Source: Natrialba swarupiae
Lineage (GTDB): Archaea; Halobacteriota; Halobacteria; Halobacteriales; Natrialbaceae
Length of the DNA stretch: 64,000 bases
Reading direction: 5' to 3'
Assembly: GCF_008245225.1 (NCBI RefSeq)
Contig: NZ_VTAW01000011.1
Location: 62,001 to 126,000 of the forward strand
How positions within the stretch are numbered: the first letter of the stretch is position 1; every line of letters starts with the position of its first letter. Positions 1-64,000 of this stretch are shown here, piece after piece. The translations under genes were made by a program, and so were the position numbers. The notes below the pieces were generated by a model. It worked only from the letters and a program-made list of their open reading frames with translations. It ran no database searches and was not told where the DNA came from.

Positions 1-236
1 AGTGGGGTGAGACACCGAAGGCGTTCGTCGTGCCAGCCAGCGGCGACCCCGACGATCCGGGGGTGACGAGCGACGAACTCGTCGCGTTCACGCGCGACGA
101 ACTCGCGAGCTACAAGGCGGTCAAACAAGTCGAGTTCGTCGAGGAGTTACCGACGACGGCGACCGGAAAGATCCAGAAGTACGAACTCCGCCAGGAGGAG
201 TGGGAAGACGAAGATCAGATGGTCGGAGAAGGGTAG
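1..236 (+). CDS. Acyl-CoA synthetase (AMP-forming), C-terminal end only
   Basis: Only the last 77 codons are inside the window; the reading frame is open from base 3 and the gene begins upstream. The visible part is the C-terminal subdomain of an acyl-adenylate-forming enzyme. It contains the A10-type motif PTTATGKIQK, whose final lysine region carries the catalytic lysine for the adenylation half-reaction, preceded by a segment rich in Phe, Val and Glu typical of this lid domain. The product would activate a carboxylic acid to its CoA thioester using ATP. Chain length and substrate cannot be told from this fragment. The ending EEWEDEDQ is acidic, as usual in haloarchaea. Confidence 0.8.
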   Translation, partial: WGETPKAFVVPASGDPDDPGVTSDELVAFTRDELASYKAVKQVEFVEELPTTATGKIQKYELRQEEWEDEDQMVGEG

Positions 237-356
237 GTCCGTCGTCGGTTTCTGCTGGCCTTTTCGCGCGTGAGAGTGCTACTCGTCGACGTTCCGTCCG
301 TCGAGTCGGGGTCGCTACTGTTATTGGAACCGAAACGGCGTGCGTTCGAGTCGACC

Positions 357-680
357 TCACCGCTCGTCTCGATCCGGCTCGAGCCCCCAGGAGCCGTACT
401 CGAGGCGGTCGTCATCGGCGTTCTCGGACGAACTCGAGCGGTCGGACTCGTCTCCAGCAGTCGTTGCCGCCGAACGGATCTTCGAACCGTTCGGCGAGAG
501 TCCGCCCCGTGCTTTCGCCTCGTGCTCGGCCGTCTCGCGGTCGACGACCGTCGGGTCCCACGTTTCGGCGTCGATCAGCAGATACAGCACGAGCGGTGCT
601 CCCAGCCCGAAGACGAGGACCATCAGGACGATTCCACCGCCGGTCATCGCGTTCGCGTTCGACCGCCCATCGGAAGACAC
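357..680 (-). CDS. Small membrane-anchored hypothetical protein
   Basis: A 107-residue protein with one clear hydrophobic segment near residues 13-36 (GGGIVLMVLVFGLGAPLVLY and following) and then a charged cytoplasmic tail rich in Ser, Asp and Glu. The family is not recognised. The start used is GTG at 680; an ATG at 647 would give a protein beginning right at the membrane segment and is an alternative. It is divergent from the zinc-ribbon gene at 709, with only 28 bases between them, so the two promoters must overlap. The codon composition is that of a real haloarchaeal gene. Confidence 0.6.
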   Translation of the reverse strand: MSSDGRSNANAMTGGGIVLMVLVFGLGAPLVLYLLIDAETWDPTVVDRETAEHEAKARGGLSPNGSKIRSAATTAGDESDRSSSSENADDDRLEYGSWGLEPDRDER

Positions 681-708
681 TTACCATACTCGTCTGACAC
701 TACCGCGT

Positions 709-921
709 ATGAACGATCACGACCGAGACGATCACGGCTGTCCGAAATGTGGTCACACCGAAACCGAAGTCGACGACATTTCGACGACGGGAACCGGACT
801 CTCGAAGTTCTTCGACATCCAGAACCGTCGGTTTCGGGTCGTTTCCTGTACGAACTGTGGCTACGCTGAGCTGTACAAGGGCGGGCAAACGAACGATATG
901 GTCGATCTGTTTCTGGGCTGA
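709..921 (+). CDS. Zn-ribbon nucleic-acid-binding protein (DUF2082 type)
   Basis: A 70-residue protein with two CxxC pairs, CPKCGHTE near residue 10 and SCTNCGYAE near residue 49, separated by the conserved stretch TGTGLSKFFDIQNRRF. This matches the small Zn-ribbon family known as DUF2082. Members are thought to bind nucleic acid, but no target is established. The ATG at 709 follows a TATA-like stretch (about 680-690) at the right distance for a leaderless transcript. It is divergent from the small membrane protein gene. Confidence 0.8.
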   Translation: MNDHDRDDHGCPKCGHTETEVDDISTTGTGLSKFFDIQNRRFRVVSCTNCGYAELYKGGQTNDMVDLFLG

Positions 922-1070
922 ATCCGTCGCTGACTCCGCGCTTCCGGAGTTCGCCTCGAGGCGGCGCCTCGAGTGAGACTCGACCCGAATCGGGCGACGG
1001 TGAGCGGGCCGAAACCCGGCAACTGAAACTGTAAACAGTTATCCGGCTGGGAGCGCAACCGTCCCACAAG

Positions 1071-1787
1071 ATGGCCGAGGACGTCAAACCAACCCGCAAG
1101 AACCTGATGGAGATCGAGGATCGTATCGACCTCTCCGAGCGGGGCCACGGGACCTTAGAGAAGAAACGGGACGGGCTGATCATGGAGTTCATGGACATCC
1201 TGGACAAGGCCCAGGACGTCCGCGGGGAGCTCTCCGACGACTACGAGGAGGCCCAGAAGAAGATCAACATGGCCCGCGCAATGGAAGGGGACGTCGCCGT
1301 TCGCGGAGCAGCCGCCGCGTTACAGGAGCACCCGGAGATCACCACCGAGTCGAAAAACATCATGGGCGTCGTCGTCCCCCAAATCGAGTCCTCGCGCGTC
1401 TCGAAGAGCTTAGACGAGCGCGGCTACGGGATCATGGGAACCTCCGCCCGCATCGACGAGGCCGCCGAGGCCTACGAAGACCTGCTCGAGAGCATTATCC
1501 TCGCCGCGGAAGTCGAGACCGCGATGAAGAAGATGCTCCGCGAGATCGAGACCACCAAACGACGCGTCAACGCCCTCGAGTTCAAACTGCTTCCCGAACT
1601 CTACGAGAACCAGGAGTACATCGAGCAGAAACTCGAAGAACAGGAACGCGAGGAGACGTTCCGCCTGAAGAAGATCAAGGAGAAGAAAGAACAAGAAGAG
1701 CGCGAAGAGCGTGAAGCCGAGGCCGATGCGGCCGCCGACGAACCCGAGATGGAGCAGGCGACCGCTGGCGGCGTTCCCGGAAACTGA
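1071..1787 (+). CDS. atpD: A-type ATP synthase subunit D
   Basis: A 238-residue protein beginning [19 protein letters not shown], typical of subunit D of archaeal A1Ao ATP synthase. Subunit D is the coiled-coil central stalk that turns inside the A3B3 head and couples ion flow to ATP synthesis. Two long helical segments (about residues 10-75 and 135-200) flank a conserved middle containing [14 protein letters not shown]. The C-terminal 35 residues are a Lys/Glu-rich coil ending in an acidic, Ala-rich tail, as in other haloarchaea. The other ATP synthase genes are not within the window downstream, so this copy lies at the end of its operon or is separated from it. Confidence 0.95.
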
Positions 1788-1836
1788 ACGCCTCTCCACC
1801 GATACCGTTTCGGACGCGGGCGACGACTGCTCTCGT

Positions 1837-2241
1837 ATGGCCTGTCTCGAGTGCGAAGCGCCGACGATTTCGTTTGCCGTCCCGGCCGAGTGTCGCGAGT
1901 ACACACCCGAAGCGGCGTCCGGCGTCGAATTTTGTACGCGGTGTCTCACGCTCGAGCCGGTCGACTCGAGTGCGGGCCGATCGGACGACCAGGTCGACTT
2001 CTCGCGAATCAGCGACTCGTTTCCCGCCCATCCCGAGCGAGCGATCCCGCTCGCGTTGGCGCTCGGGCTCTGTCAGTCACTCGCGACCAATCGATCGGCG
2101 ATCGAGTCGCTGCTTCGCGAGGTCGAACGCGCGGGAACCGACCCGTTGCTTGTGATGGATCGACTCGGGCGCGATCCGTCGATCGAACCGGCGTTCGACC
2201 TCGAGCGGCGAACACACCAGATCGAACAGCTACTGTACTGA
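1837..2241 (+). CDS. DUF6276-like conserved haloarchaeal protein
   Basis: A 134-residue protein starting MACLECEAPT, with a CxxC near residues 3-6 and a second pair CTRC near residue 40, suggesting a small metal site. A hydrophobic but soluble-looking stretch, IPLALALGLCQSLATNR, follows near residues 68-85. It resembles the haloarchaeal family DUF6276, whose function is unknown. It starts 49 bases after atpD in the same direction, so the two may be cotranscribed. Its TGA stop lies inside the end sequence CTGAAACGG of a dispersed intergenic repeat. Confidence 0.7.
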   Translation: MACLECEAPTISFAVPAECREYTPEAASGVEFCTRCLTLEPVDSSAGRSDDQVDFSRISDSFPAHPERAIPLALALGLCQSLATNRSAIESLLREVERAGTDPLLVMDRLGRDPSIEPAFDLERRTHQIEQLLY

Positions 2242-2320
2242 AACGGTCTGCTGTACCGATCTACCGGTGGGCGAGACCGGTCGGAGTCACACCGGAGCTG
2301 ACCGACAGCGGGCCGGGCGA
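2238..2320. repeat. Dispersed intergenic element, copy 1
   Basis: It begins with CTGAAACGG, which contains the TGA stop of the preceding gene, then reads CTGCTGTACCGATCTACCGG and ends around ACCGACAGC. The same layout recurs in opposite orientation at 48005-48095 and 57624-57711, and in the same orientation at 56109-56196. The right boundary is approximate. Confidence 0.55.
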
Positions 2321-2458
2321 GTGGCGATCATCGGAGACTCGGACACCTCTCGAGTGCGGCCGTCTACGCGATCGACGAAACGGGTGCTGTCCGCGTCACA
2401 ACGGATCGACATCAGAAACCGGCGGATCCGATCGAGTCAGGCGAACTCGTCACCTGCT

Positions 2459-2545
2459 TCTGATGGGACTGTTGTACCGATGTACCGGAGCGACCGCAGG
2501 ACGGCTCGTGGTCACCCCGAAAATGACGGACAGCAGTTTGTACGA
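2459..2545. repeat. Dispersed intergenic element, copy 2 (degenerate)
   Basis: It contains ACTGTTGTACCGATGTACCGG and ends near GACGGACAGCAG, paralleling copy 1 in the same orientation. Together the two copies fill most of the 308-base gap between the genes ending at 2241 and 2550. No gene is seen in that gap. Confidence 0.5.
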
Positions 2546-2549
2546 GAGT

Positions 2550-2942
2550 TTATTTCCCGGTCGGCGTCACGTTGTCGCTGACTGCCTGTTTCACCTGGAG
2601 AGCGGCGCTTGCAGCCAGCCCGCGGGCGACCTCGCTTCGCTCGTCGGACGTGATGATCTCCTCGGTCGCGTTCTCGAGGTCAGGGGTGAAGCCGGCACTG
2701 ACGGCGTGGCCGACCGGTGGCCTGACCGCGACCCTGACCTGGGGCCCCCCAACGCCGCTCGAGACGTCGGCGTCGACGATGTACTCGTCGGGAAGAAACT
2801 CGCGGGTTCGGGCCGCGATCCGCGAGACGTCGCGGTGAAGCAGTCGTTTCTGTGTACTCGTGAGGGTCGGAACGTCCGCCGCTGCTCGCCTTCCGGCCTG
2901 CGTCTCTCCTGGCAGCCCTGCGTACGGCGTATTTCCGTTCAT
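2550..2942 (-). CDS. DUF5811-type conserved haloarchaeal protein
   Basis: A 130-residue protein beginning MNGNTPYAGLPGET, with the conserved central region RTREFLPDEYIVDADVSSG and then a stretch of beta-strand character (VRVAVRPPVGHAVSAGF). It matches the haloarchaeal family DUF5811, of unknown function. The ATG at 2942 is well supported by the family-typical first residues. A perfect 14-base palindrome, AAAGCGTTCGCTTT, lies at 2980-2993, about 40 bases upstream, where the promoter would be. Confidence 0.75.
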   Translation of the reverse strand: MNGNTPYAGLPGETQAGRRAAADVPTLTSTQKRLLHRDVSRIAARTREFLPDEYIVDADVSSGVGGPQVRVAVRPPVGHAVSAGFTPDLENATEEIITSDERSEVARGLAASAALQVKQAVSDNVTPTGK

Positions 2943-2979
2943 GAGAAGTGTGTACCACCACCAATGTGTTGGTCGGTCA

Positions 2980-2993
2980 AAAGCGTTCGCTTT
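2980..2993 (-). promoter_or_regulatory. Palindrome upstream of DUF5811 gene
   Basis: AAAGCGTTCGCTTT is a perfect inverted repeat 38-51 bases before the ATG at 2942, overlapping the expected BRE/TATA zone. It could be an operator; no regulator is identified. Confidence 0.35.
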
Positions 2994-3059
2994 CGGAGAA
3001 TGACAGTCGTTGTCACTGCGGTCGGTGATCGGTAGCTCGAGACCCTCTCGGTATCGGTG

Positions 3060-3563
3060 TTAGCCGGCGTTCGGACGAACGATCGGGTCGCTTTCGCCGT
3101 ACACCGCGAGAACGACCGCCGTCGTGTACCCGTCCGACTCGACGGGGGTGCTCTCACAGACGACCGACGGCTCGTCGAACTCCCACTCGCGAAGCTCTTG
3201 ACCCGCAGCGAGCCCTTCCCGAACACGGTTCTCGGCGGTTTCTGGATCGGTTTCGCCGGCGAACTCGTAGAACAGTCCCGGCCCGTCGCCGACGGATCGC
3301 GCCCAGGCCAGCGACGCGCTCACCTGACTCGAGGCGTCGTCACCGCAGGCGATCGCTCGAGACTCGACGACGGTCAGACGCTCGCCAGCGGGACCGAGGG
3401 TCGGCGCAGTTCCGACGGCTTCGACGTCGACGTCCGCGGGAATCACCGAGGAGACGGAGACGAGGTTGTAGTTCTCGACGCCCGCGTCCGCGAGCGCGGC
3501 GTCGTACGACGACATCTCCGTCGGCCCCGAGGCGGCCCCCCAGACGACTCGGATCGAACTCAT
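3060..3563 (-). CDS. pdaD: Pyruvoyl-dependent arginine decarboxylase
   Basis: A 167-residue proenzyme of the archaeal PdaD family (EC 4.1.1.19), which converts arginine to agmatine and CO2. The self-cleavage site is visible as VSSVIP: cleavage between Ser38 and Ser39 would leave a pyruvoyl group on the larger subunit, as in Methanocaldococcus PdaD. The motif RAIACGDD (residues ~104-111) and ELREWEF near the C-terminus are also family-like. In archaea agmatine serves polyamine supply and agmatidine formation in tRNA-Ile2. An agmatinase-family gene is present about 53 kb downstream. Directly upstream is a broken glyoxalase-family gene. Confidence 0.93.
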   Translation of the reverse strand: MSSIRVVWGAASGPTEMSSYDAALADAGVENYNLVSVSSVIPADVDVEAVGTAPTLGPAGERLTVVESRAIACGDDASSQVSASLAWARSVGDGPGLFYEFAGETDPETAENRVREGLAAGQELREWEFDEPSVVCESTPVESDGYTTAVVLAVYGESDPIVRPNAG

Positions 3564-3627
3564 AGACGCGCTCGGGGATCCACGGCGTAAGGCGTTGCGG
3601 TTCGGAAATCGACGCTTCGAGAGAACG

Positions 3628-3935
3628 TCAGTCGTGGTGACGTGTTTCGTCCGTGATCCGATCGATCTGCCGGCGCGAGGACGCGTGGAACGCGACGTGG
3701 TCCATCCCCGGGGCCGGCGGACGAACGGCCGGTTCGGATGGTCGGACTGGACGACCACGACGTCCGTAGCCCCGTTGGTCCAGGAACGTCCGCCGTCGAA
3801 CGAGTTCTTCGGCCGGTAGCCGAGTTCCGTCGACAGCCATCCCCAGAAGTCGACCGCGGCCTCGAGGTCGGAGGCCGAAATCTCGAGGTGGTAAAGCCCG
3901 CCTTCGCGATCCGGATCGGCATGATCGTTTTCCAT
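3628..3935 (-). pseudogene. VOC/glyoxalase-family gene, frameshifted and truncated
   Basis: From the ATG at 3935 the frame encodes a VOC-fold start (GGLYHLEISASDLEAAVDFW, then LGYRPKNSFDGGRSW and VVVVQSDHPNRPF). Around 3708-3718, in the run CGGCCCCGGGG (minus strand), the frame must shift to continue with the next conserved segment, PGMDHVAFHASSRRQID. That second frame stops at 3628 after about 27 residues, so the last part of a VOC domain (usually about 120-130 residues, with a final EDPDG-like motif) is missing. I therefore call it a pseudogene. A sequencing error could explain the shift but not the missing C-terminus. Confidence 0.7.
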
Positions 3936-4072
3936 CACCGACAACCGCCACTACACCAACATATATTCCTGACTGGTGACTGGTGCCCGTTCGGACCGAC
4001 CCACGGGCTCTCCGGCGATAGACGATCGAATGCGTGACGGAACGATCCCGACCGGGACCGTCTCGAGACGTC

Positions 4073-5302
4073 CTACTGATAGAAGTAGCCGGCGGAGGAG
4101 ACGACGTCGCTCGAGTCGTCGTTTTCGATCTTCTCTAAGGCCTCGAGGAAGTCCTCGTGGCGGACCTCGTCGCGATCGTTGCGGATGGCGAACATGCCGG
4201 CTTCGGTCGCCAGACTCTCGATGTCGGCTCCGGAGTAGCCCTCGGTGTCGTCGGCCAGCGTCGCGAAGTCGATGTCGTCGCCGACGTTCATCCCGCGCGT
4301 GTGGATCTCGAGGATCTGCTCGCGGCCGTCGCGGTCCGGTTCGGGTACCTCGATGAGCCGGTCGAATCGGCCCGGGCGCAAAATTGCGCGATCGAGCATA
4401 TCGAAGCGGTTGGTCGCGGCGATAATGCGGATCTCGCCGCGGGCCTCGAAGCCGTCCATCTCGCTTAACAGTTGCATCATCGTCCGCTGGACCTCGGCGT
4501 CGCCCGACGTCTTCGATTCCGTTCGCGTGGTGGCGATGGCGTCGATCTCGTCGATGAAGATGATGGCGGGTTCGCGCTCGCGAGCCATCTCGAAGAGGTC
4601 GCGGACGAGCCGAGAGCCCTCGCCGATGAACTTACGGACGAGTTCGGAGCCGGCCATCTTGATGAACGTCGCGTCGGTCTTGTTCGCGACGGCCTTCGCG
4701 AGCATCGTCTTCCCGGTTCCCGGCGGCCCGTACAGCAAGACGCCGCTGGGCGGGTCGATGCCGACCTCCTCGAAGATCTCCGGCTGGGCGAGTGGCTGTT
4801 CGACGGCTTCGCGGACCTCGCGGACCTGCTCGTCGATGCCGCCGATATCCTCGTAGCCGACGGCGGGTTTCTCGGTGATCTCCATCGACTGGGCGCGCGC
4901 GTCGGTTTCGGCCTCGAGGATCGTCTGGATCGCAAAGGAGTCGTTGACGGCGACCCGGTCACCGGCGGTGATACGGTCGGCGAGACGGGGCGAGAGTTCT
5001 GTGAGCACTTCCTGGTTGTTTCCGTGCTGTTTCACGACGACTTCGTCGTCGAGGACGTCCTCGACGGTCGCGATGTACAGCGAGGAACTCTTGAGCGCCT
5101 CGTTCTCGCGCTCGACGCGGTCGACCTCTCCTCGGAGCTGTTCGCGGCGCTGTTCGGCCTCGGCGAGTTGCTCCGAGAGCTGGTCGTTGACCTCGACGAG
5201 GTCCACGAAGTGATTACGAAGCGCCTCGAGTCGCTCGTCGTCGGGGAGATCGGGGTCGATATCGCGATGGGGTCGGTCGGGGAGAGACGGGCTTCGAGAC
5301 AT
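4073..5302 (-). CDS. panB: Proteasome-activating nucleotidase, PanB type
   Basis: A 409-residue AAA+ ATPase that unfolds proteins and feeds them to the archaeal 20S proteasome. An N-terminal coiled coil (about 20-65) is followed by the OB domain (YIATVEDVLDDEVVVKQHGN), Walker A GPPGTGKT, Walker B IIFIDEID and the arginine-finger region ILRPGRFDRLIEV. The C-terminus ends YFYQ, fitting the HbYX rule for docking on the proteasome ring. I chose the ATG at 5302 because MSRSPSLPDRPH matches the start of haloarchaeal PanB; an ATG 10 codons upstream (5332) is possible. No 20S subunit gene is nearby. Confidence 0.93.
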   Translation of the reverse strand: MSRSPSLPDRPHRDIDPDLPDDERLEALRNHFVDLVEVNDQLSEQLAEAEQRREQLRGEVDRVERENEALKSSSLYIATVEDVLDDEVVVKQHGNNQEVLTELSPRLADRITAGDRVAVNDSFAIQTILEAETDARAQSMEITEKPAVGYEDIGGIDEQVREVREAVEQPLAQPEIFEEVGIDPPSGVLLYGPPGTGKTMLAKAVANKTDATFIKMAGSELVRKFIGEGSRLVRDLFEMAREREPAIIFIDEIDAIATTRTESKTSGDAEVQRTMMQLLSEMDGFEARGEIRIIAATNRFDMLDRAILRPGRFDRLIEVPEPDRDGREQILEIHTRGMNVGDDIDFATLADDTEGYSGADIESLATEAGMFAIRNDRDEVRHEDFLEALEKIENDDSSDVVSSAGYFYQ

Positions 5303-5406
5303 CCTGACGTGCGCCGATAAGTCCTCGGTCATAAATGTGCCTTTGGGTCGCGGTCGGTTTTCGCGACTCGAATCAGATCTCCAGAACGTTCCCGCGAGGT
5401 CGGCGA

Positions 5407-7200
5407 TTACTCGAGTAATTCGGCTAACTCCTCGAGTCGGTCGCCGTAGGTCGAGAGCGCCCGATCGATCGGCTCCGAGGAACTCATGTCGACGCCGGCG
5501 GTCCGCAGGAGTTCGAGGGGGTACTCCCGGGATCCTTGCCGGAGGAAGGTTCGATAGTCGGCGGCCGCCGACTCTCCCTCCTCGAGGATGTGGTCGACGA
5601 CGGCGAGCGCGGCGGAGATTCCCGTCGAGTACTGGTAGACGTAAAAGGCCCGGTAGAAATGGGGGATGCGCATCCACTCGCGGGCGATGCGGTCGTCGAC
5701 GACGGCCGGTTCGTAGTACTCCGCTTTGAGACCGCGGTAGAGTTCGTCCAGTCTATCGGCGGTGAGCGGTTCGCCGGCCTCCTCGAGTTCGTGGGTGCGG
5801 TGTTCGAACTCGGCGAACAGCGTCTGGCGGTAGAGCGTCGATCGCACTCGCTCGAGAAACTCGTTGAGGACGTGTTTCTTGAGTTCGGGATCGTCGACGG
5901 TCTCGAGGAGGTGGTTCGTCAACAGCGCCTCGTTGACCGTGCTCGCGACCTCGGCGACGAAGATCTCGTACCCCGAGTAGACGTATGGCTGTTCTTCTTT
6001 CGTCAGCTCGGAGTGCATCGAGTGGCCGAGTTCGTGGGCGAGGGTGTACATCGAGGAGACGTCGTCCTGGTAGTTCATCAGGATAAAGGGCTGCGTGTCG
6101 TACGTCCCGCCGGAGTAGGCCCCCGACTGCTTGCCATCGTTCTCGTAGACGTCGACCCAGCGTGACTCGAGTCCCTCCGCGACCCGGGTCTGGTACTCCT
6201 CGCCGAGCGGTTCCAGCGAGTCGACGACGTACTCGGTCGCCTGGTCGTACTCGAGGTCGGGGCCCTCGTCGCCGGTCAGCGGCATGTAGAGGTCCCACAT
6301 TCGGAGATCGTCGACCTCGAGCGCCTCGCGTTTGAGTTCGGCGTGGCGGTGGAGGTTCTCGAGGTTGTCGTGGACGGTGTCGACGAGCGTATCGTAGACC
6401 TCGACCGGGACGTTTGGCCCGTCGAGGGCGGCCTCGCGTGCCGTATCGTAGTTTCGCGCTCGGGCGGTCTTGACGTCAGCCTTGACGCTGTTCTTGTAGG
6501 CTGCGGCGACCGTGTTTCGCATCGATTCCCACTCGTCGAAGTACGACTCGTAGACGCGCCGGCGCAGGTCCCTGTCGGGTCGTTTCAGCAGGTTCGTGAA
6601 GTTGCTCTGGGTGATCTCGACGAGCTCGCCGTCGGCGTCTTCGACCGACGGGAACGACATGTCGGCGTTCGACAGCATGTTGTACACTTCGCCCGTCGCG
6701 CCGGTGACCTCCCCGAGGTCGGCCAGTAACTCCTCGATTTCGGCCGAGCGGGTGTGGGGTTTCATCCGGAGGACGTCGTCTACGTAGTGGTCGTACGTCT
6801 CGAGGTCCGGTTTCTCCTCGACCATCTCGTCGAACTCCTCGCGAGTCAGCCCCTGAATTTCGGGGTCGATAAAGGATGCCGCAGCGGAGGCGTCGGCCGC
6901 GAGTGACTGGGCGCGGGCAGTCAGCGCCTGGTACTGCTGGTTGGTCGTGTCCTCGTCCCGGCGCATCCGGGCGTACGCCGAAACGGTCGATACCTCACGC
7001 ATGATCTCGTCGCGAAGGTCGAGCACCGAGTGGAGGGTCTCCGCATCCTCGACGACCCGGCCCTCGTAGCTCTCGAGGTCGTCGATCCGCTCGGCGACGC
7101 TCTCGTAGGCGGCTTCCCAGTCGTCGTCAGTCGCGTAGATACTCTCGAGATCCCAGGTGTACTCCTCGTCGACCTCGGAGCGTTCGGGGACTGAACTCAT
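5407..7200 (-). CDS. pepF: Oligoendopeptidase F, M3 family
   Basis: A 597-residue zinc metallopeptidase that cuts short peptides in the cytoplasm. The M3 zinc motif HELGHSMH lies near residue 390 (two His ligands and the catalytic Glu), with a third Glu ligand region EVASTVNEALL about 25 residues later. The N-terminal segment EYTWDLESIYATDDDWE is characteristic of PepF, and the length is normal for the family. The start at 7200 gives the expected MSSVPERSEVDEEYTW. It lies about 100 bases upstream of panB on the same strand; both act in protein turnover. Confidence 0.93.
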   Translation of the reverse strand: MSSVPERSEVDEEYTWDLESIYATDDDWEAAYESVAERIDDLESYEGRVVEDAETLHSVLDLRDEIMREVSTVSAYARMRRDEDTTNQQYQALTARAQSLAADASAAASFIDPEIQGLTREEFDEMVEEKPDLETYDHYVDDVLRMKPHTRSAEIEELLADLGEVTGATGEVYNMLSNADMSFPSVEDADGELVEITQSNFTNLLKRPDRDLRRRVYESYFDEWESMRNTVAAAYKNSVKADVKTARARNYDTAREAALDGPNVPVEVYDTLVDTVHDNLENLHRHAELKREALEVDDLRMWDLYMPLTGDEGPDLEYDQATEYVVDSLEPLGEEYQTRVAEGLESRWVDVYENDGKQSGAYSGGTYDTQPFILMNYQDDVSSMYTLAHELGHSMHSELTKEEQPYVYSGYEIFVAEVASTVNEALLTNHLLETVDDPELKKHVLNEFLERVRSTLYRQTLFAEFEHRTHELEEAGEPLTADRLDELYRGLKAEYYEPAVVDDRIAREWMRIPHFYRAFYVYQYSTGISAALAVVDHILEEGESAAADYRTFLRQGSREYPLELLRTAGVDMSSSEPIDRALSTYGDRLEELAELLE

Positions 7201-7390
7201 GGCCGCCGATTCGGAGCGAAGGTGGTAAAGGGTGTCGAACCCCTGCGAATCGTGAACGTGCCTGCGGCGTTCCGACTCGAGGAATACCGCCAGATACGAC
7301 GATCGCACAACGGAGGAGGTAGAGCCGACGTGTCAGCGGGAGTGGCTGTCGCGACCAGGGCGGTCGGCTGGCACCACCGGTCAGCGCGGC

Positions 7391-7495
7391 GTGATCGGTC
7401 ACCGCGGTCACTGGCGGCGATTTCGACGCTCGAGTCGGTCAGCGACGGTCGTCAGCGGTGATCTCGACGTTCGAGTCGGTCACCGCGGTCACCGT
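7391..7495. repeat. Imperfect tandem duplication at the 3' end of the RnfC-like gene
   Basis: Two roughly 45-50 bp units share GCGGyGATyTCGACGyTCGAGTCGGTCA. One lies inside the last codons of the gene ending at 7439 and the other just after its stop. Read on the minus strand, the post-stop copy would encode LTDSSVEIAASDR, echoing the gene's real C-terminus VTDSNVEITADDR. Confidence 0.6.
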
Positions 7496-8566
7496 CCCGT
7501 CGATCGAGGCGTGCTGGGGAATGCTGATCCCGTCCGATCGGGGACCGGCGACGACGTCACCGCGATCGACCCGGTCGCCGGGGGCGACGATCGGCCGGGC
7601 CGGGTCGACAGTTCCCTCGAACGCCGGATTCGTCACGAGGGGGATCCGAACACGGTCGGGCTCGAGCGTCGCCGTCGGTTCTGTCTCCAGCGCCCGTTCG
7701 GTCCAGTCACGTGACTCGAGGACGTCGATCCGGCCGTCGCCGAGCGTGTTGGCCTCGACCGTCGACTCCTCGAGAACGAGCAGTCCGTTCGTCGCTTTCG
7801 TGATCCCGAACTCCCGAGGCCCGCACTCGAGTTCGAAACACCAGCCGGGCCCGCCCGACGCGACGACGGCGTCCGACGGCAGCGACTCGATCGGAGCGCC
7901 CGCCGCCTCGAGTACCGTACTCGCCGGGGTCCCGATCGGGACCTCGAGAAATCGGTGGCGGGGGACGTCTCCATCGACGTGGACGTACGTGGACGTCACC
8001 GGCCGTTGCTCTCGGAACGCCCGCGAGATGTTGGACATCGTCTCGGTGTTCTGGACGAGCCAGCCGTGATCGGCGGGCAGGTCGCTCCCGATCACCGTGT
8101 CGGCGACGACGTTCAACAGGACGCTCTCCATCCCGTACTGGTAGGTCGGATCAGTGTACGCGAAGACGACGCCGGATTCGGTCTCGACCTCGAGTGGCAG
8201 CTCGTCCGGCGTGCGGACCGTTCCACCGGTCTCGGCCTCGAGAGCGCGCAGGTAGCCCTCGCGGTCGGTTCGCTTTGCGCTCACGACGATCACGTCGAAG
8301 ACGTCCTCGAGTAGGCGGTCGAACAGCTCGGCGAACGCGCTCGCGCGGGTCTTCCCCAGCCACTTGTCGACGACGTAGTTCGGCTCACTCTCCTGGTGGT
8401 TGACGAGGAGATACTCCGTCGAGTCCGCCCGTTCCCACTTCGCGTAGGAAGGGAACCCGGCGCCGCCGGCACCCGCAACGCCGGCGTCGCGGATCCGCTC
8501 GACTCCGTCGGCGAGGTCCTCCGGCCACCGGGACGCGTCGTCGGGTCGCACTGCCTGTTCGTACAT
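7439..8566 (-). CDS. RnfC/PduS-like flavoprotein lacking the ferredoxin domain
   Basis: A 375-residue protein related to the NADH/FMN-binding subunit family of RnfC, PduS and complex I NuoF. The glycine-rich GVAGAGGAGFPSYAKW near residue 28 is the NAD/FMN-binding signature. VPIGTPASTVLEAAG and the following region resemble an SLBB domain. The last ~60 residues contain a barrel-sandwich segment (VDRGDVVAG, ISIPQHASIDGTVTAV), which in RnfC sits at the N-terminus, so the order looks permuted. Only two cysteines are seen near CFELECG and no CxxCxxC ferredoxin motif. It probably moves electrons between NADH and an unknown partner. The start at 8566 fits the palindromic promoter upstream. Confidence 0.75.
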   Translation of the reverse strand: MYEQAVRPDDASRWPEDLADGVERIRDAGVAGAGGAGFPSYAKWERADSTEYLLVNHQESEPNYVVDKWLGKTRASAFAELFDRLLEDVFDVIVVSAKRTDREGYLRALEAETGGTVRTPDELPLEVETESGVVFAYTDPTYQYGMESVLLNVVADTVIGSDLPADHGWLVQNTETMSNISRAFREQRPVTSTYVHVDGDVPRHRFLEVPIGTPASTVLEAAGAPIESLPSDAVVASGGPGWCFELECGPREFGITKATNGLLVLEESTVEANTLGDGRIDVLESRDWTERALETEPTATLEPDRVRIPLVTNPAFEGTVDPARPIVAPGDRVDRGDVVAGPRSDGISIPQHASIDGTVTAVTDSNVEITADDRR

Positions 8567-8622
8567 AACATATGGACGTCGGTACCGACCGTTCCTCCGC
8601 GTTCTGCCCCACGAATGAGGGT

Positions 8623-8646
8623 TTTTTATAACGAACGTCGTTCGTT
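8623..8646 (-). promoter_or_regulatory. Promoter with palindromic operator for the RnfC-like gene
   Basis: On the minus strand the sequence reads AACGAACGACGTTCGTTATA and then AAAAA. A 17-base palindrome (8630-8646, AACGAACG-A-CGTTCGTT) abuts and overlaps a TATA element, about 60 bases before the ATG at 8566. A protein bound here would cover the BRE/TATA site, so repression is the simplest guess. Confidence 0.6.
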
Positions 8647-8678
8647 ACCCTTCACAAGCTGACGATCGGGGACTCGAG

Positions 8679-8924
8679 TCAGCCGCGTCCCTCCGCATCG
8701 ACCGCGGTCCGGACGACGCGGGCTACCCCGAGCATCGCGAGAAACGTCCCGGCGAAAACGATCACGGCGAAGAGGAAGATGCCCATCAACACCGGTGCGA
8801 CGTCCGGGTGTGAGAGCAAGTGCGTGAGAACGAACCGGTAGCTCAGGTAGACGACGAGGAACCCACCTGCGATGCGAATCGAGGCACGCCAGTAGGCACC
8901 GTACTCTTCCGGCGACAGTTCCAT
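8679..8924 (-). CDS. Small two-helix membrane protein, unknown
   Basis: An 81-residue protein with two membrane segments, about residues 16-34 (IRIAGGFLVVYLSYRFVL) and 42-68 (VAPVLMGIFLFAVIVFAGTF and following), and short charged ends. The family is not recognised. It lies upstream of the RnfC-like gene on the same strand, but the palindromic promoter between them suggests separate control. Confidence 0.65.
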   Translation of the reverse strand: MELSPEEYGAYWRASIRIAGGFLVVYLSYRFVLTHLLSHPDVAPVLMGIFLFAVIVFAGTFLAMLGVARVVRTAVDAEGRG

Positions 8925-9026
8925 GCGCCGAGGTGTGTTCCGGGTGGTAAAAAACGCTCGTACACGAGGTGCTCGAGTGTGCCGTGTGTGAACTGTTACC
9001 CCGAAGCGTTCCCGGCCGACCGTCGA

Positions 9027-9890
9027 TCACCGAACGCCGTCGGCGACGTGGCGGGCGACTCGAGCGCCGGTTCGCCGTTCGATCGACCGCGATGCGAAGA
9101 CGCCTCGAGCGCTCTTGGCCGCCTGTCGATCGATCTCGAAGGAGAGGTCCGGATACGCGACGTCGGTCAACACGAGCGGTTCCGGCGGCGCGGGGGCGAT
9201 GCCCTCGTGGCCGGGCAACGGCTCGGACGCGAGCGCCCGGGAGAGTTTCTCGAGAGACGCCTCACCCGTTCCGACCGCCCGTGCGAGCGAGACCAGTCGT
9301 CGAACCAGTTCGCGGGCGAAGCCATCGGCGACGACGGTGAGGACGATGTAGTCGCCGTCACGGCTCGCCTCGAGCGTCGGCGACCGTTCGGTGTTGCGGT
9401 CGTCGGGGGTGAGGTTGTGGAAATCGTGGGTGCCGGAGAGCCCCTCGCAGGCGGCCACGAATCGGTCGTCATCGACCGCTCGCTCGCGGGCGAGTTCGTC
9501 CGGTTCCGCGTCGTTCCGGTCCGATCTCGAGTCGGCGGCCGGCGCGTACAGGTGGTAGGTATACTCCCGACGGGTCGCGTGGTGGGTCGCGTGGAATCCG
9601 TCGGGGGCGTCCGCGACCGCCCACGCCCGGACGTCGGCCGGGAGTTCGGCGTTCAACGCCCGCGGGGTGAGCCAGGTCGGTGCCTCGAGGGCGATCGTCT
9701 GTGCGAGCGCGGAGACGCCGGCGTCGGTGCGCCCGGCCGCGGCGTATCCTGCGGGCTTTCGGTCGCCCGTCTCGAGGACCGAGAGCGTCCGGAGCGCGTC
9801 GAAGATCGCGTCCTCGACGGTCGGAACGTCCGGCTGGCGCTGGTATCCGTAGTAGTCGGTGCCGTCGTAGGCGATCCGGAACGCGCGCAT
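9027..9890 (-). CDS. truA: tRNA pseudouridine synthase TruA
   Basis: A 287-residue enzyme that makes pseudouridine at positions 38-40 of the tRNA anticodon arm. The catalytic aspartate is in GRTDAGVSA near residue 55. The N-terminus MRAFRIAYDGTDYYGYQRQ and the later GFHATHHATRREYTYHLY and GTHDFHNLT are classical TruA segments. The length is normal. The ATG at 9890 is chosen because the conserved beta-strand begins right there. Confidence 0.95.
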   Translation of the reverse strand: MRAFRIAYDGTDYYGYQRQPDVPTVEDAIFDALRTLSVLETGDRKPAGYAAAGRTDAGVSALAQTIALEAPTWLTPRALNAELPADVRAWAVADAPDGFHATHHATRREYTYHLYAPAADSRSDRNDAEPDELARERAVDDDRFVAACEGLSGTHDFHNLTPDDRNTERSPTLEASRDGDYIVLTVVADGFARELVRRLVSLARAVGTGEASLEKLSRALASEPLPGHEGIAPAPPEPLVLTDVAYPDLSFEIDRQAAKSARGVFASRSIERRTGARVARHVADGVR

Positions 9891-10119
9891 CGGTTCCACC
9901 GACGGCGGCGGTCGAGTTAGGGCCGTCGACCGCGTCCGCGTTCGGCTACCGGCGGTCGTTCTCCATCCTGGGGTGGCTCTCCACGCAGCCACTCGCCAGC
10001 CCGGTCCCTCGAACATTTTCCGCTCGAGATGGTCGAGGCATCCATCTCTCATCCCCTGTGAACTCCCTGCACCTTCCGGGCCGACGACCTTCCGGATGTG
10101 AAGCGGAAGTTCCCTACCC

Positions 10120-11655
10120 ATGGACGAATCCAGCGGACGTGATTCCGAGTCACACGAAACCGTCCGGAACGTCGTTCTCGTCGTTCTCGATACCGCACGG
10201 GCACGAAGCGTCGACGTCACCGGCGATCCCGACACTCGAGAGCGAACGCGTTCCGGCACCGACCGTCCGACTACCCCGACGATGGACCGACTCGCCGCGG
10301 AGGGAACGACCTTCGAGCGGGCCTTCGCGACGGCTCCGTGGACGATGCCGTCCCACGCTTCGATGTTTACGGGGATGTTTCCGTCCGAGCACGGCGCTCA
10401 CGGCGGGAACACGTACCTCGACGACGACCTGCGGACGCTCCCCGAGGCGTTCGCCGGCGGCGGCTTTCAGACGATCGGCGTCTCGAACAACACCTGGATC
10501 ACCGAGGAGTTCGGCTTCGACCGCGGCTTCGACGACCTCCGGAAGGGGTGGCAGTACATCCAGTCCGACGCCGACATGGGCGCAGTCGTCCGCGGCGAAG
10601 ACACGCGTGAAAAACTCGAGGCGACGCGCAATCGACTCTTCGACGGGAACCCCCTCGTCAACGCGGCGAACATCCTCTACAGCGAAGTTCTCCAGCCTGC
10701 GGGCGACGACGGTGCAGACCGGTCGACGACCTGGATCGAAAACTGGCTCGCAGGCCGGAAGGACGACCGGCCGTTTTTCCTGTTCTGTAACTTCATCGAG
10801 CCACACGTCGAGTACGATCCGCCCCGCGAGTACGCCGAACGGTACCTCCCCGAGGAGGCGAGCTACGAGGAGGCGACAGCGATCCGTCAGGACCCGCGGG
10901 CCTACGACTGCGGGGACTACCAGATCACGGATCGCGAGTTCGCGATGCTCCGCGGACTCTACCGGGCCGAACTGGCATACGTCGACGACCAGCTCGCCCA
11001 ACTCCGGCGCGCTCTCGAGGCCGCTGGTGAGTGGGAGAACACCCTGTTCGTCGTCTGTGGCGACCACGGCGAGCACATCGGCGAACACGGCTTCTTCGGC
11101 CACCAGTACAATCTCTACGACACGCTGATCCACGTCCCGCTGGTCGTCTGTGGCGGACCGTTCGCCGGCGGCGGGCGGCGGAGCGATCTCGTGCAGTTGC
11201 TCGACCTCCCCGCGACCGTCCTCGAGTCCGTCGGGATCGACGATCCGGCGCTTCGAAGGCAGTGGTCCTCGCGGTCGTTTCTTCCCGGTTCGGACGACGA
11301 GCCCCGCGATGCCGTCTTCGCCGAGTACGTCGCTCCCCAGCCGTCGATCGAGCGACTCGAGGCCAGGTTCGGCGAGATCCCCGACCGGGTGCGGGCGTTC
11401 GACCGCCGGCTTCGGGCGATCCGGACGGACGAGTACAAGTACGTCTGCGGCGACGACGGCTTCGAACGGCTCCACCACGTCCCGACCGATCCGTTCGAGC
11501 AAACCGACGTCTCGGGCGACGAACCCGAGCGGGCACGTACGCTCCGAGAGCGCCTCGAGGACCGGTTCGGCTCGCTCGAGTCGGCGACCGCGGACGGGTC
11601 GGTCTCGATGCGCGAGGGGACCAAAGAGCGACTGGCGGACCTCGGCTACCTCTGA
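10120..11655 (+). CDS. Sulfatase-fold hydrolase/transferase with Thr at the nucleophile position
   Basis: A 511-residue alkaline-phosphatase-superfamily protein. Metal-binding segments are seen at NVVLVVLDTARARS (first Asp) and in VVCGDHGEHIGEHG near residue 310. The nucleophile loop reads PWTMPSHASMFTG; where true sulfatases have Cys or Ser in C/S-x-P-x-R, this protein has Thr in TMPSH. That residue is used as nucleophile in LtaS-like phosphoglycerol transferases, so a phosphodiesterase or transferase role is as likely as sulfate ester hydrolysis. There is no signal peptide, so it is probably cytoplasmic. The C-terminus LADLGYL is shared with other archaeal members. Confidence 0.85.
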   Translation: MDESSGRDSESHETVRNVVLVVLDTARARSVDVTGDPDTRERTRSGTDRPTTPTMDRLAAEGTTFERAFATAPWTMPSHASMFTGMFPSEHGAHGGNTYLDDDLRTLPEAFAGGGFQTIGVSNNTWITEEFGFDRGFDDLRKGWQYIQSDADMGAVVRGEDTREKLEATRNRLFDGNPLVNAANILYSEVLQPAGDDGADRSTTWIENWLAGRKDDRPFFLFCNFIEPHVEYDPPREYAERYLPEEASYEEATAIRQDPRAYDCGDYQITDREFAMLRGLYRAELAYVDDQLAQLRRALEAAGEWENTLFVVCGDHGEHIGEHGFFGHQYNLYDTLIHVPLVVCGGPFAGGGRRSDLVQLLDLPATVLESVGIDDPALRRQWSSRSFLPGSDDEPRDAVFAEYVAPQPSIERLEARFGEIPDRVRAFDRRLRAIRTDEYKYVCGDDGFERLHHVPTDPFEQTDVSGDEPERARTLRERLEDRFGSLESATADGSVSMREGTKERLADLGYL

Positions 11656-11731
11656 TACGCTCGAGGGGAGTCGCCCTGTCCTCGAGCGGACTCCGCACAC
11701 GCCCTCTGCGAGCGGACCCACGTCATCAACC

Positions 11732-12091
11732 GTGAACGTGTACAGGACGAACGGTTTCCGCGGTCGTTCGAAACGTCGATTCGTGCCCTTCGCTCCCCCC
11801 GTCGAGACGGATCCCTTCCGGACGCGAGTCGTCTACGACCGGTCGACCGAACGGCTCCGGATCGCCGTGGACGCGGTCGACGGCGACGCCGACGTCTCGG
11901 TCGCTGCCGACTCGAACCGCGTGCGAATCCACCTCGAGCGCGCCGGCGACGTCTACGATCGAACGATCCCCTCACCGTCCCACCGACGGTTCACCGACGA
12001 CCGCGAGGCCGTCTTCAACAACGGCGTCCTCACCGTCACGCTCGAGACTGCACCGCTACAGTTCTCGCGGGCGGTCGGAGGCGGACGGTGA
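11732..12091 (+). CDS. Hsp20/alpha-crystallin-like small protein
   Basis: About 119 residues, with a beta-rich domain ending in the hallmark FNNGVLTVTLE, as in small heat-shock proteins. The middle (RVVYDRSTERLRIAVDAVDG, then VRIHLERAGDVYDRTIPSP) fits alternating strands of an alpha-crystallin/CS fold. The start is uncertain: GTG at 11732 is used, and GTG at 11738 is equally possible. The N-terminal 25 residues are basic (RGRSKRRF), unusual in this acidic proteome. It could act as a holdase chaperone or be one of the CS-fold proteins of unknown role. Confidence 0.6.
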   Translation: MNVYRTNGFRGRSKRRFVPFAPPVETDPFRTRVVYDRSTERLRIAVDAVDGDADVSVAADSNRVRIHLERAGDVYDRTIPSPSHRRFTDDREAVFNNGVLTVTLETAPLQFSRAVGGGR

Positions 12092-12225
12092 CGACACCGC
12101 TCCATAGCGCCGACGACGCTCGAGGCGTGCGTTCGCCTGCAGAACGCTTTTTCTCGGCGGTCCGGTGCCGTTCTCGAGCGGACGCGGCCACCGGGCAGCG
12201 ATTTCTGGCCCAGAGATGGCTCTCG

Positions 12226-12240
12226 TGGATTTAAGTTAGG
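12226..12240 (+). promoter_or_regulatory. TATA element of lipoprotein gene
   Basis: GGATTTAAGTTAGG lies 27-30 bases before the ATG at 12259, the normal spacing for a leaderless haloarchaeal transcript. Confidence 0.5.
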
Positions 12241-12258
12241 CGACACGAACGGCCGTGT

Positions 12259-12957
12259 ATGGTCCCACGCAGACATGTACTCGCTGGCTGTAGCGTCGCC
12301 ATCGCCGCGACGGCGGGCTGTCTCGGCGACGAGACGATCGATCCACCGAGCGGCGGTAGGAATGCGGCGACGGCCGACGACGAGAACCCTACGCCCGACG
12401 ATGGCGGAGTGGACACCGACCAGGCGACGGCTGACGATCGCGGTGACGACGCGACGGAACACCCGGACGAATCGGAGCCGTCGCCCGAGACACCCGACGA
12501 ACCGCTCGTCACCGCCCTCCGACGAGACGAGAACGTCGAGAGCGACGACCCGGAAAGCGGCGATACCGAACGTGACGACCGATCGGCGGACGACGTCGAG
12601 TCTGAAGGTGACGGACCGACGGACGACGAGGTCGTGCTCGTCACCCACGGGGAGGTCGCAGATGTCGGGGCCGTCGGTCGTGACGAACAGCGGGGCAACT
12701 ACTATCTCCCACTCCAGTTCACCGACGACGGCGTGAGCAGGTTCACCGGCGGGCTCGTAGCCGTCGACGCGTTTCAGGAACCCGAAGAACAGGAACTCGT
12801 CGTCTACGTCGACGGCGAGGTTCTCGGGACGTACGGCCTCGGGCAGACCCTCTCTGATGCGATACGAACCGGCAGATGGGACGGAAACTTTCGCGTCGTC
12901 GCACTCGAGGAGGCGCCGCTGGTCGAACTCCGCGAGACTCTCAACCCGTCGACCTGA
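12259..12957 (+). CDS. Lipoprotein with SecD-head-like domain
   Basis: A 232-residue exported lipoprotein. The N-terminus MVPRRHVLAGCSVAIAATAG ends in a lipobox, TAGC, with the lipidated Cys near residue 21; the paired arginines fit Tat export. Residues ~25-125 are a disordered Asp/Glu/Thr-rich spacer. The folded part (~130-232; VLVTHGEVADVGAV, YYLPLQFTDDGVSRF, VVYVDGEVLGTYG) resembles the first periplasmic head domain of SecD, but there is no membrane channel part. A role at the outer face of the membrane is inferred; the precise function is unknown. Confidence 0.7.
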   Translation: MVPRRHVLAGCSVAIAATAGCLGDETIDPPSGGRNAATADDENPTPDDGGVDTDQATADDRGDDATEHPDESEPSPETPDEPLVTALRRDENVESDDPESGDTERDDRSADDVESEGDGPTDDEVVLVTHGEVADVGAVGRDEQRGNYYLPLQFTDDGVSRFTGGLVAVDAFQEPEEQELVVYVDGEVLGTYGLGQTLSDAIRTGRWDGNFRVVALEEAPLVELRETLNPST

Positions 12958-12985
12958 GACGGACTCCGACGGCAGTCTGCATCAG
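12954..12985. repeat. Short form of the dispersed element, bridging two stop codons
   Basis: CTGAGACGGACT ... AGTCTGCATCAG is an imperfect inverted repeat whose two ends contain the TGA stops of the convergent genes ending at 12957 and 12982. It may serve as a bidirectional terminator hairpin. Confidence 0.4.
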
Positions 12986-13368
12986 GAATCGCCCGATTCG
13001 CGCCTGACCGGGGGCGTCGTCGAAACCACGCGTCCCAACAGGTCGCGGTTGTTGGCGGCCCACCGGTAGCCGCGCTCGCGCAGGCGTTCGTACTCTTCGA
13101 AGTTCCGCGCGAACCCGACGACTTCGTCGAGCGGATCGACGAGCCCCGAATCGGCGAGAGCCCGTTCGATCGACGCCCCACAGGAGTGGACGTCGGTCTC
13201 GGTGACGACGTGCGAACAGGCCTCGTACTCCTCGGGCAACCGCTCGCGCAGTTCTGGAGTTAGATCGGAAAAGCCGACGATTCGGACGTCCGTCCGGCCA
13301 TCGACGTACTCGGCCCACCAGGTGCAAAAGCCGCAGTCGTCGTCGAAGACGAGCGTCGGTTGGCCCAT
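12982..13368 (-). CDS. DCC-family thiol-disulfide oxidoreductase (DUF393)
   Basis: A 128-residue protein with the family signature DDDCGFCTWW near residue 8 (DxxCxxC type) that gives the DCC family its name. HSCGASIERAL (~69-79) and the C-terminal RGYRWAANNRDLLGR are also typical. A redox function is assumed for the family. I chose the ATG at 13368 (MGQPTLVFDDDCG) because the strand starts right there; an upstream start at 13392 would add eight residues. It converges on the lipoprotein gene, with stops 24 bases apart. Confidence 0.85.
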   Translation of the reverse strand: MGQPTLVFDDDCGFCTWWAEYVDGRTDVRIVGFSDLTPELRERLPEEYEACSHVVTETDVHSCGASIERALADSGLVDPLDEVVGFARNFEEYERLRERGYRWAANNRDLLGRVVSTTPPVRRESGDS

Positions 13369-13525
13369 ACTCGGAAAAGGAGACCGAGACACAAACGTGT
13401 GGCCCCGACCGACCGCACCCGGTGGAACACCGTGGCGATACGCTCGTACGCTCGAGACGGAGTTCGATCCAGCCTGGACAGTTTCGGGAAATGTTTTTTG
13501 TCGTTCGGTAACCTATAACTCGAGT

Positions 13526-13696
13526 GTGAAGTCCGTCAGAGAAGGACTCCGAGAGGGCGAACTGGAGAAGGACACCTACGACAGGCTCGTCTGCGTAGAG
13601 AGCGGCAAACAGCTGAAAACCAAGAACGATCCGGACTCGATCGAGACGATCCGCATCTGTCCCGAGACCGGGAAGAAATGGAAAGAGGTCCGCTGA
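13526..13696 (+). CDS. HVO_0758-like zinc-finger microprotein with degenerate Cys pairs
   Basis: A 56-residue protein, GTG start at 13526, reading VKSVREGLREGELEKDTYDR and continuing to ICPETGKKWKEVR. It is clearly related to the haloarchaeal HVO_0758-type zinc-finger microproteins. As I recall the family, it carries two CxxC knuckles (CVECG and CPDCG), but here these read CVESG and CPETG, so two of the four presumed zinc ligands are replaced by Ser and Thr. Zinc binding may be lost or altered. The gene stands alone on its strand. Confidence 0.7.
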   Translation: MKSVREGLREGELEKDTYDRLVCVESGKQLKTKNDPDSIETIRICPETGKKWKEVR

Positions 13697-13864
13697 CCGA
13701 CGGCGTCGACAGCCTGAACGCGTGGGAAACGTCCCTGGTTCTTTCGGACGGGTTGCTGTCCGCTCGCGTCCCGAGCGTGTGTATCGACCACGCCGTCGGG
13801 TTTCGACCGCTCGCCCGGCGGCGAACGCCGGAACAGTCTTGACGTCGGTGTCCAATGAGGCCCC

Positions 13865-15109
13865 ATGGGCACTGCGACCGACTCGCTCTCGGAACCGCGG
13901 GTGCTCGCACACACCAAGCGACGGCTGTTTCCCGACGGCGGATCGGATTCGCCGTCGTACGTCGTCGCCGACACGCAGTTCGCTCGAGAGGAGTGGCTCC
14001 CCGGCCAGCCGGTGGATCCGGCGGTTCGGGATCGACTCGCACCGTTCAACCACGTCCGGATCGGGGGCGGCTACCCCGACCTCGTGGGCGTGCGCTCGCT
14101 CGAGTCGGATCTCCTCGCCGTCTCTCGGCTCGGCGACGAGCCGCCGTTGATCGCCGTCGAGGCGAAAGGGTACGCGAGCGGCGGCGTCGACACCCGCCTC
14201 GGCATCGTCCAGGCTCACGATCGGCTCCACGAGGCCAACGCCGCCTACGTCGCCGCGCCGGCAGGCGCTATCTCGGGGACCGACCGGACGCTCGCACGCG
14301 ACCTGAACGTCGGCGTCCTCGGCGTCGACGCCGACGGGGGGGTCGAAGTGCTCGAGACGCCGCGGATCGTCGGCAACCGCTCGACGAGCGAGGCGACGGC
14401 GCTTCGGTTCCAGGCCGGGGCACAGGGCGTCGCGGACGCCTCCTTCGGGCTCAACCACCCCAAAAACTACCTCGGCTACCCGCTGGCTCACTACGCCGAC
14501 GGCGACACCGGCGCGCTCCTCTCGGCGTACGACGTCGTCGGCGCGGTCGACGACGCCAGACGCGGCGCGGCGTTTCTCGGGCTGGTCGAGGACGGCCCGA
14601 GGGTGGAACTGACGTCGCTCGGCCACGAGGTCGTCCGGTACGCGCGAGCCCGCCACGGCTCCGTCGAGGCCGCACTCGAGGAGTTCCAGGAGTGGTACCG
14701 CTCGAGCAAACGGTTCGTCGATCTGGCACCCGGCTGGGGGCAGCTTGCTCGTCGCGTCGTCTTCGAGTATCCGCCGACGGAGCTACTCGTGACCGAACTC
14801 CAGACGATGCACGACGACTGGCAGCCCGAGCCGACGCTGGTCGAGTTTCTCACGCACATGCACGAACTCCACCCGACGTTCGCCGTCGAACTGTTCGTCC
14901 GCGGCGACGAGGCCGTCCGCCGGCGCGTGCTAACCGACGATGGAGCGCTTCGACGGTCAGCGCTCGAGGACGGCTCCGTCTACCACTCGCCGACGGTGTT
15001 CCAGCTGAAGGCGATGCTGTACCACACCGGGATCCTCACCGAGCGGGGGAGCGAGCCACACCGCCTCGAGCCGACCGAGGACGTGTGGGCGCTTCGAGAG
15101 CCACTCTGA
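13865..15109 (+). CDS. Uncharacterised PD-(D/E)XK-type protein with winged-helix-like region
   Basis: A 414-residue soluble protein with no recognised family name. The N-terminal third has the pattern of a PD-(D/E)XK nuclease core: GGGYPDLVG (Asp72) followed 27 residues later by LIAVEAKGY (Glu99-Ala-Lys101), then a helix and strands. The middle (FLGLVEDGPRVELTSLGHEV, ~235-255) looks like a winged-helix segment. The C-terminal 150 residues are helical and contain ELQTMHDDWQPEPTL. It might be a DNA-cutting or DNA-binding protein. It stands about 0.7 kb upstream of a restriction-modification gene on the same strand, but the gene at 15120-15578 on the opposite strand lies between. Confidence 0.6.
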   Translation: MGTATDSLSEPRVLAHTKRRLFPDGGSDSPSYVVADTQFAREEWLPGQPVDPAVRDRLAPFNHVRIGGGYPDLVGVRSLESDLLAVSRLGDEPPLIAVEAKGYASGGVDTRLGIVQAHDRLHEANAAYVAAPAGAISGTDRTLARDLNVGVLGVDADGGVEVLETPRIVGNRSTSEATALRFQAGAQGVADASFGLNHPKNYLGYPLAHYADGDTGALLSAYDVVGAVDDARRGAAFLGLVEDGPRVELTSLGHEVVRYARARHGSVEAALEEFQEWYRSSKRFVDLAPGWGQLARRVVFEYPPTELLVTELQTMHDDWQPEPTLVEFLTHMHELHPTFAVELFVRGDEAVRRRVLTDDGALRRSALEDGSVYHSPTVFQLKAMLYHTGILTERGSEPHRLEPTEDVWALREPL

Positions 15110-15119
15110 GGACGACCGG

Positions 15120-15578
15120 TCACAGGACAGTACGGGTGTAGCCGACGGCGAACGCGAGCGCGACGAGCACCGTCACGATTCCGGCGAGCAGTTGGACCGG
15201 CGCGAGGATCACGAGTTCGTGGACCATGAGCGGATACAGCGTGAGCGGAACGCCCCACTGTCCGAACACCGTCAGCCCGACGATCAGCCCCCGCCGCCTC
15301 GAGAAGACGTCGTCGAGGACGAGCGAGTAGAGAAACACGACGAGCGAGAGACCGAGAACGTGGATGTGTGTCACCCGCATCCAGTGGGGAACGCCGTCGT
15401 GTGCGGTCGATATCATCGGGTCGAGGGTGAACATCTGGTAGACGCCGATGCCAAGCCCGAACGCGAATCCGAACAGCGCCGAAATTCTGAGTCGCGCGCC
15501 GTGTCGGCTCGAGACTCCCATCCCCGTGTTCGATCCACTCGCGGTGTCGTCGGCCGTCGCGTGAGCGCGTTCGGTCAT
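15120..15578 (-). CDS. Four-helix membrane protein, unknown
   Basis: A 152-residue protein with four predicted membrane segments (about 30-48, 65-84, 92-112 and 120-145). Conserved-looking histidines occur in MRVTHIHVLGL and in LYPLMVHELVI and could bind a cofactor, but this is only a guess. The ATG at 15578 is chosen because the TATA element at 15606-15616 would start transcription only a few bases upstream of it. Its stop lies 10 bases from the stop of the convergent PD-(D/E)XK gene. Confidence 0.65.
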   Translation of the reverse strand: MTERAHATADDTASGSNTGMGVSSRHGARLRISALFGFAFGLGIGVYQMFTLDPMISTAHDGVPHWMRVTHIHVLGLSLVVFLYSLVLDDVFSRRRGLIVGLTVFGQWGVPLTLYPLMVHELVILAPVQLLAGIVTVLVALAFAVGYTRTVL

Positions 15579-15605
15579 CCGTTTTCCAGCCAAGTTTCAC
15601 CGAGA

Positions 15606-15616
15606 ATATATAAATC
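15606..15616 (-). promoter_or_regulatory. TATA element for the four-helix membrane protein gene
   Basis: On the minus strand GATTTATATAT, about 30 bases before the ATG at 15578; it excludes the longer alternative start at 15593. Confidence 0.55.
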
Positions 15617-15825
15617 ATCCTATGATCGCGCGTCGGTTTCTCTTCAGCGCGTGCGTTCGATCCACTGGGTGCAGTTATCGACCCGGAGGCTGACGGACGA
15701 TTCGTCGGGCCGAACCGGTTGGAACGAAAGACTATACGGCTCAGTCGAATACCCCCTACCGTGTCGACGATTTACGGTCGAAGCGAACGAAACCAGCGAG
15801 CGACGAACGCCCTGCGCGTCTGACT

Positions 15826-18800
15826 ATGCGTCGTGGTTCCGACGCCCTCACGAACGACGGTCTGTTCTCGGATGGGTATCTCGAGGCGGCGTACTCGAAG
15901 CCGGTTGACCGCCCCGACGACCCCGAAGACGAACGCCGGGCGATCGTCGCCGAGATCGCCGACGTCTGGAAACGCGAGCGATCGGACGCACCGACGTACG
16001 ACGTCGCCGACCTCGAGGAGGCGATCGTTCGGCCGATTCTCCGCGCCCTCGATGTTCCGTTCGTCCGCGACGACCGCGATCCCCCGGCCGACCGGCCACG
16101 ACGACGACCGGCGTACGCCATCGGCGACGGGGTTTCGTCCGTCGACGCGACGGACCCGCTCGAGCACGCGGTCGCCGTCGCGGACGTGCGGCGGTGGGGA
16201 CGGCCGTTCGACTCGCTCGCGTTCGGCGCTGACGGAGACGGTGGCTACGAGCGCCCGTTCGAACACCCGAGTCACCGAATGCGTGCCTTCATAACGGAGA
16301 CCTCCGCCCGCTGGGGAGTGCTCACGGACGGCAGACGGTGGCGACTCTACGCCGCAGATGGACGAGTCGACGACTACTGCGAGGTCGACCTCGAGGCGGC
16401 CCTCGAGGCGGACGACCGCGTCGCACTCGAGCAGTTCGTCCGCCTGTTCGGCGGCGACGCGTTCCGCGAGGGCGCAGACGGCGCGTGTCCGCTCGACGCC
16501 GCCTCGACCGAGAGCGAGGAACTCGCCCGCGAACGTGTCCGGACGCTCCGTACGGACGTCTGCCGTGCGGTCGTCGACCTCGCGAGCGAGCGGTCTACTG
16601 ACGGCGATCGTGCAAAAGTCGGTCCCGCCATCGACGCCAACGGGGTGGAACTCGAAGAGAGGTACGACCGCGCGGTTCGGGACGTCTTTCGGGATCTACT
16701 CGAGCGATACGTCGACCGGACGGCTACGATCGGTGGTGACTCCGACCAGCCGCCGATACCGTCGTTCGCCTCGGTAGCGGCCAGTGGCACACACTCGAGC
16801 AGTTCGGCGTCGACGCCGCTCGAGACCGACGTCCCCCTCCATCGCCTCGAGAGCAGCCACCTGGGTCGTCTCTACGAGTCGACGCTCGAGTACGAACTCG
16901 CGATCGCCGAGAGCGAGCGGCCGGCCGCGGACGGGGAGTACGCGCCCGTTCGTGAAGACGTCGAAGGGCGAGAGGGGCTCCGCCCCGGCGACGTCTACCT
17001 GACGGCCGACTCGGGCGAGCGAAAGGCGAGCGGATCGTACTACACCCCGGATCGAGTCGTCGAGTACGTCGTCGAGTCCACCCTCGGTCCGCTCGTCGAG
17101 GACGTTCGCGAGGGACTCGAGCGGGACGATCCGGCGTGTTCGGACGCGTTCGTCGACGCTCTCCTCGAGCGGGCGATCCTCGATCCGGCCACAGGAACGG
17201 GTCGGTTTCTGACGAGCGCGGCCGATTTCCTCGTCCGCGAAATCGTCTACAGTCGGGAACGCCACGCCGCACGACACGGGCTCGAGGCGGTCGATCCCGA
17301 ACGTGGCGTCGCGTGGGCCCGGCGTCGAGTCACCGCGGGGTGTCTCTACGGCGTCGACCTCGATCCCGTCGCGGTCGGCCTGGCGCGGGCCGCGCTGTGG
17401 GAGCGAGCCGGCGGGACGCCCGCGGTTCGCGACGCCCTCGAGTCCCACCTGCTCGCCGGTAACGCGCTCGTGGGGATGGACCGGAAACAGCTCGCCGACC
17501 TGGCATCGGCGCTGACCGACGATCCGTTCGAGCACGGCGAACCCGCGAGCGACCTCTTGCTCGAGCACAGCGAGTCCCTCGACCGTCTCGAGCGGATCGC
17601 GAACGTGGCGACGGCACAGCGCTTCGACGCCGATCCCGAAGGAGAGTCCGACGACGTGCCACCCGATGCGGTCGACCACCTCGTGTCGGCGGCGACGACC
17701 GAGGACGAGTACGAGTCTCTCGTCGGGACTGCCTGGTTCGAGGCCGCACAGCGACGCGCCGCCGTCGACCGGTACGTCCACTGGCCGCTCGCGTTTCCGG
17801 AGCGGTTCCTCGAGGCGAGCGACTCCGGTCGAGCGGAGCCCGGATTCGATGCCGTCGTCGGGAACCCGCCCTGGGTCGCGACGGCGGGACGTGCGGACAT
17901 CAGCGCGACGATCGACTCCACGCTCCGGTCGTATCTCTCGCGGTCGTTTGCGGCCACGGAGGGCCAGTTCGATCTCTACGTCGCCTTCCTCGAGCGTGCG
18001 GTTCGGCTGGCTCGTGACGGCCGCGTCGGGTTCGTCGTTCCCGATTCGATCCTGACCCGCGAGCAAAACGAGCCGATCCGGCGGCTCCTCATCGATCGGG
18101 CACCGCCGTCGCGAATCGTCCGGGTCGGGACCGTCTTCGAGGGCGTCGAGTCGGGTGCGGCGATCCTCGTCTGTGGGCCCGACTCGGGGACCGTCGCCTG
18201 CGGGGACGCGACGGAGAGCGACGAACTCGGGGAACGGGGGACGGCCGTCGTCGACGGCACGGCGCTCGAGGGAGTCGCGACCGAGGAGATCCCACTCGAG
18301 ACGTTCGCGAGCGAATCCGCCGCCCGGTTCCTGATCTACCTCGACGAGACGACGCGAACGATCCTCGATCGAATCGAGGCGTGGCCGTCGCTCTCGACGC
18401 TCGCCGAGATCGCACGTGGGGAGGAGGTGAGCAAGCGAGCGGCGCGTCTCGAGAACGAGCCGACGCCGGCGACGCAGCCGATCGCCCCTGGAAGCGCGAT
18501 CGTTCGGTACGGACTCGACGAGGCCGAACTCCGGTACGTCGACCCCGACGACCTCGAGAAGCGAGCCGACCAGTACCGAAGTCCGAAACTCGTCTTCAGG
18601 CAGACGAGCGACTCGCTGGTCGGAACGTACGATCCGGACGGGTTGGCGACGATCAAATCGGCGTACACCGTTCACCTCCGGCCCGAATCCATCTCAGAGA
18701 CGGTCGATCCGGTCGACGCGTACAAACACGTCCTCGGCCTGCTCAACTCGCCGCTGTTGAACTACTATCTCCGGTACAGACACACGGCCTACCGGTCGGT

Positions 18801-19551
18801 GTTCCCACAGATCAACCAGTCGACGTTCGAGTCGCTCCCGCTCGCGATGGGCGATGGACCCGATCCGGACCTCGTCTCCGCCGTCGACGCTCGGCTCGCA
18901 GCCACGGCCGAACGGAACGCGATCTCGGTGGATCTCGACGCGGCGCTCGGGGAGTACGACGACGGCACCCAACTGGACGCAGTTCCGGCGTATCGGGTCG
19001 AACCGGGCGTCGAGGGGACGATGCTCACCGAGACGACTACGGAGCGATCCGGACTCCGGATCGACTCGATCGAGACGAAACGTGATCGACGCCTCTGCCG
19101 GGACGGCGACGTGGTTACGCTATCGGTTCGACTTCGGTACAAGCCAGCGGACGACGGCACCGACACGGACCGGTGGGGGTACGCGACGACCGACCCAGTG
19201 CCGACGATCAGGTTCGTCGGTGTCGACGACGACCTCGCGCTGGCACTCGAGACGTTCGTCCCGCACGCCGTCGAGGTGGGCGACGGGTTCGCCGGCTTCA
19301 GGGCGGCCGCGACGCGAACGATCACGCCCCTCGATCGGTTGAACGCACTTACGCTCCCCCGTCTCGATCAGGTCGCCGCCGATCTCTCACGGGTCGTCGA
19401 GCGTCGCGAGCGGGCGAAGAAACTGGACGAACGTATCGCGTCGATCGACCGTCGGATTCACGAGCGCGTCTGCTCGCTCTACGACGTCCCAGCAAGCGAA
19501 CGAGAACGCGTTCTGCGAGAGTGTGGAGCCGACTCCGATCCGTCCAGCTAG
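15826..19551 (+). CDS. Eco57I-like restriction-modification enzyme (type IIG/IIL-like)
   Basis: A 1241-residue single-chain enzyme. An N-terminal region (~100-185) resembles the nuclease part of this class (AVAVADVRRWGRPF, ARWGVLTDGRRWRLY). The methylase core follows: GSYYTPDRVVEYVV, SAM-binding ILDPATGTGRFL near residue 452, VDLDPVAVGLARAALWE, and catalytic VVGNPPWV near residue 680, i.e. an N6-adenine methyltransferase. The rest (~900-1241) is probably target recognition plus helical C-terminus. Where related proteins usually have a Lys in ADAKRWGRP, this one has Arg (ADVRRWGRP), so the nuclease may be weakened. No separate specificity subunit is nearby. Its stop overlaps that of the next gene at CTAG. 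Confidence 0.85.
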   Translation: MRRGSDALTNDGLFSDGYLEAAYSKPVDRPDDPEDERRAIVAEIADVWKRERSDAPTYDVADLEEAIVRPILRALDVPFVRDDRDPPADRPRRRPAYAIGDGVSSVDATDPLEHAVAVADVRRWGRPFDSLAFGADGDGGYERPFEHPSHRMRAFITETSARWGVLTDGRRWRLYAADGRVDDYCEVDLEAALEADDRVALEQFVRLFGGDAFREGADGACPLDAASTESEELARERVRTLRTDVCRAVVDLASERSTDGDRAKVGPAIDANGVELEERYDRAVRDVFRDLLERYVDRTATIGGDSDQPPIPSFASVAASGTHSSSSASTPLETDVPLHRLESSHLGRLYESTLEYELAIAESERPAADGEYAPVREDVEGREGLRPGDVYLTADSGERKASGSYYTPDRVVEYVVESTLGPLVEDVREGLERDDPACSDAFVDALLERAILDPATGTGRFLTSAADFLVREIVYSRERHAARHGLEAVDPERGVAWARRRVTAGCLYGVDLDPVAVGLARAALWERAGGTPAVRDALESHLLAGNALVGMDRKQLADLASALTDDPFEHGEPASDLLLEHSESLDRLERIANVATAQRFDADPEGESDDVPPDAVDHLVSAATTEDEYESLVGTAWFEAAQRRAAVDRYVHWPLAFPERFLEASDSGRAEPGFDAVVGNPPWVATAGRADISATIDSTLRSYLSRSFAATEGQFDLYVAFLERAVRLARDGRVGFVVPDSILTREQNEPIRRLLIDRAPPSRIVRVGTVFEGVESGAAILVCGPDSGTVACGDATESDELGERGTAVVDGTALEGVATEEIPLETFASESAARFLIYLDETTRTILDRIEAWPSLSTLAEIARGEEVSKRAARLENEPTPATQPIAPGSAIVRYGLDEAELRYVDPDDLEKRADQYRSPKLVFRQTSDSLVGTYDPDGLATIKSAYTVHLRPESISETVDPVDAYKHVLGLLNSPLLNYYLRYRHTAYRSVFPQINQSTFESLPLAMGDGPDPDLVSAVDARLAATAERNAISVDLDAALGEYDDGTQLDAVPAYRVEPGVEGTMLTETTTERSGLRIDSIETKRDRRLCRDGDVVTLSVRLRYKPADDGTDTDRWGYATTDPVPTIRFVGVDDDLALALETFVPHAVEVGDGFAGFRAAATRTITPLDRLNALTLPRLDQVAADLSRVVERRERAKKLDERIASIDRRIHERVCSLYDVPASERERVLRECGADSDPSS

Positions 19552-19859
19552 ATCGAGGACTCGGTGTCTACCGTCCCGGATGCGTCGGTTCGACGAACGG
19601 TGTCGACGAGCGTAATCTCGATCCCATCGCCGCTCCGTTCGAGCAGAACCGTTCGACCGCCGTAGACGAATTCGATCTCGAGTGACTCCGTGGTCGATCC
19701 ACAGACTGCATCGAGGCCGTCGGGGTCGATCACCTCGTACAGCGGCTCGAGTTCGATCGGGTCCACGCCGTCTGTCCGGGCGATCAGGTCGACGATAGCC
19801 ATGCTCGGTCGGATGTCGTCGGAGGGACTCACTGTCGTCGAGGGTCGGTTCTGGTTCAT
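19548..19859 (-). CDS. HalOD1 output-domain protein
   Basis: A 103-residue stand-alone HalOD1 domain: PSMAIVDLIARTDGVDPIEL, then LYEVIDPDGLDAVC and a strand pair (LEIEFVYGGRTVLL). HalOD1 is found in haloarchaeal response-regulator-type proteins as an output module of unproven target. No receiver domain is attached here. Its TAG stop overlaps the TAG stop of the convergent restriction-modification gene within the palindrome CTAG. A TATA element (19886-19895) lies about 30 bases before the ATG. Confidence 0.8.
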   Translation of the reverse strand: MNQNRPSTTVSPSDDIRPSMAIVDLIARTDGVDPIELEPLYEVIDPDGLDAVCGSTTESLEIEFVYGGRTVLLERSGDGIEITLVDTVRRTDASGTVDTESSI

Positions 19860-19885
19860 GAATGGTGATGTCGGGTCCGCCAGTA

Positions 19886-19895
19886 AAGAATATAC
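19886..19895 (-). promoter_or_regulatory. TATA element of HalOD1 gene
   Basis: On the minus strand GTATATTCTT, 27-36 bases before the ATG at 19859. The rest of 19896-20081 shows no gene that I can support. Confidence 0.45.
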
Positions 19896-20081
19896 CCCAA
19901 TATTCCATCGACGAGCCGTCCGGGAAAATTAACGTTCCGGGAGCCCGAATTACGGAATTGGGGTGCCACCAGCGGTTCTGTTGTCGTTTGATCGGTGTCT
20001 TCACGTAAACACGTTTCGGTACGGAGCGTCCCGCCAGAGAGTGAGACGATCGAACCGAGTGGCTGACGGCGTCTGATTGGG

Positions 20082-20279
20082 GTGTATGCGGTGGAACCAG
20101 ACTGCCAGCCAGATTCCGACCCGACCGAACCGCCTCGCTACGACCGAGACGATACCGCCGAGTCCGTCGTCTCGGACGCCGACCGTGTGCCGAAAGCGAC
20201 CGAAAACGTCGTGCTTCGCCAGTGGCGACGTCTGGGTGAATCCACACCGCAGTCGACTCCTGGCTATACGATTTTATGA
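20082..20279 (+). CDS. Possible small acidic protein (doubtful)
   Basis: A 65-codon frame from GTG at 20082, rich in Asp and Glu at the N-terminus (VEPDCQPDSDPTEPPRYDRD) with a basic WRRLGE segment near the end. Composition fits a haloarchaeal gene, but there is no known family and the start is weak. It ends 41 bases before the next gene and could equally be leader sequence for that operon. Confidence 0.3.
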   Translation: MYAVEPDCQPDSDPTEPPRYDRDDTAESVVSDADRVPKATENVVLRQWRRLGESTPQSTPGYTIL

Positions 20280-20320
20280 CTGGCCCGCCTACGTCCGATG
20301 GGCGTCGCCCCAGCACACCC

Positions 20321-20470
20321 ATGAGCTACACGTTAGAGATCAGCGACGACCTCAAGGAACGACTCGACGATCACCTGGAGGAAGACGAGACACACGAGGA
20401 GTTCATCGAGGAACTCGTCTCGATCTACGAGACCGAGGGGGCGTTCCTCCAGGAAGGATACTCGGAGTGA
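20321..20470 (+). CDS. DUF7557-like 49-residue protein
   Basis: A tiny protein, MSYTLEISDDLKERLDDHLE and onward, predicted as a strand followed by two helices. This is similar in outline to ribbon-helix-helix antitoxins and to the haloarchaeal small family I know as DUF7557. No toxin-like gene is beside it. Its TGA stop is one base from the ATG of the broken triose-phosphate-isomerase paralogue, so they form one transcription unit. Confidence 0.65.
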   Translation: MSYTLEISDDLKERLDDHLEEDETHEEFIEELVSIYETEGAFLQEGYSE

Positions 20471-20471
20471 G

Positions 20472-21159
20472 ATGGGCCTCGAGTATCCTCACTTCTTGAT
20501 CAACTTCAAATCGACAGCGGCGACGGTCGGACGGGACGGCCTCGCGTTCGCGGAGACGATCGACCGCGTGAGCGCGGACACCGGCCGCCGGTTCGTCGTC
20601 TCGCCACACCACTCCGACATTCGGCTGATCACCGACCGGACTTCGCTTCCAGTCGTCGCGCAGTCGGCGACCCCGGCCGCGACCAGCGAGACGGGTGCGG
20701 TCACCTGCGAGGCGGTCGCCGCCGCGGGCGCGGACGGAATCTTCGTCAATCCACCCGGAGAATCCGACGCCGTTTACGGCCGTCGCACGCACCGTCGAGC
20801 GGTGTTCGGAGTTGGGACTCGAGTCGATCGTCTGCGCGACCGATCGCCGGACGGCGCGGGCTGCACTCACACTCGAGCCGGACTGTCTGCTGTTCGAACG
20901 GCCGGCCGACGTCGCGGCGGACGACGCGACGATCCGAAGCGAGCCCGCACGGATCGACGCGATCGTCGACCTCGTCTCCCGCGAGCGACCCGAAACCGCC
21001 GTGTTCGTCGGGGGTGGCATTCGGACGGCTGCCGACGTCGAGCGCGCGTTCGATCTCGGCGTCGACGCGACCGGCGCAGCGTCGGCCGCCCTCGAGGCCG
21101 ACGACCGCGAGGCGTGGCTCCGGTCGATCGCGGCGGCGATTCCGCAATCTCTCGAGTGA
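20472..21159 (+). pseudogene. Triose-phosphate isomerase paralogue, disrupted by a single-base frameshift
   Basis: The first frame encodes the start of a TIM barrel (EYPHFLINFKST with the Asn-x-Lys pair, VVSPHHSDIRLI, and GADGIFVN). At 20751-20752 one extra C breaks the frame; removing it gives FVNHPENPTPFTAVARTVER and joins smoothly to the second frame, LESIVCATDRRTARAALTLE to VFVGGGIRTAADVERAF and the end at 21159. Catalytic-type residues (Lys, the His of NHPE, Glu in LLFERP, the phosphate loop GGGIRT) are all still there. It is therefore a recent pseudogene or a sequence error. Restored length is about 229 residues, right for an archaeal TPI. The substrate of this paralogue is unknown. Confidence 0.75.
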
Positions 21160-21190
21160 GTACGTCGGTAAATCGTTACAGTAACCCGCC

Positions 21191-22516
21191 TCAGTGATCC
21201 TCGTCGGGGTGTTCCCGAAGGTGTTCGATCGCGTGAAGTTCGACGACGGGGACGACTTTGGCGACGAGCAAGAAGAACAACACCACCATTCCGATCGTGC
21301 CGATCACCGAGGCGATCTCGATCAGACTCGGAAAGTAGACGCCGGGTGTCGCGCCGTAGATATCGAAGGTGGGGTACATCAGCCCCTCGACGACGAACAG
21401 GATCTTCTCGAGTAGCGTCGCCGTGAGGATGGCGACACCAGCGACGACGGCGCGGCGTTTCGCGAACAGCGAGGGTCGGATGGTCTGGGCGAAGATGTAC
21501 GCGAGGACGATCGCGACCAGCGCCATCGAGACGATGTAGATCGGATGCTCGAGGGTTGCAGCCCAGGCGTAGTCCATATCGACCGGCGGGAAGAACGTGC
21601 CGGCGGTGACCTGCTGTAACTGGAGCCAGAGAAAGAGGAGGCTGAAGAAGCCGAGCCACAGCGTCAGTCCCCGGAAGATGTCGTCGGTGATGATGTGATC
21701 CCAGTCGTACGCCCGGCGAAAGCCGTACGAGAGGAGGATGACGCCGCTGATCGCCGACGTCAGCGCGATCGTCAGGAACTGGGGGCCCTGCACACCGCCG
21801 AACCAGCGGGGATAGGTCGGAAGCAACGCGAACAGCCACGGAATCACCCCGCCGTGGAGCAACAGCGGCGCCATGATGATGATCGCCAGCGCGAGCCACC
21901 AGACCATCCGCTGGACGACCTCGTCTTCCCGTTCGGAGTAGCCGACCGTCAACAGCGAGTAGATCGGTCCGAAGTGATCCGGGAGGTCGTCTCGCAGCCG
22001 ACTGACGTCGTAGCGCAGCGTCAACATGAGATACGTTGCGGTCAACACGAAGTAGGCCGTAATGACCGTCACGTCCCACACGAGCGGCGAGCCGTGAATG
22101 GTGATGTGGTAGTGTCCGACGATGCTCGTGACCATCCGATCGGGCCGCCCCAGGTGAACGACGATGTAGAAGCCGGCCGCCGAGAGTCCGGCGATCGTCA
22201 ACAGTTCGGCGAGTCTGGCGACCGGCATGTACCGATCCATGCCGAGCAGGCGGACGGCCGCCGAGAGGATGATTCCGCCGTGGGCGATGCCGACCCACCA
22301 GATGAACGCGCCGATGTAGACACCCCACGTGACGCCACCGCCGGTCCCCCAGTCGGACAGCGCCGTAACGACCATCCCTTCGTACAGCTGGTAGAGCCAG
22401 CCCAGCAGAAACAGCGCGAACGCGAGCCCCGCGACGGCTGCCAACGCGTAGTACTTCGTCGACGTCTGTTGCATCGGCCTGAGGATGTCGGCCTCACTCG
22501 GCGATTTCGTACTCAT
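21191..22516 (-). CDS. NrfD/PsrC-family membrane quinone oxidoreductase subunit
   Basis: A 441-residue integral membrane protein with about ten helices, matching the NrfD/PsrC family that exchanges electrons between quinones and a Fe-S partner. Typical segments are GVYIGAFIWWVGIAHGGIIL, HLGRPDRM and HGGVIPWLFAL. In known systems it is paired with a four-cluster ferredoxin and a molybdopterin or cytochrome subunit; none is seen on either side here, so it is an orphan or serves partners elsewhere. The start at 22516 gives MSTKSPSEADIL. It is downstream of the FAD oxidoreductase gene on the same strand, with a 212-base gap. Confidence 0.85.
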   Translation of the reverse strand: MSTKSPSEADILRPMQQTSTKYYALAAVAGLAFALFLLGWLYQLYEGMVVTALSDWGTGGGVTWGVYIGAFIWWVGIAHGGIILSAAVRLLGMDRYMPVARLAELLTIAGLSAAGFYIVVHLGRPDRMVTSIVGHYHITIHGSPLVWDVTVITAYFVLTATYLMLTLRYDVSRLRDDLPDHFGPIYSLLTVGYSEREDEVVQRMVWWLALAIIIMAPLLLHGGVIPWLFALLPTYPRWFGGVQGPQFLTIALTSAISGVILLSYGFRRAYDWDHIITDDIFRGLTLWLGFFSLLFLWLQLQQVTAGTFFPPVDMDYAWAATLEHPIYIVSMALVAIVLAYIFAQTIRPSLFAKRRAVVAGVAILTATLLEKILFVVEGLMYPTFDIYGATPGVYFPSLIEIASVIGTIGMVVLFFLLVAKVVPVVELHAIEHLREHPDEDH

Positions 22517-22728
22517 TGTGACCGAATCCCGAAGACGTATTCCGGCCACGACTTTCGAACCGGACGTTGCAATCGCAGGCCCGTTTCCTCGAGTCACCGT
22601 AGAGACTGGCCGTACAGCTGTGACAATCACACGATCGCTACGCTCCCGGCAGTCCATCCGGCGGGAAACACCCACACGGGCGGAGACTCGTTCGCAAACG
22701 GGTTCGGCGGTTCAGTTCGCTCGCCGCG

Positions 22729-23973
22729 TTACTGTTCTTGGCTCTGGGCGGGCGCTAACTCGTCGAGGTCGACGGATTTCTTCATGAGAACGTCGGCTTG
22801 GTCGGCGACGACACGCTGTTCGCGCATCAGCTGTTTGAAGTTGCTCTGTGGGGAGAGATCGCCGATCAGGACGCCGCCGACGATCTTGCCGTCTTTGAAC
22901 GCGACACGCCGCCACTCGGTGTCGCTGTAGCGGCGTTCGGCGTGTTCGTCGCCGAGCGTCGGGTGACCGAAGGAGAGAAACGGGAAGTCGAAGTGGGTAA
23001 TCGAGTACGAGGAGACCCACTCGAAGACTTCGTCCTCGTCGTCGGCAGCCATGTTGACCGCCGCGACGCGACCCTGCTCTTTTGCCGACCCCCACGAGCC
23101 GTTCTGTGCCTGCTGGTCGAGCAAGACGTCGTAGAATCGCGTGATGTCGCCGGCCGCGTAGACGTCCTCGACGTTCGTCTGCATGTACTCGTCGACGACG
23201 ATCCCGTTGTCCTCCTCGAGGCCCGCGCCGCGGAGGAACTCGGTGTTGAACGTCAATCCGATCGCGACGCCGGCCCAGTCGCATTCGTACCGGTCGCCGT
23301 TCGGATCGATCGCGGCGGTCACGTGACCGTCGTCGTCGGTTTCGAACTGGCCGACGCCGCTGTCGAACACCGGTTCGACGCCGACGTCGCGCATTCCGTC
23401 GTGCATGATCTCCGCGCCGTCGGCCGAGAGCGCGTAGCGCCACCAGCGATCGCCACGCATGAGGTACTTTCCGGAGACGCCCTGTGCGCCACAGACCGCC
23501 GCGAAGTCGATTCCGAGGAGACCGGCACCGACGACGACGGCTTCCTCGCCGGCTTCGGCGCTCTCGCGGATTCGCCGTGCGTCCTGGAACGTCCAGAAGT
23601 GGTGGATTCCGTCGGCGTCACTGTTCTCGACCGGAAGCTGGGTCGGCGTCCCGCCCGTCGCGACCAGCAGTTTGTCGTAGGGGATGTCCTCACCCTGGTG
23701 GATGCGAACGATCTTCTCGTCGGTGTCGACCGACGTTACGTGCGTGTTGAGCGAGAGATCGATGTCGCGCTCGTCGTACCACTCCTCCTCGTGAATCGAG
23801 ATCGGCGCTTCGGGGAGTTTCCCTTTCGCGTGTTCTTTGATGAGAATCCGGTTGTACAGTGGCTCCCCCTCATCGGTGATGACGGTAATCTCCGAATCCG
23901 GGTCTTCCTCCCGGAGGGTCTCGGCAGCCGAACTGCCCGAGATCCCGTCACCGATGATGACGTACTGGGTCAT
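22729..23973 (-). CDS. NAD(P)/FAD-dependent oxidoreductase, NirB/rubredoxin-reductase type
   Basis: A 414-residue class I pyridine-nucleotide oxidoreductase. The FAD-binding start VIIGDGISGSSAAETL, a second Rossmann motif VVVGAGLLGID near residue 148, and the FAD-binding DVYAAGDITRF near residue 275 are clear. The C-terminal region (GDEHAERRYSDTEWRRVAF) resembles that of NirB and rubredoxin reductases. It should pass electrons from NAD(P)H to a small redox protein or enzyme. The neighbouring NrfD-like gene makes a respiratory or detoxifying link plausible but unproven. Confidence 0.85.
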   Translation of the reverse strand: MTQYVIIGDGISGSSAAETLREEDPDSEITVITDEGEPLYNRILIKEHAKGKLPEAPISIHEEEWYDERDIDLSLNTHVTSVDTDEKIVRIHQGEDIPYDKLLVATGGTPTQLPVENSDADGIHHFWTFQDARRIRESAEAGEEAVVVGAGLLGIDFAAVCGAQGVSGKYLMRGDRWWRYALSADGAEIMHDGMRDVGVEPVFDSGVGQFETDDDGHVTAAIDPNGDRYECDWAGVAIGLTFNTEFLRGAGLEEDNGIVVDEYMQTNVEDVYAAGDITRFYDVLLDQQAQNGSWGSAKEQGRVAAVNMAADDEDEVFEWVSSYSITHFDFPFLSFGHPTLGDEHAERRYSDTEWRRVAFKDGKIVGGVLIGDLSPQSNFKQLMREQRVVADQADVLMKKSVDLDELAPAQSQEQ

Positions 23974-24228
23974 ATTTGGACCGTTCGTAATGCGGGTTAA
24001 AGTGGGTTGCTATCTCGTCTATTTTGCCTCCCCTGGGGAACTGATCGGACGATTGTCCGCCCGAACCGAATACGTTCACCCAATCATATAGTTCGATGCG
24101 TCATATCGCAGGCGTTGTTATCGTTATAATTGTCACCGCTCTCGGCTCCGAGAGAAGTCGACTGCGTATCGTGGCTGGTCACACCGGCGTCCGAACCGCT
24201 CTTTACGCTAGCCGCCCTACGCCGAGTC

Positions 24229-24828
24229 ATGAAACTCCACCAGAACGCGCGCCACTTCGCCTCACGCAAGGCTCTCGAGACGCCGGTCGTCCGCTCGGTC
24301 GCGACGTCGGGTCTCGTCCGCCTGCACACGCGAGTATTCCTCGGCAAGGCCGATCCGGCCCACGCCGACGAACGCGAGGCCCACCTCGACGGACTCTTCG
24401 AGGCGACGGTCGATAGCTACCTCCGGGCGCTTCAGGATGGTTACTCGGAGGCCCAAGCCCGCGAGATCACACACATCCAGGCGAACTTCGACTTCTACAA
24501 CCACGGCTGGACCGAGATGATGGAGTTTCCGACGGACGAACTCGAGTCCCATTACGACCGCTACGGCGACTTCTTCGAGCGCTGGGACGTCACGATCGAC
24601 GACCCACTCGGCCAGTTTGCGCCACCCGAGGGGCTACCGGAGGCACCGTCCACGCCCGAGCGACTCGAGGATCCGGACCACCCCCACGCGGAGGGCGGGT
24701 TCGCGGACGACGTCTACGTCGAAACCGAGGAGGGCGAGCTAGTCGTCGGCGATCGAGACGACATCGACGCCGACGAGGTCGACGTTTCGCAGGCGGTTGG
24801 AGTCGACGACGATCCAACCAGCGAGTAG
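24229..24828 (+). CDS. DUF6149-type conserved protein
   Basis: A 199-residue soluble protein beginning MKLHQNARHFASRKALETPV, with a helical conserved region up to about residue 115 (ITHIQANFDFYNHGWTEMME) and an acidic, Pro-rich tail. It matches the haloarchaeal family DUF6149, function unknown. The ATG at 24229 is favoured because the family starts MKxHQN. It stands alone between genes on opposite and same strands. Confidence 0.75.
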   Translation: MKLHQNARHFASRKALETPVVRSVATSGLVRLHTRVFLGKADPAHADEREAHLDGLFEATVDSYLRALQDGYSEAQAREITHIQANFDFYNHGWTEMMEFPTDELESHYDRYGDFFERWDVTIDDPLGQFAPPEGLPEAPSTPERLEDPDHPHAEGGFADDVYVETEEGELVVGDRDDIDADEVDVSQAVGVDDDPTSE

Positions 24829-24978
24829 TTCGTCGAGACGACGAATCGAGCCCCGCAGACGAGCGAACGCAGACGGGTCGGGCATCGTTCGAATCGACAC
24901 CGTTCGTATCTACCGTTTCACATCTGGGGGGAGACTTCCAAGCGGCTAAGTGCGCTGCGTGCCGGGAACACGTAACGA

Positions 24979-26244
24979 ATGGACGAAAACGATCGGTCGA
25001 TCGCCGGGTTCACGATGGCGGGTCACGCCCTCGTTCACTGGTTCGAGACGTCGATTCCGATCTTTCTGGTCGTCTGGCTCGCCGAGTTCGACGTCACCAT
25101 CGCGTTGCTGGGACTCGTCGTCGCGCTCGGCTACGCACCGTTCGGCCTGGGCGCACTCCCCGGCGGCATCCTCGCGGACCGCTACGGGACCAAGCGGCTG
25201 ATCGTCCTCTGTCTCGCCGGGATGAGCCTCTCGTTTCTCGCCCTCTCGGTCGCGACGTCGATCTACGCGATCGCCGCCGGCCTGCTTCTGTGGGGGATCG
25301 CCGCGAGCGTCTACCATCCGGCCGGACTCTCGCTCATCAGCACGGGAGTCGACGATCGAGGGACGGTCTTCGCCTGGCACGGCATCGCCGGTAACGTCGG
25401 CATCGCGCTCGGCCCGTTCGTCGCGGCGACGCTGTTGATCGTCCTCGAGTGGCAACTCGTCGCGGCGCTGCTCGCCGTCCCCGGACTGCTCGCAGTGGTA
25501 TACGGGCTGACGGCCCAGTTCGATCCGACCGCGGCAGTCGAAGACGACGTCGACGCCGGTCCAACGGAGGCGTTGTCGCTGTCCGACCTGCTGGGGAACT
25601 CACGGGCACTGTTCGCGAGCACGTTCGCGATCGTCTTCGTCATCGTCACGTTCGAAGGCCTCTACTACCGAGGGATGCTGACCTATCTCCCCGAGATTCT
25701 CCACGGGGTGCCGGCGATGGAGACCCTCGCCGTGCCCGAGGGCCTCGAGGGGATCTCCCCGGCCGATTACATCTACGTCGGGTTGCTCGTCGTCGGGATG
25801 GCGGGACAGTACGTCGGCGGGAAGTTGACCGACCGCGTCTCGCCCGATCGTGGGCTGGCCGGCCTCTTCGTCGCGCTCGCCGTCCTCGCGGTGGCGTTCG
25901 TCCCCGTCACCACCATGGGTCTCGGTGCGATCGTCGCCCTCTGTGCCGTCTTCGGCTTCTTTCTCTTCGCGATTCAACCGTTCTACCAGAACGCCGTCGC
26001 CGTCTACACCCCGCCGGATACGCGCGGACTCTCCTACGGCTACACCTACCTCGGCGAGTTCGGCCTCGGCGCGGCCAGTATCGCCGTCGCCGGCTTCGTC
26101 CTCGAGGGGTTCTCGACCGCCGCCTTCTTCGTCCTGATCGCTGGCTTCGCCGCCGCGGGCGCGGTACTTTCCGCCGCGCTTGCGGCCGGGTTGGACCGGT
26201 TTCTCGAGGCGAGCCCCGATACAGCAACCGGGTTGAACGAGTGA
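24979..26244 (+). CDS. MFS transporter
   Basis: A 421-residue major facilitator protein with twelve predicted helices. The loop 2-3 motif is visible as GGILADRYGTKRL (about residues 58-70), and the cytoplasmic middle loop (~180-205) is short and acidic. The N-terminus MDENDRSIAGFTMAGHALVH enters helix 1 directly. The substrate cannot be told; it is closest in layout to drug or sugar-phosphate-like exporters. No partner gene adjoins it. Confidence 0.88.
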   Translation: MDENDRSIAGFTMAGHALVHWFETSIPIFLVVWLAEFDVTIALLGLVVALGYAPFGLGALPGGILADRYGTKRLIVLCLAGMSLSFLALSVATSIYAIAAGLLLWGIAASVYHPAGLSLISTGVDDRGTVFAWHGIAGNVGIALGPFVAATLLIVLEWQLVAALLAVPGLLAVVYGLTAQFDPTAAVEDDVDAGPTEALSLSDLLGNSRALFASTFAIVFVIVTFEGLYYRGMLTYLPEILHGVPAMETLAVPEGLEGISPADYIYVGLLVVGMAGQYVGGKLTDRVSPDRGLAGLFVALAVLAVAFVPVTTMGLGAIVALCAVFGFFLFAIQPFYQNAVAVYTPPDTRGLSYGYTYLGEFGLGAASIAVAGFVLEGFSTAAFFVLIAGFAAAGAVLSAALAAGLDRFLEASPDTATGLNE

Positions 26245-26445
26245 TCGGCGACGATACCACCCGTTACCGGGCGTCTCGCTCGACCGGTCGACAGACCTGT
26301 CTACATTCGAGGAGGAACGACACTGCGGAGAGAAGCGGATCCCACCGACAACAATCAAATAGTTGTCTTTTCGGCCAGTTGATTATCAGCTTCGATAACC
26401 GTGGATTACCATTTATGTGGTGACGCCATCACCCGTTCGATATCA

Positions 26446-29400
26446 ATGAGTTTCCTCCGACGGCTCGTACCGGCGGCCATCCGACGCAGATACACGGTCA
26501 AGTTTACGATCGTGCTCCTGTGTCTCGGGCTGATGGTCGGGCTCATCGGGTTCGCCGCGACCGTCGTCGTCACCGACGAGGTAGAAGACCGCGTCGAGGC
26601 GGACCAGCTCTCTCTCACCGAACAGGACGCACAGGGAGTACAACAGTGGCACGACCGGAACGAACGAACGGCGGCGATGCTCGCCACGTCGGACGCCGTC
26701 GCGAGTGACGACCCCGACGCGGTCGAACGACAGTTCATCGAGTGGGACCAGCGTCTTGGAGAGCAAGCGGTCGCGATCAGCTACGTCGATTCGGCGAACG
26801 GGACCGTCGTCGCGAGCACCGACGGCGCGCTCGTGGATCGGTCGCTCGCCGACCTCGACGGGGTCGACGAGGAGGCGACGAGCCAGACCACCGCCGACGA
26901 GCCGTGGATCTCGAGCCCGTACGTCGGCGACGACCTCGAGACCGAAAACGCGGTCGTCAGCTACGTCCTCCAGACGCCAGAACACGACGAGCGTGCGATC
27001 GTTTACACCGTCGATCTCGAGTCCGTCGGCACGCAACTCGCCGGAAGCGGGTCCGCCGTGACCGTCGTCGTCGACGGGAACGACGAGATCGTCCTCGACA
27101 GCGCGGGCTACGCTGGGGGTGAGACCCTCGGTGCCGAGTACGACGGCAGCGCCGCCGACTGGGTCCGCGCAGACGGTGCGACGACGCGACAGGTCGCCGG
27201 CGGGAGCGCGACCGTCCTGGACGCCTACGGGTTCGGAACCGAAGACTACGTCGTCAGCGGCGCACCGGTCGAGGGCACCGACTGGGTCGTCCTCACACAC
27301 GAACCGCGAAGCGCGGCCTTTGGCTACCTCTCGCTGGTCGACGAGCAGGGACTCGCGGCCGCCGCTGGCGGCCTCGTCGTCTTCGTCGGACTGGTCGGCG
27401 TCGTCCTCGGACGAAACACCACGTCGTCGATCGACCGACTCACCCGGAAGGTAAACGAGATGGAACAGGGCAACCTTCAGGTCGAGTTCGGGACCAAACG
27501 GATCGACAGCGTCGGAACGCTCGCTGACGGTCTCGCCTCGATGCGCGACACGTTGAGCGATCAGATTCAGGAAGCCGAAACTGCCCGCCAGGACGCCGAA
27601 CGCGAGCGAGAACGAGTCGAAGAGATCAACGACCGCCTCGAGCGAAACGCCGACGAGTACAGCGAGGTGATGGCCGCGGCCGCCGAGGGAGATCTGACCG
27701 CCCGAATCGACGCCGACGGCGAGAACGAGGCGATGGACGCCATCGCGACCGACTTCAACGGGATGTTAGAGGAGATCGAGCGCACCGTCGCGGAGCTGAA
27801 CCGGTTCGCCTCGTCCGTCGCGCTCGCCTCCGAGCAGGTCACCGCCTCGAGCGAGGAGGTTCGCTCGGCGTCCGAACAGGTCACCCAGTCGGTCCAGGAG
27901 ATCTCGGAGGGGGCAGACCAGCAAAACGAGTCGCTGCAGGCCGTCGACGGCGAGATGGACCTACTCTCGACGACGACCGAAGAGATCGCCGCCTCCTCGA
28001 ACGAGGTCGCCGACATCGCAGAGCAGACGGTCGAAACCGGCCAGAGCGGCCGGACGGCTGCACGAGCGGCGATCGAAGCGATGAACGAGATCGAAGGCGA
28101 GTCCGAGGGTGCCGTCACCGAGATCCAGCGCCTCGAGGAGGAGGTCCAACAGATCGACGAACTGATCGCGACCATTTCCGACATCGCACGCCAGACCAAC
28201 ATGCTGGCGCTGAACGCAAATATCGAGGCCTCACGCTCTGCGAGTGGCGACGACGAGGAAGGGTTCTCCGTCGTCGCCCAGGAGGTCAAAGAGCTCTCCG
28301 AGGACGTCGCCGCCGCGGCGAACGAAGCCGAGGCCCGACTCGAGGCGATCCGCGAGCGGACGGAGGTCTCGGCGGCCGAAGTCGAGGGAACCAGTTCGCA
28401 CATCGAGGACGCAAGCGAGCAGGTCCAGGCGGCCGTCGAAGCGCTCGAGGAGATCGCCGACCTGGCCCAGGAGACGAACAGCGGGGTCCAGGAGATCTCC
28501 GCCGCGACCGAAGAACAGGCCGCGTCGACCCAGGAGGTCGTGGCCATGGTCGACGAGGTGGCGACGATCTCCCAGCAGACGAGCACGCGTTCGGAAACTG
28601 CCGCCGCTGCGGCCCAAGAGCAGACCAGCGCGCTGACGGAGGTGACGAAGTCGGCCTCGCGACTGGCCGAGCAGTCCTCCGAACTGTCGGCTGCCCTCGA
28701 TCGGTTCGCCACCGACGTCGACGAGGACGACCTCGCGGTCGACCCCGAGGCGACGCTCGAGGATCTCGCGTTCGACGCGGAGTCCGCGCTCGAGGACGCT
28801 GATACGGACGAAATTACAGGCGAGGACGACCAGGTAGTCGCAAGCGAGGGCGCCGAAGGGGAGACCGAGCAGGCACTCGACGACGTGGCTCCAGGAACGG
28901 ATCACGCGGACGACGAGCCTGCGGACGGTGAGCCGTCTCCGACGGAGGGCGACGGCGATCCGCTCGCGGCCGCGCCGGCGACCGCCGAGGAGACGGACAC
29001 AGCGAGTGACGACGAGGCACCGACCGATCTGGCGGACGGCATTACGTTCGCGGCCGACGATGCCGCCGACGGCGACCGGCCCGATCCGCTGGCGAACGAG
29101 TCGCCACCTGACGAGGCCGAACCAGCTTCTGACGAGGCCGAATCCCCCTCCGGCGAACGCGAAACGGACGCCGCCCCCCTCGAGATGAACGAACCGATCG
29201 CGGACGACACCGTCGATCTCACGGTCGAGGAGGATCCGCTCGGGGATGGCTTCGCGGACGCCGAACCAGCCGAAACCGCGGAATCGGTCGACGGAAACGC
29301 TGAGACGACTGACTCGACTGACTCGGAGGCAACCACCGACGTGAGCGACCCGCTTGCGGCCGGTAGCGACGATCCCGTCACGTCGGACCCGCTCGTGGAA

Positions 29401-29985
29401 GCGGACGACGACGGGTTCGCGGACGAGGAACCCCGTACCTCGAGCAGCGGGCCGTCGGTCGAGGATCCGCTGCAGGAAGGCGATCTCGTCGATTCCGACT
29501 GGAGCGGCGACTCGTCGACCGTCGACGACCCCGTCTCGGAGCCTGCCTCGAATCTCGAGGTCGAAGAAGACGACGCCGTTGCCGGTGAAACCGAAGCGCA
29601 CGGCGGAGACGACGATTCGACGGAGTGGGACGAAAGCCGTGATGTGTTGGACGACTCGCCGGAGAGCACCGACCCACTCGCGGACACCGGGGTCGAATCC
29701 GAGACGACCGAGGGATCCCTGCCGGACGACGAATCCGGCGGCGACGACTCCGCGGACTCGATGACCACCGAACCGGAGGAGTGGAACCCGTTCACTGACG
29801 GCGACGAGATAGACCAGGTCGATCCGTCGGAGACCGGTGAGAGCGGTGACGATCTCGAGGAGTCGGCCGAAGCCGAACGGGACGACGCCGAGCGAGAGGG
29901 CGACGAGTCCGAAACCGACGAGGACGCCTCGGCGGTCGAGAACACCGACGACGTGTTCACGTTCGGCGAGACGACGGAAGAGTAG
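26446..29985 (+). CDS. Chemotaxis transducer (Htr type) with very long acidic C-terminal tail
   Basis: 1179 residues. TM1 (~18-42), an extracellular dCache-like sensor (~43-300), TM2 (~302-322), HAMP segments (~323-450), the MCP signalling hairpin (~455-755) with the conserved tip IARQTNMLALNANIEASRSA, then a 420-residue tail almost wholly Asp, Glu, Ser, Thr, Ala and Pro. The MCP hairpin would bind CheA/CheW and sense an outside ligand. The tail carries seven DPL motifs (such as GDPLAAAP, EDPLGDGF, SDPLVEAD, TDPLADTG) and one EWNPF near residue 1110, resembling the xWxxF CheR/CheB tether of bacterial receptors. Such a long tail is unusual. I chose the ATG at 26446; an in-frame upstream GTG at 26401 is less likely. 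Confidence 0.9.
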   Translation: MSFLRRLVPAAIRRRYTVKFTIVLLCLGLMVGLIGFAATVVVTDEVEDRVEADQLSLTEQDAQGVQQWHDRNERTAAMLATSDAVASDDPDAVERQFIEWDQRLGEQAVAISYVDSANGTVVASTDGALVDRSLADLDGVDEEATSQTTADEPWISSPYVGDDLETENAVVSYVLQTPEHDERAIVYTVDLESVGTQLAGSGSAVTVVVDGNDEIVLDSAGYAGGETLGAEYDGSAADWVRADGATTRQVAGGSATVLDAYGFGTEDYVVSGAPVEGTDWVVLTHEPRSAAFGYLSLVDEQGLAAAAGGLVVFVGLVGVVLGRNTTSSIDRLTRKVNEMEQGNLQVEFGTKRIDSVGTLADGLASMRDTLSDQIQEAETARQDAERERERVEEINDRLERNADEYSEVMAAAAEGDLTARIDADGENEAMDAIATDFNGMLEEIERTVAELNRFASSVALASEQVTASSEEVRSASEQVTQSVQEISEGADQQNESLQAVDGEMDLLSTTTEEIAASSNEVADIAEQTVETGQSGRTAARAAIEAMNEIEGESEGAVTEIQRLEEEVQQIDELIATISDIARQTNMLALNANIEASRSASGDDEEGFSVVAQEVKELSEDVAAAANEAEARLEAIRERTEVSAAEVEGTSSHIEDASEQVQAAVEALEEIADLAQETNSGVQEISAATEEQAASTQEVVAMVDEVATISQQTSTRSETAAAAAQEQTSALTEVTKSASRLAEQSSELSAALDRFATDVDEDDLAVDPEATLEDLAFDAESALEDADTDEITGEDDQVVASEGAEGETEQALDDVAPGTDHADDEPADGEPSPTEGDGDPLAAAPATAEETDTASDDEAPTDLADGITFAADDAADGDRPDPLANESPPDEAEPASDEAESPSGERETDAAPLEMNEPIADDTVDLTVEEDPLGDGFADAEPAETAESVDGNAETTDSTDSEATTDVSDPLAAGSDDPVTSDPLVEADDDGFADEEPRTSSSGPSVEDPLQEGDLVDSDWSGDSSTVDDPVSEPASNLEVEEDDAVAGETEAHGGDDDSTEWDESRDVLDDSPESTDPLADTGVESETTEGSLPDDESGGDDSADSMTTEPEEWNPFTDGDEIDQVDPSETGESGDDLEESAEAERDDAEREGDESETDEDASAVENTDDVFTFGETTEE

Positions 29986-30085
29986 CGCCGAACGCGGAGC
30001 CGACGGATCTGTCGAACGATGGAGACGGCCCGTACTCCCGTCGTCGTTCGCTACCTTTTTGCCTGCACTGTGGCAAGAAATCTGC

Positions 30086-30967
30086 ATGCTTACCGTGCGG
30101 GCTCCAGCGACGAGTGCGAACCTCGGGAGCGGCTTCGACGTCTTCGGCGTCGCGCTCGGAGCGCCCGCCGACGTGGTTCGAGTCGAGCGCGCGCCGGAAA
30201 CGACGATCTCGATCACCGGGGCCGGCAGCCAGTACATTCCCGAAGACCCGAAGAAGAATACAGTGGGTGCAGTCGCCGAGGCGCTCGACGCGCCGGCACG
30301 CATTCGAATCGACAAGGGCGTTCGCCCCTCCTCCGGGCTCGGCTCGTCGGCCGCCAGCGCCGCCGCCGCCGCCGTCGCGTTGAACGAACTCTACGGCCGT
30401 GGTCTCACGCGCGAGGAACTCGTTCCGATCGCCGCCGAGGGCGAGGCGCTCGTCTCCGGCGAAGCCCACGCCGACAACGTCGCGCCGTCGTTGCTCGGTG
30501 GCTTTACGGTCGTGACCGACGGCGGCGTCACCCAGGTCGACACGTCGATCCCTCTCGTGGCCTGTCTCCCCGAAATCACGGTCTCGACGCGGGACGCACG
30601 CGCGGTCGTCCCCGAGCACGCCCGGATGGACAACGTCGTCGACACCGTCGGCAACGCCGCCACGCTCGCGGTCGGGATGGCACGGAACGATCCCGAACTC
30701 GTCGGGAAGGGAATGGCCGACGAAATCGTCACTCCCGAACGAACCGCACTCATCGACGGTTACGCACAGGTTCGCGACGCCGCCCTCGAGGCGGGTGCGA
30801 CCGGCGTCACCGTAAGCGGCGCTGGGCCCGGCGTGCTCGCGGTCTGTCACCACGCCGATCGTCGAGCGATCGCGGCGGCGATGCTCGACGCCTTCGACGC
30901 GGCCGGTATCGAGAGCCGGGCCTACCAGACCACGGTCGGGCCCGGCGCTCGGCTCTACACCGACTGA
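30086..30967 (+). CDS. thrB: Homoserine kinase
   Basis: A 293-residue GHMP kinase that phosphorylates homoserine in threonine synthesis. The start MLTVRAPATSANLGSGFDVF, the ATP-binding loop PSSGLGSSAASAAAA near residue 85, and the C-terminal motif GVTVSGAGPGVLAV are the three GHMP signatures. Length is normal. The ATG at 30086 opens directly into the family N-terminus. A small membrane protein gene follows six bases after the stop and is probably cotranscribed. No other threonine gene is in the window. Confidence 0.95.
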   Translation: MLTVRAPATSANLGSGFDVFGVALGAPADVVRVERAPETTISITGAGSQYIPEDPKKNTVGAVAEALDAPARIRIDKGVRPSSGLGSSAASAAAAAVALNELYGRGLTREELVPIAAEGEALVSGEAHADNVAPSLLGGFTVVTDGGVTQVDTSIPLVACLPEITVSTRDARAVVPEHARMDNVVDTVGNAATLAVGMARNDPELVGKGMADEIVTPERTALIDGYAQVRDAALEAGATGVTVSGAGPGVLAVCHHADRRAIAAAMLDAFDAAGIESRAYQTTVGPGARLYTD

Positions 30968-30973
30968 GCGACG

Positions 30974-31300
30974 ATGGGCGTCCGAACCGACGGCGCGTTG
31001 GCCGTGGTGGTGTTGACCGCTGCACTCGTCGCGTTCGTCCTCGTCGGGGCCACCCCGTCGCTGCCTGCGTTCTTGCTCGGAGCAGCCGCGACGCTCGGTT
31101 TCGAACTCGTCGCCGCTCGCGATCCCGAGACCGTTCGAAAGTACTGGGAGCGGCGTCCGGTCCAGTTCGCTGCCGTCGTCGTCGCGCTCGTGATCGTGGG
31201 AGTCGGCACGACGGTCGCACCGTCGAGCGTGTTGTCGGCGATTTCGGGAGCGCTGGTGGCGTATCTCGCCTTTCTGATTGTCGTCGTCGTCGGATCGTAA
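30974..31300 (+). CDS. Small membrane protein downstream of thrB
   Basis: A 108-residue protein with about four hydrophobic segments (8-26, 29-46, 64-82, 88-107) and a polar loop (ARDPETVRKYWERRPVQF) between the second and third. No family is recognised. The six-base gap after thrB argues for one operon, but nothing links it to threonine synthesis. Confidence 0.65.
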   Translation: MGVRTDGALAVVVLTAALVAFVLVGATPSLPAFLLGAAATLGFELVAARDPETVRKYWERRPVQFAAVVVALVIVGVGTTVAPSSVLSAISGALVAYLAFLIVVVVGS

Positions 31301-31420
31301 CGGCGACAATTCCGTCTCTCCGGGCGTTCTGCGCCGCCATCGTTAGGGCTGCAAACTCGAGGCTCGCGCCGGGCCGGACGCGAGCGCCCCGACCCCGTCA
31401 CGGACGGGACGGTCGAGGCG

Positions 31421-32485
31421 TCACGGGTCGAACGGGGCCGACGCCTCGGTGTCGGTCCGGGTGAGGCCTCGATGGACGCGACCAACCGTCGTCCCGTTTA
31501 CGTCCCGCCACGTTCCCGTCGCAGTAACGCGGTTTCCGTCGACGTCGACCGATCGCTCGTCCGCCGACGCGCCCAGTCGTTGCTCGAGGTCATCGACGTC
31601 GGGGTCGTCGACGATCGCTGCGAACTCACCGGTCGCCGTCTCCGCGTCGTCGACGGTAAACGAGCAGACGACGCCGTCGGCGTCCTCGAACCCCTCGAAC
31701 GTGACGTCGGTGATTCCCCCGTTCTCGTCGGGAGTGAGTCGGTCGCCGTACTGTCCGACGGTGACGTCGCCTTCGCCCGCGGTTTCGACGAGCCACGCGA
31801 CCTCGTCCGAGAGCTCGGTCGCCCGATCCGCGTCGCCCACCGAGGCTGCGACGATGGTTTCGATCCGCGTCGTCGGGTCCGCGTCGTCCTCGAGTTCCGC
31901 GCCGTCGACGAAGATGATCGCCTCGGCGCTGACGGCGATCACCGCGTCGGCGTCCTCCTCTACCGGCGTGTAGACGTCGTACTCGCCGACCTCGGCCGTT
32001 CGTTCCATCCGTCTGAGAAACTCCGCCGCCGGCTCCTCGGTGAGCCGGTCGTCGATCTCCGCGGTGTCGACGTCCCCGGCCACGATCACGGCGTCGTTTA
32101 CCACCAGCAGTTCCTCGACGGCCGTCTCGAAGGCGTCGTCGTCGACGAGCCTGCCGAGTCGGTACTGCGAGAGACCGAGCCCGACGGCGAAATACGCCGC
32201 GAGCAGTCCGGTAGAGACGGGTTCGACCATCGGATCGTCCTGGAACTCGTCCGGAACCTCCTCGCTCGGCTCCGCTTGTTCGAGTTCTCGCTGTGTCTCG
32301 TCCTCGAGGGCCGTCCAGTCGATCGCGACGAACTCGAGGCCGTCGTCTTCGATCGTGAGCCACCGGGTGTACGCCGGACGGTCGTCGGTCTCCTGTGCGG
32401 TGACCGTGGGACTGCCCGCGATACCGACTGTGACCGCTGTCGCCGCACCGATCAGCTCGAGCGTCCGTCGTCGACTCGGGGTCAT
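31421..32485 (-). CDS. Tat-exported haloarchaeal protein, unknown
   Basis: A 354-residue protein beginning MTPSRRRTLELIGAATAVTV, with a twin-arginine signal and a likely cleavage near SPTVTAQ (~residue 32). The mature part is strongly acidic, mixes helices and strands, and has no membrane anchor at the C-terminus. It includes a weakly hydrophobic segment VSTGLLAAYFAVGLGLSQY (~92-110). No domain is recognised. The ATG at 32485 is chosen because the signal peptide starts there; an upstream in-frame start would put 30 residues before the twin arginine. Confidence 0.65.
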   Translation of the reverse strand: MTPSRRRTLELIGAATAVTVGIAGSPTVTAQETDDRPAYTRWLTIEDDGLEFVAIDWTALEDETQRELEQAEPSEEVPDEFQDDPMVEPVSTGLLAAYFAVGLGLSQYRLGRLVDDDAFETAVEELLVVNDAVIVAGDVDTAEIDDRLTEEPAAEFLRRMERTAEVGEYDVYTPVEEDADAVIAVSAEAIIFVDGAELEDDADPTTRIETIVAASVGDADRATELSDEVAWLVETAGEGDVTVGQYGDRLTPDENGGITDVTFEGFEDADGVVCSFTVDDAETATGEFAAIVDDPDVDDLEQRLGASADERSVDVDGNRVTATGTWRDVNGTTVGRVHRGLTRTDTEASAPFDP

Positions 32486-32584
32486 GGTCGATACTACGCG
32501 ATCGCGCTCGATATAGGACAGGGGCCGGTATTCGTTCGTGCCACAGAGACCGTCACGCACCTCGAATGAACTCACCGCTCGTTG

Positions 32585-33367
32585 TCAGATGTCCCGGCGC
32601 GTAAAGAGAACCAGGGCGACGCCGAGCAAGACGAGAAAGGCGACCAGGAGAATTCCTGCGTCCGCGAACGCGTACTCCTCGCGGACGAGGATCGCCGTCT
32701 CGTCGAAGTATCGACTCGGCGTCACCGCGCCGATCCACTCGACGTCGGGATCGAGCCCGGAGACGGCATCGACCAGCCAGCAGACGAACACGAGCGTTAT
32801 CGCCGTCGACCGTGCGGTCTTCGGCCGGTCGGCGACGACCGAGAGGACGAGACCGATCCCCGCACAGACCAGCAGGTAGGGTATCGAGAGCAGATGGACC
32901 ATCGCGAGTGCGACGGGGTCGAACGACTCGCCGATGACGAGTGCGCCGACGTAGACGACGGTCGCCACTCCGACGTTCAACGCGACCAGCGGGACCCACA
33001 GCGCGGCGACTTTCTGGAGAATGACGGATTCCCGCGAGACCGGATTCGAGAGGGTGAGGTCCATCGTCCGGTCGGCGACGTCGGCTGCGATCAGTCCCGC
33101 ACCGGCGTACGCGAAGTAGATGCCGACGAGGATCACCCAGAAAAACGAGTAGATTTCGGCCGCGATGAACCCCTCGATCGTGTGCAGCGCCTCGATTCCG
33201 AACAGGTCGAAAAAGAAGGCCGGAAACGCCTCCTCGAGCGCTTCCATCTCTTCGGAGAGACTCGGGAACATCGCAAAGTAAAGCGCAGAGAGGAGGACGA
33301 AGACGCCGACGAGGACGACTGACCCGCGGACCCGCTTTCGCGACTCGATCCGGAGGATCGCCGTCAC
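32585..33367 (-). CDS. ABC transporter permease (ABC-2 type), second of two
   Basis: 260 residues, six predicted membrane helices, with the ABC-2-type internal motif RTMDLTLSNPVSRESVILQK (~93-112), typical of natural-antibiotic or copper-type exporters (NosY-like). The GTG start at 33367 overlaps the TGA of the 46-codon gene by GTGA, so translation is coupled. It is about half identical to the permease at 33504-34286 over its full length, so it arose by tandem duplication. With the ATPase upstream the two could form a heterodimeric channel; the cargo is unknown. Confidence 0.88.
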   Translation of the reverse strand: MTAILRIESRKRVRGSVVLVGVFVLLSALYFAMFPSLSEEMEALEEAFPAFFFDLFGIEALHTIEGFIAAEIYSFFWVILVGIYFAYAGAGLIAADVADRTMDLTLSNPVSRESVILQKVAALWVPLVALNVGVATVVYVGALVIGESFDPVALAMVHLLSIPYLLVCAGIGLVLSVVADRPKTARSTAITLVFVCWLVDAVSGLDPDVEWIGAVTPSRYFDETAILVREEYAFADAGILLVAFLVLLGVALVLFTRRDI

Positions 33368-33504
33368 GTCGACACCTCCGAGAGACGGTCGATCGTCGAC
33401 CGGATGCTCGCGTCGGCGTTCCGTCGGCGCTCGTGGATGTGCTCGCGCCGACTGGTGGGGACGTCGAACACGGCGGCGGTTGCGGTTCGATCCGTTGTCC
33501 TCAT
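33364..33504 (-). CDS. 46-residue protein between the two permeases
   Basis: A short gene whose ATG overlaps the TGA of the upstream permease (ATGA) and whose TGA overlaps the GTG start of the next permease (GTGA). The product (MRTTDRTATAAVFDVPTSRR to STIDRLSEVST) is basic in the middle, soluble and probably helical at the end, with no membrane segment. The exact fit between two coupled genes argues that it is real. It could be a small partner of the transporter or only a translational bridge; no family is known to me. Confidence 0.6.
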   Translation of the reverse strand: MRTTDRTATAAVFDVPTSRREHIHERRRNADASIRSTIDRLSEVST

Positions 33505-34286
33505 CAGATATCCCTCCGGACGAAGAGAGCGGTCGCGACGCCGAGCAAGACGAGAAACGCGATCAGAAGAATTCCTGCGTCCGCGAACGCGTACTCCTCG
33601 TGGACGAGGATCGCACCCGGGTCGACGTACCGACTCGGCGTGATCGCACCGACCCACTCGAACTCCGAGTTCATCTCGGAAAGACCGTCGACCAGCCAGC
33701 AGACGAACACGAGTCCCAGTGCGGTCGCCTGTGCGCTCTCGACGCGTCCGAGGACGACCGAGAGGACGATGCCGATCCCGGCACAGACCAGCAGATAGGG
33801 GACAATAAACAGGTGTGCCACCGCGAGAGTGACGGGATCGAGCGTCTCACCGATGACCACGATGCCGACGAACAGGACCGCAAACAGGCCGACGTGCAAC
33901 GCGACCAGCGGAACCCACAGTGCGGCGACTTTCTGGAGGAGGACGGACTCCCGCGAGACCGGATTCGAGAGGGTGAGGTCCATCCGGCGGGTGCGAACGT
34001 CCTCGACGATCATCCCGGCGCTGGCGTACGCGAAGTAAATTCCGGCGAACAGCAGCCAGATCAGAGAGAACACGTATCCGCCGACGAACCCCTCGATCGT
34101 GTGAATCTCTTCGATCCCCAACAAGCCGAGCAAGACCGGCGGAAATGCCTCCTCGATGAGTTCGGCCTCGTCCGCAAACCCCGGAAAGACGGCGAGGACG
34201 AACGCCAGCAACAGGCCCAGCAGGCCGGTCAGTACGAGCGAACTGCGGACCAGCTTTCTGGACTCGAGACGCAGAATCGCCGTCAT
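33504..34286 (-). CDS. ABC transporter permease (ABC-2 type), first of two
   Basis: 260 residues, six predicted helices, with the same layout and motifs as its neighbour: MTAILRLESRKLVRSSLVL at the start, IHTIEGFVGGYVFSLIWLL, RRMDLTLSNPVSRESVLLQK and the end LFVRRDI. The ATG at 34286 overlaps the stop of the ATPase gene (ATGA). It belongs to a four-gene operon: ATPase, permease, 46-codon gene, permease. Confidence 0.88.
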   Translation of the reverse strand: MTAILRLESRKLVRSSLVLTGLLGLLLAFVLAVFPGFADEAELIEEAFPPVLLGLLGIEEIHTIEGFVGGYVFSLIWLLFAGIYFAYASAGMIVEDVRTRRMDLTLSNPVSRESVLLQKVAALWVPLVALHVGLFAVLFVGIVVIGETLDPVTLAVAHLFIVPYLLVCAGIGIVLSVVLGRVESAQATALGLVFVCWLVDGLSEMNSEFEWVGAITPSRYVDPGAILVHEEYAFADAGILLIAFLVLLGVATALFVRRDI

Positions 34287-35203
34287 CCGCCCCTCGCCGG
34301 TTCGCCGTCCGTTCTCTCCATCGGCGTACCCTCTCCGTAGTAGTGTTTGAAGATCTCGTCGAGTTGCGGATCGGTGATCTCGACGTTCGCGATGTCGAAC
34401 TCGCCGAGGTGGTCGATGAGCGCGTTGTACTCGCCAGTGTAGGTAAACTGCACCGCGCTGTCGACGATCTCGAGATCGATCATCTCGTCCGTCGCGAAGC
34501 GCGCTTCGTCGACCGGTTCCGCCAGGTGGACCCACACCCGCTTGCCGCTTCGCTCGAGGAGCGCATCGATATCCTCGAGGGCGACCAGTTCGCCCTCGCG
34601 AATGATACCGACGCGGTCACAGACTCGCTGCACTTCGCTCAGCACGTGTGAGGAGAAAAAGATCGTCTTCCCGGCGTCACGTTCCCGCTCGAGGAACTGA
34701 TGGAGTCGATCCTGTTTGAGCGGATCGAGCCCGGACGTCGGCTCGTCTAAGATCGCGATCTCCGGATCGTGCATGAACGCCTGAACGATGCCGAGCATCC
34801 GTATGTTGCCGTGAGAGTACGTCTCGACCGGTTTCTCGAGCGGTGGGTGAAACAGCTCCAGTAATTCGTCTCGTCGTTCGTCGCCCCGCATCCGTGCGAA
34901 GTAATCGAGAACCTGTCGGCCGGTGAGTCGCTCCTCGACGCCGATCGAATCCGGCAAGTATCCGACGTCGGCTTTCCGTTCGGTGAGCGCTCGTCGGTCG
35001 CGAATGTCCGTCCCGAGGATGGTCGCAGTCCCCGACGTCGGCTTGATGAGCCCGAGTAACAGCCTGATAGTCGTCGTCTTGCCAGCCCCGTTCGGGCCGA
35101 GGTAGCCAAATATCTCGCCAGAATCGACGTCGAAAGAGATGCCGTCGTTGGCGAGGACCTCGCCGTACCGTTTGGTGAGGTCGTCGATCCGAATGGCGGA
35201 CAT
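34283..35203 (-). CDS. ABC transporter ATP-binding protein
   Basis: A 306-residue ATPase: Walker A GPNGAGKTTTIRLLLG (~36-51), signature YSHGNIRML (~128, a variant of LSGGQ), Walker B IAILDEPTSGLDP (~148-160) and the H-loop SSHVLSEVQRV. A C-terminal 80-residue extension follows, as in exporters of the NatA/CcmA/NosF group. It energises the two permeases encoded directly downstream. The start at 35203 gives MSAIRIDDLTKRYG. It is the first gene of the operon; its promoter lies within about 35204-35330. Confidence 0.93.
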   Translation of the reverse strand: MSAIRIDDLTKRYGEVLANDGISFDVDSGEIFGYLGPNGAGKTTTIRLLLGLIKPTSGTATILGTDIRDRRALTERKADVGYLPDSIGVEERLTGRQVLDYFARMRGDERRDELLELFHPPLEKPVETYSHGNIRMLGIVQAFMHDPEIAILDEPTSGLDPLKQDRLHQFLERERDAGKTIFFSSHVLSEVQRVCDRVGIIREGELVALEDIDALLERSGKRVWVHLAEPVDEARFATDEMIDLEIVDSAVQFTYTGEYNALIDHLGEFDIANVEITDPQLDEIFKHYYGEGTPMERTDGEPARGG

Positions 35204-35329
35204 AGGAGACACACGACGCCAGAATACTTGAAACGAACGGCGATTTGACGTGTGTGAGGACAACCACGAGTCCAGAGGAAACCCCCTAAGAATCAGTTAT
35301 GTCCAACACCCCGTCACACGCGTCAACTG

Positions 35330-35404
35330 TACTGTAGCTCATTTCCGTCGCAACCGCCGTCGGTCGCGGTTGTGCCGGAAGAGACCGGCAGCAGACCGTA
35401 TCAG
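35330..35404. repeat. Dispersed intergenic element, copy 3
   Basis: TACTGTAGCTCATTTCCG ... GCAGACCGTATCAG, equal in length (75 bp) to the core of the copy at 48021-48095. Its right end CCGTATCAG contains the stop codon of the adjacent hydrolase remnant on the minus strand. Confidence 0.55.
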
Positions 35405-35508
35405 GCCGTCACCTCTCGCTTCTGGACGAACTCCCGAACGTCGCTTATGAGACGGGCCGGTGCCTCCATCGGGCCGACGTGACTGACTCCCACCAACTCG
35501 AGGGGTCG
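35401..35508 (-). pseudogene. C-terminal remnant of an alpha/beta hydrolase
   Basis: About 35 residues of open frame read LELVGVSHVGPMEAPARLIS and DVREFVQKREVTA, the usual last segment of an alpha/beta hydrolase (catalytic-His strand followed by the ExPxxxxxxVxxF helix). No upstream part of such a gene is found in any frame before pdxS, so this is a decayed fragment. The short length makes the call tentative. Confidence 0.4.
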
Positions 35509-35576
35509 ACTGTTCGCACTACCGACGGCGCATCCGTGATCGCGACTTTGGAAAATGGAACCGACGCCTCTCGCCG

Positions 35577-36485
35577 CTAGACGCCCCGTCCCTGCATCTT
35601 CTCCTCTTCGGACAGGTCGACGTTGGCGTCGCCTTTCATCCCTTTGCCGAGGTTCTTCGAGATCTCGGCGAGCGCCTCGGGGTCGTCCCAGTTGTTGACG
35701 GCTTCGACGATCGCTTCGCCCATCACTGGCGGGTTCTCCGCGCCGAAGATACCGCTGCCGACGAAGATGCCGTCGCACTCGTGGTGCATCATGAGCGCCG
35801 CGTCCGCGGGCGTCGCGATGCCGCCGGCGGCGAAGTTCACGACCGGCAGGCGGCCCATCTCGGGGGTCTCGTGGACCAACTCGGCGGGCGCTTCGATCTC
35901 GCGGGCGTAAGCCTCGCGCTCCTCGAAGCTCATTCCCTCGAGTCGGCGAATCTCGCCTTTGATCGTTCGCTGGTGGTGGACGGCCTGGTTGACGTCGCCG
36001 GTGCCGGCCTCGCCTTTGGTTCGGATCATCGCCGCACCTTCTTCGATCCGGCGCAGGGCTTCACCGAGGTTGCGCGCGCCACAGACGAAGGGCGCGGTAA
36101 AGTCGCGCTTGTCGATGTGGTAGGCGTCGTCCGCGGGCGTGAGGACTTCGGACTCGTCGATCATGTCGACGCCGACGGCCTCGAGGATCTGGGCTTCTTT
36201 CGTGTGACCGATTCGGGACTTGCCCATCACCGGGATCGAGACGGAGTCGACGATCTCTTCGACGTCCGCGGGATCGGCCATCCGGGCAACTCCCCCGCGT
36301 TTCCGGATGTCCGCCGGCACCGCTTCCAGGGCCATGACGGCGACCGCGCCGGCCTCCTCGGCGATCCGGGCCTGTTCTGGGTCGACGACGTCCATGATGA
36401 CGCCGCCTTTCTGCATCTGTGCGAACCCTCGCTTGACGAGGTCCGTTCCGCGTCGCAGTTCCTCGAGGTCGGTCTCTGCTGACAT
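35577..36485 (-). CDS. pdxS: Pyridoxal 5'-phosphate synthase lyase subunit PdxS
   Basis: A 302-residue TIM-barrel enzyme that builds PLP from ribose 5-phosphate, glyceraldehyde 3-phosphate and ammonia from PdxT. Signature segments are [38 protein letters not shown] (catalytic Lys region), [19 protein letters not shown] and [19 protein letters not shown]. The ATG at 36485 gives [20 protein letters not shown]. The partner glutaminase pdxT is not beside it. The PLP-dependent aminotransferase at 50.6 kb would be one of many users. Confidence 0.96.
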
Positions 36486-36601
36486 ACACCAGGGTTCGAA
36501 CCCACCGCACTTACGCGTGTCCGTTCCGGCCAGGGACGACCGCGTCGGTGACGGCCGACCGCTAGTGTTTTGCAACTGTCGGTCCACACGACGGACGAAC
36601 G

Positions 36602-37306
36602 ATGTTCGCGACGAGCGAGGTGCCCGACCGAGATGCGCTTCCCCGATACCTCGCCCCCGTACCGAAACCGATCGAGGATATCGGGCTCCGATTCGCCTGG
36701 CTCGTCGTCGCGATCAATCTCGCGGGGACGGTCTTTGGGTTCTGGTACTACGCCGGTCAGTTCGCCGGGACACCGGCGCTGATGTGGCCGTGGGTTCCGG
36801 ACAGCCCGATGGCGACGCTGTTGATCGCACTTGCCATTGCCGCCTGGAAACTCGGCTACGACCTGCCGTGGCTCACCGCACTCGCCTTCTTCGGTAACGT
36901 CATCCTCGGCCTCTGGACGCCGTATACGTTGCTCGCCTTCGCCGATTCGTACGGCTATCTCCATCCGCTTATGTACCAGTTTCTGTTCTGGAGCCACCTC
37001 GGAATGGTCGTCCAGGCGCTCGTTCTCCACCGGATCACCGACTTTTCGGTCGGCGGCGTCGCCGTCGCGGTGATCTGGTACACGAGCAACCTGATCGTCG
37101 ACTACTTCGTCCCCGTCCTCGAGGGGCCACACGGAACCCACCACACCACGATTCCGGTCCCCCGCGATACCCCGATGTTTCTGGGTGCGGACGCCCTCGG
37201 CGTCATCGCGGCCGGTGAGGTCACGTTCACCATTCTCGCGCTCTTTCTCGCGCTCTCGATCCGGGTGAAAAAGTGCGAAGCGACTCGAGTCCACGCGTCG
37301 GGATAG
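36602..37306 (+). CDS. DUF1405 membrane protein
   Basis: A 234-residue membrane protein with about six helices, matching the DUF1405 family found in Bacillus and archaea. Typical stretches are [32 protein letters not shown] and [13 protein letters not shown]. No function is established. The ATG at 36602 is used. Its TAG stop lies in the first unit of a degenerate 22-bp triple repeat (37300-37365). Confidence 0.85.
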
Positions 37307-37365
37307 CCACGTAGTTTCGTCGGGATACTCACACGGTTTCGTCTGGACAGCCACGCGACCGCATC
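37300..37365. repeat. Degenerate 22-bp tandem repeat, three units
   Basis: Units GGGATAGCCACGTAGTTTCG, GGGATACTCACACGGTTTCG and TGGACAGCCACGCGACCGCA start at 37300, 37322 and 37344. The first overlaps the stop codon of the DUF1405 gene. Confidence 0.5.
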
Positions 37366-37452
37366 GAACGGTGATCGAGCGTCCGCGTGAAGAGATGTCG
37401 ACTGGTCAACACCGCAACGGGGGATCTTGGTCGTCGAACCCGAATAGCGCGT

Positions 37453-37998
37453 ATGGCACTCGCGGTGATCGAAGGTCGACGCCGGAGATCGGTGACACGG
37501 TGGCTCCGCGGACTCTGGTCGTACTACCGGGCGTACACGGGAACCGCGGTCCACACCGCGTCCGCGGCGGCGCTCGCGATATTCGGATTGCTCGTCTTCG
37601 TCGATCCGCTCTTTGCCGTCGTCGCGATCGCCTCCTACGTCTGCCCGCCGGTCGTCCTCTACGTGCTCGGCGTCGACCTCAGGACGGACTCGAGTCGGCC
37701 GGAGCCGACGGTCACCGAAACGGATGCGAGCGATGGCTCGAGCAGGCGGACGACCTCCGGTCCAGCCCCCGCTGACGTCGATTCGAAACCGGTACCGAAC
37801 GCCGATGGAAGGAACGAATCCGTCGCCGCGGATTCCGACACCGACACTGCCGACGGCGACGCGGATTCGGATACCGATACCGACGACGGCGACACGGATT
37901 CCGAGACCGACACTGCCGACGGCGACTCTGATTCGGATACCGACGACGGCGACACGGATACCGACGGACGGGACACCGATACGGATACCAACGGCTAA
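37453..37998 (+). CDS. Membrane protein with Asp/Thr repeat tail
   Basis: 181 residues. The first 75 contain a basic start (GRRRRSVTRWLRGLWSYYR) and two membrane helices (~33-50, 54-73). The remainder is a disordered tail that turns after residue 125 into near-perfect DSDTDTADGDADSDTDTDDG-type repeats. The DxDxDG pattern recalls calcium-binding type 3 repeats, but could be a plain acidic tail. The DNA coding for it is itself repetitive (units of GATaCCGAc) and so prone to length change. The ATG at 37453 is preferred. Confidence 0.6.
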   Translation: MALAVIEGRRRRSVTRWLRGLWSYYRAYTGTAVHTASAAALAIFGLLVFVDPLFAVVAIASYVCPPVVLYVLGVDLRTDSSRPEPTVTETDASDGSSRRTTSGPAPADVDSKPVPNADGRNESVAADSDTDTADGDADSDTDTDDGDTDSETDTADGDSDSDTDDGDTDTDGRDTDTDTNG

Positions 37999-38024
37999 AA
38001 CTCCCAAAACGAAAATCGACGGCG

Positions 38025-40694
38025 TTACTCGAGGACGATGACCGCCGACTCGGTTTCGATCATCTCGCCGTCGCCCGAGTAGGTGCGCTCGAGTTCCACC
38101 TCGAACAGCTCGTCCTCGAGTTCCTCGCCAGCGACCCGCAACACACCCGCATCGTCGTCGATTTCGTACTCGCCGCTCTCGATACCCGAATCGATCTCGC
38201 CGACCTTGGACCCGAACTTCGGTCCGAGCGTCGAGTAGTCGAGGTCGATCGCGGCGACCTCGGTCGTTACCTCGGGTTCGTCCACGAGGACCGTCAGCTT
38301 CTGAACGTTCATCACGTTCTCGATCGCGTCCTCGAAGCCCTCGATCGGGCCGTAGACCGCAACCGACTCGAGGTCGGCGTTCAGCGGGAGCTGGTTCTCG
38401 CTTTTGTACCGCCGAAGCGCCGAGATGACCTCCATCGCCGTCTCGCCGGCCTCGAGGTCGGCCTCGTACCCTTGCGGCGCAGGCCACGCTCGAGTGTGGA
38501 TACTCGCTTCGTCGAGGTCCGCGTCCTCCCCAGCGTAGACGGCCTGCCAGATCTCCTCCGTGACGTGGGGCAGGAAGGGAGCCCACAACTCGAGGAAGGT
38601 TCGGTGGGCCGTCCGCAGCGCGTACTGCGTCGAGGGGTTGTCCTCGCGGCCTTTGGCGATCTCTAAGTAGTCGTCACAGAAGGTGTTCCAGAAGAACGTC
38701 CGCAGGCGGTCGCGAGCTTTGGCGAACTCGTAGGCATCGAACTGGGCGGTGAGTTCGGAAACGGCGTCGTCGAGTTCGGCGAGCAGCCAACGATCGATCG
38801 GCTCGAGTTCGTCGGGCTCGTCGGGATCGGCAGGTGCGAGCGTGTCGACGAGTTTCGAGGCGTTCCAGAGTTTGCGCAGGAGTTTCTCGCCGGCGCGGAG
38901 GTCTTTCTCCTGGTAGGGAAAGTCGTCGCCGACCGCCGCACTCGCCGCCCAGAAGCGGACGGCGTCGACGGGGTACTCCGCGAGCACCTCGTCGGGCGCG
39001 ACGACGTTGCCACGGGACTTGGACATCTTCTCGCGGTTCTCGTCTAAGACGTGGCCGTTGATCAGCGTCGCGTCGAAGGGCACCTCGCCGGTGTGTTCGT
39101 AACACTTGACGATGGTGTGGAACAGCCAGAAGGAGATGATGTCGTGACCCTGTGGGCGCAGGTCGAACGGATAGAGCTCCGGGTTCTCCATCGTGAACTC
39201 CTCGGCGTCGGCGTCCCAGTCCCAGCCGGCATTGATGAGGGGAGTCAGCGAGGAGGTTGCCCAGGTGTCGAAGACGTCCTCCTCGGGTTCGAACTCGTCG
39301 TGGCCACACTCGGGGCAGGCGTCGACCGGCGGCTCGTCCGAGAGTGGATCGACTGGCAGGTCCTCCTTGTCGGCCATAATCGGGTGATCGCACTCCTCGC
39401 AGTACCAGACCGGGAACGGAATCCCCGAATCGCGCTGGCGGGAGATGAGCCAGTCCCACTCGAGGCCCTCGATCCAGTGGCGATAGCGCGTGAACATCTT
39501 CTCGGGGAACCAGTCCATCTCCCGGCCGGCCTCGAGGTACTCCTCTTTGTGGTCCAGAATTTCGACGTACCACTGCTTGGAGACGCGGTACTCGACGGGG
39601 GTGTCACAGCGCTCGTGGACGCCGACCGCGTGGGTGATATCCCACCGGTCTCGCAGATAGCCCTCTTCGTCTAAATCCTCGACGATGGCCTCGCGGGCCT
39701 CCTCGGTCGAGAGTCCCTCGTAGTCGCCGGCGAGGTCGGTCATCGTCGCGGTCTCGTCGATGGCCACACGGAGCGGGAGGTCGTGAGCCTGGTACCACTC
39801 GATGTCGTTTTGGTCGCCGAAGGTACAACACATCACGATCCCGCTTCCTTTCTCCATGTCGACGCGCTCGTCTTCGATGATCGGCACCTCGTGGCCGAAG
39901 ATCGGAATCCTCGCCGTCTCGCCGACGAGATCCTGGTTTGCCTCGTCGTCGGGGTGGACGAAGACGGAGACGCAGGCGGGAATCAGTTCGGGCCGTGTCG
40001 TGGAGATGACGAACTCGTCGCGGTCGGTGCCGTCGGACACGACGTCGAACGCGATGTCGTTGAAGTGGGAGTGGCGCTCGTCGTCTTCGGTCTCGACTTG
40101 CGAAATCGCCGTCTCGCACTCCGGACACCAGATCGCGGGTGCTTTTTTCCGATATTCGCGCCCCTTCTCGTAGAGGTCGAGAAACGACAGCTGGGAGATG
40201 CGCTGGACGCGGGGTTCGATCGTCTTGTACGTGTTCGACCAGTCGATCGACGTCCCGAGCCCCTGCATCTTCTCCGTGAACTCGGCCTCGTACTCCGTAC
40301 AGACCTCCCGACAGAGCTGCTGGAACTCGCGGCGTTCGTACTCTTGGTGTTCGATGTCGAGTTCCGTCTCGGTCAGACGCTCGCTTGCGATCCCGTTGTC
40401 GTCGTAGCCGAACGGAAAGAGAACGTCGCCATCGTGCATTCGCTGGAACCGCGCGGAGAAGTCCTGGAGTGTGTGGCCGTAGAGGTGGCCCATGTGTAGG
40501 CTCCCCGAGACCGTCGGCGGCGGGGTGTCGATCGCGTAGGTCGTGTTCGGATCCCGCTCGGGGTCGCTTTCGTAGGCGTAGATCTCCTCGTCGACCCACC
40601 GATCCTGCCAGCGGGATTCGACCGCCTCGGGGTCGTACGCGCCCTCGAGTGACGGTTCCTCGTCGCTCGAGCGCTCCTGGGAATCCATACTCAT
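38025..40694 (-). CDS. valS: Valyl-tRNA synthetase
   Basis: An 889-residue class I synthetase that charges tRNA-Val. HIGH-type motif TVSGSLHMGH near residue 55 and KMSKSRGN near residue 565 are present, with an editing domain between them. A CxxC zinc-ribbon pair (WYCEECDHPIM, DACPECGHDEF) around residues 430-470 is typical of archaeal ValS. The anticodon-binding domain follows, with a shortened C-terminal coiled coil. Start at 40694 (MSMDSQERSS) or two codons later. The 400 bases upstream hold two hairpins and no gene. Confidence 0.95.
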   Translation of the reverse strand: MSMDSQERSSDEEPSLEGAYDPEAVESRWQDRWVDEEIYAYESDPERDPNTTYAIDTPPPTVSGSLHMGHLYGHTLQDFSARFQRMHDGDVLFPFGYDDNGIASERLTETELDIEHQEYERREFQQLCREVCTEYEAEFTEKMQGLGTSIDWSNTYKTIEPRVQRISQLSFLDLYEKGREYRKKAPAIWCPECETAISQVETEDDERHSHFNDIAFDVVSDGTDRDEFVISTTRPELIPACVSVFVHPDDEANQDLVGETARIPIFGHEVPIIEDERVDMEKGSGIVMCCTFGDQNDIEWYQAHDLPLRVAIDETATMTDLAGDYEGLSTEEAREAIVEDLDEEGYLRDRWDITHAVGVHERCDTPVEYRVSKQWYVEILDHKEEYLEAGREMDWFPEKMFTRYRHWIEGLEWDWLISRQRDSGIPFPVWYCEECDHPIMADKEDLPVDPLSDEPPVDACPECGHDEFEPEEDVFDTWATSSLTPLINAGWDWDADAEEFTMENPELYPFDLRPQGHDIISFWLFHTIVKCYEHTGEVPFDATLINGHVLDENREKMSKSRGNVVAPDEVLAEYPVDAVRFWAASAAVGDDFPYQEKDLRAGEKLLRKLWNASKLVDTLAPADPDEPDELEPIDRWLLAELDDAVSELTAQFDAYEFAKARDRLRTFFWNTFCDDYLEIAKGREDNPSTQYALRTAHRTFLELWAPFLPHVTEEIWQAVYAGEDADLDEASIHTRAWPAPQGYEADLEAGETAMEVISALRRYKSENQLPLNADLESVAVYGPIEGFEDAIENVMNVQKLTVLVDEPEVTTEVAAIDLDYSTLGPKFGSKVGEIDSGIESGEYEIDDDAGVLRVAGEELEDELFEVELERTYSGDGEMIETESAVIVLE

Positions 40695-41100
40695 GCTCTC
40701 ACCGCCCGCGTGGGGCGTGGTCGATGCCACGGATGTTGGCGTCTGCGTGATAGATCGATCATGGCTGATACTGGTCGTTGGTCGATGAATGCTGGTCGCC
40801 GACAATACATCCGTCGAAACAGGGTGGGGAGTGTGGGGCTACGAGGCCCCTACGAAAACGGCGGTCTGCGGTTCGGAGACCGCTCCGCCATCGTTCGTGA
40901 CGGCGACGTTCATATTTGATGGTACTCCGGGAACCCTGTTAGGTGTTTCGCGTTCGTCGACTCCGAGTCACGCCGTGATCACAATCCCGGACCGGTGGAA
41001 TCAGCCGGTTTGGGGGAAGCGTTATCCGTCGGCATGTTGGACCACATCTGGATGAACGGACCGAACCCGATCCGACGCGGACGTCGACGTACCATCATCG
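40695..41100. other. Long intergenic region with two hairpins upstream of valS
   Basis: No gene is seen in this 406-base region between divergent valS and the MMPL gene. It contains GTGGGGCTACGAGGCCCCTAC (40833-40853) and the 7-bp perfect stem GCGGTCT-loop-AGACCGC (40861-40883). An AT-rich site at 40908-40920 (minus strand AAATATGAA) could be a valS promoter, which would put both hairpins in a leader of roughly 190 bases. Confidence 0.45.
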
Positions 41101-44100
41101 ATGGGTCCTGATCTCGCCGATCGGTACGCAACCGCGGTGGTTGATCGGAGCGCCATCGTCGTCGCCGTCGTACTCGTTCTTACGGCGCTGATCGGTGCTG
41201 GCGCGGTCGTCAACGAGACCGAAGACGCCGGAATCGGCGAGTTCGAAACCGACTCCGAGGAGCAGGCGGCCCTCGAGTATATCGATGAGAACTACGAGAC
41301 CGACGACCGGCTCGTCACCCAACTCGTCGTTCGCGAGGACGGCGGCGACGTTCTCACTCGAGAGTCGCTGCTCGAGGGACTGTCGCTCCAGGCGGCGGCC
41401 CAGGAAAACGAGTCGGTAAACGAGACGCTCGCCGACGACGGATTCGTCGGCGTCGAAAACGTCGTCGCCACTGCGGCACACACCGAAGACCGCATCGACG
41501 AGTTCGAGGAACGCGGCGAGGAACTCGGCGAGCGGCAAGCGGAACTCGAGTCCCGAACCGACGCCCTCGAAGCGGGACTCGACGACAGCCGAGAGATCCA
41601 GCGCGCCTACGAGCGACTGAACGCGACGACCAACGAGAGCGACCCGGCCTACCGGGAAACCGCCGCCGAACTCGAGGCGGAGTTCGAGACCGCCGTCGAG
41701 AACGCGACCGCGGCGGCGGAACTCGACGAGGAGGAGGCCGCGGCGTACGAAACCCTCGCGAGTGAGGTTCGAGGGCTCGAGTCCGCGCAGTTCGGGATCG
41801 AACGGGCGACCGACGAACCGGAGGAGACCGCCGAGTACCAGGAGGCACAAGAGGGTATCGACGGGATCTACGCCGCCGCGACCGTCGGCCTCCTCGAGGA
41901 CGAGTTCGAAGCGCTGGAAGACGAACGCGAAGCGCTCGAGGCGGAACGCGACGAGTTCGAAGCGGACGACGGTCCGACACTCGACGAGCAGATCGCCGCT
42001 CTCGAGGGCCGATCGGACGAGGCAGTCGAGGAACTCCTCGCGGACGTACTCGACCCCGATTCGGACGCCGCCGGCGGCCAGGATCCGACCGTCTTCGTTC
42101 CACAAGGGTACGAACCGGGCGAAACTGACGCGGAGGCCCGGATTACGTTCTTCTTCCAGGAGAGCGAGGCGTCCGGGGACGAAACGACCACCGGCGACGC
42201 CGAGGCTGGGGACGACGACCCGTCCGAAACCGCTGACGACGGCCTCTCCGAAACCGCCGTCGAGGCCCAACTCGAGGTTCAGTCGCTGTTCGACGAGCGG
42301 TTCGACGACGGCTTCGTCTTCGGCCAGGCGATCACCGACGCGGCGACGTCGAACGCCGTCGGCGACAGCTTCGCGATCATCACGCCGGTCGCGCTCGTGG
42401 CCGTCCTGGCCATCCTCGCGATCACGTATCGGGACGTCGTCGATGTACTGGTCGGCCTGACCGGCATCGGTGTCGTGATGGCCTGGCTCGCCGGATTGTT
42501 GGGATGGCTCCAGATTCCGACCAGCCAGTTGCTGATCGCCGTCCCGTTCCTGCTGATCGGGCTCTCGGTCGACTACGCTCTCCACGTCATAATGCGCTAC
42601 CGCGAGGCGAGGGCGGGGACGCTCGAGATCGGTGGCCGGGAGTCCAGGTTCGCCACGGCGGGTGACGGCCGGTCGCCGGCGGGAACTGAGGGGGTTGCTC
42701 GCGGTGTCCGTACCGGTATGGTACTCGGGCTCGGCGGGGTCGTCCTCGCGCTCGCGGTGGCCACGTTCTCGACGGGCGTCGGCTTCCTCTCGAACGTGGT
42801 CAGTCCGTTGCCGGCGATTCGTGACTTCGCGATCCTCGCGGCGGGGGGCATCTTCGCGACGTTCGTCGCGTTCGGCGTCTTCGTCCCGGCGCTCAAAGTG
42901 GAAGTCGACCGCCTGCTCGAGCATCGATTCGACCGCAACCGCGCGAAGCCGGCCTTCGGGGTGACGCCGGGACCGATCAATCGAGCGCTCTCGAGCGGCG
43001 TCGTCTTCGCCCGTCGGGCACCGCTTGCGGTCGTCGTCGTCGCCCTCCTGCTCGCCGTCGGCGGCGCGTACGGCGCGACCGGGATCGACACCGAGTTCAA
43101 CGAGGCCGATTTCCTCCCCCAGGACGCACCCGACTGGGCGAAGTCGCTGCCCGGCCCGCTCGCGCCGGACACCTACACGATCGCGGACGACGCCGAGTAC
43201 CTCGCCGACAACTTCCAGGATCCCGACTCACAGGCGGAGATACTGATACGTGGCGACGTGACCGACCCGTCGACGCTCGCTGCGATCGAGGACGCACGCG
43301 AGGACGTCGAGACGGGAGACGACGCCACCATCGACGCCCGAAGCGACGGGACGGCGGCAGTCGAGGGTCCGCTCACCGTCCTCGAGGCCGTCGCCGAGGA
43401 GAACCAGACGGTCGCAGACGGACTCGACGAACGGGACACGACCGACGGTGGGGTTCCCGACGACGATCTCGCAGGACTGTACGACCTGCTCTACGAGGCC
43501 GACTCTGAGGAAGCGGCGACAGTACTCGAGCGGACCGACGACGGAGAGTACGAGTCGGCCCGACTGATCATCAGCGTCCGCGGCGACGAGTCGGCACAGG
43601 CGGTCGCCGACGACGTCGGGGCACTCGCGGACGGAATCGAAGCCGAGACAGGAGCGAGCGACGGGGACGATACTGCGTCCGGGAGCGACGACACGACGGT
43701 CGCCGGCAGTGACGCGCCGATAACGGCCGTCGCGACGGGCGGTCCCGTGACCACCGCCGTCGTCCAGGACGCCTTGCTCGAGACGCTGGTGCAGGCGCTC
43801 GCGGTGACGCTCGTCGTCATCGGCGCGTTTCTCACGATCCTCTACTGGGTGCGCCATCGCGCGCTCTCGCTCGGACTCGTGACGCTCGCGCCCGTCGTCA
43901 TCGCACTGGCGTGGCTGCTGGGAACGATGGCCCTGCTCGACGTGCCGTTCAACAGCGAGACGGCCGTCATCACGAGTCTGGCGATCGGCCTCGGCGTCGA
44001 CTACAGCATCCACCTCGGCGAACGGTTCGTCGTCGAACGGGAACGGCGAGCGGTCGACGGAGCCGACTCCTCGGAGCGGAAACCGGGAGACGAACGGAGC

Positions 44101-44349
44101 CGTGAGCGACGCGAAGCCGTCGAAGACGCCCTCGAGGCGACGGTTACCGGGACGGGTGGTGCCCTGCTTGGAAGTGCAGCTACGACCGCGACGGGCTTTG
44201 GCGTCCTCGCACTGGCACTCGCTCCGCCGCTCCAGCGGTTCGGGCTCGTGACCGGCGTGAGTATCGTCTTCGCGTTCGTCGCCTGTCTCACCGTCTTACC
44301 GTGTCTGCTGGTGCTTCGCGAACGATTCCTCGGGTGGCGGTCAGCCTGA
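41101..44349 (+). CDS. MMPL/RND-family exporter
   Basis: A 1082-residue membrane exporter with the RND plan: TM1 (~17-37), a large external domain with a long acidic coiled coil (~130-330), TM2-6 (~425-600), TM7 (~640), a second external domain (~665-890) and TM8-12 (~895-1078). Sterol-sensing-type motifs include LLIGLSVDYALHVIMRYREA and SLAIGLGVDYSIHLGERFV (GxDY repeats in TM4 and TM10). Substrate unknown; related archaeal proteins are thought to move lipids or hydrophobic compounds. The long coiled coil in loop 1 is notable. ATG at 41101. Confidence 0.9.
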   Translation: MGPDLADRYATAVVDRSAIVVAVVLVLTALIGAGAVVNETEDAGIGEFETDSEEQAALEYIDENYETDDRLVTQLVVREDGGDVLTRESLLEGLSLQAAAQENESVNETLADDGFVGVENVVATAAHTEDRIDEFEERGEELGERQAELESRTDALEAGLDDSREIQRAYERLNATTNESDPAYRETAAELEAEFETAVENATAAAELDEEEAAAYETLASEVRGLESAQFGIERATDEPEETAEYQEAQEGIDGIYAAATVGLLEDEFEALEDEREALEAERDEFEADDGPTLDEQIAALEGRSDEAVEELLADVLDPDSDAAGGQDPTVFVPQGYEPGETDAEARITFFFQESEASGDETTTGDAEAGDDDPSETADDGLSETAVEAQLEVQSLFDERFDDGFVFGQAITDAATSNAVGDSFAIITPVALVAVLAILAITYRDVVDVLVGLTGIGVVMAWLAGLLGWLQIPTSQLLIAVPFLLIGLSVDYALHVIMRYREARAGTLEIGGRESRFATAGDGRSPAGTEGVARGVRTGMVLGLGGVVLALAVATFSTGVGFLSNVVSPLPAIRDFAILAAGGIFATFVAFGVFVPALKVEVDRLLEHRFDRNRAKPAFGVTPGPINRALSSGVVFARRAPLAVVVVALLLAVGGAYGATGIDTEFNEADFLPQDAPDWAKSLPGPLAPDTYTIADDAEYLADNFQDPDSQAEILIRGDVTDPSTLAAIEDAREDVETGDDATIDARSDGTAAVEGPLTVLEAVAEENQTVADGLDERDTTDGGVPDDDLAGLYDLLYEADSEEAATVLERTDDGEYESARLIISVRGDESAQAVADDVGALADGIEAETGASDGDDTASGSDDTTVAGSDAPITAVATGGPVTTAVVQDALLETLVQALAVTLVVIGAFLTILYWVRHRALSLGLVTLAPVVIALAWLLGTMALLDVPFNSETAVITSLAIGLGVDYSIHLGERFVVERERRAVDGADSSERKPGDERSRERREAVEDALEATVTGTGGALLGSAATTATGFGVLALALAPPLQRFGLVTGVSIVFAFVACLTVLPCLLVLRERFLGWRSA

Positions 44350-44362
44350 CGGTGAGATCGTC

Positions 44363-44372
44363 CTATATAAAT
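44363..44372 (+). promoter_or_regulatory. TATA element of the repeat lipoprotein gene
   Basis: CTATATAAAT, 71-80 bases before the ATG at 44443; implies a leader of about 45 bases and separation from the upstream exporter gene. Confidence 0.5.
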
Positions 44373-44442
44373 CCTGGTGGTCGGATGGCCGGTCGACAGT
44401 CGCCCACCCGTATTAACGGTTCGTGGAGCCGTCGTGTCGCAT

Positions 44443-45276
44443 ATGACCGCAGAACAAACCAGACGAGCCCTCCTCGGCGGCATCGCGACGACCGGTCTCG
44501 CGGCGCTCGCCGGCTGTGCCAGTATGACGCCACTCGTTGGACAGCGCGTCGAGGACGAGGAGACGATCACCGTCGCAGACGCGGATCGCCTCGCCATCCA
44601 CGGCGACGTCGGAACGGTCTCGGTCGTCGGCACCGACCGCGACGACGTCCACCTCGAGGCGGAGAAACAGTCTAGCTCGATCACCACCGACCTCGAGGAT
44701 CTGACCCTCCGGACCGAACGCGCCGACGACCGACTCGAGATCCGTTCCGAGTGGGACGGAAGCGAAGGGTGGTTCCAGAGTCAGCCGTCGATGAACCTCG
44801 AGGCCGAGATTCCCCGCGCCGTCGTCCTCGAGACGATCGACACGAGCGTCGGTCGGGTCGACGTCCAGGACGTGGCGGGGGACCTGACGGTCGACACGAG
44901 CACGGGCCGCGTCGACGTAGAGAACGTCGACGGCTTCGTCGGTGTACAGACCAGTACCGGCCGCGTCGAGGTCCGCGACGTCGATGGAATCGACGGTATC
45001 TCGACGAGCACCGGTCGCGTCGAAACCGACGTGCCGGCGATCGACGGCGATACGACGGTCTCGACCAGCACCGGGCGGATCGAGGCCGCGATCGATCCGT
45101 CCGTCGACGCCGAACTACGGGTCAACACGAGTACGGGACGGATCGACGTCGACGAGCTCGCGTTGACCGACGCGGTCGAGGGAGACGACTACGTCACTGG
45201 AACGCTCGGCGACGGCGGTCCGCTGCTTCGGTTCGAGACGAGCACCGGACGGATCACCCTCACGGCGCTCGAATGA
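44443..45276 (+). CDS. Lipoprotein with TSTGRV beta-repeats (DUF4097-like)
   Basis: 277 residues. The N-terminus MTAEQTRRALLGGIATTGLA leads to a lipobox LAGC, with lipidated Cys near residue 25. The mature part is built from a repeated strand motif, seven copies of TS(T/V)GR(V/I) spaced 15-25 residues apart from residue ~133 (TSVGRVDVQDV, TSTGRVDVENV, TSTGRVEVRDV and on to TSTGRITLTAL). This predicts a short right-handed beta-helix as in DUF4097 (putative adhesin). It is probably a surface-exposed scaffold; no partner is known. Confidence 0.8.
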   Translation: MTAEQTRRALLGGIATTGLAALAGCASMTPLVGQRVEDEETITVADADRLAIHGDVGTVSVVGTDRDDVHLEAEKQSSSITTDLEDLTLRTERADDRLEIRSEWDGSEGWFQSQPSMNLEAEIPRAVVLETIDTSVGRVDVQDVAGDLTVDTSTGRVDVENVDGFVGVQTSTGRVEVRDVDGIDGISTSTGRVETDVPAIDGDTTVSTSTGRIEAAIDPSVDAELRVNTSTGRIDVDELALTDAVEGDDYVTGTLGDGGPLLRFETSTGRITLTALE

Positions 45277-45419
45277 GGGCGACGCCATGGCGACGTCTCG
45301 GTTCGCGTGACTCGGAGACCAGTCGAACGAATCGTTCGAACGAGCGGGACACGGGGACGGACTCCCCGCGGCGCTCGAGGCGAACGTTTATCGGCCCACG
45401 CCGGGCAGTCACCATCGAG

Positions 45420-46196
45420 ATGTCGGAGACTGCGGCCACGGGAACGGACGGACCCCTCGAGCGAGTCGGTTCCGGTCTCAGGCGGTTCGTCGCGGTTCCG
45501 CTCGAACGACAGACGTACCTGAACCTCGCGTACCTGTTGCTCGCGTTTCCGCTCGGGCTTGCGTACGTCGTGTTCGTCACGGTCGGCGTCTCGGTCGGCC
45601 TCGGACTCTCGATCCTCCTCGTGGGGATACCGATTCTCGTCGCGACGCTCGCGTTCACGCTCGCCGTCGCTGGCTTCGAACGCTGGCTGACCGTGACGAT
45701 GCTCGACCTGGAGATCGAGCCTCGAAGCCGGGAAGCCAACGAGCGTACTCGCGACCGACTCGTCTCGCTGTGTACCAACCCGAAGAACTGGTCGGCGCTG
45801 CTCTACGTCCCCGCGAAGTTCGTCCTCGGGACCGTCTCGTTTTCGGTCGCGCTCACCGGATTCTCGACCGGCGCGAGCATGCTGATGCTTCCGCTTTACT
45901 ACGACCGACCGGGGCTGTACGTCGGCGTCGTCTCCGATCGCGCCCCAGAGATCAGCCAGACGCTGTATCTCGGCTGGAACTACCTGCTCGTCGGCGTCGA
46001 GGCGGTGTTTACGGTCGGCTACTGGGAGATTTCGACGCTGCCGGAGGCACTCCTCGCCGCGGCGCTCGGAGTCGTCGTCGTATTGGGCACGTTCTACGTG
46101 CTCGACGCGCTCACCCGCGTCTGGGGGTGGTTCGCCCGTCTCACTCTCGAGGGTGCGTTCGACCCGCTCGCCGCACTCACACGACGTGGCACCTGA
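45420..46196 (+). CDS. Sensor-domain membrane protein (PF13796 type) without kinase
   Basis: 258 residues with four membrane segments in two hairpins (~40-68, 70-95; ~140-165, 205-235), separated by loops, matching the putative sensor domain found in front of some actinobacterial and archaeal histidine kinases. Typical segments are LLAFPLGLAYVVFVTVGV and NPKNWSALLYVPAKFVLG. Here no kinase or HTH is attached, so the output is unknown. The ATG at 45420 is chosen by the family N-terminus; the upstream 140 bases hold no gene. Confidence 0.75.
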   Translation: MSETAATGTDGPLERVGSGLRRFVAVPLERQTYLNLAYLLLAFPLGLAYVVFVTVGVSVGLGLSILLVGIPILVATLAFTLAVAGFERWLTVTMLDLEIEPRSREANERTRDRLVSLCTNPKNWSALLYVPAKFVLGTVSFSVALTGFSTGASMLMLPLYYDRPGLYVGVVSDRAPEISQTLYLGWNYLLVGVEAVFTVGYWEISTLPEALLAAALGVVVVLGTFYVLDALTRVWGWFARLTLEGAFDPLAALTRRGT

Positions 46197-46235
46197 TACT
46201 GTTGGACAGAACGACGTGAAGTCGATCGCCCGTAG

Positions 46236-47147
46236 CTACTCCCCGAGTCCGCTGTCCGAGTGGGCTCGTACCCAGAGTTCGCCGATCCGCGAGAGCCGCG
46301 TTCGGTACGACTTCCCGTGTTCTTCGCGTTCGATGTACCCCTTGCCGCCCGGCCCCAGCCGATCGACGTTGTAGATGACCTTCGAGCGGAAGCTGTCGGT
46401 GTACTCCTCGTTGAGTTCGCGCGCGAGCGACTCCGCCAGTTCCGAGACCGAGGCGAACTCGCCGTCCTCGCCGAGTTTGTAGAGGATGAGCTCCTCGAAC
46501 GGTTTGACGTTCGAGAAGGAAGCGACCGGTAACTCGACGATGTGGCGGCCGTCGATCTCCTTCGCTCCGATCGTCGTCCCGCGCTCGTCGAACTCCGAGA
46601 GCAAGTCTCGAGCGCTCTCCAGACGGTTCGCGATCCGATCCGCCGTGATCGCTGCTGTGTCATCCTCGTGGTCGAGGTCCTCGAGGAGCGCGATCTGATC
46701 GCGAAGCTCCTCGGCGAGTTCGGTCTCTAAGTACTTCTCCGGGGCGGTGTAGTAGGTGTGTATGTGTTCGCGGTCTTCCTCGCGTTCGACCATCAGCGAG
46801 TGGGCGGCGTTCGCGAAGGCGAAACTCACCGTTCGGGGCATCGCCGCCACGTTGACCCACACCTCGTTCTCGCGATCGAGTTCGGCCGTGATGAGTTCGT
46901 AGGCCTGTTCGAACGCCTCGTCGTAGTCGTAGACGTCCTCCAGGACGAATCGATCGGTCTCCGCGCCAAGCAGGTTTCGAAAGTCCGTCTCGAGTTTTTT
47001 CGAGAGGTGTCTGGAGTACTCGACGTTGGCCTCGCTCCCGACCGCCCCTTCCAAGAGAATGACGCTGTCGACGTCGATCTGATCGCGGACGAGCGGGGCG
47101 ATCAGCCGGTCGTAGTCGAAGCCGACCGGGACGATGTGGGTTTGCAT
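46236..47147 (-). CDS. HFX_2341-family (DUF6293) regulator, CARF-like plus winged helix
   Basis: 303 residues. The N-terminal half (MQTHIVPVGFDYDRLIAPLV, ILLEGAVGSE, VWVNVAAMPRTVSFAFANA) has the Rossmann-like layout of CARF domains that bind nucleotide signals. The C-terminal ~80 residues (LILYKLGEDGEFASVSELAE, then KVIYNVDRLGPGGKGYI) form a winged helix. It matches the haloarchaeal HFX_2341/DUF6293 family. No CRISPR or defence effector lies nearby, so any cyclic-oligonucleotide sensing would act elsewhere. A TATA element 25-33 bases upstream sets the start at 47147. Confidence 0.8.
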   Translation of the reverse strand: MQTHIVPVGFDYDRLIAPLVRDQIDVDSVILLEGAVGSEANVEYSRHLSKKLETDFRNLLGAETDRFVLEDVYDYDEAFEQAYELITAELDRENEVWVNVAAMPRTVSFAFANAAHSLMVEREEDREHIHTYYTAPEKYLETELAEELRDQIALLEDLDHEDDTAAITADRIANRLESARDLLSEFDERGTTIGAKEIDGRHIVELPVASFSNVKPFEELILYKLGEDGEFASVSELAESLARELNEEYTDSFRSKVIYNVDRLGPGGKGYIEREEHGKSYRTRLSRIGELWVRAHSDSGLGE

Positions 47148-47169
47148 ACGTGCTAGTTCGTCGGCGGGG

Positions 47170-47180
47170 TAATATATTCC
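47170..47180 (-). promoter_or_regulatory. TATA element of the HFX_2341-family gene
   Basis: On the minus strand GGAATATATTA, 23-33 bases before the ATG at 47147, i.e. a leaderless transcript; this excludes the longer in-frame start at 47270. Confidence 0.55.
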
Positions 47181-47324
47181 CTCGAGTCGTCTCTCCGCCA
47201 GCTCGTCGACCGCGGTTCCGTCGTCGGCTCCTGCCCAGGTACCGGTGTGGACCGGGCGAATCGACGGCATATATCAGTTGTGGCGAACCTTCATGATCGT
47301 GTCGCCGGGTAGTCTCGACCAAGA

Positions 47325-48008
47325 ATGCCAGACGACGAAGACGACCAGTGGAGTACGGTAGGAAACGACGACCTCGAGGACGTATCGGCGGCGGAAGGCG
47401 GTAGCGAACCGTCTGGATTCGACCACACGGACTCGAGCGACAGCACCGATTCGAGAGCTGATGTCGACTCGGGCGACGACTTCGATTCGGACGACGACGC
47501 GAACTCGAGCGAAAACGCGGACGTGGGGTGGCCGCCCCAGTCCGACGAGAACGACCGCGACGAATCCGAACCCGCCGGCACAGACTCCGCGAGAGGCGTG
47601 GAATCCGAACCTCGAGCGAACGCCGCAGTTGGGGCAGACGACGAGTCGCGGCCCCGGCCGGACGAACAGTACTGTCCGAGTTGTGGAGAGATTATCAAGA
47701 AGGAAGCACGGATCTGCCCTCATTGCGGCGTCGACCACGGCGGGTCGGCGAGCAGTCAGGAGAAGGATCCGACGATCGCCGCACTACTTTCGGGTATCGG
47801 GCTAATCTTCCCGATCGCTGCCGGCGCAGGGCAGATGTACAACGGGCAGATGGGCAAGGGGATCGCCTTCTGTCTGGTTCAGTTTTTCAACGCGATGCTC
47901 ATCATCCTGCTCATCGGTCTGATCACGTTCCCGCTGGTGGGAATCTACACGATCTACGACGCCCACCAGACCGCGAAGAAGGTCAATCAGGGCGAGATCA
48001 CGGTCTGA
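47325..48008 (+). CDS. Zinc-ribbon membrane protein (TM2-like)
   Basis: 227 residues in three parts. The first ~110 residues are a disordered Asp/Ser/Glu spacer. Then a zinc ribbon (YCPSCGEIIKKEARICPHCG, ~115-135) precedes two membrane helices (~152-172, 180-208) around GQMYNGQMGKGIAFCLVQFF, which resembles the TM2 family. Function unknown. Its TGA stop is inside the end CTGAGACGG of a dispersed intergenic element. Confidence 0.75.
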   Translation: MPDDEDDQWSTVGNDDLEDVSAAEGGSEPSGFDHTDSSDSTDSRADVDSGDDFDSDDDANSSENADVGWPPQSDENDRDESEPAGTDSARGVESEPRANAAVGADDESRPRPDEQYCPSCGEIIKKEARICPHCGVDHGGSASSQEKDPTIAALLSGIGLIFPIAAGAGQMYNGQMGKGIAFCLVQFFNAMLIILLIGLITFPLVGIYTIYDAHQTAKKVNQGEITV

Positions 48009-48095
48009 GACGGACCAGTGTACTGTCAGTCGGTGCCGGTACACCTGCGGCCGTGGGCAGGTCTGCCGGGAGACCGGGACAGCAATCCGTTTCAG
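48005..48095. repeat. Dispersed intergenic element, copy 4
   Basis: Starts CTGAGACGG (holding the preceding gene's TGA) and ends CCGTTTCAG, an imperfect 9-bp inverted terminal repeat; the interior reads TACTGTCAGTCGGTGCCGG ... GAGACCGGGACAGCAAT. Confidence 0.6.
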
Positions 48096-48190
48096 AGGGA
48101 GTATCGTAGCTACTGGAGGTCTCGAAACCGGGCCTTCGGCGCTGTTCTCTGTTCTTCAGCGGGAAACTATGAACTCCTACGATACTCCCT
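48096..48190. repeat. Inverted-repeat element, type 2, copy 1
   Basis: AGGGAGTATCGTAG (48096-48109) and its exact inverse CTACGATACTCCCT (48177-48190) enclose 67 bases. The same ends with one base changed are found at 52552-52651. It directly abuts copy 4 of the other family. Confidence 0.55.
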
Positions 48191-48295
48191 ATCAGACGTC
48201 GACTTGCGAACACACCGTGGAACGTCCAACGGATGAGTTCAGCCTCTCTTTCACACGTAGCAACGTTTTTGCCTTTTGTATATCAAATATGGGTG

Positions 48296-48817
48296 ATGGA
48301 TCGGCGTTCGTTCCTCGGCGGTATGAGTTGTTCTGCCGGTATCGTACTCTCAGGGTGTATGTATTTTGACAACAGTGGTGACTGGGAGACTGTGAGGAAC
48401 TGCACCGAAGAGACCGCAATTCGCGTCGAGTCGGTCGGCACTGCGCTGGAAGACTGGCTTGAGTCCCCCGAGACGTTTGATTCATCTCGATTCGATCGAG
48501 CGGCCGACGAAACGTTGGAGACACTCGAAAACTGTGAGTCTGATGTTCGCCACCACTACGACGACATCGAGGACGAAACCATCGTCCCAGAGGACGAACT
48601 GGACCAGTATAACGGGAAAGAAGTCGTTGCTATACTCGAAGAACTCTTCGCGACTGCACGAGAGGGACGAACAGCAGCCACGGCTGTTGTCGAAGCAAGT
48701 GGAGAGCCGGAAGAACTCGACGCCGAGGAGGAAGAGACCGTCGAATCGGTAACCGAAGAATACGACGACGTTCTCGAGGAGGTCGAGCCGTTGATACCCG
48801 ATAATACGGACTCATAA
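48296..48817 (+). CDS. Lipoprotein, unknown
   Basis: 173 residues. MDRRSFLGGMSCSAGIVLSG is a Tat-type signal followed by the lipobox LSGC with lipidated Cys near residue 21. The mature part is highly acidic and helical, with two cysteines near CTEE and NCESD. No domain is recognised. Third-position GC is visibly lower than in neighbouring genes, which may indicate recent transfer. The ATG at 48296 is used (MDRRSF); an ATG seven bases upstream is out of frame. Confidence 0.65.
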   Translation: MDRRSFLGGMSCSAGIVLSGCMYFDNSGDWETVRNCTEETAIRVESVGTALEDWLESPETFDSSRFDRAADETLETLENCESDVRHHYDDIEDETIVPEDELDQYNGKEVVAILEELFATAREGRTAATAVVEASGEPEELDAEEEETVESVTEEYDDVLEEVEPLIPDNTDS

Positions 48818-48823
48818 CGAGGG

Positions 48824-48880
48824 CGAACGACCGACTGCTGACGACTGACGGCAGTCTGTCTCGAGTCGACTGGTCGTTCG
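48824..48880. terminator. Nested hairpin between convergent genes
   Basis: Outer stem CGAACGACC (48824-48832) with GGTCGTTCG (48872-48880), inner stem GACTGC (48833-48838) with GCAGTC (48851-48856). It sits between the lipoprotein stop (48817) and the dehydrogenase stop (48908) and could stop transcription from both sides. Confidence 0.5.
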
Positions 48881-48907
48881 ATCGGAAAGCGAGCGGTGGG
48901 TCAGCGA

Positions 48908-50386
48908 TCAGCTATCCGGCCAGCGCTCGATGTAGATCGTTTTGTCCGTATAGAAGTGGATCATGTCCTCGCCTTGTGCGTGGAGGTCCCCGAAGAACGA
49001 GTCCTTTCGACCGCCGAAGTGGAAAAACGCCATCGGTGCTGCAGTACCCGCGTTGACGCCGAGGTTTCCGACGTCCGCCTCGTGGCGCACTTTCCGGGCG
49101 TCTGCACCGTCTCCGGTGAACAGACTCGCGGCGTTTCCGAACTCGCTTCGGTTCATGACGTCGATCGCCTCGTCGACGTCATCGACCGCCATCAGTCCGA
49201 GCACGGGGCCGAAAATCTCCTCGCGCACGATCGTCATTTCGGGCTCGACGTCGCCGAAGACGGTCGGTGCGAGGAAGTTCCCGTCCTCGTAGCCGTCGAC
49301 CTCCACGTCGCGGCCGTCGAGGAGCAACTCCGCACCCTCCTCGACGCCGCTCGCGATCAGATCGCGGACGCGGGATTCGTGTTCCGGCGTGATCAGCGCG
49401 CCGATATCGGTGGCGTCGTCGAGACCGTAGCCGACGGTCTGGGCCGCCGCCTCCTCGAGGACGAGGTCGGTGAACTCGTCGTAGACGCCCTCCTCGACGA
49501 CGATGACGTCGTTGGCGAGACACCGCTCGCCCCCACAGGCACAGGCCGACGACACCGTCTTCGCCGCGGCGAACTCGAGATTCGCGCTCTCGGTGACGAT
49601 GATGTGATTTTTCGCCCCGCCCTGGGCCTGGACGCGCTTTCCGTTCGCCGCGGCGCGTTCGTACACCGTCTCCGCGACGGGCGTCGAGCCGACGAACGAT
49701 GCCCCCTGGATCCCCTCGTGGTCGAGGAGTCCGTTCACGGTGTCGACGCCGCCGTTGACGAGCTGGACGACGCCGTCGGGGAATCCCGCCTCGTCGATCA
49801 GCTCGAACAGTCGCTGTGCGACGACCGGATCCTGTTCGCTCGGCTTGAGGATGAACGCGTTCCCGGTCGCGACCGCGTAGGGGAGAAACCAGAGCGGAAT
49901 CATGCCCGGGAAGTTAAACGGCGTGATCGCCGTAAAGACGCCCAGCGGCTTGCGAATCGCCGTCTCGTCGATATCGGGTGCCGCGTTCGGGAGGTGGCCA
50001 GCTTGCATCATCGAGGGAATGCCACAGGCGACCTCGACGTTCTCGATACCGCGTCGGAGCTCGCCGTTCGCCTCGGCGAGTGTCTTCCCGTGTTCCCGGA
50101 CGAGAACCTCCGCGAGCTCCTCCTGGTGGTCCTCGAGGAGCTGTTTGAGTTCGAACAGCGGCTGGATGCGTTCCTCGACCGGCGTCTCACTCCACTCCTC
50201 GAACGCGGCCTGTCCCGCGCTCACGGCGGCGTCGACGTCGTCTGTCGAGCTGAATCCGACGTACGAGATCGTCTCTCCAGTCGCCGGATCGACGATGTCC
50301 TGTCCATCGGTTCCCGACGGAGCGTGCCAGTCGCCGTCGATGTAGTTCTGTACGTCGTCCCACGGAGGCGCTGTCTCGAGTGTCAT
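48908..50386 (-). CDS. mmsA: CoA-acylating (methyl)malonate-semialdehyde dehydrogenase
   Basis: 492 residues, aldehyde-dehydrogenase superfamily, MmsA type. It oxidises malonate or methylmalonate semialdehyde with NAD and CoA to acetyl- or propionyl-CoA plus CO2. Diagnostic segments are ITPFNFPGMIPLWFLPYAVA, GSTPVAETVYERAAANGKRV, the catalytic Cys in CGGERCLAND (~residue 280) and the end GRKDSFFGDLHAQGEDMIHF. It is divergent from an aminotransferase gene, with a 171-base shared AT-rich promoter region. The pair fits breakdown of beta-alanine or a similar omega-amino acid. The start at 50386 gives MTLETAPPWDDVQNYIDGDW. Confidence 0.92.
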   Translation of the reverse strand: MTLETAPPWDDVQNYIDGDWHAPSGTDGQDIVDPATGETISYVGFSSTDDVDAAVSAGQAAFEEWSETPVEERIQPLFELKQLLEDHQEELAEVLVREHGKTLAEANGELRRGIENVEVACGIPSMMQAGHLPNAAPDIDETAIRKPLGVFTAITPFNFPGMIPLWFLPYAVATGNAFILKPSEQDPVVAQRLFELIDEAGFPDGVVQLVNGGVDTVNGLLDHEGIQGASFVGSTPVAETVYERAAANGKRVQAQGGAKNHIIVTESANLEFAAAKTVSSACACGGERCLANDVIVVEEGVYDEFTDLVLEEAAAQTVGYGLDDATDIGALITPEHESRVRDLIASGVEEGAELLLDGRDVEVDGYEDGNFLAPTVFGDVEPEMTIVREEIFGPVLGLMAVDDVDEAIDVMNRSEFGNAASLFTGDGADARKVRHEADVGNLGVNAGTAAPMAFFHFGGRKDSFFGDLHAQGEDMIHFYTDKTIYIERWPDS

Positions 50387-50410
50387 CGAACAGTCGAACG
50401 TTACTCCCGT

Positions 50411-50430
50411 TGGCAATAAAACCTTTCAAT
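50411..50430 (-). promoter_or_regulatory. mmsA promoter, AAGGTT-type
   Basis: Minus strand ATTGAAAGGTTTTATTGCCA, with the TATA part 30-35 bases before the ATG at 50386. Its AAAGGTT core recurs at the promoters of neighbouring genes in this cluster. Confidence 0.5.
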
Positions 50431-50516
50431 ACTTTCCTCTCAATCATGCATATACAGAATATCGTCCCAAAGACACCCAAAGTAGAGATATTTTGTACTA
50501 CTATACTTAGACAGGG

Positions 50517-50532
50517 CCAAAGATTAATCAAT
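50517..50532 (+). promoter_or_regulatory. Aminotransferase promoter, AAGATT variant
   Basis: CCAAAGATTAATCAAT, with the TATA part about 34 bases before the ATG at 50558. It differs from the sequence at 56472-56487 at only two positions. Confidence 0.5.
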
Positions 50533-50557
50533 GAGGGGCGAGAGGTGTTACGCAAGG

Positions 50558-51898
50558 ATGTCAGAACGGGAATCCGCGGAGGGTGACGGATTGAACGATA
50601 TCGAACGAACCGACAAAGAGCACGTATTCGGGACCTGGTCGTACCAGAAGGAGGTCAGTCCCACGCAGGTCGTCGACGCTGACGGCGTCCGGTTTACCAC
50701 CGCGGACGGCGACGAGTACATCGACTTCTCGAGCCAGCTCATGTGCTCGAACCTCGGCCACAGCGCCGATCGGATCGCCGACGCGGTCGACGAGCAGATG
50801 CGAGACGCCGCGTACGTCTCACCGGGGTACACCACGGAAAACCGCGCGAAGCTGGGCGAGAAACTCGCCGAGATTACGCCCGGAGAGCTCTCGAAGACGT
50901 TCCTCTCGACCAGCGGGACGGAAGCGGTCGAAGCAGCGATCAAGATCGCACGATTCTACACGGGCAAACAGAAGATCATCTCCCGCTACCGCTCCTATCA
51001 CGGCGCGACCTACGGCTCGATCAGCGTGACCGGCGACCCCCGTCGTCTCGAGTCCGAGCCGGGGATTCCGGGGACGATCAAGGCACCGGATCCGTACGCC
51101 TACGGCTCGACGCTCGATCCGATGGAGAGCGTCGAGTACATCGACGAGATGCTCGAACTCGAGGGGGATACGGTCGCGGCGATCCTGGTCGAACCGATCG
51201 TCGGCTCGAACGGGATCCTCGTCCCGCCCGAAGAGTACCTCCCGCGGCTGAAGGAGGTCGCACACGACCACGGCGCGTTGCTCATCTGTGACGAGGTGAT
51301 GGCGGGATTCGGCCGAACCGGCGAGTGGTTCGGCTGTGACGTCTTCGACGTCGAACCCGACATCATGACGATGGCGAAGGGACTGACCGGGGCGTACCAG
51401 CCGCTTGGCGCGACGATCGTCACTCCGGAGATCGCCGACCACTTCGAGGAGAACATGCTCTGTCACGGCCACACGTACGCCGGTCACCCGGCCGCCGTCG
51501 CGGCGGGACGTGCGGCGATCGACATCTACCAGGAAGAGAACCTCATCGAACGGGCAAGCGAGGTCGGCGAGTACCTGGGCGACCGGATCGACGAACTCGC
51601 GGACCGTCACCCGAGCGTCGGCGACACTCGCGGCGTCGGGCTGTTCAGAGGGATCGAGCTCACCAAACACCCCGAAAAACGCGTCCCCTTCGGCGAGCGA
51701 GCGGACAAGATCAGCCCCGGCTCCACGGTCGTCGACGAGGTGTCGGCCACGGCCGCAGACCACGGCACCTACGTCGCGAACATGATCAACACGCTGATCA
51801 TCGCACCGCCGCTTACGATCACCGAAGACGAGATCGACGAGGCGATCGCGGCGATCGACGCCGGCCTCGAGGTCTCCGACGACGCGATGGAGCACTGA
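50558..51898 (+). CDS. Class III aminotransferase (omega-amino acid/beta-alanine type)
   Basis: 446 residues, PLP-dependent, fold type I. Landmarks are TFLSTSGTEAVEAAIKIARF, SRYRSYHGATYGSISVTGD, LLICDEVMAGFGRTGEWFG and the PLP lysine in MTMAKGLTGAYQPLG (~residue 272). Class III enzymes with this pattern act on beta-alanine, GABA, taurine or similar. The divergent mmsA gene favours beta-alanine or 3-aminoisobutyrate, giving (methyl)malonate semialdehyde. I chose the ATG at 50558 (MSERESAEGD); an ATG nine codons upstream is less likely given the promoter position. The regulator gene follows 67 bases downstream. Confidence 0.9.
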   Translation: MSERESAEGDGLNDIERTDKEHVFGTWSYQKEVSPTQVVDADGVRFTTADGDEYIDFSSQLMCSNLGHSADRIADAVDEQMRDAAYVSPGYTTENRAKLGEKLAEITPGELSKTFLSTSGTEAVEAAIKIARFYTGKQKIISRYRSYHGATYGSISVTGDPRRLESEPGIPGTIKAPDPYAYGSTLDPMESVEYIDEMLELEGDTVAAILVEPIVGSNGILVPPEEYLPRLKEVAHDHGALLICDEVMAGFGRTGEWFGCDVFDVEPDIMTMAKGLTGAYQPLGATIVTPEIADHFEENMLCHGHTYAGHPAAVAAGRAAIDIYQEENLIERASEVGEYLGDRIDELADRHPSVGDTRGVGLFRGIELTKHPEKRVPFGERADKISPGSTVVDEVSATAADHGTYVANMINTLIIAPPLTITEDEIDEAIAAIDAGLEVSDDAMEH

Positions 51899-51928
51899 TC
51901 GGGGTCGAGCCCCCATCCGCGTTCGTGA

Positions 51929-51945
51929 AACAAGGTTCATTGATC
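51929..51945 (+). promoter_or_regulatory. Lrp/AsnC gene promoter, AAGGTT-type
   Basis: AACAAGGTTCATTGATC, about 21-37 bases before the ATG at 51966; related to the promoter sequences of mmsA, the aminotransferase and the ureohydrolase. Confidence 0.45.
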
Positions 51946-51965
51946 TAGACGGTAATCGAGATATC

Positions 51966-52490
51966 ATGGAAGGCACACTTCACACCCAACAGGATCTGGA
52001 CGAGACGGATCTCGCGATCATCGAGCGGGTCGAGGAGGATTTCGACGTCAGCCTCGAGACCCTGGCCGACGAACTCGATCTCTCGAAATCCGCCGTCCAC
52101 TACCGGCTGAACAAACTCAAAGACAGCGACGTCATCAAGGGTGTGAGTGCAGACGTCGATCCGCTCGCGTTCGGACTCGAGATGGTGGCGATCACGGACG
52201 TCTCCGTGGCACACGAGAGCGGGTACTCGGAGAACATCGGCGAAGAGTTAAACGACCTCGAGGGCGTCGAACGAGTCTACTACACGATGGGGGACGTCGA
52301 CTTCGTGGTCGTCAGCCGCGTCCAGACTCGCGATCAGTTGAACGACCTCATCGACCAGATCGTCGCAGTCGAGGGCGTCAACGAGACGTCTTCGAAGTTC
52401 GTGATGCAGGAGTTCGACGCCGACAGCTCTCTCGTCTCGAATCTCACGGACGAAGCGCGCCAGGCAGTACTCGACGCGTCGACGAACTGA
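51966..52490 (+). CDS. Lrp/AsnC-family transcription regulator
   Basis: 174 residues: N-terminal helix-turn-helix (LDETDLAIIERVEEDFDVSL, then LDLSKSAVHYRLNKLKDSDV, ~14-60) and a C-terminal RAM ligand-binding domain (VERVYYTMGDVDFVVVSRVQ). Such regulators usually sense an amino acid and control its transport or breakdown. Placed between the aminotransferase and the transport genes it is the obvious candidate to control this cluster and perhaps its own gene. The 25-residue C-terminal extension past the RAM domain is somewhat longer than usual. Confidence 0.92.
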   Translation: MEGTLHTQQDLDETDLAIIERVEEDFDVSLETLADELDLSKSAVHYRLNKLKDSDVIKGVSADVDPLAFGLEMVAITDVSVAHESGYSENIGEELNDLEGVERVYYTMGDVDFVVVSRVQTRDQLNDLIDQIVAVEGVNETSSKFVMQEFDADSSLVSNLTDEARQAVLDASTN

Positions 52491-52551
52491 TTGGCGTCGC
52501 CGCCTTCGTTTCTCACAGCTACATCGCGCTGACGGATAACGGTCCGTCTCG

Positions 52552-52651
52552 TAGGGATTATCGTCACCAACCGATCGTTTCGCCGCTTGTCTGTCGACAT
52601 CGTGTCTCGGCCGACGGGCGGGTAATCGATGGACGTCTACGATAATCCCTA
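52552..52651. repeat. Inverted-repeat element, type 2, copy 2
   Basis: TAGGGATTATCGT (52552-52564) and its exact inverse ACGATAATCCCTA (52639-52651) enclose 74 bases. It lies between the convergent regulator and MFS genes and ends at the MFS stop codon. It has the same ends as 48096-48190. Confidence 0.55.
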
Positions 52652-53824
52652 TCAGTATCCCGTCCCGCGGAGCCAGTTCCCGAGGAGAAGAACGCAAACG
52701 ACCACGAGCGAGACGATCAGCGTACCAAAGGAGACGGCCCAACCGAACTGGTCGGCGAGCGCGCCGAGCGCGAGCGACCCCGACGATGCGATGACCAGGT
52801 AGACGGTACGTACCAGCCCGAACCCGGTCTCGCGCTCGGATTCTGAGAGGTGATCCATAAACTGCGGGAACACCGACGCGCCCCATCCCATCCCGAATCC
52901 GAGAAGCACGATCCCGGTCACGGCGGCGGCGATTCCCGGGACGGCCAGGAGCATCGCGAGTCCGGCGATCGCCGCGATCATACAGGTTCCGGTCGCGACG
53001 TTTCGACCGTACCGATCGGAGAGCGAACCGACGCCGATCTGAAGGATACCCAGCGTGAGAAAGTAGACGGCGAACAGTACCCCTGCGTCCGTCGATGAGT
53101 ACTCGCGGTAGACGATGAGAAACGTCGGCAAAAAGGAGATGAGTCCCGTCCAGACGAACTCGGCGAGAACGGCGATCGCGCTGGTGAACGCGATCGCTGG
53201 CCGAGAGAGCACGGCGAGAAGCGGACGGATCTGAAACCGTTCGGTAATGGACATTTCGGGCCGACGAGGCTCCGTCTCCCGGACGTTTCCAGCGAACAGG
53301 ACGAATACCACCGCTGCGACCAACGCCGTCGCCGCGATGGCGGGTCGCCACCCGTAGCGAACGGCGATCCACGAGACGGCGATCGGCGTACACAGCCCAG
53401 CGATCGGACCGCCGGCGTTGTGGATCGCGATCGGTGTCCCGATCCGATCGAACGCACGCGTGATCATCGCCGTGGCGACGCTGAAGTGAAGCCCAGCGAC
53501 GGCACCTAACAGCACTGTCCCCGCGAAAAAGACCTCGAAGCGTGGTGCCGTCGCAAGTACGAGACAGGCGATGCCGGTTCCGCCGATCGAGACGAGGATA
53601 ATCCGACGTTCGCCGTAGCGGGTCGCGAGGATCCCGCTTGGATACTGGACGAGCGCGTAGGAGAGCCACATTCCCGTCAGCGAAGCGCCGATAAGCGTGT
53701 TCGAAACGGTGAACTCGTTCGTGATCGACGGGACGATCGGACTGATCGCGACCCGACCGACCATCGTCGCGAAAAACGCGAGCGTACAGTGTGCCAGAAC
53801 CGTGTGTCGGTACCGCCAGCTCAT
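52652..53824 (-). CDS. MFS transporter
   Basis: 390 residues with twelve predicted helices. The start MSWRYRHTVLAHCTLAFFAT enters helix 1. Loop motifs GILATRYGERRIIL (2-3) and GSLSDRYGRNVATG (8-9) are typical MFS sequences. ATG at 53824 is chosen; in-frame upstream starts at 53908 (MGHNPIERSS) would add 28 polar residues and cannot be excluded. It is carried next to amino-acid catabolic genes and could import or export a carboxylate or amine, but its own substrate is unknown. Confidence 0.85.
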   Translation of the reverse strand: MSWRYRHTVLAHCTLAFFATMVGRVAISPIVPSITNEFTVSNTLIGASLTGMWLSYALVQYPSGILATRYGERRIILVSIGGTGIACLVLATAPRFEVFFAGTVLLGAVAGLHFSVATAMITRAFDRIGTPIAIHNAGGPIAGLCTPIAVSWIAVRYGWRPAIAATALVAAVVFVLFAGNVRETEPRRPEMSITERFQIRPLLAVLSRPAIAFTSAIAVLAEFVWTGLISFLPTFLIVYREYSSTDAGVLFAVYFLTLGILQIGVGSLSDRYGRNVATGTCMIAAIAGLAMLLAVPGIAAAVTGIVLLGFGMGWGASVFPQFMDHLSESERETGFGLVRTVYLVIASSGSLALGALADQFGWAVSFGTLIVSLVVVCVLLLGNWLRGTGY

Positions 53825-54003
53825 CGCGTCGACTTCCTTCGGTTCGAAGTTCGATCTCTGTTCTCGGTCGACATCGTACGACGAACGTTCGATCGGGTTG
53901 TGCCCCATCGCTCGAGCGGACCTGTGTACGGTATCGCCGGCCACCACGCAGCTACAGACTGATCGCGGTTACACCGACGAGGGTGGACATCGGCCCCACC
54001 CAT

Positions 54004-54086
54004 ACCGTCTCCTGTTCGTCAGATCCGGTCGGACCGCGACTCGGGCGACGGTCCCACCGATATATCGGTTCACTAGCCCGTCTCAG
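54004..54086. repeat. Dispersed intergenic element, copy 5 (divergent)
   Basis: ACCGTCTCCTGTTCGTCAGA ... ends GCCCGTCTCAG, matching the ends and length of the copies at 48005 and 57624. Its right end holds the TGA stop of the symporter gene on the minus strand. Confidence 0.45.
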
Positions 54087-55642
54087 TCGTCTTCACTCTC
54101 TCCGACTCGTTTGGCACTCGGCGGAGCCGATGGCTCCCCTGGCTCCGAGGGGACGTTCTGTGACATCTCGAGGTCGCTTGCCGAGTACTCGCGAAGTTCG
54201 TAGACGAACTCGTTGACGCGCTCTTCGTCGGGTTCGGCGGTAACCAACGAGACAGCCACGAGAACGACTCCAGAGGCGATCAGGCCTGGAACGCCGATCC
54301 ACAAGTCGAGCGGAATCGGGGCACCCGTCAGCGAGTAGTACCAGATCACCGCGAGTCCGACGAGCAATCCAGCGACGGTTCCCTGCCAGTTCGCCCTCGG
54401 CCACCAGAAGGCGGCGATTGCCGGCGGAAGCAACAACAGGTATCCCGGTATCGCCAGGTCGATCGCGACCTCGACGAGCAGCCCGAGGTCGATAAGCGAG
54501 AATCCGAGTGCCAGCAATGCGAGTAACCCGGAGAAGATCTTCGAGTTGCGCGAGAGTTTCTGGTCGGAGATGTCGGCAGAGAGCAGTTCTTCGTAGACGT
54601 CACGGGAGACGATCGATCCCATCATGAGGATCATCGTATCGGCGGTCGACATCGCGGCCGCGACTGCGGCTGCCATCAGAATACCGAGGACCGGCCCCGG
54701 CATCTCGAGGATGTACTGGAGGATGACCGTATCGGGGTTCTCTAGCCCGCCGTGTGCGGTCAATCCCGCGAACGCGATGAGGCCGGGGAAGATCGTCAAC
54801 AACACCAGCGCGGAGAACGAGTCACCGAACCCCATCGCCCACACCGCAGACTGGCGTTTCGAGGAGTAGTAGCGCTGCCAGATGTGGGGGAATACCGGAA
54901 TCGCGAGCCCGAACCCGGCTGCAGCGGTGTAGAGATAGAGCGGGTCCATCGTCACCTGTCCGACGGCGTCGAACTGCTGGGCGGCGTTTACGTACACGTC
55001 GGACGGTGTCGTGAGGAGGACGTATCCCGTTACGGCGACCATCCCACCCCACAGCAAAATTGCCTGGAGCGCGTCGGTGTACGCGACACCGCGCATCCCA
55101 CCGATCGCGATGTAAGCGGCCATCGCGATACCGATAATCACAGCCGCTGCCTCACGCGAGATCAGTCCGTCGGTCAAGACGTTGAGCACGAGCCCCATCC
55201 CAGTGAACTGGATGGTCACGTAGAACATCGTGAAGCCGACGGCGATGAGTGCGACAAGTACACGGACCGACGTACTTCCGCCGTACCGATCGGCGAAGAG
55301 ATCCGCGGGCGTGACGTAGTCCTTGCCGGTCTTGCTGATCTTCCAGATCTTCTCGCCGAGCATGACGATGATCGGGAAGTCGGTGACGACGATAGCCCCG
55401 ATGATGACGAGTCCTGCGATCCCGAGATCGTACGCGATCCCGCCGCCGCCGAGGAACGTGTACGCCGAAAACGCCGAGGCGATCATCGTCAGGAAGATGA
55501 CGATGCTGCTCAACGAGCCGTTTGCGACGAAGTAGTCGCTGACACCGATGTCGGTCAGACGGCCTCCGTACATCGAGAGGACGAACAGTCCGGCCAGATA
55601 GACGCCCGTGAGCGCGAGACCAACGTAGATCCACGTGGACAT
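54083..55642 (-). CDS. Sodium/solute symporter (SSS family)
   Basis: 519 residues with thirteen to fourteen predicted helices. SSS-family segments include SDYFVANGSLSSIVIFLTMI, IGGMRGVAYTDALQAILLWG (the GM(R/W)xxxxTDxxQ signature) and AAAMSTADTMILMMGSIVSR (sodium-site Ser/Thr). The C-terminal 60 residues are a hydrophilic tail. It should import an organic solute with sodium. The start codon follows directly on the TAG of the small membrane gene (TAGATG), so the two are translated together. Substrate likely one of the compounds degraded by the neighbouring enzymes. Confidence 0.92.
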   Translation of the reverse strand: MSTWIYVGLALTGVYLAGLFVLSMYGGRLTDIGVSDYFVANGSLSSIVIFLTMIASAFSAYTFLGGGGIAYDLGIAGLVIIGAIVVTDFPIIVMLGEKIWKISKTGKDYVTPADLFADRYGGSTSVRVLVALIAVGFTMFYVTIQFTGMGLVLNVLTDGLISREAAAVIIGIAMAAYIAIGGMRGVAYTDALQAILLWGGMVAVTGYVLLTTPSDVYVNAAQQFDAVGQVTMDPLYLYTAAAGFGLAIPVFPHIWQRYYSSKRQSAVWAMGFGDSFSALVLLTIFPGLIAFAGLTAHGGLENPDTVILQYILEMPGPVLGILMAAAVAAAMSTADTMILMMGSIVSRDVYEELLSADISDQKLSRNSKIFSGLLALLALGFSLIDLGLLVEVAIDLAIPGYLLLLPPAIAAFWWPRANWQGTVAGLLVGLAVIWYYSLTGAPIPLDLWIGVPGLIASGVVLVAVSLVTAEPDEERVNEFVYELREYSASDLEMSQNVPSEPGEPSAPPSAKRVGESEDD

Positions 55643-55921
55643 CTAGTGGTCCTCCGTCGTCTCTGCGGGTTTCGGTTGCGTAAAGACCTCGCGCAAATCC
55701 GGTTTCCCGAGGTAGAGCCATCCGATTATCGAATTCGCGGCCACGACGAGCGTCAAAAACGCGATCAAGACCACGAACGGTTCCGGCAGACCGACGACGG
55801 TCCCCGTCGGCTGTTGATAGTAGTACAGGTATCCGATCAGTCCGAGATTGGTCAGAACGGCGAACCCGACCCACCCCCGTCCAATCGTTGCTTTTTTACT
55901 GTGTTTGCGTACCTCTGACAT
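55643..55921 (-). CDS. Small membrane partner of the SSS symporter
   Basis: 92 residues, two membrane helices (~18-36 and 46-68), basic start MSEVRKHSKKATIGRG. It is encoded immediately before the symporter with no gap. The second symporter in the window (58482-59951) is likewise preceded by a 92-residue two-helix protein (DUF3311 type), so this is a repeated pairing. It may be an accessory subunit needed for folding or transport. Confidence 0.75.
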   Translation of the reverse strand: MSEVRKHSKKATIGRGWVGFAVLTNLGLIGYLYYYQQPTGTVVGLPEPFVVLIAFLTLVVAANSIIGWLYLGKPDLREVFTQPKPAETTEDH

Positions 55922-55944
55922 GGCGTTATCGGGTTACTACTATT

Positions 55945-55963
55945 TCCATATAAACCTGATTGT
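55945..55963 (-). promoter_or_regulatory. Promoter of the small-subunit/SSS operon
   Basis: Minus strand ACAATCAGGTTTATATGGA, with the TATA part about 30 bases before the ATG at 55921; shares AGGTTwAT with other promoters of the cluster. Confidence 0.5.
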
Positions 55964-56108
55964 CAAGGTTAATTCTCCAAATGAACTCGTGATAGTTGAA
56001 CAATGTGCTATTGACTCCTGGCGACGGTGGCGCCAGTTCCTGTGAGTGGCGGAATCAGGTTTTTTCCATTGCTCGCAAAATACGAATTCTGAATCGCCGG
56101 CTCGAGCG

Positions 56109-56196
56109 CTCAGACGGACTGCTGTCCCGATCTCCCGGCGGACCCGCCCTACGGATCCCGGCTGTGCCAACACCGACCGACAGGAGACCAGGTCAG
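56109..56196. repeat. Dispersed intergenic element, copy 6
   Basis: CTCAGACGGACTGCTGTCCC ... GACCGACAGGAGACCAGGTCAG, 88 bp, the reverse-complement counterpart of 57624-57711 with the same length and terminal inverted ends. Confidence 0.6.
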
Positions 56197-56471
56197 CCGA
56201 TCGATGCAGCGCCGAAACCCGGCCTGTCGGTGGAGATCCACGCTGTCTGTGGGTTGAACACTGTTCGTCGTATTTTCGGTAAGGAACCGATTTTCCACAC
56301 GGTCACGGTTGGTGTGGCCCGGTAGTGGCGGTCAACCGTACTGATAGAGAGGATACAAAAAGCCAGGACAGCAATAGGGAATGAACAATGTACAGTAAAT
56401 ATGACATCTAGTTGTATTTTTCCCACCAGAATAGTGTTTTGTGGGATGGATTCCTCTTGTTTCGGAATAAT

Positions 56472-56487
56472 GCAAAGGTTAATCAAT
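56472..56487 (+). promoter_or_regulatory. AAGGTT-type promoter upstream of the ureohydrolase gene
   Basis: GCAAAGGTTAATCAAT, almost the same as CCAAAGATTAATCAAT before the aminotransferase gene, but 125-139 bases before the ATG at 56611. That implies a leader of about 100 bases, or a second start site nearer the gene. Confidence 0.4.
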
Positions 56488-56610
56488 CCCGTTTTCCAAC
56501 TGTCCCGACAGTATGCGAATCGATTTGGTTGGCCGGCCCGACCGGCCCAAAGCGGACGAGGTCGCGACCGGATTTAGGATTGGAAAACGTTCAAATATTA
56601 GTGGTGTCCG

Positions 56611-57543
56611 ATGATCGATCCACAGGAAGTGCCGCGATTCGCGGGGGTGCCGTCGTTCATGCGGATGCCACACACGTACGATCTCTCGGACGGCGTCGAG
56701 GCCGACGCGGCCTTTCTCGGAATCCCGTTCGACGATGCGACGACGTACCGGCCCGGTGCTCGGTTCGGTCCGAGGGCGATCCGCGAAGCATCGACACTGC
56801 TCAAACCGTACAACTCGATCACGGAAACGAACCTGCAGGAGTACTCGATCGTCGACCACGACGACGTTCCGGTGGTTCCGGGATACATCGAGGAGACGTT
56901 TGCCGAGATCGAAGAGCGCGTCGGGTACGTCCTCGAGTCCGGGGTGATTCCGGCGATCGCCGGTGGCGATCACTCGACGACGTTACCCGTGTTGCGCGCC
57001 GTCGCCGAGAAACACGGTCCCGTATCGCTCGTCCAGTTCGACGCCCACTCGGATCTCTGGACGGAGTACTTCGGGAAAGACCACAATCACGGTACGACCG
57101 TCCACACGGCGATCGAGGAAGGGTTGATCGACCCCGAAACGTCGATCCGAATCGGCGACCGTGGCGGCCTGTACAGCGCCGACGACGTCGATCTCATCGA
57201 AGACTCCGGGATCGAGTACCTGACGACCGAAGAGGCCGCGTCTCGAGGGTTCGATTCGCTTGGCGATCGGATCCACGACAGAGTGGACGGGCCAGCGTTC
57301 GCGACGATCGACATCGACGTCGTCGACCCCGCGTTCGCACCGGGGACGGGCACTCCCATGCCCGGCGGGCTGACATCGCGGGAGATTCTTCGCCTGACGC
57401 GGTCGCTCCACGACATCGATCTCGTTGGATTCGATCTCGTCGAAGTGGCACCGACGTACGACCCCGCCGAGACGACCTCGGTTCTCGCAGCGAACGTGAT
57501 GTTCGAAGCCCTGTGTGCGGCACTCGACGGAACCACCGCGTGA
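56611..57543 (+). CDS. Agmatinase-family ureohydrolase
   Basis: 310 residues, arginase/agmatinase fold with a two-manganese centre. Ligand motifs GGDHS (~residue 115), DAHSD (~142), and DIDVVDPAFAPGTGTP (~233) are intact. The enzyme releases urea from a guanidino compound: agmatine, 4-guanidinobutanoate or 3-guanidinopropanoate are all possible. With an omega-aminotransferase and MmsA in the cluster, 3-guanidinopropanoate giving beta-alanine is attractive; with pdaD in the genome, agmatine giving putrescine also fits. It is divergent from the symporter operon. ATG at 56611 opens into the family N-terminus (RFAGVPSFMRMP). Confidence 0.9.
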   Translation: MIDPQEVPRFAGVPSFMRMPHTYDLSDGVEADAAFLGIPFDDATTYRPGARFGPRAIREASTLLKPYNSITETNLQEYSIVDHDDVPVVPGYIEETFAEIEERVGYVLESGVIPAIAGGDHSTTLPVLRAVAEKHGPVSLVQFDAHSDLWTEYFGKDHNHGTTVHTAIEEGLIDPETSIRIGDRGGLYSADDVDLIEDSGIEYLTTEEAASRGFDSLGDRIHDRVDGPAFATIDIDVVDPAFAPGTGTPMPGGLTSREILRLTRSLHDIDLVGFDLVEVAPTYDPAETTSVLAANVMFEALCAALDGTTA

Positions 57544-57623
57544 ACGAGAGCTCCCCCGCGAGCGAACGCGGAGGCTGATCCAGTCCGGTCGGTAGCGGGC
57601 CAGCCTCTCGAAGCCCGCATCGT

Positions 57624-57711
57624 CTCAGACGGTTTCCTGTCGGTCAGTGCCGGCTCAGCTACGACTTGTGGGGCGGGTCCGCCGAGAGATCGAGGCCGCA
57701 ATCCGTCTCAG
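57624..57711. repeat. Dispersed intergenic element, copy 7
   Basis: CTCAGACGGTTTCCTGTCGG ... GCAATCCGTCTCAG, 88 bp with near-inverted 9-bp ends. It lies in the 216-base gap after the ureohydrolase gene, which has no other feature. Confidence 0.6.
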
Positions 57712-57759
57712 TTGCGAGTTTTCTGCTCCGAACTCCTGTGATAGCGACTGCGGTCGCGC

Positions 57760-58374
57760 TTATCCATCCTCGTCGACGTCGAGATCGAGTTCCTTGACGA
57801 GCGTCGAGACGCGTTCCCGATCGCGCTCGAGTTCGGCGTCGGCGCGGTCCTCGATCGACCCCGCGTCGTCGAGGTCTTCGAGTGGCACTGTCCCGCCGGC
57901 GACCCCGAACGTCGTCTCGGCCGGCCAGACGGCGACGTGGGCTTCGGCTCGAACGCGATCCCCGTCGGTGGCGGTCCGATCCGCGTCGACGGGATAGGTG
58001 ACGTCGAGAACCGACCAGGTGCCCGCTGACCCGTTCGGTCCGTCGAACTCGAGTTCGTCGCGGACGCCCTCGACGACCACGCCGTCGTCCGCGAGCATCT
58101 CGACGAACTGGTCTCGCGCCGTCGAGGCGGCCTTCGAGCGGACCGACTCCGGCGAGATGCCGACCGACGACAGCGACGGCGAGAACTCGAGATCGACCGC
58201 GAACAGCGATCGAGGCGGGAACTCGGTCGCCACGGCGTCGGCGAGCGGCGACGGGTCGACGGGTTCGTACAGCGTCGTCTCTGCGGTGATCGACACGACC
58301 AGGACGCTCGTCTCACCGACGCGCGTTCCGAGTGTCGTCCACGTTTCAGCCAACGGCTCCGGCAGGTCGGTCAT
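57760..58374 (-). CDS. Conserved haloarchaeal protein, unknown
   Basis: 204 residues, soluble, acidic, beginning MTDLPEPLAETWTTLGTRVG. Mixed helix and strand with segments VLVVSITAETTLYEPVDPSP, FAVDLEFSPSLSSVGISPES and RAEAHVAVWPAETTFGVAGG. The end is a charged helix (RADAELERDRERVSTLVKEL). No family is recognised. The ATG at 58374 is preferred to longer frames because composition changes there. It is in the same direction as the symporter pair upstream, with a 107-base gap. Confidence 0.65.
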   Translation of the reverse strand: MTDLPEPLAETWTTLGTRVGETSVLVVSITAETTLYEPVDPSPLADAVATEFPPRSLFAVDLEFSPSLSSVGISPESVRSKAASTARDQFVEMLADDGVVVEGVRDELEFDGPNGSAGTWSVLDVTYPVDADRTATDGDRVRAEAHVAVWPAETTFGVAGGTVPLEDLDDAGSIEDRADAELERDRERVSTLVKELDLDVDEDG

Positions 58375-58481
58375 CGATCCCGCGTACGTGTGGCTGGGTT
58401 TTCGATCTGGCGATCCCAGCGTCGGGTAGGGTGGCGATCTCACCGTCGAGCAGGTTCGAATTGGGCCACACGGACGACAGG

Positions 58482-59951
58482 TCAGTCCGCGCCGAGTCCG
58501 TCGAAGTAGATCGATCGGCGCTCGGCGGCCGCAGGTGTGGTGACAAGCGAGACGACGACGGTGACGACGAGCCCGACCCCCATCCCGACGAGGCCGGCGG
58601 TCCACCCGCCGTAGGCCGCCGGAACGGCGGCAACGAACAGACTCGAGAGGTAAAACAGCTGGCTCGAGAGGATACCGGCCGTGATTCCGGCCCGTGTCGT
58701 CCCCCGCCAGTAGAGTGCGATCATGACGGGGAGGGCGAGCTGGGCGAAACCACTGAAGGCAGCGTCGCCGAGTTCGAACAGTGTAGCGGGGTTGAGGAGG
58801 CTCACGGCGAAGGCGGCGCTCGCGAAGACCACGACGCCGACGCGGGCGAGCAGGTCCTCACGGCGTTCGGAGACGTCCCGTTCGACGAACGGCCGGTACA
58901 GGTCCCGCGTGAAGTACGACGACCCGGACAGCAACATCGAGTCCGAGGAGGACATCATCGCGGCCATCGCGCCAGCGATGACGAGCGCGGCGAACCAGAC
59001 CGGCGTGAACTCGGCGAGCACCGCCGGGAGGACGTTTCCGCCCTCCGGAACGGCGACGTCGAGGCCGCGTGCCCACGCGCCGAGCATGAACGAGGGGACG
59101 AACAACAGGACACAGAGGAGCGGCCAGAGCGCGAAGGATCGTTTGAGTACCGTCTTCGACCCTGCGGCAAAAAACCGCTGGTTGACCTGTGGGAACATCG
59201 CGACGCCGAAGCCGATCACGATCGCCGTCGAGAGCATCCACTGGATCGTGTAGTGATCGCTCCCCAGCGCGAGGTGGTGGGCCGCCTCGGCCTCGAGCGC
59301 CGCCGTCGCCGCGCCGGGGCCTCCGACGACGGCGAGCACCCAGAGCATCGCGACCCAGGTCGTGACGAGCATGAACGCACCCTGGAGGGTGTCCGTCCAG
59401 GCGATGCCGCGCATGCCGGCGACGACGACGTAGAGGATCATAAACGCCGTAATCAGCCCCGCGCCGACGGCGTACGGAACCGCGCCATCGGTCAGCGCCT
59501 CGAGGGCGGTGCCGGCGCCGACCTGCTGGAGCATGACGTACGGAAAGAGCCAGACGAGGCTGACGACGGCGACGAGGCCGCGGAGCCACCGCGAGGCGAA
59601 GCGATCACCGAGCATCTCACCCAGCGTAACGTAGTCGTATTGCTTACCGAGTAGCCACTGTTTGTAGCCGATGACGTACCAGAGGATGGCGAAGATGATG
59701 CCGTCCATCAGCCCCATCACGAGCACCCACTCCGGACCCTCGTGGTAGGCGACGTTCGGCCCGGCGAAGAAGGTAAACGCCGACAGCAGCGTCGCGAACG
59801 TCGTAAAGAGGAGGACGACGGTTCCGAACGTCCGGCTCGCGAGGTAGAAGTCCTCCGCGGTCCGGTCGGTCATCCGGTAGGCAACGAGGCCGATACCGAG
59901 AGCGAGGGTCAGGTAGCCGACGATAATTCCGAGTTGGATCGTGAGCGTCAC
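58482..59951 (-). CDS. Sodium/solute symporter (SSS family), second copy
   Basis: 489 residues, thirteen predicted helices. Family features are TAEDFYLASRTFGTVVLLFT, VVAGMRGIAWTDTLQGAFML (signature) and MSSSDSMLLSGSSYFTRDLY (sodium-site region). It differs clearly from the copy at 54083 and is closer to the pantothenate/monocarboxylate-type members. Its ATG overlaps the TGA of the DUF3311 gene (ATGA), so they are coupled. Substrate unknown; carboxylate uptake would suit the adjoining catabolic genes. Confidence 0.92.
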   Translation of the reverse strand: MTLTIQLGIIVGYLTLALGIGLVAYRMTDRTAEDFYLASRTFGTVVLLFTTFATLLSAFTFFAGPNVAYHEGPEWVLVMGLMDGIIFAILWYVIGYKQWLLGKQYDYVTLGEMLGDRFASRWLRGLVAVVSLVWLFPYVMLQQVGAGTALEALTDGAVPYAVGAGLITAFMILYVVVAGMRGIAWTDTLQGAFMLVTTWVAMLWVLAVVGGPGAATAALEAEAAHHLALGSDHYTIQWMLSTAIVIGFGVAMFPQVNQRFFAAGSKTVLKRSFALWPLLCVLLFVPSFMLGAWARGLDVAVPEGGNVLPAVLAEFTPVWFAALVIAGAMAAMMSSSDSMLLSGSSYFTRDLYRPFVERDVSERREDLLARVGVVVFASAAFAVSLLNPATLFELGDAAFSGFAQLALPVMIALYWRGTTRAGITAGILSSQLFYLSSLFVAAVPAAYGGWTAGLVGMGVGLVVTVVVSLVTTPAAAERRSIYFDGLGAD

Positions 59952-60226
59952 GGCTCGTCACCCCACGCGGCCGAGTTCGACGACCGGCGCTGTCCCTTCG
60001 GTTCGCTCTCGCTCGAGGACGGCGTCGCTTCGATGCCGATCCCCCAGGCTCGTTGGGCGAACAGCCAGAAGACGATCGAGGCGAGTCCCATCCAGCCGAC
60101 GTGCCACCAGAGCCACAGCGGAACGCCCGCGATCAGCGTATCGTCGCCCCACAGAAACCACGGGATCGCGAGCGCGGAGAGGACGACCGCGACGGTGATC
60201 CACCCCCACAGTTCTCGTCGGCGCAT
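59948..60226 (-). CDS. DUF3311 small membrane protein
   Basis: 92 residues, two membrane helices (~8-25 and 36-62, with the Trp-rich LWLWWHVGWMGLASIVFW) and a polar tail. DUF3311 proteins are typically encoded directly before SSS symporters and are thought to be partner subunits. The ATG at 60226 starts the conserved part. It overlaps the symporter start by four bases. Confidence 0.85.
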   Translation of the reverse strand: MRRRELWGWITVAVVLSALAIPWFLWGDDTLIAGVPLWLWWHVGWMGLASIVFWLFAQRAWGIGIEATPSSSESEPKGQRRSSNSAAWGDEP

Positions 60227-60438
60227 GTCGGCCGGTCGGTACCAGCCGCGTGTAACCGTTTCGTTCGGCGGGCATTCAACGTGTGATCGACCGGTATCCG
60301 ACGTGTGGTCGACCGGCATTGACGTGCAGATCAGTCCGCGTCCGAGACGAAACGGCCGAACGGACAGCAGGTAAAATCGTTCTTTCACGTAGGAAAAAGC
60401 GTATAGGGGTCGGAGAGAGACTGACAGCCGAAGCCGAC

Positions 60439-61371
60439 ATGGCCCGTCTGTTCCCGTTCCGTTCCGAGACGACCGCTCGGGACGGCACACCCCGCGTCGT
60501 CGACCTCGAGGGTGAAGACGCCGATGCGGTGTTCAGCGCGCTCTCCTCGACGACCGCCCGGCAGATCTACGCCCGCCTCGACGAGGAGCCGGGGACGCCC
60601 AGCGACGTCGCCGACGCGATCGACTCCTCCATCCAGAACGTCCGGTACCACCTCGAGAATCTAGAGGACGCGGGACTCATCGAGGTCGTCGACACGTGGT
60701 ACTCCTCGCGGGGCAACGAGATGAGCGTCTACGGGACGACGGACGGGCCGTTGATCGTGACGAGCGACGAGTCGACGGCGTCGCAGCTGAAGACCGCGAT
60801 TTCGCGGCTGATCGGCGGGATCGGTGCGCTCGCCGCCGGGAGTCTCCTCGTCCAGTACGGCGTGAGTCAGTGGTTCGCTCCGACGGCGCCCGGGACCGAG
60901 GAGGCCACACCGGCAGAAGGTAACGGGATCGCTGCCACGGACGGTGAGGAAGACGCGGTCGACGGGGACGCTCCCGTCGAGGAAGCGCCCGACGACTCCG
61001 CGGAATCGGAACCACAGGACGACGAGATGGGGACTGCCGCGGTCGACGACGAGGCGGACGCCGCCGACCGCGACGCCGAGGAGAGCCCGGAGGCCACCGG
61101 AACCCCGGAAGACGATTCGCCGGAGACGTTCGAGGGAGACGAGTCAGAAGACGCCGAGACCGAGGTTCAAACCGACGACGAACCGGTCGCAGAGTACGAT
61201 GGTGAGGCCGAACCGACTGCCGACGACGGGACGTACCTGGTCGACGGCGGGGCCGAGGCGACCGACGCGGTCGTCGGAACCGTCCCGCCGGGACTGCTCT
61301 TTTTTCTCGGGGGCCTGGTCGTGTTGCTCGCGATAACGGCCTACTGGTACTGGTCCCAACCGTCGTACTGA
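60439..61371 (+). CDS. Membrane-anchored winged-helix regulator
   Basis: 310 residues. An ArsR-like winged helix (~22-90; FSALSSTTARQIYARLDEEP, then SIQNVRYHLENLEDAGLIEV) is followed by a hydrophobic segment (~118-140; LIGGIGALAAGSLLVQYGVS), an acidic disordered stretch (~145-280) and a C-terminal membrane helix (~285-307). The DNA-binding part would face the cytoplasm, with the acidic part outside, suggesting a one-component sensor. ATG at 60439; a TATA-like GTATAGGGG lies about 35 bases upstream. Target genes are unknown. Confidence 0.8.
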   Translation: MARLFPFRSETTARDGTPRVVDLEGEDADAVFSALSSTTARQIYARLDEEPGTPSDVADAIDSSIQNVRYHLENLEDAGLIEVVDTWYSSRGNEMSVYGTTDGPLIVTSDESTASQLKTAISRLIGGIGALAAGSLLVQYGVSQWFAPTAPGTEEATPAEGNGIAATDGEEDAVDGDAPVEEAPDDSAESEPQDDEMGTAAVDDEADAADRDAEESPEATGTPEDDSPETFEGDESEDAETEVQTDDEPVAEYDGEAEPTADDGTYLVDGGAEATDAVVGTVPPGLLFFLGGLVVLLAITAYWYWSQPSY

Positions 61372-61490
61372 TACCTGGTTTCTTTCGAACGTCAACAGCT
61401 ATTTGCCTCTCACGCACTATATTCTACACAAACCGGTCTCTGTACGCAACGCCCGCGTCACCGCGCGCCCCTTTCGGGGACAGATCTCCA

Positions 61491-62858
61491 ATGGAAGATA
61501 CGACCAAATACCTCATTCACGCAGACGTTACGGCCGACGGGGTCGTCGAGCGGAGCGACGTCGTCGGCGCTATCTTCGGGCAGACGGAAGGTCTGCTCGG
61601 CGACGAACTCGATCTCCGCGATCTCCGCCAGTCCCAGAAAGTCGGCCGAATCGACGTCGAAATCGCAAGTAGGGAGGGAACTTCGAGCGGTCATCTGACG
61701 ATCGCGACCAGCCTCGACAAGGTCGAAACCGCCACGCTCGCCGCCTCCCTCGAGACGATCACTCGCGTCGGCCCCTGTCGCGCCTCGCTCGAAGTAACCG
61801 AGATCGAGGACGTCCGCGCGGCGAAACGAAAGGAAGTCGTCGACCGCGCGAAGGAACTGCTTCGAACGGGGTTCGACGACACGGTGATGACTTCCGAAGA
61901 GATCCTCGCGGAGGTTCGCCAGCACGTCCGCGTCGAGGACATCACCGAGTACGAAGGGCTCCCCGCCGGTCCCCGAGTGACCGACAGTGACGCCATCATC
62001 ATCGTCGAAGGGCGCTCGGACGTCCTTACGCTGCTCAAGTACGGCGTGAAAAACGCCATCGCGGTCGAGGGGACGAACGTCCCCGACGCGGTCGCGGAGC
62101 TCACCCGCCACCGCACCGTGACGGCGTTTCTCGACGGCGACCGCGGCGGCGACCTCATTCTCGAGGAGCTCTCGCAGGTCGGCGACATCGACTACGTCGC
62201 GTTCGCACCCGCCGGCGAGTCCGTCGAGGAACTCGACCACCACCAGCTCTTTGCCGCCCTCCGGAACAAGGTCGCCTACGATAGCGTCTCGGAACTCAAC
62301 GAACCCCGCGAGGCGGTCGCCGCGACCGACGGAAGCGCGACGCCCGCACCGGCACCCTCCGACTCGCGAACCGTCTCGCCGCCGACGATCGACGAAGAAT
62401 CGGCCGACGACGACACCTCGAGTACGGACGCCGACCGGACGACTGCCGAACCGGCGGAGCGATCGTCGACCGCCCGTTCAGCCGAGACCGAGGCCGAACC
62501 GAGTGTTCCCGACACCGACCCGGAAGCCGCCGAGGACGACGAGCCGACGACCGTCTACGAGCACGCGACCGAAATCGTCCGCGCGGGGACCGACCGGGTT
62601 CGGTTCCTCGACGACGACGGCGAGACGATCGACGAAACCGACGTGACCGCAGCGGACGAGTCACTCGAGGAGTTCGACTCGGCCCCCGCGGCGATGATCC
62701 TGGACGGTATCCTCAGCCAGCAGTTACTCGACATCGCGACGGACCGTGGCGTCGACCTGATTGTCGCTCGGTCGCTTGGTCAGTTCACCAAGCAGCCGAC
62801 GGGCGTTCGCATCTACGCGATCGACGAGATCGCCGAAGCGCCACCGAACGCGTCCTGA
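61491..62858 (+). CDS. dnaG: Archaeal DnaG primase-like protein
   Basis: 455 residues. The N-terminal domain MEDTTKYLIHADVTADGVVE is the archaeal DnaG domain, and the TOPRIM domain (~165-255) shows AIIIVEGRSDVLTLLKYGVK and TVTAFLDGDRGGDLILEEL, containing the acidic metal-binding residues. A disordered acidic spacer (~275-360) precedes a conserved C-terminal domain (LDGILSQQLLDIATDRGVDL). Archaeal DnaG has primase activity in vitro and is a component of the RNA exosome, so its role may be in RNA decay as well as replication. The long spacer is typical of haloarchaea. Confidence 0.95.
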   Translation: MEDTTKYLIHADVTADGVVERSDVVGAIFGQTEGLLGDELDLRDLRQSQKVGRIDVEIASREGTSSGHLTIATSLDKVETATLAASLETITRVGPCRASLEVTEIEDVRAAKRKEVVDRAKELLRTGFDDTVMTSEEILAEVRQHVRVEDITEYEGLPAGPRVTDSDAIIIVEGRSDVLTLLKYGVKNAIAVEGTNVPDAVAELTRHRTVTAFLDGDRGGDLILEELSQVGDIDYVAFAPAGESVEELDHHQLFAALRNKVAYDSVSELNEPREAVAATDGSATPAPAPSDSRTVSPPTIDEESADDDTSSTDADRTTAEPAERSSTARSAETEAEPSVPDTDPEAAEDDEPTTVYEHATEIVRAGTDRVRFLDDDGETIDETDVTAADESLEEFDSAPAAMILDGILSQQLLDIATDRGVDLIVARSLGQFTKQPTGVRIYAIDEIAEAPPNAS

Positions 62859-62872
62859 ACTCCAACCTGCGG

Positions 62873-64000
62873 TCAGCCGATCACGGCAAACGAGAGCACG
62901 AGGAGCGCACAGACGATCGCACCCGAGAGCGTCGCGAGGAAGTTGACACCCTGATTGCCGAGGACCGTGCCCTCGAGGGTCGCACCGAGGAGGCTGTCGA
63001 CGGTCATACCGACGAAGCCGGCGGCGACGATGATGGCCGCGCCGGTGGCGTCGACTTCGGGGAACAACAGGTACGAAATTCCGGCGACGATGGCCGCGCC
63101 CGCCAGTCCGGCGAGTTCACCCTGCCAGGTGACGCCGCCGTCGGTGCCCGGCTCGACCGGTTCGAGGGTCGTGATCAGTCTCGGCGTCTCGAAGACGCTC
63201 CCGATTTCGCTCGAGAGCGTGTCGCTCATCGCGGTCGCGACGGAGCCGGCGAACGCGAACAGGAAGACGACGGGCGCTACGTGACCGGCGAGCAACGACG
63301 CGGAGCTGGCCGCGTAGCCGAGGACGGCGACCAGGGCGACGGCCGCGTTGCCGAGGACGTTACCGCTTCCGCGTGCGCCGTCGTTGTCCTCGGCGACGCC
63401 GAGGTCCTCTTTGCGGTCGTACCTGAACTTCGCCGAGAGCCCGCCGAGCGCGAAAAAGGCGATTAGGACGACGAACCAGCCGTAGCCGCCGAGGACGATC
63501 GTCACCAGGCCGAGGAGGATGCCGGTCAGCATCCCCGCGATCGAGGCCGTATCGAGCGCGTAGGAGACGTACCCCAGCGCGACGGTGACGACGAGCGCGA
63601 CGACGATCTCGAGCGGGCCGATCGCGGGCTCGAGTTCTGCGAGAAGCCACAGGAGGAGTCCGACCGAGAGCATGACGATCGGATCGTCGTACAGCAACAG
63701 AACGTCACGGAGCAACGCGGCGAGCAACGTGCCGCTGGCCGCGAGAAAGACGACCGTCGGTGCCACAGACTCGAGCGGTGCACCCTCGATCGCGAGCGTC
63801 CCTGCGTGACCGATCACGGCCGCGCTCGTCGCGGCCAGACAGAAGACGGTCACGACGACGACTTCGTTTTCCGTTCGCGTGCGGGCGATCTGTTCGGCGA
63901 CGTTGCCGTAGCCGATGAGGAAGACGGTCCCGACGAAGACGGCGATCGACATCGAGGACGACACGGCGATGATCCCGAGTGCGACACCGGCGAGGACGAA
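62873..64000 (-). CDS. DUF92/TIGR00297 membrane protein, 5' part missing
   Basis: The frame is open from the window edge at 64000 to the stop at 62873, so the gene starts beyond the window. About 375 residues are visible, nearly all membrane helices. The signature ALDTASIAGMLTGILLGLVT and AFAGSVATAMSDTLSSEIGS match DUF92. The last part (GVNFLATLSGAIVCALLVLS) is also typical. In plants and bacteria this family includes phytyl-phosphate kinase (VTE6), and archaeal members may act on isoprenoid phosphates; this is inference. The gene converges on dnaG, with stops 15 bases apart. Confidence 0.9.
   Translation of the reverse strand, partial: FVLAGVALGIIAVSSSMSIAVFVGTVFLIGYGNVAEQIARTRTENEVVVVTVFCLAATSAAVIGHAGTLAIEGAPLESVAPTVVFLAASGTLLAALLRDVLLLYDDPIVMLSVGLLLWLLAELEPAIGPLEIVVALVVTVALGYVSYALDTASIAGMLTGILLGLVTIVLGGYGWFVVLIAFFALGGLSAKFRYDRKEDLGVAEDNDGARGSGNVLGNAAVALVAVLGYAASSASLLAGHVAPVVFLFAFAGSVATAMSDTLSSEIGSVFETPRLITTLEPVEPGTDGGVTWQGELAGLAGAAIVAGISYLLFPEVDATGAAIIVAAGFVGMTVDSLLGATLEGTVLGNQGVNFLATLSGAIVCALLVLSFAVIG

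Follow-up and report, generated by a model that had tools for sequence, protein, structure and literature searches.

Beta-alanine catabolism has been proposed in the haloarchaeon Haloferax volcanii, from transcript data, for HVO_A0305-A0307 (mmsA-gabT6-Lrp) together with amaB2 and dpyS (PMC6801745). In the Sulfolobales, BarR is a beta-alanine-responsive Lrp protein encoded beside a beta-alanine aminotransferase, as shown experimentally (PMC4977709, PMC10201364). The Pseudomonas aeruginosa guanidinopropionase GpuA (3nip/3niq) has the arginase-family fold and yields beta-alanine. The permease that goes with it, gpuP, is presumably of a type other than a Na+ symporter. On plasmid 1 of Rubrobacter radiotolerans (NZ_CP007515.1), an operon mmsA-ald-aminotransferase-speB-permease brings together a dehydrogenase, an aminotransferase and a ureohydrolase. 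Here we describe a locus of Natrialba swarupiae, contained in a window of 64,000 nucleotides, whose parts are all of known kinds, whose combination is uncommon and whose substrate we infer.

The cluster itself occupies an insert of ~8.7 kb (48,908-57,543) and comprises mmsA, a class III aminotransferase, an Lrp/AsnC regulator, an MFS carrier, the symporter SSS1 with a small partner, and a ureohydrolase. It is shorter than the 48,908-60,226 span of the first-pass annotation, which had treated all the genes there, including two SSS symporters with partners, as one cluster. Every family named in that span is present, and SSS1 and its partner do belong to the cluster. The second symporter, SSS2 (58,482-59,951, minus strand), and its DUF3311 partner (59,948-60,226, minus strand; PF11755) were ruled out as members: SSS2 has 78-88% orthologs, and in 8/8 relatives examined it stands together with DUF3311, an HTH gene and a dnaG-like gene. 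The gene at 57,760-58,527 (minus strand) adjoins SSS2-DUF3311 as part of this block in 7/8 family relatives, and a counterpart of the gene at 46,236-47,270 lies 1.3-4 kb beyond the block in five of the eight. Because SSS2, DUF3311 and the 57,760 gene sit in a conserved dnaG-linked block, we assign them to the backbone and limit the cluster to the insert. No Rfam riboswitch reached its gathering score in 46-61 kb.

Two modules are joined in the insert: an aminotransferase-mmsA-Lrp unit and a ureohydrolase-SSS1 module. The best-supported reading, to which we give a probability of about 0.55, is that the insert encodes a route from 3-guanidinopropionate through beta-alanine and malonate semialdehyde to acetyl-CoA, with both the substrate and the catalytic steps predicted. 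It draws on computed results: the gene families, the two-module layout, the shared inheritance of SSS1 with the ureohydrolase, ties of genomic context, and residues linked to specificity. The first-pass annotation had likewise considered 3-guanidinopropionate via beta-alanine the tightest fit; that chain has gained support, while its single cluster of all genes and a general co-localisation with mmsA and the aminotransferase have not.

The mmsA gene (48,908-50,386, minus strand; nearest PDB entry 1t90) encodes a CoA-acylating (methyl)malonate-semialdehyde dehydrogenase that passes the curated MmsA score (TIGR01722, 529.9 bits versus a cut-off of 448.5). It is followed by the aminotransferase (50,558-51,898, plus strand; PF00202, 318 bits) and the Lrp/AsnC regulator (51,966-52,490, plus strand; PF01037, PF13412), and the orthologous three are adjacent in the same order in many relatives. 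Among genomes having the aminotransferase, mmsA lies within 4 kb of it in 17 of 22, and Lrp orthologs (56-76%) adjoin it at 15 of 18 loci; the three are a conserved haloarchaeal unit. An N-carbamoyl amidohydrolase and a dihydropyrimidinase are frequent neighbors of this unit: of the 12 genomes with both carbamoylase and aminotransferase, 8 have the two within 8 kb of each other, and the dihydropyrimidinase (hydantoinase) and an NCS2 permease often accompany the aminotransferase or carbamoylase in haloarchaeal loci. The tie to enzymes of the N-carbamoyl-beta-alanine type strengthens the link to beta-alanine, and from its context the aminotransferase is a probable beta-alanine / 3-aminoisobutyrate transaminase. 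Public databases label it 'aspartate aminotransferase family'.

As in H. volcanii, compared here by its published description, mmsA and a class III aminotransferase gene are divergently oriented, and an Lrp gene adjoins the aminotransferase; in contrast, a ureohydrolase and SSS1 are not described there, and the carbamoylase and hydantoinase orthologs of N. swarupiae lie, like the NCS2 permease of this genome, on a different contig from the cluster. The resemblance to BarR is that the Lrp gene adjoins the aminotransferase, and in S. tokodaii a semialdehyde dehydrogenase is also beside it; the Sulfolobales operon is nevertheless divergent, and for the haloarchaeal regulator the ligand, likely beta-alanine or a related amino acid, is a prediction. 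The PDB sequence nearest to the aminotransferase is the taurine:2-oxoglutarate aminotransferase 6jix, which would suit taurocyamine (guanidinoethanesulfonate) as the substrate of the locus, converted to taurine and then to sulfoacetaldehyde; taurocyamine is also efficiently hydrolysed by a related human enzyme (PMC9772407). We find this scarcely probable, as the aminotransferase keeps genomic company with mmsA, carbamoylase and hydantoinase and not with sulfoacetaldehyde enzymes.

In the second module, the ureohydrolase (56,611-57,543, plus strand; PF00491, 295 bits) is rare, occurring in 5 of 392 genomes and in Halomarina. Orthologs of the sodium/solute symporter SSS1 (54,083-55,642, minus strand; PF00474) at more than 50% are confined to 3 of 146 genomes, precisely those that have the ureohydrolase, and adjoin it in all three; the two are co-inherited. 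This co-occurrence makes SSS1 the probable importer of the ureohydrolase substrate, with the direction of transport predicted. Next to SSS1 lies a 92-aa membrane partner (55,643-55,921, minus strand) with no Pfam or NCBIfam match, a counterpart of which (36-46%) adjoins SSS1 in the Halomarina locus (L034) and in loci L114 and L115. The MFS carrier (52,652-53,830, minus strand; PF07690, 189 bits) has no ortholog in the related loci compared (L137-L156) and no NCBIfam match at E<=1e-20.

The metal-ligand motifs GGDH, DAHxD and DxD are all present in the ureohydrolase and are invariant in a 26-row alignment. Roles in specificity have been described for the positions of GpuA Y157 and GbuA R72 (PMC10833137, PMC9772407). 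At the first (GbuA Met161), the N. swarupiae enzyme and all five haloarchaeal orthologs have the Tyr of GpuA; at the second, all six have Lys in place of the Arg of known enzymes, which keeps the charge if not the identity; this second position is the one proposed to bind the carboxylate. These guanidinopropionase-type residues add support to the guanidinopropionate link. In structure comparison the enzyme matches guanidinopropionase best (3niq, Z 41.8; 3nip, Z 41.5), with PAH (41.1) and agmatinase (40.2) close. The enzyme is thus guanidinopropionase-like by residues and structure, and 3-guanidinopropionate is its most likely predicted substrate, with beta-alanine as the proposed product, as for GpuA. 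Despite these likenesses, identity to GpuA is 41%, the loop after HGT differs (HGTTVHT in the window versus the HGTxFR[RH] common to GbuA, GpuA and PAH), and the locus has a Na+ symporter plus mmsA and the aminotransferase. In the tree, the haloarchaeal ureohydrolases form a clade of their own (100/99 support), next to several others, and GpuA falls with proteobacterial sequences; because of this separate clade, we describe the enzyme as working like GpuA and do not class it as GpuA.

The phmmer search gave the guanidinobutyrase 3nio as the top-scoring PDB chain, as might be expected if the substrate were 4-guanidinobutyrate and the aminotransferase converted the resulting GABA to succinate semialdehyde. 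This is quite improbable: the GbuA161 position is Tyr, not Met, the structural match to 3nio (Z 32.2) is weaker than that to guanidinopropionase, and the dehydrogenase is MmsA, not succinate-semialdehyde dehydrogenase. A second Rubrobacter ureohydrolase, which lies beside an aminobutyraldehyde dehydrogenase and not mmsA, is without the specificity Tyr, and this also speaks against 4-guanidinobutyrate. That the enzyme is an ordinary agmatinase of polyamine metabolism is very improbable, even though it scores above the agmatinase cut-off (TIGR01230, 231.4 bits versus 174.3). The Trp-bearing agmatinase loop, whose Trp68 in EcAGM contacts the amino group of agmatine (PMC8125230), is absent, with Lys in its place (LLKPYN versus NLAWEHN in SpeB), and the genome has two further arginase-family genes. 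Public annotation gives the name speB to nearly all such ureohydrolases, relatives of guanidino acid hydrolases included, and the name is therefore uninformative.

The expectation that ureohydrolase, mmsA and aminotransferase would be co-localised across haloarchaea was borne out in part. Two of the six haloarchaeal ureohydrolase loci have mmsA and this type of aminotransferase; the link is not universal, because the other four have neither within about 10 kb. In one genome (G115) the trio is on a different contig from the ureohydrolase. At the Halomarina locus, the ureohydrolase and SSS1 are joined by an aminotransferase, an alanine-dehydrogenase-like gene and an mmsA that is 73% identical. 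The R. radiotolerans operon has the same three enzyme families, and its ureohydrolase (46-48% identical) has Tyr at the first specificity position and Arg at the second; the operon differs in being bacterial, in having an alanine dehydrogenase and an amino acid permease without SSS1 or Lrp, and in an aminotransferase just 37% identical to that of N. swarupiae. Other bacterial plasmid relatives mostly have different gene contexts.

It is possible, if unlikely, that the two modules are unrelated, the trio handling beta-alanine from uracil and the ureohydrolase-SSS1 module scavenging nitrogen from another guanidine whose product does not feed the aminotransferase. Most haloarchaea with the trio are without this ureohydrolase, four of six ureohydrolase loci are without the trio, and the genome's own hydantoinase, carbamoylase and NCS2 permease could supply beta-alanine from elsewhere. 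However, ureohydrolase, mmsA and an aminotransferase also stand together in a Rubrobacter operon and at the Halomarina locus, which supports a joined pathway, and the GpuA-type residues point to beta-alanine as the product.

DUF1989 and an M20 carbamoylase accompany the ureohydrolase in 4 of 6 haloarchaeal loci, and Halomarina has both sets of partners. A scan of genome contigs gave zero DUF1989/M20 neighbours for the bacterial relatives, and few symporters, mmsA genes or aminotransferases. We entertain as a doubtful idea that the three haloarchaeal genes form a twin-route system for beta-guanidino acids, in which DUF1989 would deiminate the guanidino acid to a ureido acid from which the carbamoylase would free beta-alanine, and the ureohydrolase would yield beta-alanine in one step, releasing urea. 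At this locus N. swarupiae would then have kept the ureohydrolase branch alone; no DUF1989 ortholog was found in its genome, the sole match being a distant member on another contig. If this were true, the DUF1989 family would have a new activity, directed at a guanidino acid.

In the guanidinopropionate route that we favor, a module for uptake and hydrolysis of guanidino acids, made up of the ureohydrolase, SSS1 and the small partner of SSS1, would feed the haloarchaeal beta-alanine unit. Na+ symport through SSS1 would bring in a beta-guanidino acid, 3-guanidinopropionate being the most likely one, and the ureohydrolase, a di-metal enzyme that probably uses manganese, would release urea and beta-alanine from it. 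From beta-alanine the aminotransferase would form malonate semialdehyde, passing the nitrogen to a 2-oxo acid, and MmsA would convert the semialdehyde to acetyl-CoA, CO2 and NADH. The Lrp protein may act as the beta-alanine sensor.

We found no report of archaeal guanidinopropionate use in the literature searched. If our reading is correct, this would be an archaeal guanidinopropionate cluster in which every stage, from uptake through hydrolysis to acetyl-CoA, is encoded together. It gives specific candidate substrates for enzymes labelled 'agmatinase' and 'aspartate aminotransferase family' in databases, and the residue pair, with the two Rubrobacter operons, may allow annotation to distinguish enzymes that hydrolyse guanidinopropionate from those acting on guanidinobutyrate or agmatine.

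The window covers G000:C8:62001-126000 of a 4.2-Mb haloarchaeal genome, and the cluster spans window positions 48,908–57,543 and holds, in order, genes for MmsA (48908–50386, −; 530 bits against a curated cut-off of 448.5), a class III aminotransferase (50558–51898, +), an Lrp/AsnC regulator (51966–52490, +), an MFS carrier (52652–53830, −), the symporter SSS1 (54083–55642, −), its 92-aa partner (55643–55921, −) and an arginase-family ureohydrolase (56611–57543, +). The gene families named in the first-pass annotation are present here, but the second symporter and small partner that it included lie outside, so its observation is confirmed in part. SSS2 (58482–59951, −; 78–88% identical) and its DUF3311 partner (59948–60226, −) are grouped with an HTH gene and a dnaG-like gene in all eight same-family relatives examined; the gene at 57760–58527 (−) joins this block in seven of the eight, and a counterpart of the window gene at 46236–47270 lies just 1.3–4 kb past it in five. 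This backbone is conserved, and no gene of the insert turned up in the corresponding stretches of these eight relatives, so the cluster itself resembles an insertion of ~8.7 kb. Its G+C (0.61) is slightly below that of the remaining window (0.65). Two inverted 93-nt copies of a short, dispersed repeat lie on either side of the ureohydrolase gene (56109–56201 and 57619–57711; 75% complementary). Searched with one copy, the genome yielded 38 matches, several of them ~80 nt long; the repeat may be a mobile element of small size or REP-like.

Aminotransferase orthologs, counted at an identity of at least 62%, occur in 22 of 146 genomes of the order. In 17 of these 22, mmsA lies within 4 kb, and among 18 retrieved loci 15 have an Lrp ortholog (56–76%) next to the aminotransferase. 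An M20 carbamoylase ortholog (top PDB chains: putative hydantoinase/carbamoylase amidases) is ~8 kb or less away in 8 of the 12 genomes with both, and genes for a dihydropyrimidinase/hydantoinase, an NCS2 nucleobase permease and an F420-type oxidoreductase also recur nearby; the window's genome carries hydantoinase, carbamoylase and NCS2 permease on contig C82. Haloferax volcanii has the same arrangement (HVO_A0295 amaB2, A0303 dpyS, A0305 mmsA, A0306 gabT6 and Lrp HVO_A0307), for which a route from dihydrouracil through beta-alanine to acetyl-CoA was proposed (PMC6801745). In the Sulfolobales, an Lrp beside an aminotransferase responds to beta-alanine by experiment, and in S. tokodaii a semialdehyde dehydrogenase adjoins that pair (PMC4977709, PMC10201364). 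Given this carbamoylase/hydantoinase context, the Haloferax proposal and the Sulfolobales parallel, the best interpretation of the aminotransferase–mmsA–Lrp trio is a unit for beta-alanine (or 3-aminoisobutyrate). In several such loci (L140:10069-11100, L139, L143) an F420-type luciferase-like oxidoreductase sits between carbamoylase and dihydropyrimidinase; it is a candidate for the missing enzyme of uracil reduction. The corresponding region of H. volcanii includes HVO_A0295A, a gene of the luciferase family (PMC6801745).

The ureohydrolase is rare: of 392 genomes from the order, 5 have it at an identity of at least 70%, and it is also present in Halomarina halobia. SSS1 orthologs (>50%) occur in exactly those 3 of 146 genomes that hold it, a coincidence expected by chance about 2 times in a million if relatedness is ignored. 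SSS1 and its partner adjoin the ureohydrolase in all three and in Halomarina; SSS1 was not found within 10 kb in genomes G197 or G170; in G170, two ureohydrolases are instead accompanied by an ABC importer of the spermidine/putrescine type. DUF1989 and an M20 carbamoylase, both absent at the window's cluster, accompany the ureohydrolase in four loci (L034, Halomarina; L114 and L115, G115 and Halalkalicoccus G073; L172, G197). DUF1989 orthologs of at least 60% identity occur in 6 of 384 genomes, three of which also have the ureohydrolase. Immediately upstream of the Halomarina ureohydrolase is the C-terminal part of a creatininase-family gene (L034:9414-9779). The ureohydrolase of G197 (L170/L172), from the window's own genus, shares just 73% identity with the window's and falls with Halalkalicoccus instead of beside it, which suggests that the two congeners acquired the gene laterally and separately; a phage-type integrase gene lies near it. 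The window's genome has a second ureohydrolase, of another haloarchaeal clade, directly after a class III aminotransferase (L157, G000:C37:232000-251900, 8.2–10.6 kb), a pairing seen again in G055 and G115.

Published work names Met161 as the substrate-recognition residue of guanidinobutyrase and Tyr157 as that of guanidinopropionase (PMC10833137), and Arg72 of the adjacent subunit was suggested to contact the substrate carboxylate (PMC9772407). All six haloarchaeal ureohydrolases align Tyr and Lys at these two positions. An AlphaFold model (mean pLDDT 86) best matched guanidinopropionase (Z 41.8 and 41.5), nearly level with proclavaminate amidinohydrolase (41.1) and agmatinase (40.2); guanidinobutyrase scored 32.2. 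The enzyme probably works like the guanidinopropionase GpuA, with putative residue roles and carboxylate contact carried over from homologs, although we do not file it as GpuA because the haloarchaeal proteins form their own clade and the window enzyme does not have the FR[RH] motif common to guanidinobutyrase, GpuA and proclavaminate amidinohydrolase. The originally proposed chain, from a guanidino acid through beta-alanine to acyl-CoA, is partly supported, and its choice of 3-guanidinopropanoate is strengthened.

Enzymes of the two modules also lie together elsewhere. A single 11-kb stretch of Halomarina holds ureohydrolase, SSS1, DUF1989 and carbamoylase along with an aminotransferase, an mmsA that shares 73% identity with that of the window and a gene resembling archaeal alanine dehydrogenase, in an order different from the window's. 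Plasmid 1 of Rubrobacter radiotolerans reads mmsA–ald–aminotransferase–ureohydrolase–amino acid permease, with aminotransferase and ureohydrolase genes overlapping, and a second Rubrobacter plasmid reads aminotransferase–permease–ureohydrolase–aminobutyraldehyde dehydrogenase–ald. The specificity positions hold Tyr and Arg in the mmsA-linked ureohydrolase and neither residue in the other, the pattern expected if the MmsA-linked enzyme yields beta-alanine. Tyr by itself is no predictor of an mmsA link, because other Tyr-bearing bacterial relatives adjoin varied genes. Against a fixed ureohydrolase–trio link, mmsA and a trio-type aminotransferase are absent within about 10 kb of the ureohydrolase in four of six haloarchaeal loci, and in G115 the trio is on a different contig.

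We propose that SSS1 would import the substrate, most likely 3-guanidinopropanoate, with Na+ and that the di-metal ureohydrolase, its fold and ligands checked computationally, would split it into urea and beta-alanine. The aminotransferase, judged by family and context, would convert beta-alanine to malonate semialdehyde, which MmsA is predicted to oxidize in a CoA-acylating step to acetyl-CoA and CO2, and Lrp, as in the Sulfolobales, may sense beta-alanine. An alternative substrate, 3-guanidino-2-methylpropanoate, would fit the same enzymes, giving propionyl-CoA by way of 3-aminoisobutyrate.
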